Part shown: piece by piece, positions 1-64,000 of the stretch | Numbering within the stretch: position 1 is the stretch's first letter | Layout of the letters: each line of letters opens with the position of its first letter | Origin: Candidatus Dormiibacterota bacterium | GTDB taxonomy: Bacteria; Acidobacteriota; Polarisedimenticolia; Gp22-AA2 | Assembly: GCA_035635555.1 (NCBI GenBank) | Contig: DASQAT010000028.1 | Location: 71,885-135,884, forward strand | Length of the DNA: 64,000 nt | Direction: 5' to 3' | Made by a program: the position numbers and the translations under genes | Notes under the pieces: model-generated | Told to the model about the DNA's origin: nothing | The model's database searches: none | What the model saw: the letters and a program-made list of their open reading frames with translations, nothing else

Positions 1-2172
1 GAGTCGATCGATCACGCCCGTCCCGAGGGATCGGTTCCTGCCGTACCCGGCGAAATAGCGCTTCACCGCGGCGTCGGAGTCCCCCTTCTGGCGCAGGGCG
101 TCGCCCATGGCGAGATAGACGCGCGCCGTGGTCTCATCGTCCCGGAGCTTCAGCGTCTCGGCGCCGGCCGACAGGACCCGGTCGTAGCGCCGGGTCAGGA
201 GAAGCGCCTCGATGAAGCCGAGACGCGCGTCGACGTCGCCGGCGGTCGACCCCAGGATCTCCTCGTATTTCGCGATGACGCGGTCCAGGAGCGGGGCGAT
301 CGCCTCGCCCCCTTGCGACAATTCCGCGAGGGCCCCCTTGTAGTCGCGGCGATCGAGGGAGAGGGTCGCCAGGAGAACGCACGCCTCCGCCGCCTCGGGA
401 CTGTTGCGATCGAAACGCATGAGCGCGCTCTTGATCTCCTCGGTGCGCTCCGGCACCGACTGCAGGAGGTCGCGGAAGATCGCACCCGCGGGCGCGACCT
501 GCCCCGCGAAGAACAGCGCCTCGCCAAGGGCGAAGCGGACTGCGTGGGGAAGGGCGCCCGTGGACTCGAGACCGCGCAGCACCTCGGCGACCCCCGCCGC
601 CTGATCCGTGGCGGTCTCCGCGAGCACCGAGAGATCTCTCAAGTATTCGGCCGCGAGCGCGGGATGGGCCGCGGCCACGTTCCGCAGGTGTCCGAGGGAC
701 TCCGGGAAGTGCTTCAGCTCGAGGCAGGCCTCCGCGGCGCCGATGCGGGCGCGCGGTGACTGCGGGTCCTCCTTGAGGATGGAGGCGAAGCGCGCCAGCG
801 CCTCTCCCGACGAGGCCGGTGCCATGAGCACCAGGTGGCGCAGGACGACGATCGCGCGGTCGCGCTCGCCGCTCTTGATGAGAACATCGGCCAGGAGAAG
901 GTGTGCCTCGGCGGAGGACGGGTCGGCGTCGAGGATCTTGATCAGCCGCGGCGACAGGAGGCTCTCCTCCTGCGGCGCCAGCTTGCGAGCCTTGCGCAGG
1001 CACTCCACGGCCTCGGTGGTCCGACCGTCCGCCATGTCGACATCGGCCAGGAGATGGAACACCCGTGCGCTCGCCGGCTCGGCCGAGGCGATGACCTCGA
1101 GCGGCACTCGGATCGCCGGCAGACCCTTCTCCTCGGCGATCGCCAGGAGGATCTCGACCGCGGCCTGGGGCTGTCCGCGGCGCGCCAGCGCCGAGGCGAG
1201 CAGAAGCCGCGCCTTCCCTCCCTTGTCCTTGTCGTCGGCGGCCAGGCTCTCGAGCGCGGGGACCACCTGATTGAGCAGGGCCGAAGCGTCGACGAGAGGG
1301 CGCATCGCCTCGATGGCCGCGTCGTTGTCGCCGGCCGCCAGGTGCGCCGTGACCAGGACCCAGCGCAGCCCGGTCTTCTCCCCCTTCTCATGGAGATATT
1401 CCTGCACCCTCTCGGCCACCGGCTTCCCGCCGCGCGCGTCGGTCTCGAGGACGACCGAGAACTGCTGCACCGCGTCATCCTCGCGTCCGGCGCGCAGGTG
1501 CAGGTCGCCGACGGCGCAGCGCAGCGCGGCGTTCTGGTAATCCCTGGCCAGGAGCGCCTCGAGGCGCTTCAGGACCCGGGGCAGCTCCTCCGGGTTGTTC
1601 TTGGCCACCAGCCGGTAGATGGTCGCCGCGGGATCGTACTCGCGCAGCGCCTCGTGGCAGAGCGCCAGGTAGTAGGCCGATTGCAGGGAGGTCTTCGCCA
1701 TCTTGGCGTCGGGGGCGCCCTTGCGCAGCCCCTCCCATTTGCCTTTGTGGCGCGGCAGGAAGGCGCGGATCTCTTCGGGCCGCATGCGCTCGAGCGCATC
1801 GAGCGCGCTCTTGAGATCGTCCTGGCGGATGAAGTGCTCGGCGACGGCGTCGAACAGCGGCGAAACGGTGGCGTGCTTCGCCCGCAGCTCCTCGATCATC
1901 TCCGTGGCGCGCTGGTAGGCGCGCGGGTGACGGCGCAGGACGGAGCGCAGGGCCTCGGCCGCATCGCCGCCGCGGTTGGCCAGCACCAGGTAGCGGCACA
2001 GGTCGAACAGGACGTCGACGTTCTCCGGGGAGTCGTGGCGGGCCTCCTGGAGGATCTCGATCGCCTTGTCGATCTGCCCCTTGGAGAAGCACTTGAGCGC
2101 CCGCGACACGGCGCGGTGCTCGGCGCTCTGGGTGAGGTCCTTGACTAGGTCCTTGAGTCCGTTGAAATCCAT
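1..2172 (-). CDS. TPR-repeat protein, 3' end beyond the window
   Basis: The minus-strand frame is open from an ATG at 2172 to the window edge, giving the first 724 residues with no stop. It begins MDFNGLKDLVKDLTQS and is built of helical pairs with the Ala/Leu/Gly/Tyr spacing of tetratricopeptide repeats (for example a helix ending in DKAIEILQEA, then a partner helix rich in Leu and Arg). No signal peptide or membrane segment is seen at the N-terminus, so a cytoplasmic scaffold or protein-interaction role is inferred. The frame was chosen because its residues stay TPR-like at both ends and in the middle (about 1021-1080), while the other open minus-strand frames are Arg/Pro/Gly-rich noise. 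It is divergent from the CBS gene. No function beyond TPR can be read from what is visible. Confidence 0.8.
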   Translation of the reverse strand, partial: MDFNGLKDLVKDLTQSAEHRAVSRALKCFSKGQIDKAIEILQEARHDSPENVDVLFDLCRYLVLANRGGDAAEALRSVLRRHPRAYQRATEMIEELRAKHATVSPLFDAVAEHFIRQDDLKSALDALERMRPEEIRAFLPRHKGKWEGLRKGAPDAKMAKTSLQSAYYLALCHEALREYDPAATIYRLVAKNNPEELPRVLKRLEALLARDYQNAALRCAVGDLHLRAGREDDAVQQFSVVLETDARGGKPVAERVQEYLHEKGEKTGLRWVLVTAHLAAGDNDAAIEAMRPLVDASALLNQVVPALESLAADDKDKGGKARLLLASALARRGQPQAAVEILLAIAEEKGLPAIRVPLEVIASAEPASARVFHLLADVDMADGRTTEAVECLRKARKLAPQEESLLSPRLIKILDADPSSAEAHLLLADVLIKSGERDRAIVVLRHLVLMAPASSGEALARFASILKEDPQSPRARIGAAEACLELKHFPESLGHLRNVAAAHPALAAEYLRDLSVLAETATDQAAGVAEVLRGLESTGALPHAVRFALGEALFFAGQVAPAGAIFRDLLQSVPERTEEIKSALMRFDRNSPEAAEACVLLATLSLDRRDYKGALAELSQGGEAIAPLLDRVIAKYEEILGSTAGDVDARLGFIEALLLTRRYDRVLSAGAETLKLRDDETTARVYLAMGDALRQKGDSDAAVKRYFAGYGRNRSLGTGVIDRL

Positions 2173-2389
2173 CCCGGCCTGCGCCACACAAAAGCACCCG
2201 GGCCCACGTGCCCTGTGCCTCTCTGCAATATAGGTTTAGGAGGGGCCAGCGCCACCCCGGACGGGGGGCCGGCCGGCGGGCTCGACGCGAACACGCCCGC
2301 CGACCTTGACGCGAGGCCGGCGATCGTCAATGATCCGCGCCCGGCGGGCGTTTCTGACGCCGCGGCGGTGGCCGATCCACGAGGAGAGC

Positions 2390-2848
2390 ATGCGCGCAAC
2401 CGACTTCATGACACGAGACGTGGCGACCGTGACCCCCGAAACTCTGATCGAGGATCTGTGCGACCTGTTCCGCGAGCGCCGCATCACCGGGGCGCCCGTC
2501 GTGGATCAAGGAGGACGACTCGTCGGCATCGTCTCGAAGGACGACGTCCTTTTCCGAGGACGGGGTGTCGTGACGGAGGCGCGTCAAACCCCTGACATCC
2601 GCTCCCTGTTCAGCTCCGGGTTCGTCGGCTTCGACCAGGGGAGGAACGGGCCGGCGACCGTCGGCCAAATCATGACGCGCGACGTGCTGAGCGCTCCGGA
2701 GGAATCCACGGTCGACGATCTCTGCCGTCTCATGTGGGAGCATCGAATTCACCGGGTCCCGATCGTCCGCGGATCCCTCCTCGTGGGAATCGTGAGCGCC
2801 CTCGACGTATGCAGAGCGGTGATGAGCGGAGCTCTCGCCGCGCCCTGA
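2390..2848 (+). CDS. CBS-domain pair protein
   Basis: A 152-residue protein made of two CBS motifs: residues about 1-60 (MTRDVATVTPETLIEDLCDL, then GAPVVDQGGRLVGIVSKDD) and about 92-150 (IMTRDVLSAPEESTVDDLC, then HRVPIVRGSLLVGIVSALD). CBS pairs bind adenosyl ligands such as AMP, ATP or SAM and usually regulate another protein; no effector domain is attached here. The ATG at 2390 was chosen because GAGGAG lies at 2381-2386 and the protein then starts directly with the first CBS helix. A longer in-frame start at 2306 would add a basic, unrelated-looking extension. It stands alone between the divergent TPR gene and the subtilase. Confidence 0.85.
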   Translation: MRATDFMTRDVATVTPETLIEDLCDLFRERRITGAPVVDQGGRLVGIVSKDDVLFRGRGVVTEARQTPDIRSLFSSGFVGFDQGRNGPATVGQIMTRDVLSAPEESTVDDLCRLMWEHRIHRVPIVRGSLLVGIVSALDVCRAVMSGALAAP

Positions 2849-3143
2849 TCAGAGTGCTGAATCTGGACAGGCGTGTTCAGATCTCTTCCCAACCTCTAAC
2901 CCTCTGAGCCTCCAACCCTAACGGCAGCGAGTGCGCGGGTCGTCCCGATCCGCGTCGCCGCCCTGGACATTCGCGCCTTTTTGAACACGCCTATGCGTGT
3001 TCCAGGCGCGCACTCCAAAAGCCTTGTCCATCAAGCGGTTCACGCGATGAGTTACCGAATCGTGCCTGGCAGGGAGGTTGCTCTCTGGTGAAGCGCCGAT
3101 GGCTCTAGGCCTACGGCGGGGCACACGGTCTCGAGGGGTCAAC
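2849..3143. other. Intergenic stretch with inverted repeat
   Basis: These 295 bases between the CBS gene and the subtilase hold no convincing gene. The one clear element is a perfect 8-bp inverted repeat, GAACACGC at 2983-2990 and GCGTGTTC at 2995-3002, separated by CTAT. The same half-site GCGTGTTC also occurs at 2871-2878. This could be an operator for a dimeric regulator or a weak hairpin. No T-run follows, so it is not an intrinsic terminator. No good -35/-10 pair was found for the subtilase. Confidence 0.4.
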
Positions 3144-4868
3144 ATGCATCCGACGCGTGGAACGGTGAACGGGCTGAGACAAGTGCTGGCGGGTTGCGCC
3201 ATCCTGGCCCTGCTCTTCCTCGCGGCTCCGGCCGCGCAGAGCGGACAGGGCGGCGCCAAGCTGTCGCGCGACGTGGAGGAGAAGATCCACGCGGCGCGCG
3301 CCGACGATCTGCTCTCCGTGATCGTGCAGACGGTGGGCGAGCCGAGCGCCGCGCACTTCTCCCGCCTGCACGGCCGGGGTGGCGCGGTGAAGGCGCGTCA
3401 CGAGGCCCTGCGCGGCTACTCGGCCAGAGTCCCGGCGTCGCAGCTGGAGGCGCTCGCCGACGACCCCGAGGTCGCCCACATCTCTTTCGACTCGCCGGTC
3501 AAGGCGCATCTCGACGTCGCGTACAAGGTGGTCAAGGCGGACCAGGCGTTCGTCAACTCCGGCGGTCTCGACGGCCGGGGTGTCGGCGTGGCGGTGATCG
3601 ACACCGGCGTCGCGCTGCACCGTGACCTGATGCGGGCCAAGGCGTCCCAGGTCATGGAGGTCGAGGTGGTGGGGCACGAGGCGGGCCTGGCCGACTACTA
3701 CGGTCACGGAACGCACGTCGCCGGCATCATCGCCGGCAACGGCTCCGCCTCGAGCGACAAGCTGTCGTTCCGCACCTTCAAGGGGTTTGCGCCGGGGGCC
3801 CAGATCATCTCCCTCCGGGCGCTGTACCCGGACGGTACGGGGTACACCTCCGACATCCTGACGGCGATCGACTGGGCCATCCGGTTCCAGGCGCAGTTCA
3901 ACATCCGCGTCCTGAACCTGTCGCTCGGGCACCCGGTGTACGAGTCGTACCGGACCGATCCGCTCTGCCTGGCGATCCGCAAGGCGTACGACAGCGGCAT
4001 CCTGGTGATCGTCGCGGCCGGCAACGACGGCGGAGTCGGCAGCGGCTTCGGGACGATCACGACCCCCGGCAACGAGCCGACCGCGATCACCGTGGGCGCC
4101 ATGGACGACGGCAACACGGTCACGACGACCGACGACGTCCTGGCCTGGTATTCGTCGAAGGGGCCGACGCTCGTCGACTATGTGGTCAAGCCGGATGTCG
4201 TCGCTCCGGGGACGGCCATCGTGTCGCTGCGGGACAACGGCTCCTACCTGGACACCAGCTATCACCAGCTGACGCTGAAGATCGGCGACTACAAGACCGA
4301 CCCCTCGAACTCCCAGCGGGACGGCGACTACTACGAGCTGTCGGGGACCTCGATGGCCGCGCCGATGGTGTCGGCGACCGCCGCCCTGCTGTTCCAGAAG
4401 GACCCGTCCCTGAACCCCGCGACCGTGAAGGCGCGGATCATGAAGTCGTCCGTCAAGGACGACCGCCTGGTGTTCGAGACCGGCGCCGGATACCTGGACG
4501 TCGACGCCGCCCTGCAGGCCAACGGCTCGACGAAGGACGCGCCGTCGCCCAAGGCGATGCTGGCCTCGGACGGCTACATCTATGTCGAGGACACGGGGCT
4601 CATCTGGGGCGGCGACTTCACGATGGGGGGCATCTGGGGCAACCGCGGAAAGGCCAATTGCGTCGGCATCGACATGACGGACGTGCCCCCGGCCATCACC
4701 TCGTCGTTCGGAAGCGTCTGGGGCGGCAAAGCGGCGCCCAAGTCGATCGTCGACAACACCCTGATCACCAGCAGCGGTCTCATCTGGGGCGGCGAAAGGT
4801 GCCTGCTCGACTCGACGCTGGGCATGGTCGACAACATGGGCGGTGTCTGGGGCGGCAACAAGCGGTAG
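3144..4868 (+). CDS. Secreted S8 (subtilisin-family) serine peptidase with WGG-repeat tail
   Basis: A 574-residue extracellular serine endopeptidase. The N-terminus is a Sec signal peptide (basic start, hydrophobic LAGCAILALLFLAAPAA, then AQS). A propeptide-like I9 region follows (about 45-125, with IVQTVGEPSAAHF). The S8 catalytic domain contains all three triad residues: Asp153 in AVIDTG, His188 in GHGTHVAG and Ser403 in SGTSMAAP, so it should be active. The last 90 residues (nt about 4594-4865) are unusual, with five spaced copies of a [G/S]-x-[I/V]-W-G motif (GLIWGG, GGIWG, SVWGG, GLIWGG, GVWGG). The ATG at 3144 is preferred because the signal peptide starts there and GAGG precedes it. 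A frame opening at 3078 adds only a basic leader. The membrane-protein gene follows 15 bases later, probably in the same operon. Confidence 0.9.
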   Translation: MHPTRGTVNGLRQVLAGCAILALLFLAAPAAQSGQGGAKLSRDVEEKIHAARADDLLSVIVQTVGEPSAAHFSRLHGRGGAVKARHEALRGYSARVPASQLEALADDPEVAHISFDSPVKAHLDVAYKVVKADQAFVNSGGLDGRGVGVAVIDTGVALHRDLMRAKASQVMEVEVVGHEAGLADYYGHGTHVAGIIAGNGSASSDKLSFRTFKGFAPGAQIISLRALYPDGTGYTSDILTAIDWAIRFQAQFNIRVLNLSLGHPVYESYRTDPLCLAIRKAYDSGILVIVAAGNDGGVGSGFGTITTPGNEPTAITVGAMDDGNTVTTTDDVLAWYSSKGPTLVDYVVKPDVVAPGTAIVSLRDNGSYLDTSYHQLTLKIGDYKTDPSNSQRDGDYYELSGTSMAAPMVSATAALLFQKDPSLNPATVKARIMKSSVKDDRLVFETGAGYLDVDAALQANGSTKDAPSPKAMLASDGYIYVEDTGLIWGGDFTMGGIWGNRGKANCVGIDMTDVPPAITSSFGSVWGGKAAPKSIVDNTLITSSGLIWGGERCLLDSTLGMVDNMGGVWGGNKR

Positions 4869-4883
4869 TCGGCGGAGCGGAAC

Positions 4884-5564
4884 ATGAGCCTGTTTCTCGC
4901 AACGGTCCTGAGTCTCGGCGGGTTCGCGGCCCTGGAAGGGCTGACGCACGGCCCGCTCAACCTGAGCGCCGACTACCTGCTGCTCCTCGTGTTCGCGTGC
5001 GTGGCCGCGCCCCACACGCTCAACCTGGGGCACAACGCCCGCATCTCCACCCTGCAGCCGTTCCTCCTCGGCGCCATCGTCCTGTTCGGGGTCAGGGAAT
5101 CGATGCTCCTGGCGGCGGTCAGCATGACCTACTTCTGGATCGTCGGCCGCCCGCGCCTGCAGCTGCACAAGGGGCTGTTCAACCTCTGCAATTTCGTGCT
5201 GGCGGCCTGGCTGGGGGGGCACGCGTACCGGCTCGCCGGGGGCCGGACGGGTGACGTGACCTCGCCGGAATCGCTGGTCGCGCTGCTGCTGTGCGTCCTG
5301 ACCTTCTTCGTCGTGAACACCGCTCTGGTGTCGGTCGCGGTGGGGCTGGAGCAGAAGGTCGATCCGTTCAGGGTCTGGTACGAGAAGTACTCGTGGACCA
5401 TCAACAGCCAGCTGGCCGGAGGCTCGCTGGTGATCCTGATCGGCATGCTGCGGCAGCACTACGGACTCGTCGTCTTCTTCCTGCTGGTGCCCTTCTGCAT
5501 CATGAGCTATCACTTCTACAAGGCTTATTTCCCGAGGGCCGTCCAGAGGGCCCACAAGACCTAG
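4884..5564 (+). CDS. Polytopic integral membrane protein, unknown function
   Basis: 226 residues with about six hydrophobic segments, at roughly residues 3-20, 28-45, 52-70, 88-105, 125-145 and 175-200, and a basic C-terminus. The layout (short helices with conserved-looking polar residues such as HNARISTLQPFLLGA, and KYSWTINSQLAGG between helices) resembles the membrane sensor modules (MASE-like) found in front of HD-GYP and GGDEF domains, but no signalling domain is attached. It starts 15 bases after the subtilase stop with CGGAG upstream and is followed by a strong terminator, so subtilase and membrane protein form a two-gene unit. I do not recognise a named family. Confidence 0.75.
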   Translation: MSLFLATVLSLGGFAALEGLTHGPLNLSADYLLLLVFACVAAPHTLNLGHNARISTLQPFLLGAIVLFGVRESMLLAAVSMTYFWIVGRPRLQLHKGLFNLCNFVLAAWLGGHAYRLAGGRTGDVTSPESLVALLLCVLTFFVVNTALVSVAVGLEQKVDPFRVWYEKYSWTINSQLAGGSLVILIGMLRQHYGLVVFFLLVPFCIMSYHFYKAYFPRAVQRAHKT

Positions 5565-5590
5565 TCGAGCTGGTGCATCTCATGCACCCG

Positions 5591-5627
5591 ACGGCCGCGC
5601 CGAACCCTCCCCGGCGCGGCCGTTTTC
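5591..5627 (+). terminator. Rho-independent terminator after the subtilase/membrane-protein pair
   Basis: A perfect 12-bp inverted repeat, ACGGCCGCGCCG at 5591-5602 and CGGCGCGGCCGT at 5612-5623, has a 9-base loop and is followed by TTT. The stem is almost all G/C. It lies 26 bases past the stop codon at 5564. Confidence 0.85.
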
Positions 5628-5650
5628 ATTGAAAAGGCCCGGGTTAGCCC

Positions 5651-5678
5651 TTGCGCGTCCCGGTCCGAAGCCTATCAT
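5651..5678 (+). promoter_or_regulatory. Putative sigma70 promoter for GAF protein and kinase
   Basis: TTGCGC (5651-5656), a 16-base spacer and TATCAT (5673-5678). It lies directly after the preceding terminator, where a new transcript must start. The predicted start of transcription near 5685 argues that translation begins downstream, at TTG 5738 or ATG 5780. Confidence 0.35.
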
Positions 5679-5737
5679 CTTATATGCGGCCGAAAGGGCG
5701 GCGACCGCGGGCAAGGGTGTGCGGCCGGGGGACGACT

Positions 5738-6256
5738 TTGGCGGGGAAGAAGCAGACCAGGGACACCGGCGGCGGGGAGATGTGCCGGACGCTCGATCGC
5801 ATCACGGACTCCGGCGCGCCGCTGGAGCAGGTGCTGCGGCGGGCGGTCGAAGAGCTGCACGCCTCCAATCCCCGTTTCCACTGGACCGGCATCTACGAGC
5901 TGTTTCCCGACAATGTGCTCCGCCTGGGGCCCTTCATCGGTGCTCCCACCGATCATGTGTTCATCGCGGTCGGCCAGGGCGTCTGCGGCCTGGCGGTGGC
6001 GGAGGAGCGCAACATCAACGTCCCGGACGTCAGCAAGGCCCCCAACTACCTGGCGTGCTCGGCGGCGACGCGCTCCGAGCTCGTGGTGCTCGTCCGCAAG
6101 GGCAGGATGATCTACGCCCAGATCGACATCGACAGCCACGAGCTCGACGCGTTCGACCCCGACAGTGTCAGTCAGGTGGAGAGGGTGGCCGAGTGTCTCG
6201 CCCGCGCCTACGCCCGGCACTCACAGCGGGCGGGCCGTCGAGGAGCGCGTGGCTGA
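5738..6256 (+). CDS. GAF-domain protein, free methionine-R-sulfoxide reductase-like
   Basis: A 172-residue single GAF domain. It matches the fRMsr (YebR/MsrC) family, which reduces free Met-(R)-sulfoxide: a WTGIYEL core, LRLGPFIGAP, then VGQGVCGLA and the conserved PNYLACSAATRSELVVL. The two cysteines C83 and C107 are 24 residues apart, as are Cys94 and Cys118 of the E. coli enzyme as I recall it. The third (Cys84 there) is His73 here, so either a different resolving thiol is used or the domain now works as a sensor. The TTG start at 5738 has GGGGGA upstream. ATG 5684 lies at the putative transcription start, and ATG 5780 is also possible with its Shine-Dalgarno almost touching. The 3' end overlaps the kinase gene by 8 bases (GTGGCTGA), so the pair is translationally coupled. 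Confidence 0.75.
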   Translation: MAGKKQTRDTGGGEMCRTLDRITDSGAPLEQVLRRAVEELHASNPRFHWTGIYELFPDNVLRLGPFIGAPTDHVFIAVGQGVCGLAVAEERNINVPDVSKAPNYLACSAATRSELVVLVRKGRMIYAQIDIDSHELDAFDPDSVSQVERVAECLARAYARHSQRAGRRGARG

Positions 6257-8270
6257 CCGCAGCGAGACCTCCCCGCAGCAGAAGCTCGAGGACTACGAGC
6301 GCCGCTTCCGCCTCATGGACGAGCAGATGCGCGTCCTCGAGCAGGAGCGTCAGAAGCTGTCCGCCGTGGTCAACCACACCGACGCCGGCTTCCTGGTGTT
6401 CGACGCGGCTCTCGGAGTGAGCTGGGCGAACAACATCTTCGCCAACCGATTCTGCCCCGGCACGAGCGCCGCGGCGCTCCTGGGCGCCAAGTGCCATCAA
6501 GTCTTGTGCGGCCGCGCGCTGCCGTGCGATACGTGTCCGGCGGCCCGGCCGTTCCGATCGGGGATCGTGGCGCACCAGGAGATGCGGCTGTCGATCCACG
6601 ATCAGAGCCGCCACATCTACGCCACCGCCATGCCGATCAAGTCTCTCGCCGGCAGGGTCGAGCAGACGATCCTCATGGTCCAGGACCTGACGGATCTGAA
6701 CGTCCTGCGCCAGTCGAAGCAGGCGCTGGAGACGAGCGAGGCGCGCTTTCGAGCGATCTTCGAGCAGGCGCGGCTGGGCATGGCCACCGCCACTCCCGAG
6801 GGGCAGTATCTTCAAGTCAACCCGGCCCTCTGCCGTTTCCTGGGGTACGAGCGCGACGAGCTCATGAAGATGACGGTGTTCGACGTGACCCACACCGAGG
6901 ATCGGGCCAGGACCCGGCTGGCCATGGACGAGAGCCTGGCCGGCAGCCGGCCGCTGGAGATGGAGAAGCGCTACTTGCGCAAGGACGGCACGACCGCGTG
7001 GGGTTACCTCACCGCCGCCTGGCTCCGGGACTCGGCGGGCCGCCCGGAGTTCGCCGTCGTTCTGGTGCAGGACATAGACGAGCGCCGGCGCGTGCAGGAG
7101 TCGCTGCGTCTGAGCGAAGAGCAGCTCCAGCAGGCCCAGAAGATGGAGGCGATCGGCCGCCTGGCGGGCGGCGTGGCGCACGACTTCAACAATCTCCTGA
7201 CGGTGATCAACGGCCGTTGCCGGCTCCTCCTGGGCGCCCTGGAAAAAACTCCCCTGCGCGAGGAGATCGAGGTGATCTCGCAGGCGGGCGAGCAGGCGGT
7301 GTCGCTCACGCGCCAGCTCCTCGCCTTCAGCCGGCGGCAGGCCGCCGAGCCCCGGGTCGTCGATCTGAACACGGTGGTCTCCGACATGGACTCGATGCTC
7401 AAGCGCCTGATCGGCGAGGACCTCGACCTGGAGATCCGGCTGAAGACGGAGCCCGGCAACGTGCGGGCGGACCCCGGGCAGCTCGAGCAGGTGATCATGA
7501 ACCTGGCGGTCAACGCGCGCGACGCCATGCCGAGCGGAGGGCGGCTGGCGATCGAGACGGCCAACGCCGAGCTCGATCGCCCGATCGAGTCACCCGTCGG
7601 GCACCTCGACCCGGGCCGGTACGTCACGCTGTCGATCAGGGACAGCGGCACCGGCATGGACGAGGGGGTGCGGTCGCACCTGTTCGAGCCTTTCTTCACG
7701 ACCAAGGAGAAGGGGAAGGGGACCGGCCTGGGTCTGCCGACGGTCCTGTCGATCGTCAAGCAGGCGTCGGGGCACATCGCCGTCGAGAGCGAGCCGGGGA
7801 AGGGGAGCTGCTTCACGATCTATCTGCCGTGGGTCGAGGACGCGGTGCAGGTGGAGCCGCAGGAGGGCCCGGCGCGCGTCCACGCGCGCGGAACGGAAAC
7901 CATCCTGGTGGTCGAGGACGAGACCACCGTGCGCGAGCTGGCCCGCGAGCTCCTGGAGCTGAACGGCTACACGGTGCTGGAGGCGACGCACGGGCAGGAG
8001 GCCCTGCGCATCTGCCGCACGCACGATGGGCCGATCCATCTCATGCTGACCGACGTCGTCATGCCCCACATGAACGGGCACGAGCTGGCGGAGACACTGG
8101 CCCCGTTGCGTCCCGGAATGAAGATCCTCTACATGTCCGGCTACGGCGAGGATTCGGGCGTGGTGCGCCCGATACTCCTGTCGAAGGCGTCCTTCCTGCG
8201 CAAGCCGTTCACGCCCGACGCCCTGGCCGAGATGGTGCGGGCCCTGCTCGGCGCTCCGTCCCCGAACTGA
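6249..8270 (+). CDS. PAS-PAS hybrid sensor histidine kinase with C-terminal receiver
   Basis: A 673-residue soluble hybrid kinase. Order: a short coiled coil (about 10-35); PAS1 (about 36-150) containing a Cys-rich stretch, CHQVLCGRALPCDTC; PAS2 plus PAC (about 160-290); HisKA with phospho-acceptor His311 in GGVAHDFNNLL; HATPase with N box NLAVNARDAMPSGG, G1 DSGTGMD and the box EPFFTTKEKGKGTGLGL; and a receiver (about 550-672) with phospho-Asp602 in LTDVVMPHMNG and Lys in LRKPF. There is no membrane segment, so it senses a cytoplasmic or redox signal. The four PAS1 cysteines could bind metal or sense redox state. GTG 6249 follows AGGAG and overlaps the GAF gene stop, suggesting the GAF protein is its partner. 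No separate response regulator is adjacent. Confidence 0.9.
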   Translation: MADRSETSPQQKLEDYERRFRLMDEQMRVLEQERQKLSAVVNHTDAGFLVFDAALGVSWANNIFANRFCPGTSAAALLGAKCHQVLCGRALPCDTCPAARPFRSGIVAHQEMRLSIHDQSRHIYATAMPIKSLAGRVEQTILMVQDLTDLNVLRQSKQALETSEARFRAIFEQARLGMATATPEGQYLQVNPALCRFLGYERDELMKMTVFDVTHTEDRARTRLAMDESLAGSRPLEMEKRYLRKDGTTAWGYLTAAWLRDSAGRPEFAVVLVQDIDERRRVQESLRLSEEQLQQAQKMEAIGRLAGGVAHDFNNLLTVINGRCRLLLGALEKTPLREEIEVISQAGEQAVSLTRQLLAFSRRQAAEPRVVDLNTVVSDMDSMLKRLIGEDLDLEIRLKTEPGNVRADPGQLEQVIMNLAVNARDAMPSGGRLAIETANAELDRPIESPVGHLDPGRYVTLSIRDSGTGMDEGVRSHLFEPFFTTKEKGKGTGLGLPTVLSIVKQASGHIAVESEPGKGSCFTIYLPWVEDAVQVEPQEGPARVHARGTETILVVEDETTVRELARELLELNGYTVLEATHGQEALRICRTHDGPIHLMLTDVVMPHMNGHELAETLAPLRPGMKILYMSGYGEDSGVVRPILLSKASFLRKPFTPDALAEMVRALLGAPSPN

Positions 8271-8285
8271 CCCGGGAACGACCCC

Positions 8286-8558
8286 TCAGCACGAGCTCCC
8301 CAGACAGTACCCGTGATAGATCGTGCAGTGCAGCTGATACGGTGCGACCTTGGCGCACACGATGTTGTGCCGCGAGCCGCCGGCGCAGTCCTTCATCTCG
8401 CAGGACGTGGCCGCCTGCGTCTGCCCGGCCAGCGCGTCGGACAGCGCGGACAGGTACGGGCTGCGCTGCGGAGCCTGCGTCCCGAGCGCGAGTTGCAGGA
8501 CACCGAACACGGTTACCAGGATCAGGAGTCGGACGACCCATCGGGAAGGTCTGCGCAT
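8286..8558 (-). CDS. Small secreted cysteine-rich protein, unknown
   Basis: A 90-residue protein convergent with the kinase. It has a basic N-terminus (MRRPSRW), one hydrophobic signal segment (LLILVTVFGVLQLALG) and a mature part of about 60 residues with six cysteines (SCEMKDC, VC, HC, YC, SSC end). The even number suggests three disulfides in the periplasm or outside the cell. The minus-strand AAGGAG lies 8 bases upstream of the ATG, strong support for translation. The family is not recognised. The C-terminal motif YHGYCLGSSC is distinctive. Confidence 0.65.
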   Translation of the reverse strand: MRRPSRWVVRLLILVTVFGVLQLALGTQAPQRSPYLSALSDALAGQTQAATSCEMKDCAGGSRHNIVCAKVAPYQLHCTIYHGYCLGSSC

Positions 8559-8617
8559 GGCGTGATCTCCTTGTGCGATGCCCGGCAGACTAGCGCCCGT
8601 CCACGCCGCCTGTCAAC

Positions 8618-8646
8618 TTGACCGTCCGGGAGAGGGCGGGTTAGTC
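8618..8646 (+). promoter_or_regulatory. Putative sigma70 promoter for the M28/HAD/DUF2090 operon
   Basis: TTGACC (8618-8623), a 17-base spacer and TTAGTC (8641-8646), with the ATG at 8655. The -35 matches the consensus at five of six bases; the -10 is weaker. The transcript would have almost no leader. Confidence 0.45.
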
Positions 8647-8654
8647 TCCGCCCC

Positions 8655-10343
8655 ATGAAGTCCGGCCCCTGCGCGCTCGTCCTGATGATGCTGTTCCCCG
8701 TGGTGACGCGCGCGCAGGAGAAGGTGGACCTCGCGGCGATCCACAGGATCAAGCGCGAGGCGTTCCAGGAGTCCAAGGTCATGGACCACCTGTTCTACCT
8801 CACCGACGTGAACGGACCCCGCCTGACCGGCTCGCCCGGGTTCACGGCGGCCACCGAGTGGTCGATCCGCTCGCTGAAGAGCTGGGGGATCGCCGGCGCC
8901 CGCACCGAGGCGTGGGGGACGTTCGGCCGCGGCTGGGCGGTGACCCGCTTCGCGGCCCATCTGCGGCAGCCGGTCTACGCGCCGCTCGACGGTGTGTCGA
9001 AGGCCTGGTCGGGAGGGACCAGCGGACCGGTCGCCGCCCCGGTCGTCGCGGCGCCGCTGTTCACGGCGGACGAGCACAAGCGCGGCGACGACTACGACAT
9101 CCCGACGCTCAAGGCCCGCATCGACCGCTACATCACCGAAGAAACCGGGAAGCTGCGGGGCGCCATCGTGCTCATCGACGCTCTCCCGGAGCCGGAGGAG
9201 CCGACGGAGCCGGTCGGCGAGAGATACGACACGACGAATCTCGCGGCGATCGCCCGGGCTCCCGACCTGTTCCCGCGTCCCTCCTTCGAGTACCCGCTTC
9301 CGGGCCTGCCCGCGGACGAGAAGGAGCGCGAACGCCTCCTGAAGACCCTCCCCGACGAGGTCGGCGAGGACTACTACATCCGCTGGATCAGGACGCGCGA
9401 CTCCCTGAACGCCTTCCTGGGCAAGGAAGGGGTCGTCGCGGTCCTGTCGTCCGACGCCCGGGGAAGCGGCGGCATCGTCTTCGCGACGACCGCCGGATCG
9501 TGGGAGAGCGGCGCCCCCACGCCGCCGCCGGTCATAGCACTTCCGCCCGAGGAGTACGGCCGCCTGGCGCGCCTCGCGGCGAAAAAGATCCCCGCCCGCG
9601 TCGACCTCGACGTCGAGGTGAAGTTCTACGACGACCATCCGCAGGGAGTGAACGTCCTCGCCGAGATTCCGGGCGGCCGCAAGAAGGACGAGGTGGTGAT
9701 GCTGGGAGCCCACCTCGACTCGTGGCACGGCGGGACCGGGGCCACGGACAACGCGGCCGGCTGCGCCGTGGCCCTCGAGGCGATGCGTATCTTGAAGACG
9801 CTCGATCTGAAGATGGACCGGACCGTCAGGCTGGCGCTGTGGGGCGGCGAAGAGCAGGGACTGTTCGGCTCGCGGGGCTACGTCCGCGAGCACTTCGGCG
9901 ACCCGGTGAGCCTGGCGCTCCGCCCGGAGCACGGGCGCCTGTCCGGCTATTTCAACGTCGACAACGGCACCGGCAGGATCCGCGGCGTCTACCTGCAGGA
10001 GAACGACATGGCGCGGCCGATCTTCGAGGCCTGGCTCGAGCCGTTCCGGGATCTCGGGGCCACGACCGTCGCCATCGCCAACACCACCGACACCGATCAC
10101 GTGTCGTTCGACGCCGTCGGTCTGCCGGGGTTCCAGTTCATCCAGGACCCGCTCGACTACGAGACGCGCACGCACCACTCGAACCTGGACGTCTACGACC
10201 ACGTGCAGCCGTCCGATCTCATGCAGGCCTCCGCCATCCTGGCGTCGTTCGCCTACAACGCCGCCACCCGCCCCGACCTGCTGCCGCGCAAGCCTCTGCC
10301 GCCGCCCCTGCCGCGGGGGAAGGCGGCGCCGGGATCGAGGTGA
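8655..10343 (+). CDS. Secreted M28-family zinc metallopeptidase (first copy)
   Basis: 562 residues. A signal peptide (ALVLMMLFPVVTRA) is followed by a pro/PA-like region and an M28 zinc aminopeptidase domain from about residue 330. Zinc and catalytic residues are visible: His353 in GAHLDSW, Asp365 in GATDNAAG, the Glu399-Glu400 pair in GGEEQGLFGS, a later Asp in TTDTDHVSFD, and His507/508 in RTHHSNLD. The set is complete, so it should cleave N-terminal residues from peptides in the periplasm or outside. A close paralogue sits at 46712-48403, with 35 identical nucleotides over the first metal ligand. The stop overlaps the GTG of the next gene (GTGA). Confidence 0.9.
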   Translation: MKSGPCALVLMMLFPVVTRAQEKVDLAAIHRIKREAFQESKVMDHLFYLTDVNGPRLTGSPGFTAATEWSIRSLKSWGIAGARTEAWGTFGRGWAVTRFAAHLRQPVYAPLDGVSKAWSGGTSGPVAAPVVAAPLFTADEHKRGDDYDIPTLKARIDRYITEETGKLRGAIVLIDALPEPEEPTEPVGERYDTTNLAAIARAPDLFPRPSFEYPLPGLPADEKERERLLKTLPDEVGEDYYIRWIRTRDSLNAFLGKEGVVAVLSSDARGSGGIVFATTAGSWESGAPTPPPVIALPPEEYGRLARLAAKKIPARVDLDVEVKFYDDHPQGVNVLAEIPGGRKKDEVVMLGAHLDSWHGGTGATDNAAGCAVALEAMRILKTLDLKMDRTVRLALWGGEEQGLFGSRGYVREHFGDPVSLALRPEHGRLSGYFNVDNGTGRIRGVYLQENDMARPIFEAWLEPFRDLGATTVAIANTTDTDHVSFDAVGLPGFQFIQDPLDYETRTHHSNLDVYDHVQPSDLMQASAILASFAYNAATRPDLLPRKPLPPPLPRGKAAPGSR

Positions 10344-11041
10344 GCCCCGCCGCCGGCAGGACCGGCCCAAGTCGTGTCGTGTTCCTGCTCGACGTCGACA
10401 ACACCCTGCTCGACAACGACCGGGTGGCCAGCGATCTCAAGCGGCACCTGACGCGCGCGTTCGGCGCCGAGCGTCAGGAGCGCTACTGGGCGATCTTCGA
10501 GACGCTGCGAGCCGAGCTCGGCTACGCCGACTACCTGGGGGCGCTGCAGCGCTACCGCGTGGAGAACCCGCACGACCCGCACGTGCTCGCGCTGTCCTCG
10601 TTCCTCCTGGAGTACCCCTTCGCCGACCGGCTTTTTCCGGGCTCGCTCGATGTCATCGAGCGCCTCTCCGCGTGGGGCCCGACCGTGATCCTGACCGACG
10701 GCGACGTGGTGTTCCAGCCGCGCAAGATCGAGCGCTCCAGCCTGCTCGAGGCGGTCGAGGGGCGCGTGCTGATCTACATCCACAAGGAGCGTGAGCTCGA
10801 GGACATCGAGCGGCAGTACCCGGCCGGGCACTACGTCCTCGTGGACGACAAGATCCGCATCCTGACCGCCTTCAAGAAGGTCTGGAAGGAGCGACTGACG
10901 ACGGTCTTTCCGCGCCAGGGGCACTACGCGCTCGCCCCGGACGTCGCCGACTATCCGCCTCCCGACATCGCGATCGAGCGCATCGGCGACCTGGCGGGAT
11001 ACGACCTGCCGGCCCTCCTCGGGAGCGGGGGAGGGGCATGA
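10340..11041 (+). CDS. HAD-family hydrolase
   Basis: A 233-residue haloacid dehalogenase-type phosphohydrolase. Motif I is FLLDVDNTLLDND, where the first Asp is the nucleophile and the second the acid/base. Motif II is ILTDGD, a conserved Lys lies in the region around RKIERSS, and motif IV is LVDDK. A helical cap is inserted between motifs I and II (about 25-110), as in subfamily I. The substrate cannot be read. The GTG at 10340 overlaps the stop of the M28 gene (GTGA), and its own stop overlaps the next ATG (ATGA), so it is translationally coupled on both sides. Confidence 0.85.
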   Translation: MSPAAGRTGPSRVVFLLDVDNTLLDNDRVASDLKRHLTRAFGAERQERYWAIFETLRAELGYADYLGALQRYRVENPHDPHVLALSSFLLEYPFADRLFPGSLDVIERLSAWGPTVILTDGDVVFQPRKIERSSLLEAVEGRVLIYIHKERELEDIERQYPAGHYVLVDDKIRILTAFKKVWKERLTTVFPRQGHYALAPDVADYPPPDIAIERIGDLAGYDLPALLGSGGGA

Positions 11042-11955
11042 CCCTCGGGTACGATCGCCCGCTGTACGTCCTGCCGTTCGACCACCGCGGCTCGTTCGAG
11101 TCCGGCCTCTTCGGCTGGGAGGGGGCGCTCGGGCCGGAGCAGACGGCGCGCATCGCCGAGGCCAAGCGGGTGATCTACGACGGGTTCAAGGCCGCCGTCG
11201 CCTCCGGCGTCCCGAAGGAGCGCGCCGGTGTTCTCGTCGACGAGCAGTTCGGCGCCGCGATCCTCCGCGACGCCGCGCGCCAGGGATATCTCACCGCCGT
11301 CCCGGTCGAGAAGAGCGGGCAGAAGGAGTTCGACTTCGAGTACGGCGAGGAGTTTGTCCGCCACATCGAGGAGTTCGACCCGGTCTTCAGCAAGGTTCTG
11401 GTTCGCTACAATCCGGAAGGCGACCCGGCCCTGAATCGACGCCAGGCGGCCCGCCTCAGGCGTCTCTCCGACTATCTTCGCGGAGCGGGACGCCGTTTCA
11501 TGTTCGAGCTCCTGGTGCCGGCCGAGAAGGCGGAGCTCGAGGATCTCTCGGGCGACCAGGCCGCCTACGACCGCACCCGCCGCCCGAAGCACATGGTGGA
11601 CGCCATCGTCGGGCTTCAGGATGCAGGGGTCGAGCCGGACGTCTGGAAGATCGAGGGGCTCGACCGGCGCGAGGACTGCGTGGCCGTGGTCGCGGCGGCG
11701 CGTCGTGGAGGACGGGACGGCGTCGGCTGCATCGTCCTCGGCCGCGGCGCGGACGCGGCTCAGGTCGAGACCTGGCTGACGACGGCCGCGGGCGTTCCGG
11801 GGTTCATCGGCTTCGCGGTCGGACGGACGACGTTCTGGGATCCGCTCGTCGCGTGGCGGGACCGGCCCGCGGCCCGGGACGGCGCCGTCGCGGAGATCGC
11901 CCGGCGGTACGCCCGATGGTGCGAGGTGTTCGAAAGAGCGCAGGCCGTGAAATAG
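11038..11955 (+). CDS. DUF2090 (IolC C-terminal-like) aldolase-fold protein
   Basis: 305 residues matching the DUF2090 family, the domain fused to the C-terminus of IolC and related to the 2-deoxy-5-keto-gluconate-6-phosphate aldolase of inositol catabolism. Visible hallmarks are the start PLYVLPFDHRGSF, the phosphate/substrate-loop-like LVDEQFGAAILRDA, EKSGQKEFDFEYG, FMFELLVPAE, EPDVWKIEGLD and the closing GFAVGRTTFWDPL. No kinase domain or other inositol genes are nearby, so the substrate is unknown; a class I-type sugar-phosphate aldolase is the best guess. It forms the third gene of an overlapping operon with the M28 peptidase and HAD hydrolase. A HAD phosphatase beside an aldolase suggests sugar-phosphate metabolism. 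Confidence 0.75.
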   Translation: MTLGYDRPLYVLPFDHRGSFESGLFGWEGALGPEQTARIAEAKRVIYDGFKAAVASGVPKERAGVLVDEQFGAAILRDAARQGYLTAVPVEKSGQKEFDFEYGEEFVRHIEEFDPVFSKVLVRYNPEGDPALNRRQAARLRRLSDYLRGAGRRFMFELLVPAEKAELEDLSGDQAAYDRTRRPKHMVDAIVGLQDAGVEPDVWKIEGLDRREDCVAVVAAARRGGRDGVGCIVLGRGADAAQVETWLTTAAGVPGFIGFAVGRTTFWDPLVAWRDRPAARDGAVAEIARRYARWCEVFERAQAVK

Positions 11956-11968
11956 CCTCGCGGGAGTC

Positions 11969-11974
11969 TATAAT
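11969..11974 (+). promoter_or_regulatory. Putative -10 element for the JmjC/cupin gene
   Basis: A perfect TATAAT in GTCTATAATCC, 14 bases before the ATG at 11988. The -35 is poor (GTGAAA at 11947-11952, spacer 16). Transcription starting about 7 bases downstream would leave a leader of only a few bases. Confidence 0.35.
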
Positions 11975-11987
11975 CCCCTGCGCCGAC

Positions 11988-12851
11988 ATGCCCGATCCGA
12001 TCGCTGTTCCGCGCGTCGATCGTCTCTCCCCCCGCGTCTTTCACAAAGAGTTCGTTTCGCGCCGCCGGCCCGTCGTCATCACGGGGGTCGCAGACCGGTG
12101 GCCGGCGATCTCGTTGTGGGACGCGGCGTACCTCAAGCGCACGCTTCCGGAAGCGGAGGTCCCGGTCGAAGTCTGGGAGCGCGGCGGGCCGCACAACGAT
12201 CCGGCAGACTACCTCCTGAGGGTCCGGCGCGAAACGATGCCTCTCGGCCGTTTCCTCGACATGGCTCTCGGGGCCGGGAACGGATCGTGCAGCCGCTACC
12301 TCGCGCAGTATCCGATCCTCAAACAGGCCCCGCGTCTTCTGGAGGACATCCGGCCGCCCGAGGAGTACATGAAGGCCCCGGTCCTCCTCCCGAAGAGGCT
12401 GGCCGCGGGTCTGAGGCTCGACCCGGCGCTGTGGATCGGTCCGGCGGGGGCGGTCACGACCCTCCACTTCGATTCGACGCACAACCTGTTCGTGCAGATT
12501 TCCGGGGTCAAGAAGGTCATTCTGATTCCTCGCGACCAATCAAAGTTCCTGTATTATCCGTGCCGCGAGTTCGGCTTGAACCTGCACTTCAGTCCGGTCG
12601 ACGTCGAGCATCCCGACCCGAACAGGCACCCGCGCTTCGCGCACGCCACGCCCCGGGAGATCATCGTGCGGCCGGGAGAGATGCTGTTCATTCCCGCAAC
12701 CTGGTGGCACCATCTGCACGCGCTCGAACCTTCGATCTCCCTCAACTTCTGGTGGAACACTCCGGTCACGCTCCTGGGCCCGCCTCTGCACCTTCTGTAC
12801 GAATGGCGCGAGAGGATCTGTCGGTTAAGGATTCGAAGAAATCGGCGGTGA
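11988..12851 (+). CDS. Cupin-8/JmjC-like Fe(II)/2-oxoglutarate oxygenase
   Basis: 287 residues of the cupin-8 (JmjC-type) family. The N-terminal RRPVVITGVADRWPA is the family signature. The iron triad is His160-x-Asp162 in LHFDSTHNLFVQ plus a distal His at 241 (WWHHLHAL). Lys in GVKKVILIPR and the PGEMLFIPATWWHH strand complete the barrel. Members hydroxylate proteins or peptidyl and small substrates. It lies two genes upstream of the NRPS, so hydroxylation of a carrier-bound amino acid is possible but is inference only. It has its own TATAAT and is followed 83 bases later by the aminotransferase. Confidence 0.85.
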   Translation: MPDPIAVPRVDRLSPRVFHKEFVSRRRPVVITGVADRWPAISLWDAAYLKRTLPEAEVPVEVWERGGPHNDPADYLLRVRRETMPLGRFLDMALGAGNGSCSRYLAQYPILKQAPRLLEDIRPPEEYMKAPVLLPKRLAAGLRLDPALWIGPAGAVTTLHFDSTHNLFVQISGVKKVILIPRDQSKFLYYPCREFGLNLHFSPVDVEHPDPNRHPRFAHATPREIIVRPGEMLFIPATWWHHLHALEPSISLNFWWNTPVTLLGPPLHLLYEWRERICRLRIRRNRR

Positions 12852-12934
12852 CCCGGTCGGGGAGACACACACCGACCTCGGGCCGTGCGGTGTATCATCC
12901 GGGCTTCCCTGCATCACCGAACGCGGGAACGATC

Positions 12935-14089
12935 ATGGCACCCGAAGAGGCGACGCCCTGGAAACGTCATTTCTCCGATTTCGGCGGCAAGGTCTATCTC
13001 GACTGCGCCGCCCAGGGACCGTTCCCGGCCGAAACCGTGGAGGCGGTCCGACGCGCCCTGCGCCTGAAGGAGCATCCCGAGGAAATCCCCGGATCCCTCT
13101 ATGAATCCCTGCCGGGGCGGGCGCGCGAGGCGGTGGCGCGCCTCCTCGACTGCGAGCCGGAATGCATCGCGCTCGCCTCGGGGGCCTCGCACGGGCTGAA
13201 CCTGGCGGCGCGCTCCCTTCCTCTGGAGAGGGGAGACGAGGTCCTGCTGGCCCAGGGAGAGTTCCCTGCCAACGTGTACCCCTGGCTCAACCGGGCGAGC
13301 GACGGCATCGAGGTGCGCCGGGTCGGCCCGGCCGCGAGCCGTTTCGTCGGCGAGCAGAACCTCATCGCGGCGATAGGGTCCAGGACCAGGATCATCGCCA
13401 TCAGCCACGTCGCCTTTTCCACGGGATATCGCGCGGATCTGAAGGCGCTCGGGGAGGCCTGCCGGGAGCGCGGAATCTTTCTCGTGGTGGACGGCGCGCA
13501 GTCGGTCGGCGCAGTCGACTTCAAGGTGTCGGAGCTGCCGGTCGACATCCTGGCCACGAGCGGCGACAAGTGGCTGCTCGGCCCGTTCGGAACCGGCTTC
13601 ACGTACATCAACCCTGCGATCCTGGGGAAGCTCCGCGTCAGGGACGTGAACTGGATGAACGTGGAGGGTTCGAGCAATCTCGCCGAGCCCGCCGGCGGTC
13701 CGCTGCGATTCCGCGACGGCGCGCGCCGGTTCGATATTCCGGAGGCGGCGTCCTTCCTGAACCTGCATGGATTGATCGCCTCGCTCTCCTTCCTCGCCCG
13801 GGTCGGCATCGAGGGCGTGGAAACGCATACCCGACGCCTGCACGACCGCCTGGTCCACGGACTCGACGCGACCGGCCTGCGCGTCGTCTCGGACCTGTCA
13901 CCCGGTCGCCGCTCCGGCATCCTGGCCCTGGAAGGGTCGTCGCACGAAGAGACCCGCGCCATCTTCCGCCGCCTGCGCGAGCGCGGCATCGTGGTCAGCG
14001 TCCGCGACAATCTCATCCGCGTCTCACCGCACATCTACAACACCCGAGCGGACATCGAATCGTTCCTGGAGGCTGCGGCCGGCGTCTGA
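12935..14089 (+). CDS. PLP-dependent class V aminotransferase (cysteine desulfurase/IPN-epimerase-like)
   Basis: 384 residues of the class V aminotransferase fold. The PLP-stacking region is ALASGASHGLNLAARS, the PLP-nitrogen Asp lies in VVDGAQSVGAV, and the Schiff-base Lys212 is in TSGDKWLLGPFGTGF. The active-site Cys loop of true NifS/IscS desulfurases is not evident, and the motif set is closer to isopenicillin N epimerase-like and other small-molecule members, which act on amino acids. The ATG at 12935 starts directly on the conserved N-terminal arm (FSDFGGKVYLDCAAQGP). It sits 130 bases ahead of the NRPS promoter-start region on the same strand, so it may make or modify a non-standard building block (inference). 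Confidence 0.8.
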   Translation: MAPEEATPWKRHFSDFGGKVYLDCAAQGPFPAETVEAVRRALRLKEHPEEIPGSLYESLPGRAREAVARLLDCEPECIALASGASHGLNLAARSLPLERGDEVLLAQGEFPANVYPWLNRASDGIEVRRVGPAASRFVGEQNLIAAIGSRTRIIAISHVAFSTGYRADLKALGEACRERGIFLVVDGAQSVGAVDFKVSELPVDILATSGDKWLLGPFGTGFTYINPAILGKLRVRDVNWMNVEGSSNLAEPAGGPLRFRDGARRFDIPEAASFLNLHGLIASLSFLARVGIEGVETHTRRLHDRLVHGLDATGLRVVSDLSPGRRSGILALEGSSHEETRAIFRRLRERGIVVSVRDNLIRVSPHIYNTRADIESFLEAAAGV

Positions 14090-14125
14090 GGACGACGGTC
14101 GCCCGCGCCCGGCGCCTCCCGTCCG

Positions 14126-14154
14126 TTGACACGCTCGAACGCGTCGGGTATCTT
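14126..14154 (+). promoter_or_regulatory. Strong putative sigma70 promoter for the NRPS genes
   Basis: A perfect TTGACA (14126-14131), the optimal 17-base spacer and TATCTT (14149-14154). It is the best consensus match seen in the window. It lies 66 bases ahead of the NRPS start and gives a leader of about 60 bases with GGAGGG near its end. Confidence 0.6.
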
Positions 14155-14219
14155 CACGCAATCAAGCAACGACAGGCGTTTCGGCACGAACGTCGCTCCT
14201 CGTTGGAGGGCCGTCCGGG

Positions 14220-17200
14220 TTGAAGTCATCGTTCCCCGACCCCGCGCAGAAGCCGTCCCCCGCTTCCACCTCGACCCTGGAGGGGCCGTGCGTCCATGAG
14301 ATGTTCGAGGCCCAGGTCGCGGCCGCAGGGGATGCGGTCGCGGTGGTCTGCGACGGCGAACGCCTGACGTACCGCGAGCTGAACGCGCGCGCGAACCGGA
14401 TGGCCCGGCGACTGCGGGACCTCGGTGCTGTGACCGACGCGCTCGTGCCGATCGTCATGGATCGTTCCATCTCCATGGTGATCGCGATCCTGGGTTCCCT
14501 CAAGGCAGGGGCCGCCTGGCTTCCGCTCGATCCCCACGATCCCAAGGAGCGGATCGCCTTCATGCTCGAACAGGCGCGTGCCGCGATCATCCTGACGGAG
14601 GAGCGTCACCTCGACAGGCTGCCGGCGTTTCGCGGCGAGATCCTCGCGCTCGACCGGCGGGCCGAGGGTCCGGAGACAGGTGACGCGGCGAACCCCGGCC
14701 ACCGGGCCGATCCCTCGGCGATCGCCTACGCGATCTACACGTCCGGATCGACGGGAACGCCCAAGGGGGTCCTGGTGCCGCACCTGGCGCTCACGAACCA
14801 CATGCACTGGATGCAGGCCGTGTTTGCGCTGAGTCCGGCGGACGGCGTCGTTCAGAAAACACCCTTCACCTTCGATGCCTCGATCTGGGAGTTCCTGGCG
14901 CCGCTCGTCGCGGGTGCGCGCCTGGTCCTGGCCCGTCCCGGGGCCCATCAGGATCCCGGCTCCCTTGCCGGATTGATCGCGGACCAGAGCGTCACGGTCC
15001 TGCAGATGGTTCCGACGGGGCTGAGGGCGCTTCTCGACGAGCCGGGTCTCGAGCGCTGCCGCTCCCTGCGGCGCGTCTTCTGCGGCGGCGAGGCGCTGCC
15101 GGCCGACCTCGTCGAGCGCTTCTTCGAGCGCCTCGACGCCGAGCTGGTCAACCTGTACGGGCCGACCGAAGCGTGCATCGACAGCACCTCCTGGGTGTGC
15201 AGGCGCGGGGAAAGGGCGATTCCGATCGGCCGGCCGATCCACGGTTCGCGGGCGTACGTCCTGGACGGGCGCCTGAGGCCGCTGCCGGCCGGCGCGGAAG
15301 GCGAGCTCCACATCGCCGGCGCGGGTCTGGCGCGCGGCTACCTGGAGCGCCCGGACCTGACGGCCGAGCGCTTCCTCCCCGATCCGATCTCCGGAGCGCC
15401 CGGCGCGCGCATGTACGCCACGGGTGACCGCGCCTGTCTCCGACCCGACGGGTCGCTCGAGTTCCTGGGCCGGATCGACGATCAGGTGAAGGTGCGCGGC
15501 TACCGCATCGAGCCGGGGGAGATCGAGGCGGTTCTCGACCGGCATCCGTCGATCGCCGAGTGCGTCGTCGTCGCGCGTCCCGATGCGCCGGGCGGCTCGA
15601 TCCTGGTCGCCTACGCGACGCTGCGGAAGGGGGTCGGACCCGCGCTCCCGGCCCCCCCCTCCGACCTGCGCGCCCACGTGAAGACGTCGCTCCCCGACCA
15701 CATGGTCCCGTCGGCGTTCGTCATCCTCGACGAGCTTCCCAGAACGTCGAGCGGCAAGATCGACCGCCGGCGTCTGCCGGGTCCCGCCCCCGCGCGTCCC
15801 GAACTCGCGGTGCCGTTCGTCGCCCCGCGCACCGAAGTGGAGCGGCGCGTCGCGACGTTATGGGCCGGCCTGCTGGGTCTCGATCGGGTCGGGGTGCTGG
15901 ACGGCTTTTTCGATCTCGGCGGGCACTCTCTGGTCGCCACGCAGGTGATCTCCCGCGTGCGGGATCAGTTCGGCGTGGAGCTGCCGCTTCGGGACCTGTT
16001 CGAGACGCCCACCGTGGAAGGTCTGGCGTCGCGCATCGAGACCGCCCGCCGGGAGCGGAGGCAGGTCGAGGCGCCGACGCGCGGACCCGCGCGCGCGGAG
16101 CATGAGAGGCCGATCTCGTTCGCGCAGCAGCGACTCTGGTTTCTCGATCAGCTGGATCCCGGCCGGCCCTTCTACAACGTGCCCAGCACGCTGCGCCTGC
16201 GTGGTCCTCTCGACCGCGCGGTGTTCGGGAAGGCGCTCGACGAAATCGTCCATCGGCACGAGGTGCTGAGGACGACCTTCCCGGGCGTCGATGGCAAGCC
16301 GGTCGCGGTGCCGGCCCCCCGCTGGCAGACCGCGCTTTCGATCGAGGACCTCTCGGAGCTGCCGTCTGCGGAGCGCTGGCCGGCGGCCTTGCGCAGGGCG
16401 CGTCAGGAGGCGCAGCGGAGGTTCGACCTGGAGCGGGGACCGCTCTTCAGGGCGCATCTGCTCGGTCTCGACGCGCAGGACCACGTCCTTCTCCTCACCT
16501 TCCATCACATCGTCACGGACGGCTGGTCGGAAGGCGTGCTCCACCGCGAGCTGGCGGCGCTCTACGCCGCATTCTTGCAGGGGCGTCCGTCTCCGCTGCC
16601 TGCCCTGCCGATCCAGTACGCCGACTACGCGGCGTGGCAGCGCGACTTCCTGCAGGGCCAGGTGCTCGACACACAGAGGGCGTTCTGGAGACAGGCGCTC
16701 GCCGGCGCCCCGCTCACGCTGGATCTGCCGACCGACCGCCCCCGGCCGGCTGTACGCACGCATCGCGGCGCCAAGGTGCGGGCGGGGCTCTCCGCGCGAC
16801 TGTCGGAAGCGCTGGGCGACTTCGGCCGAGAGGAAGGGGCGACGCCGTTCATGACGATTCTGGCGGCGTTCAACCTGCTCCTGATGAGCTGGACGGGACA
16901 GGACGATATTCTGGTCGGCACTCCCATCGCGAACCGCCATCGTCTCGAGATCGAGGGGCTGATCGGGTGTTTCGTCAACACGCTCGTCGTGCGAACCGAT
17001 CTGTCGGGCGATCCGACGTTTCGCGAGCTCCTGCGGCGCGTGCGCCGCGTCGCTCTGGAGGCTTATGCACACCAGGACCTGCCCTTCGAGAGGCTGGTCG
17101 AGGAACTGCGTCCTCCGCGCGACCTCGGGCGCACGGCACTGTTCCAGGTCATGGTGGCGCACGCCGCCACGACGCGGCTGGATCTCGAGGGACTGGAAGC

Positions 17201-20200
17201 CGAGTTCGTGGACATCGACGACGGCATCTCGAAATTCGACCTGACGCTCGACGTGGACGACGGCGGCCGGCAGCTCGCGTGCGACCTGGAGTACAGCACC
17301 GACCTGTTCGACGATGCGACCGCGCGCCGGATGCTTCAAGGCCTGGAAACGCTCCTGGAGGGGATCGCGGCCGAGCCCGGCAGGAGACTGTCGCGCCTGC
17401 CGCTTCTCCGGGAGGACGAGCGCCGGCGCATCCTGCTGGGGTCCCACGGACGCCGGACGGAGAACCGGGAGGCACGCACCGTCCACGGACTGATCGAGGA
17501 ACGGGCTGCGACGGCGCGGGACGCGACCGCGGTCTCGTTCGGAGACAGACGGATCACCTACGCGGAGCTGGACGAACGTGCCGCGGCGCTGGCGCGCCGG
17601 CTGGTCCCGCTGGGCGTGGGGCCCGACGTCCCGGTCGGTCTGTGCGTCGAGCGCTCGATCGAGATGCTGGAGGGTCTCCTCGGGATCCTGAAGGCGGGCG
17701 GGGCGTACGTGCCGCTCGACCCGGCCTATCCGGGGGAACGCGTCGCCGGCATCCTGCGGGAGACGGGAACCCGGGTCCTCCTGGCGCAGCGGCGCCTCGT
17801 CGCCGGCCTGGAGGCGTGCGGGGCGCAAATCGTCCTGCTCGACGACATCGAGGTCACCGGTCCCGCTGCGGGAAGGGAGTCGATCCCGGACCCGGAGCCC
17901 CAGAGCCTGGCGTACATCACCCACACGTCCGGCTCGAGCGGGGTCCCCAAGGGGGTGGCGGTGACGCACGGCGCCCTGCTCAACCATGCCGTCGACGTGA
18001 CACGACTCTACGGCCTGTCGCAGGCCGATCGCGTCCTGCAGTTCGCGTCGCTCAGTTTCGACGTCGCCGCGGAGGAGATCTTCCCGACCCTCCTGTCGGG
18101 CGCGACGCTTGTTCTCCGTCCCGACCCGGTCTTCGTCTCCGTCCCCGACTTTCACCGCTTCCTGGAAAGCGAGAAGGTCACGGTCGTCAACCTGCCGGCC
18201 TCCTACTGGCACGCCTGGGTCGCCGTGCTCCAGAGGGAGGGGCAGGACCTTCCCGCCTGTCTCAGGTGCGTCGTCATCGGCAGCGAGAAGGCCCTGGCCT
18301 CCCGTCTGGCGGCGTGGGACGAGGTCACCGGCGGGCGCGTCGCGCTGTTCAACGCCTACGGCCCGACAGAAGCGACGATCACGACCACCGTGTACTTGCA
18401 TTCAGGACAGCGACCGGCCAGGACGGAAGGCCTGGTGCCGATCGGCCGGCCCATCGCAAACGCCAGGGCCTACGTCCTGGATCCTCATCTGAACCTGGCG
18501 CCGGTCGGCGTCCCCGGCGAGCTGTACATCGGCGGGGAGGGCGTGGCGCGGGGCTATGTGGGCCGGCCCGACCTGACGGCCGAGCGCTTCCTCCCCGATC
18601 CGTTCGCGGACGCCGCCGGCTCACGCCTCTACCGGACAGGGGACCGCGTGCGCTGGCTCGTTGACGGCGACCTGGAGTTCCTCGGCCGGCTCGACGATCA
18701 GGTGAAGGTGCGCGGCCACCGGATCGAGCCCGGAGAGATCGAGCGGGCCCTCGAGCGGTACGCGAGGGTGGAGGAATCCGCGGTCCTGGCACGCGAGGAC
18801 TCTCCGGGGGACATCCGCCTGGTGGCCTACGTCGTCTTCTGCGCCGACGCGGAGCCGGCTCCGTCCGTGACCGATCTGCGCGCGCACCTCGGGGCGATTC
18901 TCCCTGAGCACATGCTTCCTTCCGCGTTCGTCATCCTCGAACGCCTGCCGCGCACACGCGCCGGCAAGATCGATCGGAAGGCCCTCCCGCCGCCCGACGC
19001 CGCCAGGAACGATCTCGCGGGGGAGCGCATCGCCCCGCGCACGCCGTCCGAGGAGACGCTGGCGAGCATCTGGGGGCAGGTCTTCGGCCGCGAGCGCGTC
19101 GGCGTCCACGACAACTTCTTCGAGCTGGGCGGCGACTCGATTCTCGCCATCCAGATCGTGGCGCGCGTGAACCAGGCGGGCCTGAGGCTCACCAGCCGGC
19201 AGATCTTCGAGCACCAGACGATCGCGGGGCTCGCATCCGTGGCCGGCACGCGTGTCCTCGTCGCGGCGGACCAGGGCGCGGTGACGGGCGACACGCCGCT
19301 GACGCCGATCCAGCTCTGGTTCTTCGAGCAGGATTTCCCGGATCCGCACCACTTCAATCAGGCTGTTCTCCTGAAGCCCCGCGAGACGCTCGATCCCGCC
19401 CGGCTCGAGGCGGCGATGGGGCGCCTCCTCGATCACCACGACGCGCTGCGCATGCGCTACCGGCGGGTCGACGGGGAATGGCGACAAGAGTGTGCTCCGC
19501 CGGGTGGAGCGATCCCGTTCGAGCACCTCGATTTCACGGCGCTTCCGAAGGAGACGCGTCTCGCTGCGATGGGCACGGCGGCGGGGGATCTGCAGCGCGG
19601 GCTCGATCTGGAGCGAGGTCCCCTCTTGAGGTCCGCGCTGTTCACGCTCGGTGCGGAGCTCGGGGAGCGCCTGCTGATCGTGATCCATCACCTCGTTGTG
19701 GACGGCGTATCCTGGCGAATCCTCCTGGATGACCTGAGCACGGTCTATCGCCAGCTCGAGCGGGGCGATTCGGTCGCCCTGCCGGCGAAAACGACCTCGT
19801 ACAGGCGATGGGCGGAAGGTCTCGTGGAGTATGCGAGGAAGGCGCCGATCGAGAAGGAGATGGACTACTGGGTCCCGGCGGGGGGGCGTGAGGTCGGCAG
19901 GCTCGCGGTCGATCACCCGGCCGCCGACGACACCGAGGGTCTGGCGCGCGTCGTGACGAGCGTCTTCAGCGAGGACGAAACGCGTGCCCTCCTGCACGGC
20001 CTGCCCGCCGCATGGCGCACCGAGATCAACGACGTTCTTCTGACCGCCCTGGTCCGGACCGTGAGCGAAGCGACGGGTCGACGCGCCGTCCTCCTCGACC
20101 TCGAGGGTCACGGCCGGGAGGAGATTCTCGACGACGTCGATCTGTCACGCACCGTCGGCTGGTTTACAACCATCAAGCCGGTGTGTCTGGTCGTCGAGGG

Positions 20201-23200
20201 CGGGCGCGGACCGGAGGAGATCCTCAAGTCCATCAAGGAGCAGCTGCGCGCGCTGCCGGCGCGCGGCATCGGCTACGGTCTGCTGCGTTACCTGAGGGAC
20301 GACGGCGATGCCGGCGCCCGCCTGCGGGCCCTGCCGCGGGCGGAGATCAGCTTCAACTACCTCGGTCAGTTCGACGCCACGGTGCCCGAGTCCTCGCCGT
20401 TCCAGTTCGCCCCGGAATCGACCGGCCCGGTGGTCAGCCGGCGGGGACACCGCACCCACCTGCTGGAGATCGGCGGCTACGTCGCTTCGGGGAGGCTGCG
20501 GGTCAACTGGAAATACGGCGGAAAGGTGCACTCCCGCGCCGGCATTCAGGCGCTGGCGCGACGCTTCGAGAAGGAGCTGCGCGCGCTCCTCGCGCTGGGA
20601 GGCAGGCCGGAGGCGTCCGCGTACACCCCGTCGGACTTTCCTCTGGCGCGTCTCGACCAGGAGGCGGTCGACTCCCTGGTCGGAGCGCGTCCGGATCTCG
20701 AGGACGTCTATCCGCTCACGCCGATGCAGGAAGGGATGCTCTACCACACGCTGTCGGCGCCGGAGTCGGGCGTCTACGTGGAGCACCTCGGCTGGAAGTT
20801 CCACGGTCCGCTCGACGAGCCGGCGTTCGTGCGCGCCTGGGGGCGCGCCGCCGAGCGCCACCCGATCCTCCGCACCTCGTTCCTGTGGGCCGGCGTCGAA
20901 AGGCCCCTTCAGGTTGTATGCCGGCGCGTCGAGCCGGCCTGGGACCGGCTCGACTGGCGCGGTCTCGCCGGCGCCGAGCAGGAACGCGAGCTCGAGCAGT
21001 TCCTGGCGTCGGACATGCGGCGCGGCTACGACCTGTCCCGGGCGCCGCTGCAGCGCCTCGCGATCATGCGGCTTGCGGACGATCTCCACCAGTTCGTCTG
21101 GAGCCATCACCACGTCCTCCTGGACGGCTGGTCGCTGCCGGTCCTGCTCAAGGAGGTCATGACGCTGTATCAGGCCTGCCGCGGGGAGGACGAGGCGCGT
21201 CTCCCGGAGACGCGGCCGTTCCGCGACTACGTCGCGTGGCTTCAGAGGCAGGATCCGGGAGCGGCCGAGGAATACTGGCGCAGGGCGCTCGCCGGGTTCC
21301 GCGCCCCGACCCCCCTGGTGGTCGACCGACCCGCGTCCCGGTCGGCGCGGCCGGACGACTACCGGCTGGAGCGGATCCGGCTGTCCCGCGCCCTCGCCGC
21401 CCGGCTTCGCACCCTGGCGCGCAGCCAGCAGCTCACGCTGAACACGGTCCTGCAGGGGGCGTGGGCGCTTCTCCTCTCCCGGTACAGCGGCGAGGAGGAC
21501 GTGCTCTTCGGCGGCGTCGTGTCGGGACGCCCGGTTGAGCTTGCGGGATCGGAGACGATGGTCGGTCTGTTCCTCAACACGCTCCCGGTTCGGGTTCGAC
21601 TGCCGGGACGCCGGAGGGTGGCCGAATGGCTGAGAGGGCTCCAGGAGGCGCAGGTCGAGATGCGGCAGTACGAGTACACGTCCCTGGTCCAGGTTCAGCA
21701 GTGGAGCGACGTGCCGCGCGGCACGCCGCTCTTCGAGTCGATCTTCGTGTTCGAGAACTACCCCCTCGACCGGGAGCTCCTGGAGCGCGCGGGGGATCTG
21801 GAGATCCGCGACCTGCGCGCAGCCGAGTGGACCCACTACCCGCTCAACGTCGTCGTGCCACCCGAGTCCGAGCCGTCGATCCAGATCAGCTACGACGCGC
21901 GACGCTTCCACGCTTCGGCGATCAGGCGCATGCTCGGCCATCTAGAGGCGTTGCTCGAGGGGATTGCGGCCGACCCCGGGAGGCGACTGTGCGATCTGCC
22001 GATGCTCACGACTTCCGAGCGGGTCTGGCTCGAGGAGCGCGACCCTCCTCGCCGTGTCACGACGGAGGGCTGCCTGCACGAGCGATTCGAGACTCAGGCG
22101 GAGCGTTCGCCCGGCACGATCGCCGTCGTTTCCGGGAGCGTTCGCCTGACCTACGACGACCTGAACCGGCGGGCGAACCGTCTGGCGCGTCGCCTGCGGG
22201 ACCGGGGCGTCGGGCCCGAGACACGCGTGGCGATCTGCCTGCCGCGATCGATCGAGCTGATCGTTGCGATGCTCGCGGTCCTCAAGGCGGGCGGCGCATA
22301 CGTGCCGCTCGACCCGGGCTACCCGGTCGACCGGCTGGCGCTCATGCTCGACGATGCCGGGGCGGGGGCGTTGATTGTCTCGGAGGGAACGATCGACAGG
22401 TTCCCCGGATACTCGGCCGCGATCGTCCTCTGCGACGAGGAAGTCGTGGCCTCGCCGGACCCGTCGACCGGCGACGATGCGAACCTGGCGCCGACTGCGC
22501 TCCCGGAGAACCCGGCCTATGTCATCTACACCAGCGGCTCGACGGGGCGTCCGAAGGGTGTTGTGGTGACGCACCGGAGCGCCGCCGCGCTGTTCGAGTC
22601 GACGCGGGAGCGGCTCGGGTTCGACCGGCGCGACGTCTGGACCCAGCTCCACTCCTGCGCCTTCGACTACTCGGTGTGGGAGATCTGGGGAGCCCTGCTG
22701 CACGGCGGCCGCCTCGTCCTGGTGCCGCCTCTGGTCGGCCGATCACCTGAGGCGTTCTACGATCTGCTCCGCCGCGAAGGGGTGACGGTGCTGAACCTGA
22801 CACCCGCGGAGCTCCGGCAGTTTCTTCAGGAGGACGAGCGGCACGGCAAGGACGCCCTGGCGGTGCGACTCCTGAACATCGGCGGCGAGGCCCTGAATCC
22901 GGACGATGTGACGCCGTGGATGGCGCGTCACCCCGACGGGCCGCTCCTTTTCAACCTGTACGGCATCACCGAGACGACCGTGATCGTGACCTGGCACCCG
23001 CTCCGAGGCGGGGATTCCGGAGGCCCGTCGAAGAGCGCCATCGGCCGGCCGATCCCCGGGTGGCGCGTGCATCTGCTCGACGCCTTCCTGCGACCGGTTC
23101 CAATCGGCGTGCCGGGGGAGATCTACGTCGGCGGGCCCGGTCTGGCGCGGGGCTATCTCGGCCGGCCCGATCTGACCGCCGAACGCTTCGTGCCGGATCC

Positions 23201-23936
23201 TTACGGGAGCCCGCCGGGGGCGCGTCTGTACCGATCGGGCGACCTGGCGCGCCTCTCGGAGGACGGCGACCTGGAGTACCTGGGCCGCATCGACGACCAG
23301 CTGAAGATCCGCGGCTTCCGCATCGAGCCCGGGGAGATCGAGGCGGCGCTGCTTCGCCACGCGGCGGTGCGCGAAGCGGCTGTCCTGGCCCGGCAGGACG
23401 GGGACGGAGAAAGACGCCTGGTCGCCTACGTCGCGCCCCGGTCGGGTCAGGAGGCGGCGCCGGCCGAGCTGCGCGCCTTCCTGAAGCGGTCGCTGCCGGA
23501 TTACATGGTGCCGTCGGCTATCGTGACGCTCGAGGCGCTGCCGACGACGGCGAACGGCAAGGTGGATCGCCGCGCGCTGCCCGCGCCCGGGACGGCGCGC
23601 TCCGAGGCGGACCCGGCTCCGGTGCCGCCCGACACGCCGATCGAACGGGAGCTGGCGCGGCTGTGGGGCGGCCTGCTGGGTGTCGAGACCCCGGGCGTCG
23701 AGGACAATTTCTTCGAGGCCGGCGGTCAGTCCCTCCTGGCCACGCTCCTGATCTCGCGCGTGCGGGCGCATCTCGGGGCGGAGGTCTCCCTGAAGGATTT
23801 CCTGGACCGGCCGACGATCCGCGGCCTCGGCCGGCTGGTGGAGACGGCCTACCTGAGCGCCGCGTCCCCGAGCGAGCTCGACGCCATGCTGGGTCTCATG
23901 GACGGGGAGGACGGAGCGCGTGCCGAAGAATCCTGA
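14220..23936 (+). CDS. Nonribosomal peptide synthetase, modules 1-3 (A-T / C-A-T-E / C-A-T)
   Basis: 3238 residues, started by TTG with GGAGGG (14205-14210) upstream. Module 1: A1 (about 20-520) and carrier Ser570 (LGGHSL), with no C domain, so this loads the first residue. Module 2: C1 with HHIVTDG at 762-768, A2 (about 1090-1590), carrier Ser1640 in the GGDSI form typical ahead of epimerases, and an E domain (about 1690-2150; HHLVVDG from 1823, GHGREEI, NYLGQF). Module 3: a D-specific-looking C2 (YPLTPMQEGMLYH; HHVLLDG from 2297), A3 (about 2615-3130), carrier Ser3171 (AGGQSLL) and a short acidic tail. Pocket codes read by alignment to GrsA: A1 DAWQFGLID (as I recall a Gln code), A2 DVENVGAIT (Glu at 239 suggests a basic residue, ornithine-like), A3 DYWNNGLVI (unassigned). 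All have the A10 Lys. Residue 2 should be D. The 17-base overlap with the next gene couples them. Confidence 0.95.
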   Translation: MKSSFPDPAQKPSPASTSTLEGPCVHEMFEAQVAAAGDAVAVVCDGERLTYRELNARANRMARRLRDLGAVTDALVPIVMDRSISMVIAILGSLKAGAAWLPLDPHDPKERIAFMLEQARAAIILTEERHLDRLPAFRGEILALDRRAEGPETGDAANPGHRADPSAIAYAIYTSGSTGTPKGVLVPHLALTNHMHWMQAVFALSPADGVVQKTPFTFDASIWEFLAPLVAGARLVLARPGAHQDPGSLAGLIADQSVTVLQMVPTGLRALLDEPGLERCRSLRRVFCGGEALPADLVERFFERLDAELVNLYGPTEACIDSTSWVCRRGERAIPIGRPIHGSRAYVLDGRLRPLPAGAEGELHIAGAGLARGYLERPDLTAERFLPDPISGAPGARMYATGDRACLRPDGSLEFLGRIDDQVKVRGYRIEPGEIEAVLDRHPSIAECVVVARPDAPGGSILVAYATLRKGVGPALPAPPSDLRAHVKTSLPDHMVPSAFVILDELPRTSSGKIDRRRLPGPAPARPELAVPFVAPRTEVERRVATLWAGLLGLDRVGVLDGFFDLGGHSLVATQVISRVRDQFGVELPLRDLFETPTVEGLASRIETARRERRQVEAPTRGPARAEHERPISFAQQRLWFLDQLDPGRPFYNVPSTLRLRGPLDRAVFGKALDEIVHRHEVLRTTFPGVDGKPVAVPAPRWQTALSIEDLSELPSAERWPAALRRARQEAQRRFDLERGPLFRAHLLGLDAQDHVLLLTFHHIVTDGWSEGVLHRELAALYAAFLQGRPSPLPALPIQYADYAAWQRDFLQGQVLDTQRAFWRQALAGAPLTLDLPTDRPRPAVRTHRGAKVRAGLSARLSEALGDFGREEGATPFMTILAAFNLLLMSWTGQDDILVGTPIANRHRLEIEGLIGCFVNTLVVRTDLSGDPTFRELLRRVRRVALEAYAHQDLPFERLVEELRPPRDLGRTALFQVMVAHAATTRLDLEGLEAEFVDIDDGISKFDLTLDVDDGGRQLACDLEYSTDLFDDATARRMLQGLETLLEGIAAEPGRRLSRLPLLREDERRRILLGSHGRRTENREARTVHGLIEERAATARDATAVSFGDRRITYAELDERAAALARRLVPLGVGPDVPVGLCVERSIEMLEGLLGILKAGGAYVPLDPAYPGERVAGILRETGTRVLLAQRRLVAGLEACGAQIVLLDDIEVTGPAAGRESIPDPEPQSLAYITHTSGSSGVPKGVAVTHGALLNHAVDVTRLYGLSQADRVLQFASLSFDVAAEEIFPTLLSGATLVLRPDPVFVSVPDFHRFLESEKVTVVNLPASYWHAWVAVLQREGQDLPACLRCVVIGSEKALASRLAAWDEVTGGRVALFNAYGPTEATITTTVYLHSGQRPARTEGLVPIGRPIANARAYVLDPHLNLAPVGVPGELYIGGEGVARGYVGRPDLTAERFLPDPFADAAGSRLYRTGDRVRWLVDGDLEFLGRLDDQVKVRGHRIEPGEIERALERYARVEESAVLAREDSPGDIRLVAYVVFCADAEPAPSVTDLRAHLGAILPEHMLPSAFVILERLPRTRAGKIDRKALPPPDAARNDLAGERIAPRTPSEETLASIWGQVFGRERVGVHDNFFELGGDSILAIQIVARVNQAGLRLTSRQIFEHQTIAGLASVAGTRVLVAADQGAVTGDTPLTPIQLWFFEQDFPDPHHFNQAVLLKPRETLDPARLEAAMGRLLDHHDALRMRYRRVDGEWRQECAPPGGAIPFEHLDFTALPKETRLAAMGTAAGDLQRGLDLERGPLLRSALFTLGAELGERLLIVIHHLVVDGVSWRILLDDLSTVYRQLERGDSVALPAKTTSYRRWAEGLVEYARKAPIEKEMDYWVPAGGREVGRLAVDHPAADDTEGLARVVTSVFSEDETRALLHGLPAAWRTEINDVLLTALVRTVSEATGRRAVLLDLEGHGREEILDDVDLSRTVGWFTTIKPVCLVVEGGRGPEEILKSIKEQLRALPARGIGYGLLRYLRDDGDAGARLRALPRAEISFNYLGQFDATVPESSPFQFAPESTGPVVSRRGHRTHLLEIGGYVASGRLRVNWKYGGKVHSRAGIQALARRFEKELRALLALGGRPEASAYTPSDFPLARLDQEAVDSLVGARPDLEDVYPLTPMQEGMLYHTLSAPESGVYVEHLGWKFHGPLDEPAFVRAWGRAAERHPILRTSFLWAGVERPLQVVCRRVEPAWDRLDWRGLAGAEQERELEQFLASDMRRGYDLSRAPLQRLAIMRLADDLHQFVWSHHHVLLDGWSLPVLLKEVMTLYQACRGEDEARLPETRPFRDYVAWLQRQDPGAAEEYWRRALAGFRAPTPLVVDRPASRSARPDDYRLERIRLSRALAARLRTLARSQQLTLNTVLQGAWALLLSRYSGEEDVLFGGVVSGRPVELAGSETMVGLFLNTLPVRVRLPGRRRVAEWLRGLQEAQVEMRQYEYTSLVQVQQWSDVPRGTPLFESIFVFENYPLDRELLERAGDLEIRDLRAAEWTHYPLNVVVPPESEPSIQISYDARRFHASAIRRMLGHLEALLEGIAADPGRRLCDLPMLTTSERVWLEERDPPRRVTTEGCLHERFETQAERSPGTIAVVSGSVRLTYDDLNRRANRLARRLRDRGVGPETRVAICLPRSIELIVAMLAVLKAGGAYVPLDPGYPVDRLALMLDDAGAGALIVSEGTIDRFPGYSAAIVLCDEEVVASPDPSTGDDANLAPTALPENPAYVIYTSGSTGRPKGVVVTHRSAAALFESTRERLGFDRRDVWTQLHSCAFDYSVWEIWGALLHGGRLVLVPPLVGRSPEAFYDLLRREGVTVLNLTPAELRQFLQEDERHGKDALAVRLLNIGGEALNPDDVTPWMARHPDGPLLFNLYGITETTVIVTWHPLRGGDSGGPSKSAIGRPIPGWRVHLLDAFLRPVPIGVPGEIYVGGPGLARGYLGRPDLTAERFVPDPYGSPPGARLYRSGDLARLSEDGDLEYLGRIDDQLKIRGFRIEPGEIEAALLRHAAVREAAVLARQDGDGERRLVAYVAPRSGQEAAPAELRAFLKRSLPDYMVPSAIVTLEALPTTANGKVDRRALPAPGTARSEADPAPVPPDTPIERELARLWGGLLGVETPGVEDNFFEAGGQSLLATLLISRVRAHLGAEVSLKDFLDRPTIRGLGRLVETAYLSAASPSELDAMLGLMDGEDGARAEES

Positions 23937-26900
23937 TCCCACGGATCGTGCCGGAGACCTGCACCCGGAGCGGCGGGCGCACTTGATGCGCCTGCTGCGC
24001 GATCGAGTCGCGCGGGGGGAGGGGTCCGCTCCGATCCCGAAGCGACCCGCGGGCCCCCCCGCGCCGCTGTCCTTCGCGCAGCAGCGTCTGTGGTTCCTCG
24101 ATCGGCTCGCCCCCGGCGCGCCGACCTACACCATGGCGCGCGCCGTCAGGCTGCACGGCCGGCTCGACCGCCAGGCGCTCGAGCGCGCCCTGAACGAGAT
24201 CGTCAGGCGCCACGAGATTCTCCGGACGACGTTCGTCGAGACGCCGGACGGACCGGTCCAGCGCATCGCGCCGGCTCTGGAGATGAAGGTGCCCATCGTC
24301 GAGTGCGGCCCGATCCAGGGAGATCGCCAGGCGGAGGAGATCGGGCGCCGCGCGGCGGAGGAGGCCCGCCGTCCGTTCGACCTCGAACGCGGCCCGCTCG
24401 TGCGCATCGTCCTCCTGCGTCTCTCGGACGACGAGCATGTCCTGGTGCTGGCGATGCACCACATCGTCGGCGATGGATGGTCGATCGATCTGTTCGATCG
24501 CGAGCTCGCCGTGCTTTACAGGGCATTCTTGGAGGGGCGTCCGTCGCCCCTTCCCGATCCGACGCTCCAGTACGCGGACTTCTCGCACTGGCAGGGGCTC
24601 TGGCTCAAGGGCGACCAGGCGCGGCGACACCTGGAGTACTGGCGGGCGCATCTCTTCGGGGCGCCGCCCGTTCTGGGCCTGCCGCTCGATCGCCCGCGGC
24701 CGCCGGCGCCGACCTACGGCGGCGCGCGCGTCGCGTTCGTCGTTCCGGCGGGGCCCGTGCGGCGCCTGAAGGAGCTGGCGCAGCGTGAAAGCGCCACGCC
24801 GTTCATGGTCCTCCTGACCACCTTCCAGGCCCTCCTGTCCCGGCTGACCGGCCAGGACGATCTGTGCATCGGGACGCCGGTCGCCGGTCGCACGCGCCTC
24901 GAGACCGAGCCGCTCCTCGGTGTCTTCGTCAACAGTCTCGTCCTGCGCGCCGACCTCTCGGGCGCCCCGACTTTCTCGGAGCTGCTGCGGCGCGCGCGCG
25001 CGACGACCCTCGAGTCCCTGGTCCGGCAGGATCTGCCGTTCGAGAAGATCGTCGAGACGCTGCGACCGGCGCGCGATCCCTCCGTCCACCCTCTGTTCCA
25101 GACGATGTTCGTCCTGCAGGGCGGCGCTCACGACGTGCCGGCCCTCCCGGACCTGGAGGCGGAGCCCGTGGACTTCGAGCTCGGGTCGACGCCGTTCGAC
25201 CTGACGCTGATCGTCTCGGAGCAGGACGGGACCATGGAGGCCGTCCTGGAGTACAGCACCGACCTGTTCGATCGCCCGTCGATCGAGCGGATGGCCCGTC
25301 ACTTCGAGATCCTGCTCGAGGCGTTCCTGACCGACCCGTCGCGGCGCCCGGCGACCGTCCCTCTCCCGGGACTGGTGGACACACCCTGGGAGGGGAGGGG
25401 TCCGAACCGGGAGGCGGCTCCGGCGGCCGCACCGGCCCCGCACGTGTCCCCGCGCAACGCCACGGAGCGGGCCGTGGCACGCCTCTGGATCGACCTCGTC
25501 GGCGGCGAGCGGGTCGGCATCCACGACAACTTCTTCGAGGCCGGCGGCCACTCCCTCCTCGCCCTGCAGCTCGTTTCCCGGGTGCGTCAGGCGCTTCGCG
25601 TCGATCTCCCGGTGCGCCGTGTGTTCGAGCGGCCGACGATCGCCGGGCTGGCGGCCTTGATTGACGGTGACGCGCCGCGGGCCGCCCCGATCCGGGAGGA
25701 CGGCATCGCGCGCCTGCCCCGCGGCGCTCCGTCCCCGCTGTCGTCCGCCCAGAGACGTCTCTGGTTCATCGATCAGATGCGGCCCGGTAACCCCGCCTAC
25801 AACATCCCGCTGGCCCTCCGCCTGCGCGGGCCTCTGGACGAGGACGCGCTCGAGCGCAGCCTCTCGACCATCGTCGGGCGCCACGAGGCCCTGCGGACCA
25901 TCGTCACTCTGGCGGACGGGGAGCCGGTGCAGCGCGTCCTGCCGGCGGAGCCGTCCGGATTGCCGCGTATCGATCTGACCGCGCTGCCGGCCGGGGCGCG
26001 CGAGAGTGAAGCGCTCCGTCTGGCGGCGGAGGAGGCGGGCGCGGCGTTCGACCTCGCGCACGGACCGCTCTTCCGGGCGCGGCTTCTGCGCCTGGACCAG
26101 GAGGATCGCATCCTGATCCTCACCCTGCACCACATCGTCGGCGACGGCTGGTCGCTCGGGGTCCTGCTGCGCGAGCTCCAGACTCTCTACGAAGGGCTCG
26201 TCGCGGGGCGGCCGCCCCGACTCGCGGACCTGCCGATCCAGTACGCCGACTACGCCGCGTGGGAGCAGGATCGCCTGCAGGACGCGCGGATGCAGGAGCA
26301 GATCGCCTATTGGAAGCGGCGGCTCCACGGCGCCCCCGGCCACCTCGACCTGCCGTTCGACCGGCCGCGCCCCGAGTCCGCGACGTTCCGCGGCGCCTTC
26401 CGTTCTTTCCGGCTGTCCGAGGACGCGAGCGCCGTGATCAGGAGCCTCGCGCTGCGCGAGGGCACGACGCCGTTCGCCGTCCTCCTGGCCGCCTTCCAGA
26501 CTCTGCTCTTCCGCTACAGCGGACAGCACGACGTGTGCGTCGGCACGCCGGTGGCGGGGCGGAGCCGCCTCGAGGCGGAGGACTTGATCGGGTGCTTCGT
26601 CAACACCCTGGTGCTGCGCGGCGATCTGTCGGGCGATCCCACATTCCGGGATGTCGTGCGGCGCGCGCGCGAGGTCGTCCTGGAGGCGCAGACGCACCAG
26701 GATCTGCCGTTCGAGAGGCTCGTGGACCTTCTGTCGCTGCCCCGGGACCCGGCGCGCCAGCCGCTGTTCCAGGTCGCCCTGGTGATGCAGAACATGCCGA
26801 TCCCGGAGCTGCGTCTTGGCGATGTCTCGGTCGAGACGGTCGACATCGACACCGGGACGGCCAAGTTCGATCTCACGATGCAGGTCGAGGACAGGGGCCC

Positions 26901-29900
26901 CAGTCTCGACGGCTCGCTCGAGTACAGCACGGATCTGTTCGATGCCGCGACGGTCGAGCGGCTCCTGGGCCACTTCCAGACGCTCCTCGAGGGCGCCGCC
27001 GCCGACCCGGACCGCCGCATCGCGGAGCTGCCGCTCCTGCGCCCGGACGAGCGGCGGGAGCTGCTGGCGTTCCCGGGGGGGCCGCTTCCGCGGGCCACCG
27101 GGACGCTCTGCCTGCACGACCGCTTCGAGCGCCAGGCCCTGCTCCTCCCCGCCGCCATCGCGCTCACGTTCGAGGACCAGGCTCTGAGCTACGGAGAGCT
27201 GAACACCCGGGCCGACCGCGTGGCGCGGATCCTGCGCCGCCGCGGAGTCGGTCCCGAATCGCTGGTCGGCGTGTGCCTGGACCGATCCCCGGAGTTGATC
27301 GTCGCGATTCTCGGGATCCTCAAGGCGGGCGGTGCCTACGTCCCTCTCGATCCGGCCTACCCGCGGGAGCGGCTCGCCTTCATCCTGGACGATACGCAGG
27401 CGCGCGTGATCCTGACGCGCGCGCGTTTCCTGGACGCACTCCCGGCACCGACGGCGGGCCGCGGACCCGAAGCGATCTGTGTCGACGCCGACGAGGGAGA
27501 GCCCGATCGGGACGGCACATCGCCCTTCGAGTCCGGCGCGCGCCCGGAACACGCGGCCTACGTCATCTACACCTCCGGCTCGACCGGCCGCCCCAAGGGG
27601 GTCGTGGTCACGCACCGGAACGTCACCCGGTTGTTCGAGGCGACGCGCCTTTGGTTCGACTTCGGCCCGGCCGACGTCTGGACGCTGTTCCACTCCTGCG
27701 CCTTCGACTTCTCGGTCTGGGAGATGTGGGGAGCGTTGCTGCACGGCGGCCGGCTCGTCGTCGTCCCGCACCTGGTCAGCCGATCGCCCGAGGCGTTTCT
27801 CGATCTCCTGCGCCGGGAGCGCGTCACGGTCCTCAACCAGACGCCGTCCGCCTTTCTCCCCTTGATGCAGGCAGAGCGGAGCGCTGCTCCCGAGCGGGAT
27901 CCGGCCCTGCGTCTGGTGATCTTCGGCGGCGAGGCGCTGGAGCCGGCGGCGCTGCGCCCCTGGTTCGAGCGGCACGGCGACGAGAAGCCCGAACTCTTCA
28001 ACATGTACGGAATCACCGAGACGACCGTGCACGTGACCTGCCGGCGGCTGCGCGTCGGTGACGCGGGCAGGAAGGGGAGCCCGATCGGGCGGCCGATGCC
28101 GGATCTGCGCCTGCACGTCCTCGATCCGAACATGGAGCCTGCCCCGTACGGTGTCATCGGGGAGGTCTACGTCGGGGGGGACGGCCTGGCGCGCGGCTAC
28201 CTGAACCGCCCGGATCTCACCGCCGAGAGGTTCGTCGCCGATCCCTTCGCCTCCGGCGAGCGTGCGGACTCCCGCTTGTATCGGACCGGTGACCTCGCCC
28301 GCCGGTGTCCGGGCGGCGAGGTCGTCTATCTGGGGCGCGCCGACGACCAGGTCAAGATCCGCGGCTTCCGGATCGAGCCGGGGGAGATCGAGGCGGTCCT
28401 CGCCTGCTGCCCCGGAGTGCGTCAGGCGGTGGTCGTGGCGCGCGCCGAGGCCTCGGGAGAGAAGCGGCTGGTGGCCTACGTGGTGCCGGAGAGCGGCGCC
28501 CTGCGCACCCTGGACGTCGTGCGCGGTTTCCTGATGGAGCGACTGCCCGACTACATGGTCCCCTCGACCTTCCTGTTCCTCGAGGCGATGCCGGCGACAC
28601 CAGGCGGCAAGGTCGACCGGCGCGCGCTGCCGGTGCCCGAGCGCGCGCGGCCGGATCTCGAGGGAGGGTACGTCGCGCCCGGGACACCTGTGGAGAAGGC
28701 GATCGCGGACATCTGGGCGGAGGTGCTCGGCCTCGAGACAATCGGCATCGACGACAACTTCTTCGCCCTGGGGGGGGATTCGATCCGCTGCATCCAGGTG
28801 CGGACGAAGGCGGGGGAGGCCGGGATCGACATCACCCTGCAGCAGATGTTCGCCCATCAGACGATCCGCGGTCTGGCCGCCGAGCTCGCGCGCGTCCTGC
28901 CGGCGGACGCCCCGGGCACCCGCCCGGGCGCCTTCGACCTCGTCTCTCCCGAGGATCGCAACCGGCTTCCCTCAGGCGTTGAGGATGCTTACCCGTTGTC
29001 GCGGCTGCAGCAGGGGTTCGTCTTTCACAGCGAATTCAGCCCGGACTACATCATCTACGTCAGCAGCATCGAGATCGGCGCCCCTTTCCTGCGCGACCGG
29101 CTGCGGACTGCCGTACGGTATCTGGTCGAGCGCCAGCCGATCCTGAGGACCTCGTTCGACCTCACCGGCTTCAGCGAGCCGCTTCAGCTCGTGCACGGCG
29201 ACGCAGAGATTCCGATCGAGGTCCTCGATCTCGGCCGCCTGTCTCCGCCGGAACAGGACCGGGCGCTCGCCGCGTGGGTCGAAGAGGAGATGCGCATCCC
29301 CTTCGACTGGACCCGCCGGCCGCTCATGCGCCTGCACGTGCACCTCCTGGCGGAGGCGAGGTTCCAGCTCACGGTGAGCGAGCCGTTCTTCGACGGCTGG
29401 AGCGTGGCGACGCTCATGACCGATCTGATCGAGACGTATTCCTCCCTGCTCCGCGGGGAGGACCCGCCGCCCGGGCCGCCGCTCCGCTCGACCTACCGCG
29501 ACTTCGTCGCGCTGGAGCGTGAGGCACTCCGATCGGAGGGGTGCCGGGATTTCTGGGCGGGGAAGGTGGCGGATGCCACCGCCACACGGCTGCCGCGCCT
29601 CGAGATGGCGTCCCGGGACACAGGAGCCCTCCCGGTCTGCCGCGTGGAGGTGCCGATATCTCCCGAGACCTCGGGCGCCTTGCAGCGCCTGGGGTGGTCG
29701 GCCGGCGTGCCTCTCAAGAGTGTCCTGCTGTCGGCGCACCTGAAAGTCTTGTCTCTGTGCGCCGGCCGCGGGGACGTCGTCACGGGCCTCATCGCCAACG
29801 GCCGGCCCGAAGAGCAGGACGGCGAAAAGATCCTCGGCATCTTCCTCAACACCCTGCCGCTGCGTCTGCGTCTTTCGGGGGGGACCTGGAGCGACCTGGC

Positions 29901-32900
29901 GCGGCGCGCCTTCGAGGCCGAGCGCGAGATGCTGCCGTACAGACGTTTCCCGATGTCCGAGCTGCAGCGCATGACCGGGGGTCGGTTTCTCTCCGATACG
30001 GCCTTCAACTATACGAACTTCCACGTCTACCGCAGGCTGGAGCGCAAGGGAGGGCTCGATCTGTGGGGCGGGTACGGGTTCGAGCAGACCTACTTCGCCC
30101 TGACCGCCCAGTTCAACCTGGACGAGTCCACCTCCCAGGTCTACCTCGCCCTCGACTACCGCTCCGCGGAGCTGTCGCGCCGGGAGGTGGAGGAGATCGC
30201 GGCGCACTACGCCCGTGTGCTGGCGTCGATGGCGGGCGCCCCCGATGGCCGGCACGACCGGTTCGAGGCGCTGACGGCGCCCGAGCGCCGCCGGGTCCTC
30301 GTCGAGTGGAACGACTCGCGGCGGGACTACCCGCTCGACGGCTGCGTGCACGACCTGTTTGAGGCGCAAGTCGAGAGGACACCCGAAGCCGTCGCCGTCG
30401 TGGACGGAACCCGGACCCTGACCTACGGGGAGCTCGGCCGCAGGTCCAGCCGGATGGCGCGCCGGCTCAGCGCGCTCGGCGCGGGGCCGGAGGCGCTCGT
30501 GGCCGTGTGCCTGCGGCGATCGCTCGACATCGTCGTCGCGCTTCTCGGAACACTCAAGGCCGGCGCGGCCTACGTGCCGCTCGACCCGGCCTATCCCGGG
30601 GAGCGCCTGGCGTTCATGCTGGAGGACACCCGGGCGACGGTGCTGATCACAGAGGAGAACCTGCTCGGGCTCTTCCCTCCCCACCGGGCGCGCGTCCTCT
30701 GTCTGGACCGCGACCGCGACGCGATCGAGCGCGAACCCTCCGACCGCCCGCTCTGCGGGGTCGCGCCGGGAAATCTCGCGTACGTCATCTACACCTCGGG
30801 CTCGACAGGACGGCCGAAGGGAGCGGCGATCGAGCACGGGAGCACGGTGTCCCTGTTGCACTGGGCGCGCGAGACCTTCGGCGACCGGGACCTCTCGGGT
30901 GTTCTTGCCAGCAGCTCGATCTGCTTCGACTCGTCGGTCCTGGAGATCTTCGGGCCGCTGTCGTGGGGCGGCACGGTCATCCTGGCGGAAAACGCCCTGG
31001 AGCTCCCGACTCTCCCGGCGCGCGACCAGGTCCGCCTCATCAACACGGTGCCGTCGGCGATCGCCGAGCTGCTCAGGACCGGCGGGATTCCCGCCTCGGT
31101 GAGGACCGTCAGTCTCGCCGGGGAGGCGCTGCAGAACCCCCTGGTGCAGAGGATCTACACGCAAGGCACCATCGAGAGGGTGATCAATCTGTACGGCCTG
31201 TCGGAGGCGACGGTCTACACGACGATCGCGCGCCCCTCCCGGGGCGCGACCGACACCACGCCGATCGGCCGCCCGGTGTCGAACACCCGTGTCTACATTC
31301 TCGACGAGAACCTGGACCCCGTGCCCCCCGGCGTGCCGGGAGAGCTCTGCGTCGGCGGCATCGGCCCGGGGCGCGGCTACATCAACCGCCCCGGCTTGAC
31401 GGCGGAGCGGTTCATCCCGGATCCGTTCGGCGACGCGCCCGGCGCCCGGATGTACCGCACGGGCGACCTCGGGCGGTTCCGCCCCGACGGGACGATCGAT
31501 TTTCTCGGCCGCATCGATCAGCAGGTCAAGATCCGCGGCTTCCGGATCGAGCCGGGGGAGATCGAGTCGGTGCTGGGCTCCCATCCGGCGATCGGCGAGA
31601 CGGTCGTCCAGGTGCGGGAGGAGAGCGACGGCGACAGACGCCTGGTGGCTTACGTCGTCCCGAAGCCGGGGCCGGCGTCCATGTCGCTGCGCGAGCTGCG
31701 GCGCCACCTCGCGGCGCGACTCCCGGAGTACATGGTGCCGGCGACGTTCGTCGTCCTGGCGGCGCTGCCGCGGACGCCGAACGGCAAGCTGGACCGCAAG
31801 GCTCTGCCGGCGCCGGGTCCCTCCAGGCTCGCGGGAGCCGCGGAGCATGCCGCACCGGTCACTCCCGAGGAGAAGAAGCTGGCCCGTCTGTGGGGACATG
31901 TCCTGAGGACGGAACGGGTCGGCCTCAACGACAATTTCTTCGAGGCGGGTGGCCACTCGCTGCTGGCGACGCAGCTCGTCTCGCGTGTCCGCGAGGCGTT
32001 CAAGGTCGACCTCCCCCTGCGCGCCCTGTTCGACGCGCCCACGGTGGCGGGGCTGCTGCGTGCGATCGAGAGCGGTAGCGCCGCGGCCGCGGGGCATGAC
32101 GTTCCGGAGCTCCGCAGAGCGCCGCGGGACGGCGATCTGCCGCTGTCGTTCGCGCAGCAGCGTCTGTGGTTTCTCGACCGTCTCGAGCCCGGCTGCGCCT
32201 TCTACAACATCCCCGCCGCTCTGCGTCTGCGGGGGAGACTCGATGTGCAGGCGTTGCGGCGGAGCCACTCCGAAATCGTCCGACGCCACGAGGCGCTGCG
32301 GACCACGTTCGCCGAGCGCCGGGGCGAGCCGGTGCAGGTCATCGCAGCCGCGTCGGAGCTCGACCTGCCGGTCGTCGACCTGGGCCGCCTGCCGGCCCGC
32401 GAGCGCGAAGGGGAGATCCTCAGGCTGGCGCGTGACGAAGCCCGCGCCCCTTTCGATCTGGCTCGGGGCCCGCTGGCGCGCACCGGCCTGGTGCGGCTGT
32501 CCGACGACGATCACGTCCTGTTCCTGACGACACATCACGCCGTCAGCGACGGCTGGTCGATGCACGTGTTCCTGCGCGAGCTGGCGCACATCTACGGCGC
32601 CTTCCGCGCCGGGCGCCCGTCCTCCCTGGCGGAGCCGGCGGTCCAGTACGCCGACTACGCCCTGTGGCAGAGACGGTGGCTGCAGGGGGACGTCCTGCGG
32701 GGGCAGCTTGAGTACTGGAAGGAGCGGCTGGCCGGGGCGCCCCTGGTCCTCGACCTTCCGGCCGACAGGGCCCGTCCGCCGATCCAGACTTACCGCGGAG
32801 CGCGCTATTCCTTCGCCCTGCCGCCGGATCAGGGCAAGGATCTCGAGGAGTTCGGGCGCCGCGAGGGAGTCACCCTGTTCATGACGCTCCTCGCGGCTTT

Positions 32901-35900
32901 CCAGTCGCTCCTGCACCGCTATACGGCGCAGGAGGAGATCCTGGTCGGGACGCCGATCGCCGGGCGCAGCCGTGTGGAGACCGAAGGGATGATCGGCTTC
33001 TTCGTCAACACGCTGGTTCTGCGCGGCGACCTCTGCGGCGATCCGTCGTTCCGGGCGCTCCTCCGGCGCACGCGGGACTCCGCCCTCGGCTCCTACGCGC
33101 ACCAGGACCTGCCGTTCGAGAAGCTGGTTGAGGCGCTGCAGCCCGAGCGCGACCTCGGCCGCGCGCCGCTGTTCCAGGTGATGTTCGCCCTGCAACCCCC
33201 GAGCGAGGACGTCCCCGCACTTGACGGCCTGACGATGCAGTACATGGAGATCGACACCGGCACGTCGCAATTCGACCTGACGCTGTCGATCACCGACGCC
33301 GGGGAGGGGCTGGCCGGTTCGTTCGAGTACTCCACGGATCTGTTCGATGAACCGAGAATCCGCCGGATGGCCGGACACCTCGAGGTCCTGCTGCGCGCGG
33401 CCCTGGACAACCCGGAGCGACGTGTGTCGGACCTGCCGATCCTGCGGCTTTCGGAGCGGCGGACCGTGCTCGAAGAGTGGAGCCGGGGCGCGGGCGGGGA
33501 GACCCGGACGGAGGATCCCCTGATCCTCGATCGGATCGAGGCGCAGGCGGCCCGCACAGCCGGGACGCCGGCCGTCGTCTCCGGGACCGGCCGCCTCGCC
33601 TACCGGGAGCTGGATCGCCGCGCGAACCGGCTGGCCCGGCATCTGAGATCCCTGGGGGTCGGGCCCGAGGTCCCCGTGGCGATCTGTCTCGAGCGCTCCC
33701 TCGACCTCATCGTCGGGATCCTCGCTGTCCTGAAGGCGGGCGGCGCCTACGTCCCGCTCGACCCGGGCTATCCCCGCGAGCGGCTCGAGTTCATCCTGCG
33801 CGACACGCGCGCCCCGATCCTGCTGACCCGCGAACCGCTGCTATCGTCGCTTCGGCTGCGCCCGCCGCGCGCCGTCTGCCTGGACAACGCGGACGACGCC
33901 GCGGCGATCGCCGCAGCGGGCGCGTCGCCCCTCGACCGCCGCCCCGACCGCGACGATCTCGCCTACGTCATCTATACGTCCGGCTCGACGGGGCTGCCGA
34001 AAGGGGTGCTCGTGACGCATGGCAACCTGGCCCGCTCGACCGCCGCCCGATTGGATATGTACCGGGAGACGATCGCCGGCTTCCTGCTGCTCCCGCCCTT
34101 CGCCTTCGACAGCTCGGTGGCGGGGATCTTCTGGACTCTCTCCTCCGGGGGCACACTCGTCGTGCCTCCCGAGAACGTCCACGAGGACCCGCACAGACTC
34201 CTCGACCTGATCCGGGGAGAGCACGTGTCGCACTGGCTGAGCGTCCCGTCTCTGTACGCCTACACGCTGGCCCAGGCGCGGCCCGACGATCTCGCGTCGC
34301 TGCGGACCGTCATCGTGGCGGGAGAGGTCTGCCCGCCCGAGCTTGTGGCGAAGCACCGCGGCCTGCTCCCGGAGGCCCGACTGTTCAACGAATATGGACC
34401 GACCGAGGCGACGGTCTGGTGCGCCGCGCACGAATGCACCGCGCCGGCGAGAGGTGTGGAGGACGGGAACCACAGCGTTCCGATCGGCCGCCCGATCCCG
34501 GGCGCGCGGCTCCGCGTGCTCGACCGCAAAATGGAGCCGGCGCCGATCGGTGTCCCGGGCGAGCTGTACGTCGGCGGGGCCGGCGTGGCCCGAGGCTACC
34601 TCCACCGTCCCGACCTGACCGCCGAGGTCTTCCTGCCCGATCCCTGGAGCGGCGAGCGCGGCGCTCGCCTCTACAGGACGGGCGACCTGGGGCGCTTCCT
34701 GCCGGACGGCACGCTTGAATTTCTCGGGCGCACGGATCACCAGATCAAGCTGCGCGGCTACCGGATCGAGCCGGGGGAGATCGAAGCGGTCCTGGCGCAG
34801 CACCTGTCCATCCACGAGAGCGCCGTGGTCGTCCAGGAGCCGTCCCCGGGCGACAGTCGTCTGGTGGCGTTCGTGGTGCCCGAGGCAGGGGAGGTGGTCC
34901 TGCCCGGCGACCTGCGCTCCTTCCTGAAGCAGAAGCTGCCGGTCCACATGGTGCCGTCGTCCATCGTCGCGCTCGACTCCTTGCCGAGGACGCCAAACGG
35001 CAAAGTCGACCGCCGCGCCCTCCGGGTGGTGCGGCCGGGAGGGGCAGGACGGGATCCCGCGCGACCGGCGACGCGAGCCGCGGCACCCCGTGACGACGTG
35101 GAGCGTCGTCTGGCGGCTCTCTGGGAGGAGGTACTGAACGTCCGTCCGATCGGTGTGAACGAATCGTTCTTCGACCTCGGCGGTCACTCCCTCCTGACCG
35201 TCCGACTCATGGCGCGGGTGGAGAGCGAGTTCGGAAGGCGGCTGCCGCTCTCGACCCTGTTCCGCGGCGGCACGATCGCCGTACTCGCGGACGCGCTCCG
35301 GCGCGGAGCCGCGCCGGACGTGCGCCCGCCGCTCGTGCGCCTCTCAGGCGACTCCGCCACGGGGCCGCCGTTCTACTGCGTGCACCCGATCGGCGGGACG
35401 ATCCTCTGCTACGGTGCACTGGCGCGCCGTCTCGGGACCGACCGGCCGTTCATGGCCCTGGAGGCGCCGGGATTGGAGGACGGGGACACGCCGGAGACCT
35501 CGGTCCAGGCCCTCGCGTCGAAGTATTCCGAGGCCCTCAGGAAGCACCAGCCCCGCGGGCCGTACTCCCTCGGCGGCTGGTCGTTCGGCGGAGTGGTCGC
35601 GTTCGAGATGGCCCGCCGGCTCGCGGCACGCGGCGAGCGCGTGTCGCTGCTCGCGCTCATCGACAGCCGCGCCCCGGGTTCGCTTCCCGAGTCCTCCAAT
35701 CCGGTGGACGGCTCATCGCTGGTGGCCATGCTGGCGCGCGAGCTGGGCGGCGGATCTGCGTCCGGACTGGACGGCGTCGTGGAGCGGGCGAAAGCCGAGG
35801 GGCTCCTGCCGCCCGAGATCCGCGACGCGGAGGTCCGGCGTCTGCTTGAAGTCCTCAGGTCGAACCTGAAGGCCCTGCGCGGTTACCTGCCCGGGATCTA

Positions 35901-36156
35901 TCCCGGACGCGTGACCCTGTTCCGCGCCGCGGACGCGACGGCGCACCATCGCGATCCGACGCTCGGCTGGGGCGAAATCGCCGCCGGGGGGGTGGAGGTG
36001 CACCAGGTCCCGGGCGATCATTATTCGATGCTGCGCGAGCCGCACGTCCACGCCCTGGCCGGGGAGCTCCGAGCGCGCCTGCAAGCGGCCGTTGCCGGGG
36101 CGTCCAGGGCGCCGTCCGCCGGGCAAAAAAAAGAGGCTTCAGGGCCGGGACCCTAA
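23920..36156 (+). CDS. Nonribosomal peptide synthetase, modules 4-7 (C-T / C-A-T / C*-A-T / C-A-T-TE)
   Basis: 4078 residues from GTG 23920 (GGGGAGG at 23904-23910). Module 4: C1 (HHIVGDG from 180) runs straight into carrier Ser545 (AGGHSLL) with only a Pro/Ala-rich linker where an A domain belongs. Module 5: C2 (HHIVGDG from 737), A1 (about 1060-1560; pocket DFWNIGMVH, the textbook Thr code), carrier Ser1621 (GGDSI). Module 6: C3 ([13 protein letters not shown]) whose HHxxxDG is SEPFFDG at 1820-1826, so both catalytic-motif His are gone; A2 (about 2130-2630; DSLNSALVY, partly like the Ala code DLFNNALTY), carrier Ser2680. Module 7: C4 (HHAVSDG from 2872), A3 (about 3200-3700; DSALIAEVW, unassigned), carrier Ser3757, and a type I thioesterase with Ser3888 (GGWSFGG), Asp3915 and His4034 (GDHYSML) that releases or cyclises the peptide. 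The stop overlaps the convergent mbtH stop. Confidence 0.95.
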
Positions 36157-36167
36157 GCCCGGCCTTT
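36125..36167. terminator. Bidirectional intrinsic terminator across the NRPS/mbtH stop codons
   Basis: Two alternative hairpins share this spot. For the minus strand, GGCTTAGGG (36159-36151) pairs with CCCTGAAGCC (36144-36135, one bulged base) around a 6-base loop and is followed by TCTTTTTTTT (36134-36125). For the plus strand, GGCCGGG (36143-36149) pairs perfectly with CCCGGCC (36158-36164), then TTT. The A8/T8 run lies inside the last codons of the NRPS gene. Confidence 0.75.
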
Positions 36168-36374
36168 GTCCCGGTCCATCTTGTCGCGCAGGCTCTTCGG
36201 CCGCATATCGGTCCAGACTTCCTTGATGTGGGCCAGGCATTCGGCCTTGGTGCCGGTCTTGCCCGCGTCCTTCCAGCCCGGCGCGTTCTCCTTGTCGATC
36301 GGCCAGATGGAGTACTGCTCTTCGTGGTTGATCACGACCCTGTAGAGGTCGTCGTCTTTGTCTTCAGCGGCCAT
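36153..36374 (-). CDS. MbtH-like protein
   Basis: A 73-residue member of the MbtH family, small chaperones that bind NRPS adenylation domains and are often needed for their folding or activity. The signature is nearly complete: [15 protein letters not shown], then [27 protein letters not shown], with the invariant Trp residues, and SLRDKM. The ATG at 36374 has GGAGG 5 bases upstream. It is on the strand opposite the NRPS genes and convergent with them, the two stop codons overlapping in CTAA. Its first 43 bases overlap the 3' end of the hydroxylase gene, so the two are co-transcribed and coupled. Expression therefore depends on a promoter separate from that of the NRPSs. Confidence 0.93.
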
Positions 36375-37267
36375 GCGGTCCTCCGGGTCCGGATGTTATC
36401 CGATTGGCAAGGCAGCAGGCGCAAGTCCTGCAGGCTGGCCTTGCGTGCGGCGGCGGTGTCGCCGAGAAGCGCCCCCACATTTTCCTCGATGTCGGCCAGG
36501 GCATCGATCTCGACGGCGGTCAGGTCCGGGTGCGGGAAGCGCACGAGGAGGACGACCCGGTCCCCCTCTCCACGGTGCCAGACTGCGTGCTCGAAGCTGT
36601 CGTCGAAGACGAGGCAGCGGCCCTCCGTCCACGTCCGCGTCTCGGAGCCGACGCGGATCGTGCAGCCGGGCGGGATGAGAACGCCGAGGTGCAGGGTCAG
36701 CTGATAGTTGACCAGACCGCAGTGGGCAGGCAGGTGAGTCCCTGGAAGCAGCCGGGAGAACTGGGCCAGGAACACCTCGCCGATCAATTGTTCCACCACG
36801 GCCGCGGTGCGCGGGCAACACCGGACGCCGTCGGGGGACAGGAGGTCGAACACCGTCCAGGCGTCCCGGCGGTCGCGCAGGCCGAACTTTTCTTCCCGGT
36901 ACTCGGCCCCCTCCCCGTCGACGAACGTCGCGAAGGAGCCCGGTCGTGCGAGCAGGGCATCGAGCTCGGCGCGCGTCTCGCGCCAGCGCCGCTCGAGCGG
37001 CTCGATCCATGGAAAGCGGTCGTTCTCGTACCACGGCCGCGCGGAGAGACCCGGGAAACGCAGGAGCTCCGGCCGCTGTCCGGGCGGATCGTCGCCGGGA
37101 GGAGCGAGCCCCTGAATGACCGGGACGAAGCGTTCGACGCGTTCCAGAGCCGCGGCCGGATGGCGCGCCCGCCAACGCGACAGCAGTGCGGCGAGCCTGT
37201 CCCGGGCGGAAAGAAGCCGCTCGTGCCGGGCATTGTTGCCGGATGAGGCCACGTCCGATCCTAGCAT
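36332..37267 (-). CDS. Aspartyl/asparaginyl beta-hydroxylase-family oxygenase
   Basis: About 311 residues. The C-terminal half (about 160-285) has the Asp_Arg_Hydrox signature: [57 protein letters not shown] and [13 protein letters not shown]. These give the HCG/H iron ligands and the 2-oxoglutarate Arg. Known relatives hydroxylate Asp/Asn in proteins or fatty acyl chains in lipid A. Here it is transcribed with the MbtH gene beside an NRPS, so beta-hydroxylation of a carrier-bound residue is a reasonable inference. The start is uncertain: ATG 37267, ATG 37300, GTG 37252 and TTG 37327 are all in frame and none has a strong Shine-Dalgarno. The last 14 codons overlap mbtH. Confidence 0.82.
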
Positions 37268-37313
37268 GCCACCCGTTCGAGCCGGGGGCGACGCGAGCAT
37301 GCCAGGAGACCGC

Positions 37314-37343
37314 TTGCGCGGCGGCAAGGTCAGGCGGTATTTT
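37314..37343 (+). promoter_or_regulatory. Weak putative promoter for the methyltransferase
   Basis: TTGCGC (37314-37319), an 18-base spacer and TATTTT (37338-37343), with the ATG at 37364. It lies in the short divergent space upstream of the hydroxylase/mbtH unit. Confidence 0.3.
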
Positions 37344-37363
37344 CGTGCGGGATCGACGCCGAC

Positions 37364-38170
37364 ATGAATGGCAAGCGCGTGACTGAACCGGAGGGCCCGG
37401 ACCCGTACGCCCTCATGGCCCGCTTCTATGACGCCGATTACGTGGCCGCCGGCCGAGTCGAGGACATCGAGTTCTACTCATCACTGGCAGGGGAAGTAGG
37501 CGGACAGGTCCTGGAAATGGGCTGCGGCAGCGGACGGAACCTCCTGGCGACTGCCCGCGCCGGGGTCGCCATCCACGGCATCGATTCCTCGCCCGCCATG
37601 CTGCGGGCGCTGCGGGACAAGCTTTCCGCCGAGCCCGACGAGGTCAGGCGCAGGATCGGCCTGACCCAGGGGGACATTCGCAGCGCGTGCCTCGCCAACC
37701 GCTACCGCCTCGTGACCGCCCCCTTCCGCGTCGCGCAACACCTGCTCGATCCGGACGACAGACGGGCCTGGCTGCGCAACGTGACCCGTCACCTCGAACC
37801 CGGCGGGCTCCTCTGTTTCGATGTCCTGCGGCCCGACCCCGATCTGCTGACTCGCCCTCACGAAGAGAGCCGTGCCATCGAACGAGCCCTGACGGGCACG
37901 GATCAGGTGGTCGTCAGGAGCGTCGACACGCGCCCCCTGGATACGTCCGGAAATCTGCAGGTGACCTACACCTGGAGGACTATGAGGATAGGCGGCGAGG
38001 TGCTGGACGAGCGGCGAACCAGCCTCATGTTCCACCTGTACACGCGATTCGAGCTGGAGGTCCTCCTCGGGAAGGAGGGGTTCGTGGTTCGCGAGCACTG
38101 GGGCTCCTTCCGGCGCGAGCCATTCGGCGCCGATTCGACCGATCACGTCATCCTCTGCGAACGGCGGTGA
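37364..38170 (+). CDS. Class I SAM-dependent methyltransferase
   Basis: 268 residues. The SAM-binding motif I is QVLEMGCGSGRNLL (about 46-59), followed by an acidic residue at the end of strand 2 in IHGIDSSPAMLRAL and the post-motif HLEPGGLLCFDVLRP. A variable C-terminal half (DERRTSLMFHLYTRFELEVLLGKEGF) fits the Methyltransf_25/11 small-molecule group. The substrate is not readable. It lies just beyond the hydroxylase/mbtH pair, divergent from it, so it may be the last tailoring gene of the peptide locus or simply a flanking gene. Confidence 0.82.
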   Translation: MNGKRVTEPEGPDPYALMARFYDADYVAAGRVEDIEFYSSLAGEVGGQVLEMGCGSGRNLLATARAGVAIHGIDSSPAMLRALRDKLSAEPDEVRRRIGLTQGDIRSACLANRYRLVTAPFRVAQHLLDPDDRRAWLRNVTRHLEPGGLLCFDVLRPDPDLLTRPHEESRAIERALTGTDQVVVRSVDTRPLDTSGNLQVTYTWRTMRIGGEVLDERRTSLMFHLYTRFELEVLLGKEGFVVREHWGSFRREPFGADSTDHVILCERR

Positions 38171-38176
38171 GTCCGA

Positions 38177-38182
38177 TATAAT
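38177..38182 (+). promoter_or_regulatory. Putative -10 element for the S9 peptidase gene
   Basis: A perfect TATAAT, 37 bases before the ATG at 38220 and directly after the methyltransferase stop. No convincing -35 was found at 16-18 bases. Confidence 0.35.
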
Positions 38183-38219
38183 CGCCCCACCCTGCCGTCA
38201 TTCTGAAGGAGACGCATCG

Positions 38220-40397
38220 ATGAGACGCCCCGTCGTTCTTATTGTCGCGCTGGCCTCATGCCTTCTCACCCTGCCGGCGCTCGCCGACGCCCCGGCCACG
38301 AGCGCATCACCACGCCGCCTCGCTCTCGAGGACCTGGCGCGCCTGGTGCGCCCGAGCGATCCGCAGGTGTCGCCCGACGGAAAATCGATCCTCATCGTGG
38401 TGTCGCGCCCCAACTACGACGACAACCGGCACGAGGCCGAGCTGGTCCTCGTCGACGTGGCGACCAAGGCGCAGCGGATCCTCACGCGCGAACGCGAGGA
38501 GCTCGCCCATCCGCGCTGGTCTCCGGACGGGGCGCGGATCGCCTTCCTGGCCAAGGGCACGCCGAAGAAGCCGGCGAAGAAGGACGATGCCGGAACGCCG
38601 GCTGCCGCGGAACAGAAAGATGAAGAGGGTCGCCGGCAGATCTTCGTGCTGCCGATGAACGGCGGCGACGCGCTGCAGATCACGGACGCCTGGGGCGGCG
38701 TGCAGCAGTTCGCCTGGAGGCCCGACGGCGGCGCTCTCGCCTTCGTGACCGAAGACGTTCCCGCGAAGCTCGAGGAGATGAAGAAGGGGGAGGACGCCTT
38801 CGAGGTCGGGGACAACGATTTCCTGGCGCAGGAGGCGCCGAACCGGTCGCACATCTGGCTGGTGCCGTCCGAGGGCGGAGGGGCGAAGCGGCTCACGTCC
38901 GGAACCTGGTCCCTGCCCGTGAGCCAGCCGCCCGGTCCTCCCTCGTCCCCCCTGTCCTGGTCGCCCGACGGCAAGAGCATCGCCTTCACGCGCCAGGAGA
39001 GGCCGCACTTCGGCGACTCCGATCAGTCGTCCATCCAGATCCTCGACGTCGCCACGGGAGCCGTGCGCCCGCTGACCGGTCGCCGGACCCTGGAAGGGTA
39101 TCCGAGCTTCAGCCCCGACGGCCGGCAGGTCGCCCTGTGGTATCCGCGCGACGGAAACCCGAACAACGTCAACGAGGTCGCCGTCGTCCCGGCGGCGGGA
39201 GGGGAGCCGAGGGTCGTGACCCGCGCGCTCGACCGCTGTCTGTACCGATCGATCTGGATGCCGGACGGCCGCGCGCTCCTGGTGGGCGGCAACGACGGCA
39301 CGCGCGTCTCGCTGTGGCTCCAGCCGGTCGACGGGAAGGCGCGCCGGCTCGACCTCGGCAGGGCGAACCCCTCCTGGTCGTTCTGGATCGACGCGGCCGT
39401 GGCGCCGGGCGGCGCCATCGCTTTCACCGGCAGCGAGTCGCAGCACCCGACCGAGCTGTACTACATGGCCTCGGCCGACTCACCTGCGCAGCGGCTGACC
39501 TCGTTCAACGATCCGGTGGCGGCTCTCGACCTCGGACGCGTCGAGAGCATCGCGTGGCAGGGGCCCGACCGCTGGTCGGAGGACGGCGTGCTGATCTACC
39601 CGCCGGACTTCGACGCGCGCAGGACGTATCCGATGGTGCTCCTGATCCACGGCGGACCGCAGGCGGCCTCGACCGAGAGCTTCTCGACCTTCGGCCAGCT
39701 GATGGCCGCGCGCGGCTACATCGTCTTCCAGCCGAACTACCGCGGCAGCGACAATCTCGGCAACGCCTACCAGCGCGCCATCGTCAACGACGCCGGCGCC
39801 GGCCCGGGCAGGGACGTCATGGCCGGTCTCAAGGTCGTGAAGGACCGCGGCTCGGTCGACGCCTCGCGCATCGGAGTCTCGGGCTGGTCGTACGGCGGCT
39901 TCATGACCTCGTGGCTCATCGGCCACTACGACGAATGGAAGACGGCCGTGGCCGGCGCCCCGGTCACCGACTGGGTTGACCAGTACAATCTGTCGGATTT
40001 CAACGTGCAGGCGCGCTGGTCGTTCGAAGGATCGCCCTGGACGGGCGGGCGCGAGAAGTCGTACCGCGAGCAGTCGCCGATCACCTACGCCGGCCGCATC
40101 AAGACCCCCACGCTCATCCTCTCGGACACCGGCGACGCGCGCGTCCCCGTGACCCAGTCGTACCGCCTGTACCACGCCCTCAAGGACAACGGCGTCGACA
40201 CACGCTTCGTCGCCTGGCCCGTCGCGGGGCATTTCCCCTCGGACCCCGTGCGTATGCGCTCGGTCTACCGCGAATGGATCGGCTGGCTCGACGCCCACCT
40301 CAATCCGACTCCCGAGGGGACGCCGGCGAGCGACAAGAAGCCGCAGAAGCTGCCCGACGAAGTGAAAGCGGCGCCGGCGGGGGCGTCGGAGCACTGA
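38220..40397 (+). CDS. Secreted S9-family prolyl oligopeptidase/acylaminoacyl peptidase
   Basis: 725 residues. A signal peptide (LIVALASCLLTLPALA) leads into a beta-propeller of WD40/PD40-like blades (about 40-450) with repeated SPDG motifs (QVSPDGKSI, RWSPDGARI, AWRPDGGAL, SWSPDGKSI, SFSPDGRQV). The alpha/beta-hydrolase domain follows (about 455-700) with the full triad: Ser557 in GWSYGGF, Asp639 in DARVPV and His671 in AGHFPSD. S9 enzymes cut short peptides after Pro or release N-acyl amino acids; this one should act in the periplasm. GAAGGAG lies 8 bases before the ATG. The C-terminal 25 residues are Lys/Pro/Ala-rich and probably disordered. The tRNA-Leu gene is convergent 26 bases downstream. 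Confidence 0.93.
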   Translation: MRRPVVLIVALASCLLTLPALADAPATSASPRRLALEDLARLVRPSDPQVSPDGKSILIVVSRPNYDDNRHEAELVLVDVATKAQRILTREREELAHPRWSPDGARIAFLAKGTPKKPAKKDDAGTPAAAEQKDEEGRRQIFVLPMNGGDALQITDAWGGVQQFAWRPDGGALAFVTEDVPAKLEEMKKGEDAFEVGDNDFLAQEAPNRSHIWLVPSEGGGAKRLTSGTWSLPVSQPPGPPSSPLSWSPDGKSIAFTRQERPHFGDSDQSSIQILDVATGAVRPLTGRRTLEGYPSFSPDGRQVALWYPRDGNPNNVNEVAVVPAAGGEPRVVTRALDRCLYRSIWMPDGRALLVGGNDGTRVSLWLQPVDGKARRLDLGRANPSWSFWIDAAVAPGGAIAFTGSESQHPTELYYMASADSPAQRLTSFNDPVAALDLGRVESIAWQGPDRWSEDGVLIYPPDFDARRTYPMVLLIHGGPQAASTESFSTFGQLMAARGYIVFQPNYRGSDNLGNAYQRAIVNDAGAGPGRDVMAGLKVVKDRGSVDASRIGVSGWSYGGFMTSWLIGHYDEWKTAVAGAPVTDWVDQYNLSDFNVQARWSFEGSPWTGGREKSYREQSPITYAGRIKTPTLILSDTGDARVPVTQSYRLYHALKDNGVDTRFVAWPVAGHFPSDPVRMRSVYREWIGWLDAHLNPTPEGTPASDKKPQKLPDEVKAAPAGASEH

Positions 40398-40423
40398 AGC
40401 CGAATCGGCGCCAGGCGGTCGGT

Positions 40424-40510
40424 TGGTGCCGGAGGTCGGACTCGAACCGACATGGGCTTGCGCCCGCGGGATTTTGAGTCCCGTGCGTCTACCAGTTTCG
40501 CCACTCCGGC
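40424..40510 (-). tRNA. tRNA-Leu (anticodon CAA), CCA encoded
   Basis: An 87-base minus-strand cloverleaf. The acceptor stem GCCGGAG pairs with CTCCGGC and is followed by A and an encoded CCA. The D arm has the leucine pattern TGGCGAAACTGGTAGACGC. The anticodon stem-loop is CGGGA-CTCAAAA-TCCCG, giving CAA (reads UUG). A long variable arm (CGGGCGCAAGCCC) marks a class II tRNA, and the T loop is GGTTCGAGTCC. Every feature fits Leu rather than Ser. No integrase gene or att-like repeat is visible nearby. Confidence 0.96.
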
Positions 40511-40623
40511 ATCGTGGCAACCCGAAAGGTCGCGGAGACGGAGAATGCCACGGATGCCGGACGAGTGTCCAGAGCACGCTTCCTCGGACGGCCCACCCGT
40601 CCCCGGATCGGCGCAGTTGCCAT

Positions 40624-40648
40624 GAAACCCGTTCTGGCAGCGGGTTTC
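40624..40648. other. Hairpin between tRNA-Leu and the lectin-like gene
   Basis: A perfect 8-bp inverted repeat GAAACCCG (40624-40631) / CGGGTTTC (40641-40648) with a 9-base loop. No T-run follows on either strand, so termination is doubtful. It could be an operator or a weak terminator. The rest of 40511-40687 shows nothing else apart from a putative promoter. Confidence 0.35.
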
Positions 40649-40651
40649 CTG

Positions 40652-40680
40652 TTGCATCCTGGTCCGCCTCGTCGTACATG
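40652..40680 (+). promoter_or_regulatory. Putative promoter for the lectin-like secreted protein
   Basis: TTGCAT (40652-40657), a 17-base spacer and TACATG (40675-40680). A transcript starting about 7 bases later would begin at or next to the ATG at 40688, that is, leaderless. Confidence 0.35.
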
Positions 40681-40687
40681 AATAGGC

Positions 40688-41287
40688 ATGCGTAGAATGA
40701 CCGCGTGGGCCTGTCTGGGGCTCGCCGGGGCCGCGGCGCTGTTCCTGCCGGGAGTCGGGGCGGAGCGCCCGCGGGCGACGACCGGGGCGGCGGCCACCGC
40801 CGGGCCGGTGCCGGTGGCCGTCTCCAATTTCCCCGCCATCCAGCCGGTGGCCGGGACCGTCTCCGTCGGCAATCTGTCCACCGATGCCGGCGGGCGCCTC
40901 CTCGTAACCCTGCAAGGCAGCGGGACGCTGCCGATGACCCTGCGCTCGACCACGGCCGCCTACCAGGGGGACCTGGGAGGCCGGACCGGCGCGACCCGGA
41001 AATGCCGGGCGGAGTTCCCGGACAGCCATTTCCCGAGCACGGGGGAGATCAAGAACGCCTACGGCACCCGTGGAGTGCTCTGGCTGTCCAGCGAGAGCGA
41101 CAGGTCCTGGGTGGACGACCTCGACCTGGCCAGAAACTGCTCGGACAGCACGGCGGGGAAGGACTGGCAGATGACCGTCCACCCCGACGGCACCCGGATC
41201 GACGGAACCCTGTTGCGCGAGAAGGGCACGGGGCTGTTCAGTCCCGGACCGTGCAGCGATTTCCATCCCATCCTGTGCGCCGAATGA
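40688..41287 (+). CDS. Secreted protein with DUF1554/C-type-lectin-like domain
   Basis: 199 residues. A signal peptide (WACLGLAGAAALFLPGVGA) is followed by a low-complexity linker rich in Ala, Val and Thr (about 28-85). A compact C-terminal domain (about 90-199) has four cysteines and the pattern YQGDLGGRTGATRKC, GVLWLSSESDRSW and CSDFHPILCAE. The start of this domain resembles the DUF1554 proteins known from Leptospira, which have a C-type-lectin-like fold; this is recognition from memory and needs a profile search. Location is periplasmic or outer surface. Two ATGs, at 40688 and 40697, are both possible. Confidence 0.65.
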   Translation: MRRMTAWACLGLAGAAALFLPGVGAERPRATTGAAATAGPVPVAVSNFPAIQPVAGTVSVGNLSTDAGGRLLVTLQGSGTLPMTLRSTTAAYQGDLGGRTGATRKCRAEFPDSHFPSTGEIKNAYGTRGVLWLSSESDRSWVDDLDLARNCSDSTAGKDWQMTVHPDGTRIDGTLLREKGTGLFSPGPCSDFHPILCAE

Positions 41288-41308
41288 ATTTTTCCGCTCG
41301 ACGGGGTC

Positions 41309-41337
41309 TTGCGCTCTCGAACTCTTCCTGTTAGCCT
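41309..41337 (+). promoter_or_regulatory. Weak putative promoter for the large metalloprotease-like protein
   Basis: TTGCGC (41309-41314), a 17-base spacer and TAGCCT (41332-41337), with an extended -10 TG at 41329-41330. It gives a leader of about 180 bases, long for this window. Confidence 0.3.
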
Positions 41338-41491
41338 CCCGCAATCTGATTTCCTGTTTCCTGGCTGAACTCTCGTGATGGCTTCGTCGGACTCGTATGG
41401 TCGCCGCGTCCGCAGTTGGGCGAGCGCGGCCACCTCCGAGCCCTGACGCACCGGGCGGGGGAAAGGCCGGGACCCATTCACCCGTGTCTGA

Positions 41492-41509
41492 GGAGAGAAC
41501 GCTCTCTCC
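41492..41509 (+). promoter_or_regulatory. Leader hairpin next to the ribosome binding site
   Basis: A perfect 7-bp stem GGAGAGA (41492-41498) / TCTCTCC (41503-41509) with loop ACGC ends one base before the Shine-Dalgarno AGGAGG (41511-41516) of the gene starting at 41521. The 5' arm itself looks like a decoy Shine-Dalgarno. A role in tuning translation is possible. Confidence 0.35.
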
Positions 41510-41520
41510 GAGGAGGCCCC

Positions 41521-44500
41521 ATGAGGTGTCGGTCCCTAATCTTCCCGCTTCTCACCCTGTTGCTCCTGCCGCTCGGGGCCGGACTGGCGCGCGCCCACGA
41601 CGGCCAGGTCAGTCTGGCGCTGGGGGACCTGGAGGTCACCCAGTCGGTCCAGACCCGCCCACAGGTGCCGGCGGACCCGGGCATCGGTCTGTCGGCCCAC
41701 AAGCCGACCGCCATCCGGGCCTACATCCAGGCGCAGCGCTACATCCACTTCAGCATCCTGGGATTCAGCTTTCATTTCCCGACCTTCTTTCCTCCCGTCA
41801 GCGTGAACGGCACGCTCACGGTGAGGCAGGGAGCGACGGTCATCGCGACGCTGGCGCCCATCAACGGACCGATCTCCGTGGCCCCCTGGACGAGCCCGAA
41901 CCCGGAGAACGCCAACAGCAGTCTCACCTTCACCTGGGCCTTCCCTCCGAGCGGCAACGTGTCGTTCGAGCTGGCCCTGTCGTCCTCCACACCGAACATC
42001 AACGTGTTGAGCCCGCCGTCGACGAGCCGCGACTTCATCCATAACCAGCGTCTACGCGTGGAGGGGGTGCGGCTGCAGTTCGACAGCGACGCGACACGCA
42101 TCGCCGACGCGGGGATGGCGGCGAACGGGATGGCCTGGTTCCTGAAGGCGGGGCCGCTGGCCCCCTGCAAGCTGCAGTACTGGCTGAACCCGACCGTGAA
42201 GCAGTGGCCGACCGATCTCTCGACGACGGTCGACGGCACGCTGCTCGATTCGCTGGCGCTGATGCGCACGGTCGGCGGGACGACCTACGACAACGTCTAC
42301 GGCTGGTGGCCCGGACCGGTCAACGGCAACGGGCTGTCCCAGCTTCCGTCCTGCGCGGCCCCGCACGATGTCGCCGCCTACGGCAACACCGAGGCGAGCC
42401 GCTTCCAGCGCACCTTCAACCACGAGCTGTACCACAACTATTGCCAGGTGCATCAGTCGATGGCGACCGGTCAGATCGGAATCACCGGCTTCGACACCGA
42501 CCTCGCGGTGCCCGTCTCCTCCAGCCAGTTCGACGTCATGGTGCCCGGCCTGTTCACGAGCCAGGCGTGGCAGAGTCCGTCGCGCTACTCGCACTTCTGG
42601 AACCTGTGGCAGGCCACGACGCCCGAGTCGCTCTTCGACTCCTGTCACTTCAACTGGTGGCAGGTCATCCCGATCGACGTGTTCATGCCGTACGGTCTGC
42701 TGAACCCTCCCGAGGAGGAGCTGCCGACGATCGACATCGGGTTCATCAACGGCATCATCAACCCCGAGGGGACGGGCGTCCTCTGGCCGACCTGGCGCCT
42801 GAAGCGGGCCGTGCCGATCGAGCGCGGCGGGAAGGGCCGGTTCGCGATCGAGCTCATCGGAGTCAATGGCCAGGTCCTGGAGGCCCGGCAGTTCGACGCC
42901 AACTTCCAGGGGGACGGAGAGGAGCCGACTCCGTACGCGTTCAGCTTCCGGATGCCGACTCCGCTCAACGCGGACGGGAATTCGGAGGTCATGGAAGTCC
43001 GGCTGCTCGACGGCGACGCGATCCTGGACAGGCAGGCGGTCAGCCTGCTCCTGCCGGCGGTGCAGATCCTCGCTCCCGATCCCCGGCAGATGCCGAAGCT
43101 CGACCGGCCGTTCCTGCTGTCCTGGAACGCCACCGACCAGGACAGCCCGGAGATCTACTCCTCCGTGCAATACAGCCCGGACGGCGGGCAGCACTTCATC
43201 TCGCTGACCGGCAACATGGAGGACCGGAGCGCCCTGACGCTCGATCCGGCGAATCTCCCCGGCAGCAACAACGGGATCATCCGGGTCACGGTCAGCGACG
43301 GCTACAACACCGCCGAGGCGACGGCCGGTCCCTTCGTCGTGGCGCGCAAGAAGCCCGTTGTGGTGATCGCGGAGCCGGTTCCTCCTTCGAAGGACCAGCC
43401 GGCCGTGGCCGGCGAGGGGAAGCCGGTGACCTTGATGGGGTATGGCAGCAGCCCGGACGACGGCGTCCTGCCGGGCGATCAGCTGCAGTGGTCGTCGGAT
43501 CTCCAGGGACCGCTCGGGACGGGGTACAACCTGGACGTTCAGCTCAAGGCCGGGCGGCACGTGATCACCCTCACGGGGATCGACCGCTTCGGCGTCGCGG
43601 GCGTGGCGCAGATCCCGATCGATGTCTCGCCGCTGACGAGAGACACGGACTTCGACGGCACGCCCGATTACGCCGATCGCTGCCCGACCATCCCCGGACC
43701 GCCCGAGAACGACGGCTGCCCGTATCCGTTCGAGCAGCAGCCCCTGCAGGTGAAGGTCTCCATCCTGGATTCGCAGGGCACGCCGACCCAGACGTTCGAC
43801 AGCTTCTTCGATGTGTTCTTCGAAGTCGAGCTCAAGAACCCGCGGCCGGTGGACCTTGCCTGCAAGGGGACGCACGTCACGCTGACCGATCCGGCGGGCG
43901 CCCTCCACATCATCGACAAGTCGACTCCGCTTCTCATGAAGCCGGGGGAGACACAGACCCTGCGCTTCAGCTTCTTCGACATCTTCCAGGGCACGGCCCC
44001 GCCCACCGGAGGATACGGGGTCGTCTTCGAGCCAAACCTGAGCCCGCTGGCGCCTCTCGGCCGCGCGGGCGGCGGGTTCGTGGTGGATCCGAACATCCGC
44101 ACGATCTGCAACGAGTCGACGGCGGGCGAGCCGGGCACCCGGGTCGCCGTGCCGATCACTCTCGACAACGGTGACAGCGTGGCCGGATTCCAGGTGGATG
44201 TCTCCTACAACGCCGCGCTGCTCAGCGTGGCGGCCGTGGAGCTGGGCGCCGACACAACCGCGGCGGGGGGGTGGACGGTGAACAGCGCTCCCGTCGGACC
44301 GGGCGTCGTGCGTATCCTCGGGTCGAGCAATCCGCCCGTGGGCTTGGGCCCCGGACCGCGCGAAGTCGCCCTGATCGATTTCGACATCGTCGCGTCGGCC
44401 CCGAACGGCCCGGTACCGCTCGCCGAGAAGAACTGCGTCCTCAGCGATCCGGCGGGACGCTCGATCCCCTGCCAGCCGTGCCGGCAGCCCGGTTCGATCA

Positions 44501-45432
44501 TCGTGCGCAACGCCAGCAGCTTCTCGTTCCAGCCGATCCCCTCGCCGGTCGGAGTCGATCCGTTTGACCCGCTGCCGTTCCTGGTGAAGGTGGCGGCGCT
44601 TAATTCCCTGGGGACACTCGCGTCCGGCTACAACGCCGTCGACCCGATGGCGGTCGGGCCGATCTGCTCCGGGAAACTCGTCCCCGCCACGATGAACTTC
44701 GCCGGCGGTCTGGGCTCGCAGGTCTACAACCTGCGCTGCTGCCTCGATCCGTTCCTTCCCGGGACCGCCTTCCCCCTGAATCTCACGGTGTCCGATCCGC
44801 CGATCCTGATCTCGGGGACGAGCGATCCGTTCCAGGGGGTGGCGAAGGGAGACGTGGACGCCAGCGGAGGAGTGAACGTCCTCGACGTGCAGCGCGACGT
44901 CCGCCAGGCGTTGCTCATCCCGGTGGCGACTCCGCCGCCGACCACGTTCCAGTTCTGGGCCGGCAACATGCTGGACCAGGACTGCGGGGTCGACGGGACG
45001 ATCAACGTTCTCGACGTGGTGCGGGTCAGGAACAAGGCGCTGGGTCGCCCGCCCCTCTGTCCGTGCATCGGGACGGCCGCGGGGGCCGCGCTGCGCGTCG
45101 CCTCCCCTCCGATCGGCGTGAGTCTCGTCAAGGAGAGTCAGCGCAGCTATCTGCTGACCGTCAAGGGGGCCGTCGATCTGAGCGGCCTGCAGATCGATCT
45201 GCGCAACGCCTCCCCGAACACGACGATCACGGCGGCCGGCCTGGCAGCGCAGGGCTGGCAGATCACGAGCGACACCGGTCACGGGGCGCGCCTGAGAGTG
45301 ATCCTCTTCAGCGCCTCGGGAGCCGGCGTGAACGGTGACGGCGCCATCCTGCGCATCACCGGCGCGGGCAGCCCGAGCCTCGAGGCGATCGTCCTCTCCG
45401 ACTCGGCCGGCCGTAACATCACGCTGCGCTAG
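41521..45432 (+). CDS. Large secreted zinc-protease-like protein with TSP3, cohesin-like and dockerin-like modules
   Basis: 1303 residues with a signal peptide (SLIFPLLTLLLLPLGAGLARA). The N-terminal half holds a metalloprotease motif HELYHNYCQVH at 301-311, an HExxH with a third His five residues on, but Cys at the position where metzincins have Gly. Ig/Fn-like regions follow, then a thrombospondin type 3-like calcium repeat (about 709-735, DTDFDGTPDYADRCP), and a cohesin-like beta domain (about 860-990). Next are two dockerin-like half repeats (about 1110-1180: GDVDASGGVNVLDVQRDV and CGVDGTINVLDVVRVRN), and finally a short beta domain. AGGAGG lies 4 bases before ATG 41521. The cohesin-like domain is closely similar to one in the convergent neighbour. 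The role is probably extracellular, binding and cutting a polymer or surface protein. Confidence 0.85.
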   Translation: MRCRSLIFPLLTLLLLPLGAGLARAHDGQVSLALGDLEVTQSVQTRPQVPADPGIGLSAHKPTAIRAYIQAQRYIHFSILGFSFHFPTFFPPVSVNGTLTVRQGATVIATLAPINGPISVAPWTSPNPENANSSLTFTWAFPPSGNVSFELALSSSTPNINVLSPPSTSRDFIHNQRLRVEGVRLQFDSDATRIADAGMAANGMAWFLKAGPLAPCKLQYWLNPTVKQWPTDLSTTVDGTLLDSLALMRTVGGTTYDNVYGWWPGPVNGNGLSQLPSCAAPHDVAAYGNTEASRFQRTFNHELYHNYCQVHQSMATGQIGITGFDTDLAVPVSSSQFDVMVPGLFTSQAWQSPSRYSHFWNLWQATTPESLFDSCHFNWWQVIPIDVFMPYGLLNPPEEELPTIDIGFINGIINPEGTGVLWPTWRLKRAVPIERGGKGRFAIELIGVNGQVLEARQFDANFQGDGEEPTPYAFSFRMPTPLNADGNSEVMEVRLLDGDAILDRQAVSLLLPAVQILAPDPRQMPKLDRPFLLSWNATDQDSPEIYSSVQYSPDGGQHFISLTGNMEDRSALTLDPANLPGSNNGIIRVTVSDGYNTAEATAGPFVVARKKPVVVIAEPVPPSKDQPAVAGEGKPVTLMGYGSSPDDGVLPGDQLQWSSDLQGPLGTGYNLDVQLKAGRHVITLTGIDRFGVAGVAQIPIDVSPLTRDTDFDGTPDYADRCPTIPGPPENDGCPYPFEQQPLQVKVSILDSQGTPTQTFDSFFDVFFEVELKNPRPVDLACKGTHVTLTDPAGALHIIDKSTPLLMKPGETQTLRFSFFDIFQGTAPPTGGYGVVFEPNLSPLAPLGRAGGGFVVDPNIRTICNESTAGEPGTRVAVPITLDNGDSVAGFQVDVSYNAALLSVAAVELGADTTAAGGWTVNSAPVGPGVVRILGSSNPPVGLGPGPREVALIDFDIVASAPNGPVPLAEKNCVLSDPAGRSIPCQPCRQPGSIIVRNASSFSFQPIPSPVGVDPFDPLPFLVKVAALNSLGTLASGYNAVDPMAVGPICSGKLVPATMNFAGGLGSQVYNLRCCLDPFLPGTAFPLNLTVSDPPILISGTSDPFQGVAKGDVDASGGVNVLDVQRDVRQALLIPVATPPPTTFQFWAGNMLDQDCGVDGTINVLDVVRVRNKALGRPPLCPCIGTAAGAALRVASPPIGVSLVKESQRSYLLTVKGAVDLSGLQIDLRNASPNTTITAAGLAAQGWQITSDTGHGARLRVILFSASGAGVNGDGAILRITGAGSPSLEAIVLSDSAGRNITLR

Positions 45433-45479
45433 TCGACCGCCTCGACGGAGGGCGCAGGGCGGCCCTCCAGCAACGACTC

Positions 45480-45517
45480 GGGGGTCCCGGGAAACCGGGA
45501 CCCCCTTTTTATTTCTT
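45480..45517 (+). terminator. Strong rho-independent terminator
   Basis: An 11-bp perfect stem GGGGGTCCCGG (45480-45490) / CCGGGACCCCC (45495-45505) with a GAAA tetraloop is followed by TTTTTATTTCTT. It lies 48 bases past the large secreted protein and separates it from the convergent cohesin/cupredoxin gene. Confidence 0.93.
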
Positions 45518-45529
45518 CGATCGGGTGCT

Positions 45530-46534
45530 TCAGGGCTTGTTCGCGACGAGATAGAAGAAGATACCGCCGGCCACCGGAACGGCGGGCTCGGTGAGGGTCG
45601 TCCCGGTGTCCCCGCCGTCGGGGACCAGGCTCGTCGTGGTCGTGCCGGTGAAGGACGGCTCCTCGCCGCGGTGCACGAGGTAGCGACCGCTCCCTCCCTG
45701 CCAGGTCAGCAGGGAGACCCCGGGGCCGCCGGAGAGCATGAGGACGATCGGCCCGGTGACCGCCACCGTTCCGGTCTGGCCGGCGGCGCAGTCGGGCTCG
45801 CAGAAGTAGGGGAGGAGGCTTCCCTCCGGCTCGAGGAACTGCCGGGCGAACTGTTGATCCGGCTGCAGCTCTCCCCGCCAGAGACCGTCCGCCGTGCACG
45901 TGCGCGTCGAGGGGTCGCGCGTGCCGCTGGTGGTCGTATGGAAGAGACTCGAGCCGACGTTGTCCCACAGCACCCAGTCCCCCTGCTCCACGACGATGGC
46001 GGAGGGATGGAAGACGAGGTCATCCTGCGCCAGGGAGATGAAAAATCGCGGCGCCGCCAGGGTGACACCGGGCTGGAGGCAGATCGTACACGGCAGGGAC
46101 AGCGCGTTCACGTCCCCCAGCACGCAGCCTGACAGAGGGAGGGGCATGTTGCTCAGCGAGGCCGCGGCGACGACGTCGAAATCGACGATGGCCATCCTCT
46201 TGAAGCCCGGGGTGAGCGCGCGGGGGGGATTGGTGTAGAGGAGCACCGTCATGATGCCGGGGCCCCGCAGGGCGCTGTCCACGAGCCAGACGCCGGCCGC
46301 CGCGGTGTCCGCGCCGAGATGGACGGCCGCCGGCGCCAGGTTCGCCGGGTCGAAATGGATGTCGACCTGCATCCCGGCCACGCCGTCGCCGTCGAACAGA
46401 GTGATCGGGATCCCCACCCGCGTCCCGGGGGGCGCGGTCAGGAATCCGGCGCAGAGTTCGTGCGGAGCCGCGATCGCGGGAGATGCCGCAAGGAGGGCCG
46501 CAACCATCAGGACGGGCACGAGGGGACGGCGCAT
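45530..46534 (-). CDS. Secreted cohesin-like plus cupredoxin-like protein
   Basis: 334 residues. The signal peptide is PLVPVLMVAALLAASPAIAA. A cohesin-like domain (about 27-150) shares the pattern PGTRVGIPITLFDGDGVAGM, LGADTAAAGVW and AIVDFDVV with the large convergent neighbour. A cupredoxin-like domain (about 165-255) has FHPSAIVVEQGDWVLWDN, a His in SSLFHTTTS and a Cys in LLPYFCEPDC; the usual second His of the copper site appears replaced by Asp, so copper binding is uncertain. The C-terminal 75 residues form a small domain ending GGIFFYLVANKP. ATG 46534 is chosen because the signal peptide starts there and GGAAGGTGA lies upstream. It is expressed from its own divergent promoter. Confidence 0.82.
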   Translation of the reverse strand: MRRPLVPVLMVAALLAASPAIAAPHELCAGFLTAPPGTRVGIPITLFDGDGVAGMQVDIHFDPANLAPAAVHLGADTAAAGVWLVDSALRGPGIMTVLLYTNPPRALTPGFKRMAIVDFDVVAAASLSNMPLPLSGCVLGDVNALSLPCTICLQPGVTLAAPRFFISLAQDDLVFHPSAIVVEQGDWVLWDNVGSSLFHTTTSGTRDPSTRTCTADGLWRGELQPDQQFARQFLEPEGSLLPYFCEPDCAAGQTGTVAVTGPIVLMLSGGPGVSLLTWQGGSGRYLVHRGEEPSFTGTTTTSLVPDGGDTGTTLTEPAVPVAGGIFFYLVANKP

Positions 46535-46585
46535 CGGAGAGTCACCTTCCGCCAACCGTCGTCGGGCAACGAATCGAATTGCGGG

Positions 46586-46614
46586 AGTATAACGCACCTC
46601 GTGCCCCAGGTCAC
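46586..46614 (-). promoter_or_regulatory. Putative promoter for the cohesin/cupredoxin gene
   Basis: Reading the minus strand: GTGACC (46614-46609), a 17-base spacer and TATACT (46591-46586). The ATG is 52 bases further at 46534. Confidence 0.45.
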
Positions 46615-46630
46615 CACCGGCCGCGCGAAC

Positions 46631-46659
46631 TTGACCGGGTCTTTCCGTGCGCATAACAT
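46631..46659 (+). promoter_or_regulatory. Putative promoter for the second M28 peptidase
   Basis: TTGACC (46631-46636), a 17-base spacer and TAACAT (46654-46659). It stands back to back with the minus-strand promoter, 16 bases apart. Confidence 0.45.
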
Positions 46660-46711
46660 CCGCCCCCTCCCGGGGATCTCAGGATCGGACCGGGAGAGCG
46701 GGGGATGGACG

Positions 46712-48403
46712 ATGAGGCTGCGCGCACGCGGGCTGGCGATCTTCTTGATCACGATCGGCGCATCAATCGCCGCGGTCGCTGACGAGCCGGTCGATCTCAA
46801 GACGGTGCACAGGATCAAGGACGAGGCGTTCCGCGACTCGAAGGTGATGGACCACCTCTTCTTCCTGACCGACGTGAACGGTCCGAGGCTGACCGGGTCG
46901 CCGGGGTGGCGCTCGGCGGCCGAGTGGGCGATGACGAGCCTGAAGGGCTGGGGCGTCGCCGGGCCGCATCTCGAGACGTGGGGGCGCTTCGGGCGCGGCT
47001 GGACGCTGCAGCGCTTCTCGGCGAGCCTGCTGCAGCCGGTGTACGCGCCTCTGCACGGCGTCCCGAAGGCCTGGACGTCGGGCACTCAGGGGCCTGTGAG
47101 CGGGGACGTCGTGTTCGCGCCGCTGTTCGAAGAGAAGCAGACCGGTGAAATCTGGGACCTGGAGACACTCGCTGCCGGGATCCGCGACTACGCCTCGAAG
47201 CAGAAGGGGAAGCTGCGTGGCAAGATCGTCCTGATCGAGCCGCCCCCGAACCCCGCGCTGCCGACCAAACCGCTGGTCGAGCGTTACGACGACCCCAAGC
47301 TCGAGCTCCTGGCCCAGGGCCCGGAGCCCGAGCCGTTGCCCCCCCTGGAGTGGCCGCTGCAGCGCCTGCCCGCCGACCGCGAGGAGCGCGAGAAGGTGAC
47401 CGGCTCGCTCCCCCAGGAGGTGACCTCCGACTTCTACGTGAGACGCCGGAGGGTGCTGGATCGCCTGAGCGGCTTCCTGCGTGACGAAGGGGTGACGGCG
47501 GTCCTCGCGGGGGACAAGCGGGGGAACGGCGGCATCGTGTTCGCCGAGGGGGTGCGGTCGGGGGATCCGGACGCCCCGGTGTCTCCCCCCTGCGTCGTCC
47601 TGGCGCCCGAGTCGTACGACCGGCTGGTCCGGCTGACGGGCCGCGGCGTCCCGGTGAAGGTCTCGCTCGACATCGAGGCGAAATTCATCGACGACACGCT
47701 CGACGCGTCGAACCTCATCGCCGAGATCCCGGGGGGGCGCAGGAAGGACGAGATCGTGATGCTGGGAGCCCACCTCGACTCGTGGCACGGAGGCACGGGG
47801 GCCACGGACAACGCCGCCGGGTGCGCCGTCGTCCTGGAGGCGATGCGCATCTTGAAGACGCTCGATCTCAAGATGGACCGCACGGTGCGCCTGGTCCTCT
47901 GGAGCGGCGAGGAGCAGGGCCTCCTGGGGTCGCGCGCCTACGTCAAGGAGCACTTCGCCGATCCGGTCACGATGGCGCCGAAGCCCGAGCACGCGCGGCT
48001 GTCGGCCTACTTCAATCTCGACAACGGCTCGGGGAGGATTCGCGGCGTCTACCTGCAGGGAAACGACATGGCGCGGCCGATCTTCCAGTCCTGGCTCGCT
48101 CCATTCAAGGACCTGGGGGCGACGACCCTGGCCCTGGCGGACACGGGGGGCACCGACCACAAGTCGTTCGACGCCGTCGGTCTCCCAGGCTTCCAGTTCA
48201 TCCAGGACCCGCTCGATTACATGACGCGCACGCACCACTCGGATCTCGACGTGTACGACCGCGCCGTGCCGGCCGACCTGATGCAGGCGTCCGCCATCAT
48301 GGCCTCGTTCGTCTATCACGCCGCGACGCGCCCCGACCTGCTGCCGCGCAAACCGTTGCCGCCGGCGCTGCCGAAACAACAGAAGCCGCCCGCCGCGCCC
48401 TAG
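46712..48403 (+). CDS. Secreted M28-family zinc metallopeptidase (second copy)
   Basis: 563 residues. A signal peptide (LAIFLITIGASIAAVA) is followed by the same architecture as the peptidase at 8655-10343, with the M28 ligands GAHLDSWHGG, GATDNAAG, SGEEQGLLGS, TGGTDHKSFD and RTHHSDLD all present. Similarity runs through the whole length (VMDHLF-LTDVNGPRLTGSPG near the start, LLPRKPLPP at the end), and 35 nucleotides at 47756-47790 are identical to 9696-9730. It is a paralogue from a duplication rather than an assembly repeat, because the rest differs freely. GGGGGAT lies 7 bases before the ATG. The stop overlaps the stop of the convergent TPR/glycosyltransferase gene in CTAG. Confidence 0.92.
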   Translation: MRLRARGLAIFLITIGASIAAVADEPVDLKTVHRIKDEAFRDSKVMDHLFFLTDVNGPRLTGSPGWRSAAEWAMTSLKGWGVAGPHLETWGRFGRGWTLQRFSASLLQPVYAPLHGVPKAWTSGTQGPVSGDVVFAPLFEEKQTGEIWDLETLAAGIRDYASKQKGKLRGKIVLIEPPPNPALPTKPLVERYDDPKLELLAQGPEPEPLPPLEWPLQRLPADREEREKVTGSLPQEVTSDFYVRRRRVLDRLSGFLRDEGVTAVLAGDKRGNGGIVFAEGVRSGDPDAPVSPPCVVLAPESYDRLVRLTGRGVPVKVSLDIEAKFIDDTLDASNLIAEIPGGRRKDEIVMLGAHLDSWHGGTGATDNAAGCAVVLEAMRILKTLDLKMDRTVRLVLWSGEEQGLLGSRAYVKEHFADPVTMAPKPEHARLSAYFNLDNGSGRIRGVYLQGNDMARPIFQSWLAPFKDLGATTLALADTGGTDHKSFDAVGLPGFQFIQDPLDYMTRTHHSDLDVYDRAVPADLMQASAIMASFVYHAATRPDLLPRKPLPPALPKQQKPPAAP

Positions 48404-50169
48404 GGTCCCGCAGGCGGCGTCGCCTCGAGCGCCTTCATCTTCCTGGATACGGCGTCGCGATCGGAGGGGGAGGTCGTGCCGCGCACCAGGAACTCGCGGT
48501 ACGCGCCGAGGGCGCCTTGCCGGTCGCCGAGATTTTCCAGGGTCACGCCGAGGCGGGCGGCGGCGTGCGAGTAGGTCGGGTCGGCGTCCAGCGCCTCGCG
48601 GTACACGCCGACCGCTTCGTTCGTCCGGTTCGTGGCGCGCAGGACCTCCCCCAGGTTGGTGAGAGCGCGGGGATTTTTGGGCTCGATCGCGAGGGCGGCG
48701 CGCAGATCCGCTTCGGCGCCCGCCAGATCCCCCGTGTCGATGCGGGCGATCGCCAGGTTGATGCGCGCCCGCACGAAGCCGGGGTTGGCTTCAACCGCGG
48801 TCCCCAAATCTTCGATAGCCGGCGCGTACTCGCCGGCGTCGAGGTGCAGCTTGCCGCGGTTGAACAGCGCCTCGGCGTTCCGCGGCTCGAGCGCGATGGC
48901 GCGTCCGAACAGATCGGTCGCCCTGCCGGTCTCTCCCTTCTCCGCGGCCACCACGCCCAGGTTGATCAGGGGGCGCGCCTTGCGCGGCGCCAGCCGCGCC
49001 GCCTCGCTCCACAGCCGGGTCGGGTCGGCCCAGACGCGCGCGCGCAGCACCATTGCCGGGGCGAGCAGCAGGACCAGGACGCCCGCGGCCAGCCAGCCGC
49101 GCCGCCGGCCGCCGGCCAGGAGCGCCGACACAGACAGCGCCGCGCCGGCGAGGGGCAGATACATCCGCCTCTCGCACACGAGGTCGGGGAGGGGAACGAG
49201 CCAGTAGAGCACGGTGGCGACGGCGGCGAGCAGGATGCCGCAGGCGACCCGCGCGGCAACCGCCCGGTCCGCGAAGCGGCGCCCGGCCATCGCGGCGACC
49301 CAGCCCGCCCCGGCCACGAGCGCCAGGCACGCCGCGACCGCGAGCGCTCCGGGGACGGCGCCGGGGACGCCGGTCGGGTGATCGACCGTCTGGCCGATCG
49401 GCAGGAAGAAGAGACGGAGCATCTCGAGCGTCGCGACCCCCTGGCCGAGGATGTTGTCGCCGACGCTCCGCACGTACACCTGCCGGCCGACCTCCCCGAG
49501 CGCGACACCGCGGATCGCCAGGAAGAGGATCACCGGGACGGCGAGCGCCAGGGCGCGCGCCGCTCCCGGCCTCCACGGTCGTCCCTCGGCGACGGTCCAC
49601 CACAGGAAGAAGAGGATCGGGATTGCGATGGCCTCCTCCTTCGAGGCCAGGCCGAGAGCCACGCAGGCGAGCGCCCCGGCCCACAGAGCGAAGAAGCGGG
49701 TGGGTCGACCGGCGGCCCGCAGCGCCAGGAGGATCGCGGCCAGGCCGAAGAGGGTCGCCAGCACCTCCGAGCGGCCCCAGATGTAGAGCACCGATTCCGA
49801 CTGCAGCGGGTGCAGGAGGAACACCGCGGTACCGGCGAGCGCCGTGACCGCGTCCCCCGGAGGCCGCGCCAGAAGGAGCCAGAGCAGGACACCGCAGGCG
49901 AGGTGCAGGAGGAACCCGGTCACGCGGAAGCCGGCGGGGCGCATGCCCCACAGGTCGGCGTCCAGCAGCAGCGAGGCGAAGAACAATGGCCGTGCCTGGT
50001 CGGGCGAGTAGCGGAACGCCACCGCGTCCGCCAGGCGCGCGCCGGGGTGGACGACCCGGTTCTCCTCGATGCCGGCGTGCTCGTCGTAGGTGAACGGGGC
50101 GTTCACGGCCGGCAGGCAGCACAGGAACGTGACGAGCAGCAGGAGGAGGAGGGCCAGGCGGGGCGGCAT
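48400..50169 (-). CDS. GT-C type membrane glycosyltransferase with C-terminal TPRs (TMTC-like)
   Basis: 589 residues. About ten transmembrane helices (residues 4-370) start with a signal-anchor. In the first loop, NAPFTYDEHAGIEEN has the acidic pair typical of GT-C dolichyl/undecaprenyl-phosphate sugar transferases, and later LLHPLQSESVLYIWGR and LASKEEAIAIPILFF match the TMTC/DUF1736 type. The last 210 residues are five to six TPRs (for example AIALEPRNAEALFNRGKLHL). Animal TMTC proteins O-mannosylate secreted proteins; a similar sugar transfer to exported proteins is inferred here. The ATG is 14 bases after the stop of the methyltransferase gene, so the two are an operon. Confidence 0.82.
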   Translation of the reverse strand: MPPRLALLLLLLVTFLCCLPAVNAPFTYDEHAGIEENRVVHPGARLADAVAFRYSPDQARPLFFASLLLDADLWGMRPAGFRVTGFLLHLACGVLLWLLLARPPGDAVTALAGTAVFLLHPLQSESVLYIWGRSEVLATLFGLAAILLALRAAGRPTRFFALWAGALACVALGLASKEEAIAIPILFFLWWTVAEGRPWRPGAARALALAVPVILFLAIRGVALGEVGRQVYVRSVGDNILGQGVATLEMLRLFFLPIGQTVDHPTGVPGAVPGALAVAACLALVAGAGWVAAMAGRRFADRAVAARVACGILLAAVATVLYWLVPLPDLVCERRMYLPLAGAALSVSALLAGGRRRGWLAAGVLVLLLAPAMVLRARVWADPTRLWSEAARLAPRKARPLINLGVVAAEKGETGRATDLFGRAIALEPRNAEALFNRGKLHLDAGEYAPAIEDLGTAVEANPGFVRARINLAIARIDTGDLAGAEADLRAALAIEPKNPRALTNLGEVLRATNRTNEAVGVYREALDADPTYSHAAARLGVTLENLGDRQGALGAYREFLVRGTTSPSDRDAVSRKMKALEATPPAGP

Positions 50170-50183
50170 CGGCCGGAGGCGGC

Positions 50184-50948
50184 TCAACGCGGCAGCGGCA
50201 GGATCTGGGGCACCTTCTTGATGTAGTCGGCGTATCCCGGTCCGTGCATCTCGAGCATGCGCCGGTCTTCGTGATCGACGCCGAGGAACGTGTAGAAGGT
50301 CATCACGGTCGCGAACAGGAGGTGGCCGACCGTCATCATCGGCGCCGCCCAGAAGGCGATCAGGAACGCCAGCTCCACGGGATGGCGCACCCAGAGGAAC
50401 GGGCCGCTGGGACGGAACGGCGTCAGCGGCCGGGGGACCCCGTCGAGATAGCGGAGGATCGGCCGCAGCCCGACGATCTCCAGAACGTCCAGGTGGAAGC
50501 AGCAGTACACGAAGAGCGCCCAGCCGGCGTAGAACAGCAGGCGCACCAGGAGTGCCGCTCCCCCTTCGAGCAGGTACACCTCGCGCGGAATCGGCCGGTA
50601 CAGCAGACAGACGCCGATCAGCCCGCCGCTCGCGACGAGGGAATAGAACGCGGGCTCCAGATGCGGCCGCAAAACTTTTTGGAGATGGACCTTGAAGCGC
50701 GGGCGGGTCATGACCGAGTGTAGCGCCCCCCAGACCAGGATCAGGAGGACATTGAACGTCGCGCGCGCGTCGCCGCGGCCGTCGGTGGCGCGCTCGATCT
50801 CCCGGTGCACGAAGCTCACCACGGGCTCGGGCCGGTCCACGAGCGCCAGGAGGAACCAGATCAGCACGCCGATCGAGACGCCGAACAGGGCGGCCGAGGC
50901 GTAGCCGATCGACAGGTCGATGTTCCGCTCGCGGAACGAGGGGGCCAT
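50184..50948 (-). CDS. NnrU/isoprenylcysteine-methyltransferase-like membrane protein
   Basis: 254 residues with five to six transmembrane helices. The C-terminal part carries the ICMT/PEMT-like SAM-binding signature: SGPFLWVRHPVELAFLIAFW, FYTFLGVDHEDRRML and GPGYADYIKKVPQ. Related proteins include NnrU and the methanethiol S-methyltransferase MddA; the acceptor here is unknown. ATG 50948 is chosen because GGAG lies 6 bases upstream; a GTG at 50969 is possible. It leads an operon with the GT-C/TPR gene. Confidence 0.8.
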   Translation of the reverse strand: MAPSFRERNIDLSIGYASAALFGVSIGVLIWFLLALVDRPEPVVSFVHREIERATDGRGDARATFNVLLILVWGALHSVMTRPRFKVHLQKVLRPHLEPAFYSLVASGGLIGVCLLYRPIPREVYLLEGGAALLVRLLFYAGWALFVYCCFHLDVLEIVGLRPILRYLDGVPRPLTPFRPSGPFLWVRHPVELAFLIAFWAAPMMTVGHLLFATVMTFYTFLGVDHEDRRMLEMHGPGYADYIKKVPQILPLPR

Positions 50949-51144
50949 GCGGGTCTCCGAAGCCGGCACATCCTATGGAGCGGCGCCGCCGGGTGTCAAG
51001 GAGCGTGGTCGTGGCGGACCGGGCGCGCGGCTTGAGTCGCGGGGCGTCCTGGAGTACAACAGGCGCCTCAGCGCGCACGTTGCCGCGGCGCAGCGTGATG
51101 TCGCCCGAGGCCGCGCCGCATTATAGGCGAGGGGAGAGGACGAC

Positions 51145-53241
51145 GTGGACTCGACGCTGTCGGCGATCCTGAGACCGCGGTCGATCGCGGTCGTCGGCGC
51201 TTCGCGCCACGAGACCTCGATCGGACGCGAGATCCTGCACAACCTGATCGAATACGGGTTCTCGGGACCCCTCTATCCCGTGAACCCGAACGCCGCGTCG
51301 ATTCACTCCATCCGATGCTACCCGAGCCTGCGCGATATTCCCGAGCCGGTCGACCTGGTGGTTGTGGTCGTGCCGAAGGGGCTCGTTCCGCGGGTCGTCG
51401 ACGACGCCATCGCCAGCGGTGCGAAGGGGCTCGTGGTGATCACCGCCGGCTTCAAGGAGGTCGGCGGGGCGGGGGAGACCGCCGAGCGCGCCCTCCGGGA
51501 CAAGGTGCGCGCGGCCGGCATCCGGATGGTGGGGCCGAACTGCATGGGTGTGATCAACACCGACCCCGACGTGCGGATGAACGCCACGTTCGCGGCCACC
51601 CGCCCCGAGCCGGGGTCGGCCGGCTTCATTTCGCAGAGCGGCGCTCTCGGCGAGGTCATCCTGGCGCACGCCCACCAGATCGGCCTGGGGATCGCCTATT
51701 TCGTCAGCATGGGGAACAAGGCCGACATCTCCGGGAACGACATCGTCGAGGCCTGGGAGGACGACCCGCGCGTCAACGTCATCCTCATGTACCTGGAGTC
51801 GTTCGGCAACCCGACGCGCTTCCTGTCGATCGCCAGGCGCGTGTCGCGCAAGAAGCCGATCCTGGCGGTCAAGTCGGGGCGCACCGCGGCGGGGGCGCGC
51901 GCCGCCTTCTCGCACACCGGGGCCCTGGCCGCGACGGGCGTGGCGTACGACACGCTCCTGGACCAGGCCGGCGTGATCCGGGTCGAGTCGATGAGCGACA
52001 TGTTCGCGCTCGCCACCGCGTTCTCGCTCGAGCGTCTTCCCGAGGGGAATCGCATCGGCATCCTCACCAACGCGGGGGGGCCGGCGATCATGGCCACCGA
52101 CGCGCTGGCCACCCTGGGGCTCGAGGTCGTCGAGCTGTCCGCCCCGACGCAGGAGCGGCTCCGGCGCGTCCTGGTGCCGGAGGCAAGCGTGCGGAACCCG
52201 GTCGACATGGTGGCCGGCGCCGACGGGCAGAGCTATGCGGCGGCGCTGGCGATCCTGAAGGACGACCCGGGACTGGACGGTCTGGTCGTCATCTTCGTCT
52301 CGCCCATCATGATCAACGCCGTCGAGGTGGCCCGCGCGATCATCCATGCGGCGCGGGACGCGCGCCTGCCGATCCTGACCTGCTTCATGGGGAAGGAGCA
52401 GGGGAAGCAGGGCGTCGAGGAGCTGCGCGACGCCGGCATCCCGGTCTACATGTTTCCCGAGGAGGCGGCGCGCGCCATGGCGGGCCTCGATCGCTACAGG
52501 CGCATGCGCGCGCGGCCGGAAGGGTCGCGGCGGACCTTCGACGTCGACCACGCCGGGGCCGAGGCCGTCCTGCGCGGCGCGGCGACGGCCGGCCGCCGGG
52601 TCCTGCTGCCCGAGGAGACGGAGCGTCTGTTCCGGGCCTACGGGCTTCCGCTGGCTCCGTCGAGGATCGTCACCGACGAGACGCAGGCGGTGGCCGCGGC
52701 CGCCGAGCTCGGGTATCCGGTCGTCGTGAAGGGGGTCGCGGACAATCTGGTGCATAAGACCGAGGCGGGCGCGGTGCGGCTCGACCTGCGCTCGGCGGCC
52801 GAGGTCGAGAAGGCCTGCCGGGAGATGCGCCAGTCGCTGCGCTCGGCCGACCTCCGGTACCAGGTCCAGAAGATGGTGCGCGGCGGCCGCGAGACGATCC
52901 TGGGCGTGGCGCGCGATCCGAAGCTGGGCGCCATCCTGATGTTCGGCCTGGGCGGCATCTTCGTCGAGGTGCTGAAGGACGTGGTGTTCCGCATCCTGCC
53001 GATCACCGACGTCGAGGCCGGCGAGATGGTCCGCGGGATCCGCGGCCACGCGCTGCTCGCCGGGGCGCGCGGCGCATCGCCGGTCGACGAGGCGTTCCTC
53101 GTCGAGGCCCTCCTGCGTCTGGCCCAGATGGCGGACGAGCGCCCCGAGATCGAGCAGGTGGACATCAATCCGCTGCTCGCCGGAGAGGACCGCGCCTCGT
53201 CGTGCGCCGTCGACGCGCGCGTGCGACTCGTCGCGCGTTGA
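51145..53241 (+). CDS. ADP-forming acyl-CoA/acetyl-CoA synthetase (fused alpha-beta)
   Basis: 698 residues of the nucleotide-diphosphate-forming acyl-CoA synthetase family, which converts acyl-CoA, ADP and phosphate to acid, CoA and ATP or the reverse. The alpha part comes first: CoA-binding Rossmann fold (about 8-130, [15 protein letters not shown]), ligase-CoA domain ([13 protein letters not shown]; phospho-His257 in FSHTGALAA). The beta part, ATP-grasp, follows at about 480-698 ([47 protein letters not shown]). The phospho-His is present, so it should be active; acyl specificity is not readable. GTG 51145 follows GGGGAGAGGA. The preceding 196 bases hold nothing recognisable. Confidence 0.9.
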
Positions 53242-53266
53242 CCCCCGGGGTGCCTTCCACCATAAT
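53238..53266 (+). promoter_or_regulatory. Putative sigma70 promoter for the hslVU operon
   Basis: TTGACC (53238-53243), a 17-base spacer and CATAAT (53261-53266). The -35 overlaps the stop codon of the synthetase gene. HslV starts 19 bases after the -10. No heat-shock sigma32-type motif was recognised. Confidence 0.5.
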
Positions 53267-53284
53267 GCCGGACGGGAGATCTTC

Positions 53285-53815
53285 GTGACGATCCACGCGA
53301 CGACCGTGCTGTGCGTGCGCCACCGGGGCAAGGTGGCGATGGGCGCGGACGGGCAGGTGACGCTCGACCGCACGGTGATGAAGCACACGGCGCGCAAGAT
53401 CCGGCGCCTGTACAAGGACAGCGTTCTCGCGGGCTTCGCCGGGGGGGCCGCCGACGGCTTCGCGCTGTTCACCCGTTTCGAGGCGAAGCTCGAGGAGTAC
53501 CACGGCAACCTCGAGCGCGCCGCCGTCGAGCTGGCGCGCGACTGGCGCACCGACCGGGCGCTGCGGCGGCTGGAGGCGCTCCTGCTCGTCGCCTCCGACA
53601 GGAAATCGTTCCTCCTCTCCGGCACGGGCGATCTCATCGAGCCGGACGACGGGCTGGTGGCGGTCGGTTCGGGCGGACCGTGCGCGCTCGCCGCGGCGCG
53701 GGCCCTGGCGCGCAGGACCGAGCTGGGCCCCCGCGAGATCGTCGAGCAGGCCCTGGCGATCGCCGCGGAAATCGACATCTACACCAACGACCGGATCGTC
53801 GTGGAGGAGCTGTGA
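53285..53815 (+). CDS. hslV: ATP-dependent protease proteolytic subunit HslV
   Basis: 176 residues of the N-terminal-nucleophile peptidase that forms the core of the HslUV protease. Conserved blocks are [54 protein letters not shown] and [14 protein letters not shown], ending [10 protein letters not shown]. The usual catalytic Thr follows the initiator Met in E. coli. Here five residues (MTIHA) precede the Thr-Thr, so a short propeptide must be removed to expose the nucleophile, as in several other bacteria. GTG 53285 follows GGGAG. The stop overlaps the hslU start (TGATG). Confidence 0.95.
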
Positions 53816-55215
53816 TGGCCGAGCGGCTGCCGCGCGGCGCGGCGGACGGGAAGCCGCGTCTGATGGATCCGCCCGCCGACCTGACGCCGCGGCAGGTCGT
53901 CCAGGAGCTGGACCGCTACATCGTCGGGCAGGAGAAGGCGAAGCGGGCGGTCGCCATCGCCCTGCGCAACCGCGTGCGCCGCCTGAAGCTGCCGCCGGAC
54001 ATGGCCGAGGAGGTGGCGCCGAAGAACATCATCATGATCGGTCCGACCGGCGTCGGCAAGACGGAGATCGCGCGCCGCCTGGCGCGGCTGGCCAACTCTC
54101 CCTTCATCAAGGTGGAGGCCTCCAAGTACACCGAGGTCGGCTACGTCGGGCGCGACGTCGAGTCGATGGTGCGGGATCTCGTGGACATCTCCCTGGAGAT
54201 GGTGAAGCAGGAGCGCTCGCGGGACGTCGCCCAGACCGCCCGCGGACACGTCGAGGAGAGGCTGCTCGACATCCTGCTCCCCTCGCCGGGAACGAGACAC
54301 GCGCCGGGGAGCGAGGGGGAGCCGGAGGACCAGTTCCAGCGCACGCGCGAGAAGCTGCGCCAGCAGCTGCGCGAGGGGGCGCTGGAGGAGCACGCGATCG
54401 AGATCGAGGTGTCCCAGGACTCCTTCCCGGCGTTCCGGATCTTCGGAGGCAGCGGGCAGGAGGAGATGGACATCAACCTCAGGGAATCGCTCGGCGGGCT
54501 GTTCGGGGCGCGCAAGAAGCCCCGCCGCGTCAGCGTGCGCGAGGCGCGGGAGATCCTGCAGCACGAGGAGGAGGAGAAGCTCATCGATGCCGATGCCGCC
54601 AAGCGCGAGGCGCTTCTACGCGTCGAGCAGTCGGGCATCGTCTTCATCGACGAGATCGACAAGATCGCCGGGCGGGAGCGCGGCCAGGGCCCCGACGTCA
54701 GCCGCGAGGGGGTGCAGCGCGACCTTCTGCCGCTGGTGGAGGGGACGCGCGTCTCGACCAAGCACGGCATGGTGCGGACCGACCATGTCCTGTTCATCGC
54801 CTCGGGCGCGTTCCACGTCAGCAAGCCGTCCGATCTGATCCCGGAGCTGCAGGGACGCTTCCCGATCCGCGTCGAGCTGCAGTCGCTCGGGGCGGCGGAG
54901 TTCGTGCGGATCCTGACCGAGCCGAAAAACGCGCTCATCCGCCAGTATCGCGCCCTCCTTCTGACCGAGGGGATCGACCTCGTGTTCACCGACGATGCCA
55001 TCGGCGCCGTGGCCGAGCTGGCCGCCCAGGTGAACCAGCAGTCCGAGAACATCGGCGCGCGTCGGCTGCACACGATCATGGAAAGGCTTCTCGACACGCT
55101 CTCGTTCGACGCCCCCGAGATGACAGAAAGAAAGGTCACGATCGATGCCGCCTACGTCCGCCGGATGCTCGCCGACATCGTGAAGGACCAGGACCTGAGC
55201 CGGTACATCCTGTAA
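53815..55215 (+). CDS. hslU: HslUV protease ATPase subunit HslU
   Basis: A 466-residue AAA+ unfoldase partner of HslV. It begins with [30 protein letters not shown], has Walker A GPTGVGKT at 76-83, the I domain (about 110-235, more acidic and variable) and Walker [13 protein letters not shown] around 276-287. Sensor/Arg-finger blocks follow ([31 protein letters not shown]), and it ends DLSRYIL, the C-terminal tail that inserts into HslV. The ATG at 53815 overlaps the HslV stop codon. Length and motifs are normal for the family. Confidence 0.96.
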
Positions 55216-55216
55216 C

Positions 55217-56374
55217 GTGTCCTCCGACACCCGCTCGGCATCTCCCTCGTCCCGGTCTTGGGCCTGGGTCTGCGTGGTCCTCGCCGCCGTGGCGGGACTG
55301 CACGCCGAGGGCTGCGGCAAGAAGGGGCCGCCGCTGGCGCCGATACGCATCCTGCCCCGGCCGGTGCAGAAAGTCCACGTGCGTCAGGTGGGCGCGGATG
55401 TGCTCCTCGACGCCACCGTGTCTCTCAGCCGCACCGACGACACGCCCCTCGGGCCGGAGGCCAGGGTGCAGATCATGAGGATGCGGCCGTCGCCGACGCT
55501 GAAGCCGTCGAACGTGTCGGTCCGCTACCTCATGATGGAGTTCCAGAGGTTGGCCACGGTCGTCGCGTCGATTGCCGTCTCGGGTCACTTCGTGTACCAC
55601 GACCGCTCGGTGCTCGGAGACACGGCGGCCGCCGGGGCAGGCGCGCCCGCGGCGGCGATGCCGCGTTACCTCTACGCGGTGCAGCTGGTGGACGGGCACA
55701 GGCAGAGCTCGCCGCTCTCCGCGGTGCAGGAGATCCTGCTGGCGCCCCCTCCGCCGGCGCCCCTGCGCTTGAAGGTCGAGACCGCCGAGGGGGAGGTGCG
55801 TCTGGCCTGGGAATCGGGCGCCCCCGACGCCAAGGGAGAGCTGTTCAACGTCTACAGGCGTCCCGGCGCGCAGGAGGAGGAGCCGCTCGTACCGCTGAAC
55901 ACGGCGCCGCTTTCCGAGCGGACCTACGTGGACACGCGGTTCACGTACGGCGAGACCTACCGCTACTCGGTGCGGGCGCTACGCCAGCCGCCGCCACCGC
56001 TGCGGGAGAGCGTCCCCTGCGACGAAGTGGAGGTGCTCCCGCTCGACGTCTTCGCGCCCAAGGCGCCGACCGGGCTGGCGGCGGCGGTCGAAGGGCAGGC
56101 GATCAAGCTGTACTGGTTCCCGAACAGCGAGGCGGACCTGCACGGCTACCGGGTCTATCGCCGCGAGGCGAAGGGGGAGTACCGGCCGATCGGCGAGGTC
56201 GGAGCGGCGGAAACGTCGTTCGCAGACACGACCGCGGCGCGGGGCGTGCGGTATTATTATGAAGTGACCGCGCTGGACGGAGCGACACCCCCCAACGAGA
56301 GCGCGCGTTCGGCGGAGGTGTCGGAGAGCATGAGCGGCGACTCGGTCTCCGCTCCGGGCGGCCTGGGGAGGTGA
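55217..56374 (+). CDS. Lipoprotein with LptM-like N-terminus and fibronectin type III domains
   Basis: 385 residues. The N-terminal hydrophobic segment (WVCVVLAAVAGLHAEGC) ends in a lipobox-like Cys, and the mature start CGKKGPPLAP resembles the LptM/YifL small-lipoprotein motif CGxKGP. Two Fn3-like domains follow (about 175-270 and 275-370: VRLAWESGAPDAKGELFNVY; IKLYWFPNSEADLHGYRVYRR). Location is a periplasmic lipid anchor. GTG 55217 lies one base after the hslU stop. The C-terminal stop falls in the Shine-Dalgarno of dapF, so it is embedded in the hslVU-dapF operon. In many genomes a CGxKGP lipoprotein gene sits next to genes of the lysA/dapF group, so the neighbourhood is meaningful. The function of the Fn3 extension is unknown. 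Confidence 0.8.
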   Translation: MSSDTRSASPSSRSWAWVCVVLAAVAGLHAEGCGKKGPPLAPIRILPRPVQKVHVRQVGADVLLDATVSLSRTDDTPLGPEARVQIMRMRPSPTLKPSNVSVRYLMMEFQRLATVVASIAVSGHFVYHDRSVLGDTAAAGAGAPAAAMPRYLYAVQLVDGHRQSSPLSAVQEILLAPPPPAPLRLKVETAEGEVRLAWESGAPDAKGELFNVYRRPGAQEEEPLVPLNTAPLSERTYVDTRFTYGETYRYSVRALRQPPPPLRESVPCDEVEVLPLDVFAPKAPTGLAAAVEGQAIKLYWFPNSEADLHGYRVYRREAKGEYRPIGEVGAAETSFADTTAARGVRYYYEVTALDGATPPNESARSAEVSESMSGDSVSAPGGLGR

Positions 56375-56376
56375 CG

Positions 56377-57225
56377 GTGACCCCCGCACAGACCGAATTC
56401 TTCAAGATGTCCGCGGCCGGCAACGATTTCATCCTGTTCGACAATCGTCTGAGCGCGCTGAAGCGCGACACCCTTCCCGATCTGGTCCGACGTCTGTGCA
56501 CGCGCGCCCTGTCGGTCGGCGCGGACGGCGTCATCCTGCTCGAGCCGTCGTCGGTGGCGCACCTGCGCGTCTCCTTCTTCAACCCGGACGGGAAGGCGAC
56601 CTTCTGCGGCAACGGGGCCCGCTGCGCCGCCCGTCTGGCGTACCTGCAGGGAATCGCGCCGGGGCGGATGACGGTCGAGACTTCGGTGATGGTGCACCGC
56701 GCCGAGGTGCGGGGGTCGTCGGTCACGTTCGAGATGAGCGATCCGCGGGGGTTCGACGACGGGGTCGAGGTCGAGGTGGACGGCCGCCCGGTGCGCGGCG
56801 TCCTCGTCGACACGGGCGTTCCCCACCTCGTCGTGTTCAGGGAGACTCCTGAATCGGACTCGATCGTCGGCCTCGCCCGGACCCTGCGCTCGCACCCGCG
56901 ATTCGCTCCCGCCGGCGTGAACGTGAATTTCGTCGGAGCGGCGGGGGGCGGGGCGCTCGCCATCCGCACCTACGAGAGAGGTGTCGAAGGGGAGACCCTG
57001 GCGTGCGGCACCGGCTGCGTCGCCGCGGCCGTCGCCGCGGCCGCCTCGGGGAGGATCGCCGCGTCCCCCGTGTCGCTGCGCACCCGCTCGGGGGCCCTGA
57101 TTCGCGTGCACTTCGAGGGACCGCCTCAGAAGGCCCGGGGCGTCCGCCTCGAAGGGGAGGCGCGGCTGGTGTACGTCGGGCAGCTCACCGAAGAGGCGCT
57201 CCAGGGTTTCCAACCCGCCGTCTGA
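56377..57225 (+). CDS. dapF: Diaminopimelate epimerase
   Basis: A 282-residue two-lobe PLP-independent epimerase converting LL- to meso-diaminopimelate for lysine and peptidoglycan. Conserved blocks are FFKMSAAGNDFILFDNR, the catalytic Cys77 in TFCGNGARC, VNVNFVG, and the second catalytic Cys210 in LACGTGCVAA. GTG 56377 is preferred over GTG 56371 because the near-perfect Shine-Dalgarno GGAGGTGA (56367-56374) is 2 bases upstream of it and would overlap the other. That Shine-Dalgarno also contains the stop of the preceding gene. It fits with mpl further on: the cell makes and recycles mDAP peptidoglycan. Confidence 0.95.
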   Translation: MTPAQTEFFKMSAAGNDFILFDNRLSALKRDTLPDLVRRLCTRALSVGADGVILLEPSSVAHLRVSFFNPDGKATFCGNGARCAARLAYLQGIAPGRMTVETSVMVHRAEVRGSSVTFEMSDPRGFDDGVEVEVDGRPVRGVLVDTGVPHLVVFRETPESDSIVGLARTLRSHPRFAPAGVNVNFVGAAGGGALAIRTYERGVEGETLACGTGCVAAAVAAAASGRIAASPVSLRTRSGALIRVHFEGPPQKARGVRLEGEARLVYVGQLTEEALQGFQPAV

Positions 57226-57244
57226 TCGTCCCGGGACCCCGCGC

Positions 57245-57556
57245 ATGGATTACCAGAGAGGCAAGAGGCAGGCTTGGCGCATCATCCGGCTGGGGGTCGG
57301 CTGGCTCCTGACGCTCATCGGGATGGCGCTCCTGGTCCTTCCCGGTCCCGGCATCCTGTTCCTCATCCCCGGTCTGACGCTTTTGAGCGCGGAGAGTCTC
57401 TGGGTCAGGAGGTTCCTGCGCCGGTTGCGCGACAGACGCCTCGTTCGTCGGGCCATCCGCGAGGCGGAGAGGGCCGGCATCAAGATTGACTTCGGTCCCG
57501 ACGACGACGGCCCGGGAGAGACCCCCCCGCCGGGCCCCACCCGGTCCCCCTCCTAG
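57245..57556 (+). CDS. PGPGW-family small membrane protein
   Basis: 103 residues. Two transmembrane helices flank the family signature MALLVLPGPGILFLIPGLTLLSAE (here PGPGI in place of PGPGW), followed by a basic amphipathic stretch (RRFLRRLRDRRLVRRAIREAE) and an acidic/Pro tail. The function of the family is unknown. It lies 19 bases after dapF and is the last gene of the hslVU operon. Its stop codon overlaps that of nth (CTAG). Confidence 0.82.
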   Translation: MDYQRGKRQAWRIIRLGVGWLLTLIGMALLVLPGPGILFLIPGLTLLSAESLWVRRFLRRLRDRRLVRRAIREAERAGIKIDFGPDDDGPGETPPPGPTRSPS

Positions 57557-58287
57557 GACAGCCGCCGGCTCCCGCCGGTCCGGACGGGGACGGTTCGCGG
57601 CCTCCGCGCCCCGCTGCTCTTTTTGGCCAGCAGCTTCGCTTCCAGGTGATTCGACGGGCAGTGCGGGCTCAACGGGCAGGTCCCGCAACGCGGCAGGCGG
57701 GCCTGGCAGACGTATCGCCCGTGCAGGATCGTGGCGATCGAGAAGAAGATCCATTCCTCGCGCGGGATGACGGCCACAAGGTCCCTTTCGATCTTCACCG
57801 GGTCGGTCTGCTTCGTCAGACCGAGTCGCCCCGCCACGCGGGCCATGTGCGTATCCACGACGATGCCCGAGGGGATCCCGTAGCCGGCGCCGAGAACGAC
57901 GTTCGCCGTCTTCCGTCCGACGCCGGGCAGGCGGACCATCTCCTCCATCGTGCGCGGCACTTCGCCGCCGTGCCGCTCGAGCAGCGCCCGGCAGCACGAC
58001 ACGATGGATCGGGCCTTGGCGCGGAAGAAGCCGGTCGAGCGGATGACCTTCTCGAGATCCGGAAGCGCGGCGCGCGCCAGCGCCCGGGCGTCGGGCCAGG
58101 CGCGGAACAGCGCCGGGGTGACCTGGTTGACGCGCTCGTCGGTGCACTGCGCCGACAGGATCGTCGCGATCAGGAGCTGCAGGGGAGAGGTATTGCGGAG
58201 CTCGACGCGCGCTTCCGGGCGGGCGCCATGCAGCGCCTCCAGGACAGCGGCGGCGCGCGCGCGGCGGGTCGTCTCGGCCCGGGTCAT
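57553..58287 (-). CDS. nth: Endonuclease III
   Basis: 244-residue DNA glycosylase/AP lyase of base excision repair that removes oxidised pyrimidines. It has the helix-hairpin-helix LPGVGRKTANVVL with the catalytic Lys, the catalytic Asp in VVDTHMARV, and the 4Fe-4S loop C-x6-C-x2-C-x5-C (CQARLPRCGTCPLSPHC). The front ILSAQCTDERVNQ is the usual substrate-binding segment. It is slightly longer than E. coli Nth because of a basic C-terminal extension (KKSSGARRPRTVPVRTGG) that may add DNA contacts. It is convergent with the PGPGW gene and shares its stop-codon bases. Confidence 0.95.
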   Translation of the reverse strand: MTRAETTRRARAAAVLEALHGARPEARVELRNTSPLQLLIATILSAQCTDERVNQVTPALFRAWPDARALARAALPDLEKVIRSTGFFRAKARSIVSCCRALLERHGGEVPRTMEEMVRLPGVGRKTANVVLGAGYGIPSGIVVDTHMARVAGRLGLTKQTDPVKIERDLVAVIPREEWIFFSIATILHGRYVCQARLPRCGTCPLSPHCPSNHLEAKLLAKKSSGARRPRTVPVRTGGSRRLS

Positions 58288-58572
58288 CAGACCGGATGCT
58301 ACTGGAGGCAGGACTGACCTGTCAAAAAGTCATGGTGTCGCCCAGGTGCGTCAAAAAGGCGGGCGCCGCGGGGGAGGGGCGGCCCGGGCGGGCAGGCGCG
58401 GGAACTTCGGAACCATGGCGCCGAAGCGACCGCCGGCTTGAAATCACGCCCGATCTGGAGTCAGGCCGGGTCCGACTGCGGCATCTGGCCCGCATCCCGG
58501 GACAGGCGGGGGCGCGACTCGACGTTGGCAGGGATGTTGCTAATCCGATCGCGTCAGGGAAAGGAGGCAGCC
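58288..58572. other. Intergenic space upstream of the sigma-4 protein
   Basis: 285 bases between nth and the sigma-like gene with no convincing gene. A 9-base direct repeat GTCAAAAAG occurs at 58321-58329 and 58350-58358. TTGGCA at 58525-58530 lacks a -10 at the right distance. In-frame extension of the downstream gene to 58438 looks non-coding (Arg/Trp/Ser-rich). Confidence 0.35.
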
Positions 58573-58926
58573 ATGTGGCGTCAATTACTTCCGCACGCAA
58601 CGAGCTACGATGACTTCATCTCCCCGAACGAGGATACCCGTCTCGAGGCCTTCATATCCGATCCGGACTCCTTCCGCCAGGAGCGCGACATCATGCGAGC
58701 CGAGGTCGACCGGATCCTGAACCGGGCCCTCCGGCAGCTCCCGGCACGCGAGCGCTACATACTGGAGAGACGGTTCGGGATGCGCGACGGCAGTGAGCTG
58801 ACGCTCGAGGCTGTATCGCGAATCCTGAAGCTCAGCAAGGAGCGGGTCCGACAGCTCGAGCGCGAGGCCCTGCTCAAGCTGCGTCTGTCCCTGGAAGGAA
58901 TGCGCAGCCAGCTCACGGGTGCCTGA
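58573..58926 (+). CDS. Standalone sigma70 region-4-like protein
   Basis: 117 residues matching only the end of a group 1/2 sigma factor. PNEDTRLEAFISDPDSF resembles region 3.2, then LPARERYILERRFGMRDGSE and the region 4.2 helix-turn-helix LTLEAVSRILKLSKERVRQL, which would read a -35 element. Regions 1 to 3.1, including the -10-binding and core-binding region 2, are absent. AAGGAGG lies 5 bases before the ATG and a strong terminator follows, so this is a complete single-gene unit and not a fragment at a break. It could be a split sigma, a co-regulator or an anti-activator. No partner region-2 protein is adjacent. Confidence 0.8.
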   Translation: MWRQLLPHATSYDDFISPNEDTRLEAFISDPDSFRQERDIMRAEVDRILNRALRQLPARERYILERRFGMRDGSELTLEAVSRILKLSKERVRQLEREALLKLRLSLEGMRSQLTGA

Positions 58927-58959
58927 AGTCACACTTTCGGAACGGAGTGCGTGGTGAAG

Positions 58960-58999
58960 CCGCCGCCCTGTCTTCCCCCCCCGGGCGGCGGTTTTTTTC
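58960..58999 (+). terminator. Rho-independent terminator after the sigma-4 gene
   Basis: CCGCCGCCC (58960-58968) pairs with GGGCGGCGG (58983-58991) across a 14-base C-rich loop, then TTTTTTT (58992-58998). It lies 33 bases past the stop codon. Confidence 0.9.
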
Positions 59000-59080
59000 T
59001 GGACCATGATGGGCCGCCTGGGCGCTGCGGAGAGTATGCAGAGGCAATTTGCGTGGAGCCCGCGCCGGCACTTGCGTCGC

Positions 59081-59110
59081 TTGGCAAATCGGGTAGGATC
59101 GCGCTATCAT
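59081..59110 (+). promoter_or_regulatory. Putative promoter for the TPR lipoprotein/tonB/exb operon
   Basis: TTGGCA (59081-59086), an 18-base spacer and TATCAT (59105-59110), about 100 bases before the first gene of the run at 59212. Confidence 0.45.
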
Positions 59111-59211
59111 CCGGCCCGGGCCGGTCGGTGGACACGGCCCGTCCGCATGACAAGACGAATGGGCCGGGTGGCTGCGGGCCGTATGCGCCGCACTCACGAG
59201 GGAAACGATTG

Positions 59212-60060
59212 ATGAGATGGAATCGCCTGGGGTCGGGGGCCGCTCTCGCCCTCCTGATCCTCGCCGGGACGGGCTGCGAGGGGACTCTCGATCGTCTGAA
59301 GGCGAACTACGCGGCGAGAGAGGGGAACGACTTCTACAAGGGGCAGGACTTCGATAAGGCTGTCCAGTGGTACCGCTACTCCCTCTACCTCAATCCCGAG
59401 CTGCCGATCGCGTATCACAACGCCGGGCTGGCCTACATGGCCCTGTACAAGCCCGGGTCGCACCATCCTAAAGATTTGTACTACTCGCAGCAGGCGATCG
59501 ATCACCTCGAGCGCTTCCTGGGCTTCGAGCCGAACGACGAGGACGCCAAGAACCAGCTCCTCACCGTGTTCCTGCAGGCGGAGCGGTACGACGATGCCGC
59601 CAAGTTCTTCGAGGCCGAGATCAAGGCACGCGGCAGCGATCCGGAGGTGGCCTCCCGCCTGGCCCAGGTCCTCGGGATGATCTACGCCAAGAAGGGGGAC
59701 TTCGATCTGTCGCTCGAGTGGTACAAGAAGCGCGCCGAGATCGAGAAGGACAATCCCGAGGCGCTCTATACGATCGGGGTCCTGTGCTGGGACAAGGTGT
59801 ACCACGCCGGGATCACCATGGATCTGGACAAGCGCAAGGAGCTCGTGAACATGGGCATGGACTACCTCCAGCGCGCCGCGGACATCCGCCAGGATTACTT
59901 CGAGGCGACGTCCTACATCAACCTCATGTTCCGCGAGAAGGCGAAGCTGGCCCAGCTGGGCGGCAACATGGAGGACTTCGCCAAGTACAACCAGGAAGCG
60001 GACAAGTTCATGAGGCTGTCGCTGGAGCAGCGCAAGAAGTCGATGGCGAAGAAAGGCTAG
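59212..60060 (+). CDS. TPR lipoprotein
   Basis: 282 residues. The lipoprotein signal peptide is SGAALALLILAGTGC, with acylation at the Cys in LAGTGC. The mature part is four or more TPRs (YAAREGNDFYKGQDFDKAVQWY, NPELPIAYHNAGLAYM, LAQVLGMIYAKKGDFDLSLEWY, NPEALYTIGVLCW), ending in a basic helix. It should sit on the inner face of the outer membrane or the outer face of the inner membrane and organise a complex. The ATG at 59212 follows GAGGGAA by 7 bases. It begins the run with tonB-exbB-exbD-exbD, so it may be an accessory of that energy-transducing complex (inference). Confidence 0.85.
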   Translation: MRWNRLGSGAALALLILAGTGCEGTLDRLKANYAAREGNDFYKGQDFDKAVQWYRYSLYLNPELPIAYHNAGLAYMALYKPGSHHPKDLYYSQQAIDHLERFLGFEPNDEDAKNQLLTVFLQAERYDDAAKFFEAEIKARGSDPEVASRLAQVLGMIYAKKGDFDLSLEWYKKRAEIEKDNPEALYTIGVLCWDKVYHAGITMDLDKRKELVNMGMDYLQRAADIRQDYFEATSYINLMFREKAKLAQLGGNMEDFAKYNQEADKFMRLSLEQRKKSMAKKG

Positions 60061-60127
60061 GGAGCGCGGCGCCCCGGGCGCCGCCAGGAGCCGCCAGGGG
60101 CGAGGCCCCGGCGGTCGAGGTGGGCCG

Positions 60128-60892
60128 TTGTTCGAATCGATGGTGTTCTCCACCAAAAAGAAGACCCGCACCCGGCGGTGGCTGACGGTCCCTGTCGCCC
60201 TGCTGGCGCACGCGATCGTGTTCGGCGGGCTGATCCTGGCGGGCTTCATGTCGGTCGAGTCGGTTCCGCCGCCCCCGATCACCATCTCGTTCGTCGCGGC
60301 CCCTCCGCCACCGCCCCCGCCGCCTCCGCCGCCGGCGAGGCACAAGAAGACGACCGAGACGAAGCCCAAGGAGATCCCGAAGCCGGTCGAGATCGTCCAG
60401 CCGAAGATCGTGCCGGAGGAGAAGCCGGTCCCGGTCACGGCCCCCGAGGACACGAATGAGGACGACGGTGTTGACGGAGGGGTGGAGGGGGGCGTCGAAG
60501 GGGGTGTCGTCGGTGGTGTCGTGGGGGGCGTCGTCGGGGGTGTCCTCGGCGGGATGCTGGGCGGCGTGGAAGGCGGCATGCTGGACCAGCCGCTGTACGC
60601 CGGGATCGGAGGCGTGACCAATCCGGAGCTGATCACCTCCACGAAGAAGCAGCCGGTCTATCCCGAGATCGCCCGCAAGGCGAAGATTTCGGGGCAGGTG
60701 ATCCTTCAGGCCGTGGTCAAGAAGGACGGGTCGGTGGGGGACATCCAGGTGCTGCGCTCCCCCGGCTCGAAGTTCGGCTTCGACGAGGCCGCCATCGCGG
60801 CCGTGAAGCAGTGGCACTACAAACCGGGTCTGCAGAACGGCAAGCCGGTCGACGTCTACTTCACGATCGTGGTCGACTTCGTCCTGCAATGA
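60128..60892 (+). CDS. tonB: Energy transducer TonB
   Basis: 254 residues. Short cytoplasmic basic N-terminus, one membrane helix (about 20-42), a run of 11 prolines (about 58-70), a Lys/Glu/Pro spacer (KPKEIPKPVEIVQPKI), a Gly/Val tetrad repeat (about 114-152) and a TonB C-terminal domain (about 172-254; PVYPEIARKAKISGQVIL, AIAAVKQWHYKPG). It carries proton-motive force from ExbBD to outer-membrane receptors. The start is TTG 60128, with GAGGTGG 4 bases upstream; the ATG five codons in (60140) is less well placed. The Gly repeat replaces much of the usual Pro-rich span. Confidence 0.9.
   Translation: MFESMVFSTKKKTRTRRWLTVPVALLAHAIVFGGLILAGFMSVESVPPPPITISFVAAPPPPPPPPPPPARHKKTTETKPKEIPKPVEIVQPKIVPEEKPVPVTAPEDTNEDDGVDGGVEGGVEGGVVGGVVGGVVGGVLGGMLGGVEGGMLDQPLYAGIGGVTNPELITSTKKQPVYPEIARKAKISGQVILQAVVKKDGSVGDIQVLRSPGSKFGFDEAAIAAVKQWHYKPGLQNGKPVDVYFTIVVDFVLQ
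60467..60582 (+). repeat. 12-bp period Gly/Val repeat inside tonB
   Basis: About nine degenerate units of GGN-GT(N)-GTN-GGN encode (G-G-V-[VEL]) tetrads. Such low-complexity DNA can expand or contract by slippage in 12-bp steps without a frameshift, which would change the periplasmic reach of TonB. Confidence 0.7.
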
Positions 60893-60949
60893 TTCGGACA
60901 CGATACGGTGCATGGCTGAGCAGGTAAGGCACAAGGAGGGTACAGGACA

Positions 60950-61633
60950 ATGCAGGCAACAGGCATTTGGGATATCTGGCTACAGATGGGGTACCTGGCG
61001 AAAGGTGTCGCCATCATGCTCATCCTGATGTCGATCTATTCGCTGGGACTGTTCATCGAGCGGTTCCTGTTTTTCCGGGCCGCCAAGAAGCAGTCGATCG
61101 AGTATCTCCCCGTGGCGACCAAGGCGCTGCGCGAGGGGAATTACAAGCTCGCCGTCGAGGCCGCCAAGCGGTACAACAAGAGTCACCTGGCCAAGGTCCT
61201 GGCGGCCGGGCTGCAGCAGTTCATGTTCGAGAAATCGGAGATGCCGGCGCACGACGCCGTCGAATCGGTGCGGCTCGCAGTCGAGCGCGCCGCGGCCCTC
61301 ACCACGGCCGAGATGAAGAAAGGCCTGGGGGGTCTCGCGACGATCGGTGCGACCGCACCGTTCGTCGGGCTGTTCGGGACGGTCGTCGGAATCATCAACG
61401 CGTTCACCGGCATGGCGAAGACCGGCTCGGGCGGCATCGGCGCCGTGTCGGCCGGTATCGCCGAGGCGCTCATCACGACCGCGGTCGGCCTGGGCGTGGC
61501 CATCCCGGCGGTGTGGATGTTCAACTACTTCCAGAGCCAGGTCGAGTTCTTCGGCATCGAGATGGCGAACTCGTCGTCGGAGCTGGTGGATTTCTTCCTG
61601 AAGCGACAGTCTTCGTCGCAGGACGCCAAGTAA
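60950..61633 (+). CDS. exbB: MotA/TolQ/ExbB proton-channel family protein
   Basis: 227 residues, three membrane helices: about 15-36, then 125-147 and 170-192. The ExbB/TolQ core is present (GLGGLATIGATAPFVGLFGTVVGIINAF and AGIAEALITTAVGLGVAIPAV). It forms the pentameric proton channel with ExbD. AAGGAGG lies 10 bases before the ATG. It follows tonB by 57 bases and is followed by two exbD genes, so Exb rather than Tol is the better name; there is no tolA or tolB nearby. Confidence 0.92.
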   Translation: MQATGIWDIWLQMGYLAKGVAIMLILMSIYSLGLFIERFLFFRAAKKQSIEYLPVATKALREGNYKLAVEAAKRYNKSHLAKVLAAGLQQFMFEKSEMPAHDAVESVRLAVERAAALTTAEMKKGLGGLATIGATAPFVGLFGTVVGIINAFTGMAKTGSGGIGAVSAGIAEALITTAVGLGVAIPAVWMFNYFQSQVEFFGIEMANSSSELVDFFLKRQSSSQDAK

Positions 61634-61634
61634 C

Positions 61635-62075
61635 ATGGCGATGAGCGCCGGAGGCAACCGGGGTCTCAACTCCGACATCAACGTCACCCCGTTTGTCGAC
61701 ATCTGCCTGGTGCTCCTGATCATCTTCATGGTGGTCACGCCGATGCTGCAGGAGGGGATCACGATCAACCTGCCGTACGCCAAGAAGGCCACCAAGCACG
61801 AGGACGACGATGCCCACGCGATCGTGGTGGCGGTGAAGACCGAGCAGAACGGCAACCAGGTGGTGTTCGTCCAGAAGAAGCCGGTGCCGCGCGACCAGTA
61901 CCTCGCCGAGATGACCGAGATCCACGACCGCATGTCGGACAAGAACGTGCTGATCAAGGCGGACCGCAGCATGAAGTACGGCGACGTCCGCAAGATGATG
62001 ATCGAGACCAACCAGGCCGGGTTCGACAGTGTGGCCCTCGTGACCGAGAAGGTCCCCGGGCAGTCGGAGGAGTGA
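61635..62075 (+). CDS. exbD: Biopolymer transport protein ExbD (first copy)
   Basis: 146 residues: N-terminal cytoplasmic segment, one membrane helix carrying the proton-binding Asp (INVTPFVDICLVLLIIFMVV, Asp about residue 23), and a periplasmic domain (VFVQKKPVPRDQYLAEMTEI, VLIKADRSMKYGDV, FDSVALVTEK). It starts two bases after the exbB stop. It is about 30-40% similar to the next gene overall and nearly identical in the membrane segment, a local duplication. Confidence 0.92.
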   Translation: MAMSAGGNRGLNSDINVTPFVDICLVLLIIFMVVTPMLQEGITINLPYAKKATKHEDDDAHAIVVAVKTEQNGNQVVFVQKKPVPRDQYLAEMTEIHDRMSDKNVLIKADRSMKYGDVRKMMIETNQAGFDSVALVTEKVPGQSEE

Positions 62076-62087
62076 GAGGAAACTGAC

Positions 62088-62528
62088 ATGGCGATGCAAC
62101 TCGGTTCCAGCGGCGTCAAGTCGGACATCAACGTCACGCCCTTCGTCGATATCGTCCTGGTGCTGCTGATCATCTTCATGGTGGTCACGCCAATGCTCAG
62201 CCGCGCCCTGGACGTCGCCGTGCCCCCCAAGACGGAATCGAACGTCCCGCCCGACCCGACCGAACAGCTGATCATCAGCGTCAAGGGGCCCGACAGCCCG
62301 CCCAAGGTCTATCTGAACCGCGAGGAGATCTCGGGCGGACTGGACGGCGTCAAGGATCGCGTCGCCGAGCTGATGAAAGGGCGGCGCGAGAAGATCGTCT
62401 TCTTCCAGGCGGACAACGATCTCGTCTACCAGGACGTGGTCAACGTCATGGACAAGATCCGCGAGGGCGGCGCCGATATCGGCTTGATCACCGACGAAAA
62501 CCTGGACGTGACGCAGGGCGCCCAGTAA
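62088..62528 (+). CDS. exbD: Biopolymer transport protein ExbD (second copy)
   Basis: 146 residues with the same layout: SDINVTPFVDIVLVLLIIFM with the conserved Asp, then a periplasmic domain (VYLNREEISGG, KIVFFQADNDLVYQDVVNVM, GADIGLITDEN). GAGAGGAA precedes the ATG. Two non-identical ExbD proteins beside one ExbB suggest a heteromeric dimer in the channel or alternative partners, an arrangement common in several Gram-negative phyla. Confidence 0.92.
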   Translation: MAMQLGSSGVKSDINVTPFVDIVLVLLIIFMVVTPMLSRALDVAVPPKTESNVPPDPTEQLIISVKGPDSPPKVYLNREEISGGLDGVKDRVAELMKGRREKIVFFQADNDLVYQDVVNVMDKIREGGADIGLITDENLDVTQGAQ

Positions 62529-62589
62529 CACCTCGCCGTCGTCTCCACACCCGCCGCCGGGTGGCGAAACCAGAGGGGCGCCCGCCGCG

Positions 62590-64000
62590 ATGACCGTTCC
62601 TCCTCCAGGCCCTCCCGTGAAGCGCGTTCATCTCATCGGCATCTGCGGCACGGGGATGGGATCGCTCGCCGGCCTCCTGGCCGACGCCGGCTACGACGTG
62701 CGCGGATCGGACGAGGCGGTCTATCCCCCCATGAGCACGATGCTGCGCGACAAGGGGATCCGCGTCCTCGAGGGGTACCGGGCGGACCACCTCGACGACC
62801 GGCCCGACCTGGTCGTGATCGGCAATATAGCCACGAAGTCGAACCCCGAGGCGGTCGCGGCGATCGAGCGCGGCCTTTCCTACGCCAGCATGCCGCAGGC
62901 GATCGGAAGACTGTTCCTGGAAGGGCGGCATTCGATCGTGGTGGCGGGGACGCACGGCAAGACGACCACCGCCGGGATCATGGCGTGGACGCTGACCTCG
63001 GCCGGTCGCGATCCTTCGTTCCTCGTCGGAGGGGTACTGAAGAACTTCGACCGCTCCTACGGTCTCGGGCGGGGGGAGGAGTTCGTCATCGAGGGGGACG
63101 AGTACGAGACGTCGTTCTTCGACAAGGGCCCGAAGTTCCTGCACTACCGGCCCCAGAGCGTGATCCTGACATCCGTCGAATACGACCACGCCGAGATGTA
63201 CCCCGACCTCCAGTCGGTGAAGGAAGCGTTCAGGAAGCTCGTGGCGCTCGTCCCCCGCGACGGCCTGCTGGTCTACTGCGCCGACGACCCCAACGCGCGC
63301 GAGGCGGCCCGCGGAGCGCGCTCTCCGCTCGTCCCGTACGGCTGCGGACGGGGCGAGGGCTTCCGGGGCCACGTCCGCGAGGCCGGCTCCGAGGGGATGG
63401 AGTTCGAGGTCACGCAGGACGGTGCTCTGTTCGGCGTGTACCGCTCGCCGCTCACCGGGCTGCACAACCTGCGCAACATGCTCGGGGTGATCGCCGTCGC
63501 GCACCACCGCGGTCTGCCGGCGCAGGCCATCGGGGAGGGTCTCGCGACCTTTGCGGGAATGAAAAGGCGGCAGGACGTCCGCGGCGTCGCCGCGGGCGTG
63601 ACGGTCATCGACGACTTCGCGCACCACCCGACGGCCGTGCGCGCGACGCTGCAGGCCACGCGGGATCGGTATCCCGGACGGCGCATCTGGGCCGTCTTCG
63701 AGCCGCGCACCAACACCACGCGAAGAAGTGTCTTCCAGGAGGAGTACGCGAAGAGCTTCGACGACGCGGAGCGCATCGTCGTCGCCGCCGTCGACCACCC
63801 GGAGAGGGCGCCGGAGGGGCAGAGGTTCTCGGTCGAGCGGCTGATCGCGGATCTGCGCGCGCGCGGCAAGGACGCCGTGTCCATCCCGGGCGTCCCGGAC
63901 ATCGTCGACTTCGTGGCGAAGGAATCCCGCCGCGACGACGTGATCCTGGTGATGTCCAACGGGGCCTTCGGCGGGCTGCACGATCGGCTGCTCGCCGCCC
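62590..64000 (+). CDS. mpl: UDP-MurNAc:L-Ala-gamma-D-Glu-meso-DAP ligase, C-terminus beyond the window
   Basis: The first 470 residues of a Mur ligase are present without a stop. N-terminal Rossmann part KRVHLIGICGTGMGSLAG, ATP P-loop VVAGTHGKTTTAGIMAW, central domain with EGDEYETSFFDKGPKF and TSVEYDHAEMYPDL, and FAHHPTAVRATLQATRDRYP with VFEPRTNTTRRSVFQEEY, which separates Mpl from MurC. It reattaches recovered tripeptide to UDP-MurNAc in peptidoglycan recycling. The ATG at 62590 is 61 bases after the second exbD and may share its transcript. At the window edge the protein is near its normal full length (about 450-480). Confidence 0.92.
   Translation, partial: MTVPPPGPPVKRVHLIGICGTGMGSLAGLLADAGYDVRGSDEAVYPPMSTMLRDKGIRVLEGYRADHLDDRPDLVVIGNIATKSNPEAVAAIERGLSYASMPQAIGRLFLEGRHSIVVAGTHGKTTTAGIMAWTLTSAGRDPSFLVGGVLKNFDRSYGLGRGEEFVIEGDEYETSFFDKGPKFLHYRPQSVILTSVEYDHAEMYPDLQSVKEAFRKLVALVPRDGLLVYCADDPNAREAARGARSPLVPYGCGRGEGFRGHVREAGSEGMEFEVTQDGALFGVYRSPLTGLHNLRNMLGVIAVAHHRGLPAQAIGEGLATFAGMKRRQDVRGVAAGVTVIDDFAHHPTAVRATLQATRDRYPGRRIWAVFEPRTNTTRRSVFQEEYAKSFDDAERIVVAAVDHPERAPEGQRFSVERLIADLRARGKDAVSIPGVPDIVDFVAKESRRDDVILVMSNGAFGGLHDRLLAA

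Follow-up and report, generated by a model that had tools for sequence, protein, structure and literature searches.

We describe a candidate docking tail, composed of a cohesin, an X domain, a dockerin-like module and a C-terminal domain, that ends a secreted metzincin-like protein in the window (the whole 64,000-nucleotide stretch of DNA analysed here) and a tyrosinase protein in a sister genome of the same genus (G001). In both genomes it is accompanied by the gene for a second secreted protein with a related cohesin. Judged from sequence comparison, the best reading of this arrangement, to which we assign a probability of about 50%, is a dockerin-cohesin assembly that would join a secreted enzyme to an adaptor partner.

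Organization of the locus

The larger of the two open reading frames (ORFs; 41521..45432, plus strand) encodes P0001, a secreted modular protein comprising, in order, a signal peptide, a metzincin-like head, a thrombospondin type 3 (TSP3) repeat, a first cohesin (cohesin 1), an X domain, a dockerin-like module and a C-terminal beta domain. The smaller (45530..46534, minus strand) encodes P0002, its secreted partner, in which a signal peptide is followed by a cohesin, a cupredoxin-like domain and a C-terminal domain. Both ORFs are present where the original prediction had placed them, with lengths of 1303 and 334 amino acids; they are convergent and separated by 97 bp, with a terminator-like hairpin (45480..45505, plus strand) between them. 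No recognised anchor that would place the proposed assembly on the cell surface was found in either protein.

The pair is flanked on one side by an S9 prolyl-oligopeptidase gene (E 2e-46; window 38220-40397) and on the other by an M28 aminopeptidase gene (E 7e-35; window 46688-48403), and the locus may thus be one for protein degradation. A tRNA-Leu (CAA) gene (window 40424-40510, minus strand), approximately 1 kb upstream of the P0001 gene, is one place where mobile DNA could have inserted. Elsewhere, window 14220-36156 contains two ORFs of very great length (3238 and 4078 amino acids). By eye, the second appears to be a non-ribosomal peptide synthetase with several modules, in which condensation, adenylation, carrier and thioesterase motifs can be made out.

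Both proteins contain a cohesin of a cysteine-rich branch

Cohesin 1 of P0001 spans residues 861-992 (44101..44496, plus strand), and the cohesin of P0002 residues 23-157 (46064..46468, minus strand). Within the former, residues 866-963 match the Pfam cohesin family PF00963 (E 2e-7; 31.7 bits) above its cut-off of 24.1 bits, whereas residues 33-101 of P0002 score below it (E 9e-4; 19.9 bits). The two domains are 49% identical over 126 residues in an alignment without gaps, and a genome search with P0001 retrieves the cohesin region of P0002 at E 1e-33. Both are also detected (at 35 and 25 bits, respectively) by a class cohesin profile constructed from 30 other Pfam cohesins, mostly from the same bacterial class; when aligned with this 30-cohesin profile, the four-member subfamily formed by the cohesins of the window and the sister genome yields an hhalign probability of 96.7 (E 3.7e-10). 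The shared cohesin-like domain that had been proposed from pattern and spacing is therefore borne out.

All four members of the subfamily have four cysteines in common, while at least four cysteines occur in just two of the 30 other cohesins compared, pointing to a distinct and probably disulfide-stabilised branch. Cohesin 1 is 64-66% identical to its copy in the sister genome. The fold expected of a cohesin is a nine-stranded jelly roll; an AlphaFold model of the P0001 tail draws strands over cohesin 1, at a mean pLDDT (33.7) too low to trust, and the P0002 model (mean pLDDT 33-34) is likewise too low for use.

A degenerate dockerin in the P0001 tail

Cohesin 1 is separated from the dockerin-like module by the X domain (residues 993-1108; 44497..44844, plus strand), a region that is conserved in the sister genome and for which there was no Pfam match of note. 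The dockerin-like module itself (residues 1109-1177; 44845..45051, plus strand) is likewise conserved there. Its match to Pfam Dockerin_1 (PF00404; E 0.058, 14.0 bits) fails the 22.9-bit cut-off, but an 82-residue segment of P0001 scores 17.8 bits against a class-specific profile built on 27 dockerins of these genomes, a value reached by only one of 5000 shuffles, so that the module is best described as a diverged or degenerate dockerin whose resemblance exceeds chance. The duplicated calcium loop noted earlier as dockerin-like holds in this degenerate form. Dockerins with weak scores can be genuine (PMC12997984).

The two loops, D1111-V-D-A-S-G-G-V-N-V-L-D1122 (44851-44886, plus strand) and D1154-C-G-V-D-G-T-I-N-V-L-D1165 (44980-45015, plus strand), are spaced 43 residues apart, and each enters a presumed helix with a common NVLDV motif. 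Positions 1, 3, 5 and 12, which are Asp or Asn in a type I dockerin loop, are occupied by D1111, D1113, S1115 and D1122 in loop 1, and by D1154, G1156, D1158 and D1165 in loop 2, where the glycine at position 3 is degenerate. Loop 2 of the sister copy contains histidine at position 1 and valine at position 3; with the acidic residues gone, one calcium site has probably been lost there.

The tail ends in a domain (residues 1186-1303; 45076..45429, plus strand) that is also conserved in the sister genome. It looks cohesin-like by eye and is possibly a diverged second cohesin, a reading to which profile comparison lends no support (hhalign probability of only 3% against cohesins).

A metzincin-like head and a TSP3 repeat

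The putative protease head of P0001 (42058..42780, plus strand) contains the zinc motif H301-E-L-Y-H305-N-Y-C-Q-V-H311 (42421-42453; HExxH at residues 301-305) and a Met-turn, D338-V-M-V-P (DVMVPG). Compared with the metzincin pattern HExxHxxGxxH, the P0001 motif HELYHNYCQVH has cysteine in place of glycine. A region 52% identical to this head, within a 2376-residue Kelch protein of G001, keeps both HELYHNYHQVH and DVMVPG; the predicted HExxH protease motif thus stands, in a metzincin-like form that is conserved, with its Met-turn, in a relative. The P0001 head matched no Pfam family and no Pfam peptidase, and such heads (window 41521-43500; locus L045 5228-12358) possibly represent an undescribed peptidase family.

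The TSP3-like calcium-binding repeat between head and tail (residues 707-734; 43639..43722, plus strand), another element of the original prediction, is corroborated by its likeness to the repeats of an OmpA-family TSP3 structure (PDB 5wtl; E 1e-13 for the whole chain). Against Pfam TSP_3 it scores under the cut-off (E 0.022).

A decayed copper site in the partner

The cupredoxin-like domain of P0002 (residues 158-261; 45752..46063, minus strand) is nearest to plastocyanins, and the matches that uphold its earlier assignment are weak (E 0.003-0.017 for Pfam; E 0.0013 for plastocyanin 1pcs). It is followed by a C-terminal domain (residues 262-334; 45533..45751, minus strand) common to cupredoxin relatives that lack a cohesin. 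These cohesin-free relatives, from the genus and the order, retain all four type 1 copper ligands (His, Cys, His, Met), whereas the set is incomplete in P0002 (His, Cys, Asp, Gln) and in the partner from the sister genome (His, Ser, Asp, Met). A third copy, in genome G004 (contig C82), has the Ser/Asp pattern, and its contig ends before the expected position of a cohesin. Decay of the copper site in the cohesin-bearing branch speaks for a role in binding or as an adaptor, and P0002 is probably an adaptor rather than an electron carrier; with copper ligands missing, a role in copper electron transfer was rejected.

Cohesins and dockerins elsewhere in the genome and its relatives

The genome containing the window yielded seven hits to cohesin, along with two dockerins above the Pfam cut-off. 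No multi-cohesin scaffoldin was found, as no chain contains two of the seven cohesin hits, and no glycoside hydrolase was found in P0001, P0002, the neighbouring genes or those dockerin proteins whose sequences were inspected by eye. In this genome, the inspected ones contain what look like FN3/IPT, DUF11-like and FG-GAP-like repeats.

Sixty relatives together contain 16 cases of a dockerin gene and a cohesin gene at most 2 kb apart, against 0.26 expected. Neighbouring cohesin and dockerin genes are thus a habit of the class, which renders an interaction between the products of the window pair more plausible. One recurrent arrangement consists of an exported dockerin protein (often of ∼280 amino acids and FN3-type) followed by a cohesin protein of ∼200 amino acids with a lipoprotein-like signal, and sometimes by a third gene, for another cohesin protein, the ORFs touching or overlapping. 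It occurs in the same genome as the window (L017 6471-8928, contig C26) and in relatives (L080, L081, L089, L095 and L099), scores better than the window pair, and is probably a dedicated surface docking pair.

The best cohesin in the genome (Pfam E 5e-10) forms the end of an outer-membrane secretin, one of the sort that serves type II secretion or pili (L016 4466-6931, contig C6). Open frames of ∼800 amino acids with cohesins recur in many relatives. The secretin cohesin could offer exported proteins with a dockerin a place to dock.

The tail is retained, with its partner gene, on a different enzyme

In G001, the tail (cohesin, X domain, dockerin and C-terminal domain) is attached not to a protease but to a head with a tyrosinase domain (E 6e-13) and, after it, a laminin-G domain (E 8e-17), while the protease head is encoded on a separate contig, fused to the Kelch repeats. 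The cohesin-cupredoxin gene lies directly downstream of the tail gene on the same strand, in tandem, in contrast to the convergent arrangement in the window; tail and partner genes are within 1 kb of each other in both genomes, and their orientation and flanking genes differ. Given this change in gene order, co-transcription is not conserved. Since different heads occupy the same tail, and the protease head occurs elsewhere, head and tail are independent parts, whereas tail and partner stay together. The two thus behave like a cassette, attached to one secreted enzyme in the window and to another in G001.

Overall, the tail was detected in two of 41 genomes of the class (that of the window and G001), both of which contain the partner; the remaining 39 yielded no tail and no intact partner with a cohesin, and a wider draw of 396 genomes from the phylum gave only distant single cohesins. 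The finding thus goes beyond what was originally put forward, since the tail changes enzymes in company with its partner. With just two genomes of one genus, the pairing could reflect shared ancestry.

Conservation is uneven along the tail. Between the window and G001, the tail (∼440-460 residues; P0001 residues 840-1303) is 55% identical, with values of 52% for the X domain, 69% for the dockerin and 45% for the C-terminal domain; the dockerin helices are its best conserved stretches (79% and 88%, vs. 55% tail-wide). In known cellulosomal dockerins the helices are the faces that hold cohesins, and the residue pair preceding the last loop aspartate sets specificity. Val-Leu precedes this aspartate in both repeats in both species, and the other dockerins of the genome differ at this position, suggesting a separate specificity.

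These patterns bear on the somewhat doubtful alternative that the cohesin- and dockerin-like modules are inherited spacers, structural or adhesive beta-sandwiches and calcium loops that no longer bind each other, in which case P0001 would simply be a secreted protease and P0002 an unrelated secreted protein that acquired its cohesin copy by duplication. The weak dockerin score and decayed second loop agree with such a history, as do the frequency of domain exchange by duplication between neighbouring genes and the abundance of single cohesins in the class, including those of small secreted proteins and of the secretin end. However, mere spacers would not account well for retention of the whole tail with its partner despite a changed head, orientation and set of flanking genes, nor for a tail in which precisely the dockerin helices are most conserved.

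Proposed role

In the assembly that we favour, the last 440-460 residues of P0001 would serve as a docking tail, carried by whichever secreted enzyme joins it: the metzincin-like protease in the window, the tyrosinase in G001. From the gene next to it would come a soluble partner that displays a like cohesin on a cupredoxin whose copper site has decayed and which is probably free of copper. Once both proteins have been exported, as predicted, the calcium-loop dockerin of the tail would bind the cohesin of the partner, and possibly also cohesin 1 on another enzyme molecule. The outcome would be a small extracellular enzyme-adaptor complex of presumed stoichiometry, whose substrate may be protein, phenolics or matrix. 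Conservation of the pair despite the swapped catalytic head in the sister genome fits such an assembly cassette.

With a cohesin and a dockerin in one chain, the enzyme could also polymerise head to tail. A resulting extracellular fibre, in which the protease or tyrosinase forms a self-scaffolding, scaffoldin-free polymer and the single-cohesin partner acts as both cap and length control, seems improbable.

We think it quite unlikely that the tail is instead a sorting or surface-retention signal read by the export machinery or envelope. One conserved C-terminal module on different secreted enzymes does resemble a sorting domain, yet general sorting domains sit on many proteins and each genome here has a single tail, which at ∼460 residues is long for a signal; the adjacent stand-alone cohesin would also be left unexplained. 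Equally hard to credit is an intramolecular clamp, with the dockerin folding onto cohesin 1 or the C-terminal domain of its own chain and P0002 competing, for although all three modules lie within 440 residues, the low-pLDDT tail model gave no predicted contact, the C-terminal domain is unconfirmed as a cohesin, and the partner cohesin has been retained as a separate gene.

Relation to known systems

Among the closest known systems are non-cellulosomal cohesin and dockerin proteins, as reported for Archaeoglobus fulgidus and by Peer et al. 2009; we take A. fulgidus to have neighbouring genes for two such proteins. Descriptions of cohesins and dockerins that belong to no cellulosome cover many bacteria and archaea (PMC9012536, PMC12997984, PMC8542988). 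Archaeal cohesins and dockerins bind specifically, and in ANME archaea there are proteins that combine a single dockerin with several cohesins (PMC9012536). One cohesin-dockerin pair, from A. fulgidus, serves as a high-affinity tether (PMC9705933). An assembly unlike a cellulosome, as originally envisaged, is therefore not new in itself, and the window pair is probably a small lineage-specific version of a known non-cellulosomal cohesin-dockerin assembly kit. Like the Archaeoglobus and ANME systems, it combines the two module types outside any cellulose system; in contrast to them, the tail follows a protease-like head or a tyrosinase and includes an X domain, each cohesin has four conserved cysteines, and the cohesin that stands alone shares its chain with a decayed cupredoxin.

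Clostridium perfringens, in the account of Adams et al. 2008 given in PMC12997984, links secreted enzymes by cohesin-dockerin contacts without a scaffoldin. The pair described here resembles those complexes, as there summarised, in that secreted enzymes have single cohesins or dockerins and no scaffoldin is present; in the same account every C. perfringens cohesin protein has a glycoside hydrolase, whereas the pair described here has a protease-like or tyrosinase head and a non-catalytic partner. Limousia and Ca. Stygibacter provide examples of peptidases that carry a dockerin (PMC12997984, PMC8542988). As in the cellulosome, amylosome and mucinolysome, a dockerin is found on a secreted enzyme and a cohesin on a non-catalytic partner; unlike the cellulosome, the genome contains no multi-cohesin scaffoldin, each partner has one cohesin, and no dockerin-bearing glycoside hydrolase is present among the dockerin proteins read by eye. 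The titles and abstracts searched describe no Acidobacteri- or tyrosinase-linked cohesin-dockerin pair.

If the modules bind, they would provide, in uncultured-type bacteria, a natural case of an assembly tail swapped between unrelated enzyme classes (protease and tyrosinase) with its partner gene travelling along, as well as a cohesin-dockerin pair that is small, accessible to experiment and marked by conserved cysteines. Such a pair would also offer a lead on the purpose of the many unexplained non-cellulosomal cohesins and dockerins.

Follow-up and report, generated by a model that had tools for sequence, protein, structure and literature searches.

A conserved stand-alone sigma region 3.2-4 protein behind a sigma54-type promoter in a class of acidobacteria

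Sigma domain 4 outside a complete sigma factor has been described in several settings. Bacillus subtilis SigO is, like the protein reported here, a chromosomally encoded protein described as having sigma domain 4 and lacking domain 2, and it pairs with a co-encoded region-2 protein, RsoA (PMC8103513). Phage T4 gp33, similar in size at 112 residues, is described as a flap-binding mimic of sigma domain 4 that has no discernible sequence similarity to sigma factors (PMC2988020). Phage Sigma70_r4-only proteins, with examples of 94 and 136 amino acids in BFVD, likewise consist of a stand-alone domain 4. A sigma54 promoter on a sigma-family gene has its parallel in sigma54-controlled sigma genes such as Pseudomonas syringae hrpL, the product of which is, in the accounts drawn on here, a complete sigma.

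The gene described here differs from each of these. It is likened to SigO by description; unlike sigO, it is monocistronic, its expression is apparently sigma54-dependent, and no partner of the RsoA kind was found. Unlike gp33, its product is a cellular and true sigma homologue with the -35-reading helix intact, and unlike the hrpL-type product it comprises region 3.2-4 only. A full-text literature search returned nothing describing such a gene. Its features in the window (the whole 64,000-nucleotide stretch of contig DASQAT010000028.1 that was analysed) are as follows.

58573..58926, plus strand: coding sequence of 117 amino acids, composed of an N-terminal cap, the sigma region 3.2 finger, region 4 and a C-terminal tail
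58560..58567, plus strand: Shine-Dalgarno sequence AAAGGAGG, read from the sequence
58526..58541, plus strand: sigma54-type -24/-12 promoter TGGCAGGGATGTTGCT, matching 11 of 12 consensus positions and conserved at 32 of 35 loci
58956..58995, plus strand: intrinsic terminator, a 13-bp stem with a T run after it (-24.6 kcal/mol, z -3.98)
57553..58287, minus strand: divergent neighbour, an HhH-GPD base-excision repair protein (nth-like; Pfam), context only
59212..60060, plus strand: downstream TPR protein (Pfam), past the terminator and context only

Reading-frame translation of the window places the ATG at 58573 and the end of the stop codon at 58926. A longer in-frame ORF from TTG 58438 was rejected and the start at 58573 retained, because nine relatives (L012, L013, L015, L017, L021, L023, L025, L026 and L031) have an in-frame stop 1-15 codons upstream of the same ATG and because a start at that TTG would precede the promoter at 58526-58541. 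The terminator was matched by none of 200 shuffles; a simple terminator scan, in which loops were limited to 3-8, missed its stem. An initial sequence-only reading of this DNA had proposed 117 residues with their own Shine-Dalgarno sequence and terminator, and AAAGGAGG and the 13-bp stem bear this out.

The cap, short and conserved, comprises residues 1-10, the region 3.2 finger residues about 11-40 and region 4 residues about 41-105, with the -35-reading helix at about 88-104 and the tail after region 4. In the Pfam search Sigma70_r4 is the sole family over its cut-off in the protein (residues 52-104, 52.5 bits versus a cut-off of 24.1), and no region 2 or region 3 family appears among matches up to E = 1. 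The C-termini of RpoD, RpoS and SigA are matched in NCBIfam and PDB sequence searches from residues about 6-16 to 104-113; as these matches begin ahead of region 4, they show that the protein includes region 3.2. RpoD and two other complete sigmas of the organism (contigs C13, C55 and C46) align with it without gaps from S11 onward. By these alignments the protein is a sigma severed just ahead of the finger, with 10 new residues as an N-terminal cap. Aligned with both the homologues and the organism's own sigmas, the -35-reading helix proves group-1-like, as the sequence-only reading had also held for the protein.

In the predicted structure model region 4 is confident (block pLDDT 81-97 over residues 41-100), the PDB matches of the model are sigma/RNA polymerase entries, and it superposes on 1ku7, sigma domain 4 on -35 DNA, with an rmsd of 1.9 over 63 columns. 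Residues 1-27 have pLDDT below 50, so a role for the finger draws no structural support from the model. The protein qualifies as a sigma domain 4 by its Sigma70_r4 score and its fold match. It is not a sigma70-family member in the full sense, with regions 2 and 4 in one protein: it matches Sigma70_r4 only, and at all 35 loci the unit is stand-alone.

Homologues were sought in 60 relatives and by a profile search of 41 genomes of the class. Thirty-three of the 41 genomes carry stand-alone homologues, at 35 loci in all, scoring 147-194 bits versus 110.5 bits for the best full-length sigma in the class profile search, and the alignment shows all 35 to be 117-119 amino acids long with a common start and no internal gaps. 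The sequence-only reading had named full-length homologues, or a lack of conservation, as signs of a mere truncation; these searches gave the opposite picture. A close-relative scan of genome contigs yielded four acidobacterial loci, and those close relatives that bear a name are metagenome-assembled genomes of 'Acidobacteria gp22', of a class that we take to be Polarisedimenticolia. In an even draw of 396 genomes, which took in all 41 of the class and in which the best 11 candidates per genome were scored, the same 33 matched, and none of the 355 genomes from other classes of the phylum did so at E <= 1e-32. Eight class genomes are without the locus (G002, G017, G018, G019, G022, G027, G030 and G040). 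The completeness of G018, G030, G040 and G022 is 91-97%, which makes true losses of the gene likely in these; some of the other gene-less genomes are incomplete.

Within the 35-locus alignment the recognition helix is invariant at S88, E90-E96 and A99, with K or R at position 89. The invariant E90-R91-V92-R93-Q94 of this helix are presumably equivalent to residues 585-589 of E. coli sigma70. In the finger S11, D13 and D30 are invariant and R23/L24 nearly so. Three congeneric comparisons gave dN/dS values of 0.042, 0.057 and 0.054 for the whole protein and 0.029, 0.072 and 0.037 for residues 1-40 alone, which are constrained as strongly as the remainder. This pattern suggests that the DNA-reading part and the polymerase-internal part have both been kept. 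A degenerate or truncated sigma gene without function would account for the presence of only the C-terminal quarter of a sigma, but such an origin is scarcely credible given one start conserved class-wide, dN/dS of 0.04-0.06 and a conserved promoter, and the idea of a truncated or decaying gene was rejected on the conservation, the gap-free homologues and dN/dS. By these comparisons the gene is conserved and genuine, neither a fragment nor a remnant.

The gene order of the window is one neighbour set, common to 11 loci, and is unlike the rest of the class, which mostly has a MutL-like gene divergent upstream (a cluster of 20 loci, with the gene adjacent at all but one). The HslU and MutL neighbours were assigned by eye from their motifs, and we take these identities as presumptive. 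Downstream of the terminator, the TPR protein opens a TPR-TonB-ExbB-ExbD stretch. An operon partner was considered and rejected, as comparison of the class loci showed no neighbour conserved class-wide; for the same reason the sigma region 3.2-4 unit appears to act alone. The description of the locus as a complete single-gene unit encoding sigma region 3.2-4 only agrees with the Pfam search, the alignments and the conservation. Of the conservation and synteny that had been proposed as checks, the short frame proved conserved and no neighbour proved common to the whole class.

These results also bear on whether the protein is one half of a split sigma, with the remainder supplied by an unlinked region-2 protein. 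A finger joined to region 4 is the expected content of such a half, and SigO-RsoA, as described, provides a precedent (PMC8103513). The Pfam region-2 profile, however, found 21 places in the organism's own genome at E <= 0.001 and 22 at E <= 10, every one in a frame of at least 194 amino acids. All but three of the 22 also match the region-4 profile; in the places on C39 and C13 the C-terminal part is region-4-like or long, judged by eye only, and the place on C17 has an E of 0.16 in a 608-aa frame. No region-2-only partner was found in the genome with Pfam at E up to 10, a search that a very divergent RsoA-like protein could escape, and the split partner raised by the sequence-only reading did not appear among these places. 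With no class-wide conserved neighbour either, we consider a split sigma unlikely.

The promoter is the second conserved element of the locus. Its GG lies at 58527-58528 and its GC at 58539-58540. The 150 nt upstream of each of the 35 starts were scanned for TGGCACGNNNNTTGCW with GG and GC mandatory, and in 32 loci the best site matched 10-12 of 12 positions, with the GC 26-46 nt ahead of the start at 31 of these loci and 93 nt ahead of it at the remaining one. The relaxed pattern, picked after the sites had been viewed, occurs in 463 of 81,038 overlapping background segments (0.57%, true sites included). With a -24/-12 promoter at a fixed upstream place in 32 of 35 loci, expression appears to be sigma54-dependent. 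The three loci without the promoter are L071 (G039), L072 (G037) and L075 (G023). L071 and L072 are second copies in genomes that also have a promoter-bearing copy, and the L075 protein resembles that of L072; together the three seem to represent a second paralogue of the stand-alone unit.

The organism's own genome encodes RpoN as well as complete RpoD-like sigmas. Its 4.28 Mb contain seven matches to TGGCASGNNNNTTGCW, one of them at 58526-58541, against one match for a reversed-pattern control. The other six, named by eye, concern exported proteins, a subtilase-like and a TonB-dependent-receptor-like protein, a small ORF and a tRNA, and no clear sigma54 regulon emerged from them. Elsewhere in the window, at 3067-3082 on the plus strand, a perfect sigma54-type promoter, TGGCAGGGAGGTTGCT, lies ahead of what by eye is an exported subtilisin-like protease. 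Across the class, an rpoN match was obtained in 38 of the 41 genomes. G025 (99% complete) and G007 (63% complete) have gene and promoter yet no rpoN match, and seven of the eight genomes without the gene do have one, so that gene presence does not track rpoN; co-occurrence gave no signal across the 41 genomes, where rpoN is nearly universal.

Upstream alignments additionally revealed paired dyads of the form YGYCA-N3-TGRCR. In the window these are as follows.

58320..58332, no strand assigned: candidate enhancer/operator dyad TGTCAAAAAGTCA, conserved in the window's family (upstream alignment)
58349..58361, no strand assigned: second candidate dyad CGTCAAAAAGGCG, matching 9 of 10 dyad positions (upstream alignment)

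The dyads may resemble the binding sites of the activator NorR. The dyad at 58320..58332 shares bases with the -35-like TTGACA of the nth-like gene, which is transcribed divergently; throughout the window's family the dyads overlap this -35-like element, so that their owner is uncertain there. All nine loci of family f4 have a dyad starting 54-57 nt upstream of the -24 element, a spacing kept even where the promoter sits further from the start, and eight of the nine have a second dyad 18 nt ahead of the first; the divergent MutL-like start lies at a more variable distance, roughly estimated by script at about 190-760 nt. Of the loci with the promoter 28 of 32, and of those without it two of three, have a dyad matching 9 or more of 10 positions within 400 nt; the background is 0.295 per 400 nt, for a motif chosen after the alignments had been viewed. 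Neither the sigma54-type promoter with its conservation nor the candidate enhancer dyads had been noted in the sequence-only reading. In the window's family, two TTTTTGAC boxes also occur on the minus strand of the intergenic stretch beside the nth-like gene (58296-58361), and one of them serves as the -35-like element in what resembles a promoter of that gene. At L112 (G000:C44:35913-35928), two dyads of this form, matching 10 and 9 positions of 10, lie upstream of a sigma54-type promoter; the promoter precedes a 69-aa ORF and is possibly served by the same activator.

A viral origin of the gene was rejected, since its viral relatives are no more than 49% identical to it, and this over a part of its length. 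In 26 viral loci inspected (of 80 kept), frames of 119-140 aa occur in four, one of which touches its locus end; these short viral proteins (L121, L122, L133 and L138) carry sigma region 4 with other N-termini. The sigma54 pattern was found in none of the 26 within 150 nt ahead of the first start codon. A plasmid origin was likewise rejected, with all plasmid matches below 60% identity; the one record inspected of 69, the best, is a 533-aa protein.

The identity of the gene, a conserved stand-alone sigma 3.2-4 unit behind a sigma54-type promoter, is well supported. As to its action, we tentatively favour, as a reading of the sequence evidence that falls somewhat short of probable, that the finger and domain 4 together serve as a trans-acting surrogate of sigma domain 4 on RNA polymerase. 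In this model an enhancer-binding activator of sigma54 would fire and the free sigma 3.2-4 protein would be made; it would dock at the usual place of domain 4, the beta-flap tip and RNA exit channel, and its intact recognition helix would read -35 DNA. The protein would then compete with or replace domain 4 of RpoD-type sigmas in trans, and initiation would shift at -35-dependent promoters, such that chosen promoters are activated or housekeeping ones damped. By analogy, gp33 is a likely model for this mode of action. The absence of region 2, the main core anchor, from a free sigma4 counts against the surrogate reading, and affinity for polymerase could therefore be low. Also against it are the low pLDDT of residues 1-27, the three loci that lack the promoter, the gene-bearing G025 and G007 in which rpoN gave no match, and the failure of the gene to track rpoN across the class.

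The finger sits inside the polymerase in the holoenzyme. Action on RNA polymerase is favoured over plain DNA binding because the finger and the -35-reading helix are both conserved. A sigma54-induced DNA-binding transcription factor, in which the domain-4 helix-turn-helix is reused at operators without flap docking, would suit the invariant recognition helix and the small, monocistronic gene; Sigma70_r4-only phage proteins exist, and the phage sigma4-like families phrog_36 and phrog_248 are labelled transcriptional regulator/activator. The region 3.2 finger would be useless to such a factor, however, and it is equally conserved, which makes this reading improbable. Lower still is the probability that the protein is a pure decoy that occupies the flap, blocks housekeeping domain 4 and lessens core competition in the sigma54 response with its DNA-reading helix unused. 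Such a decoy is compatible with sigma54 control, and inhibitory proteins acting on the domain 4/flap region have been described, but it would have no need for an invariant E90-E96. A more specific form of the surrogate reading, which we regard as rather doubtful, is that a sigma54-induced finger and domain 4 cassette invades or replaces domain 4 of the housekeeping holoenzyme in trans, so that -35 use and promoter escape would both be altered with no need for another complete sigma; this would be a regulatory link of a new kind between the two sigma families. Analogies exist in the effect on initial transcription described for sigma4 when it occupies the flap and the exit channel (PMC7948647), and in gp33, described as binding the flap as a sigma4 mimic (PMC2988020).

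If the surrogate proposal is true, sigma domain 4 would here work in trans as a conserved component of cells and not of a phage, and it would connect sigma54 regulation with sigma70-type transcription throughout an entire class of acidobacteria from soil and sediment. An old question would then become testable, namely whether domain 4 and the finger, freed from region 2, can control a holoenzyme.
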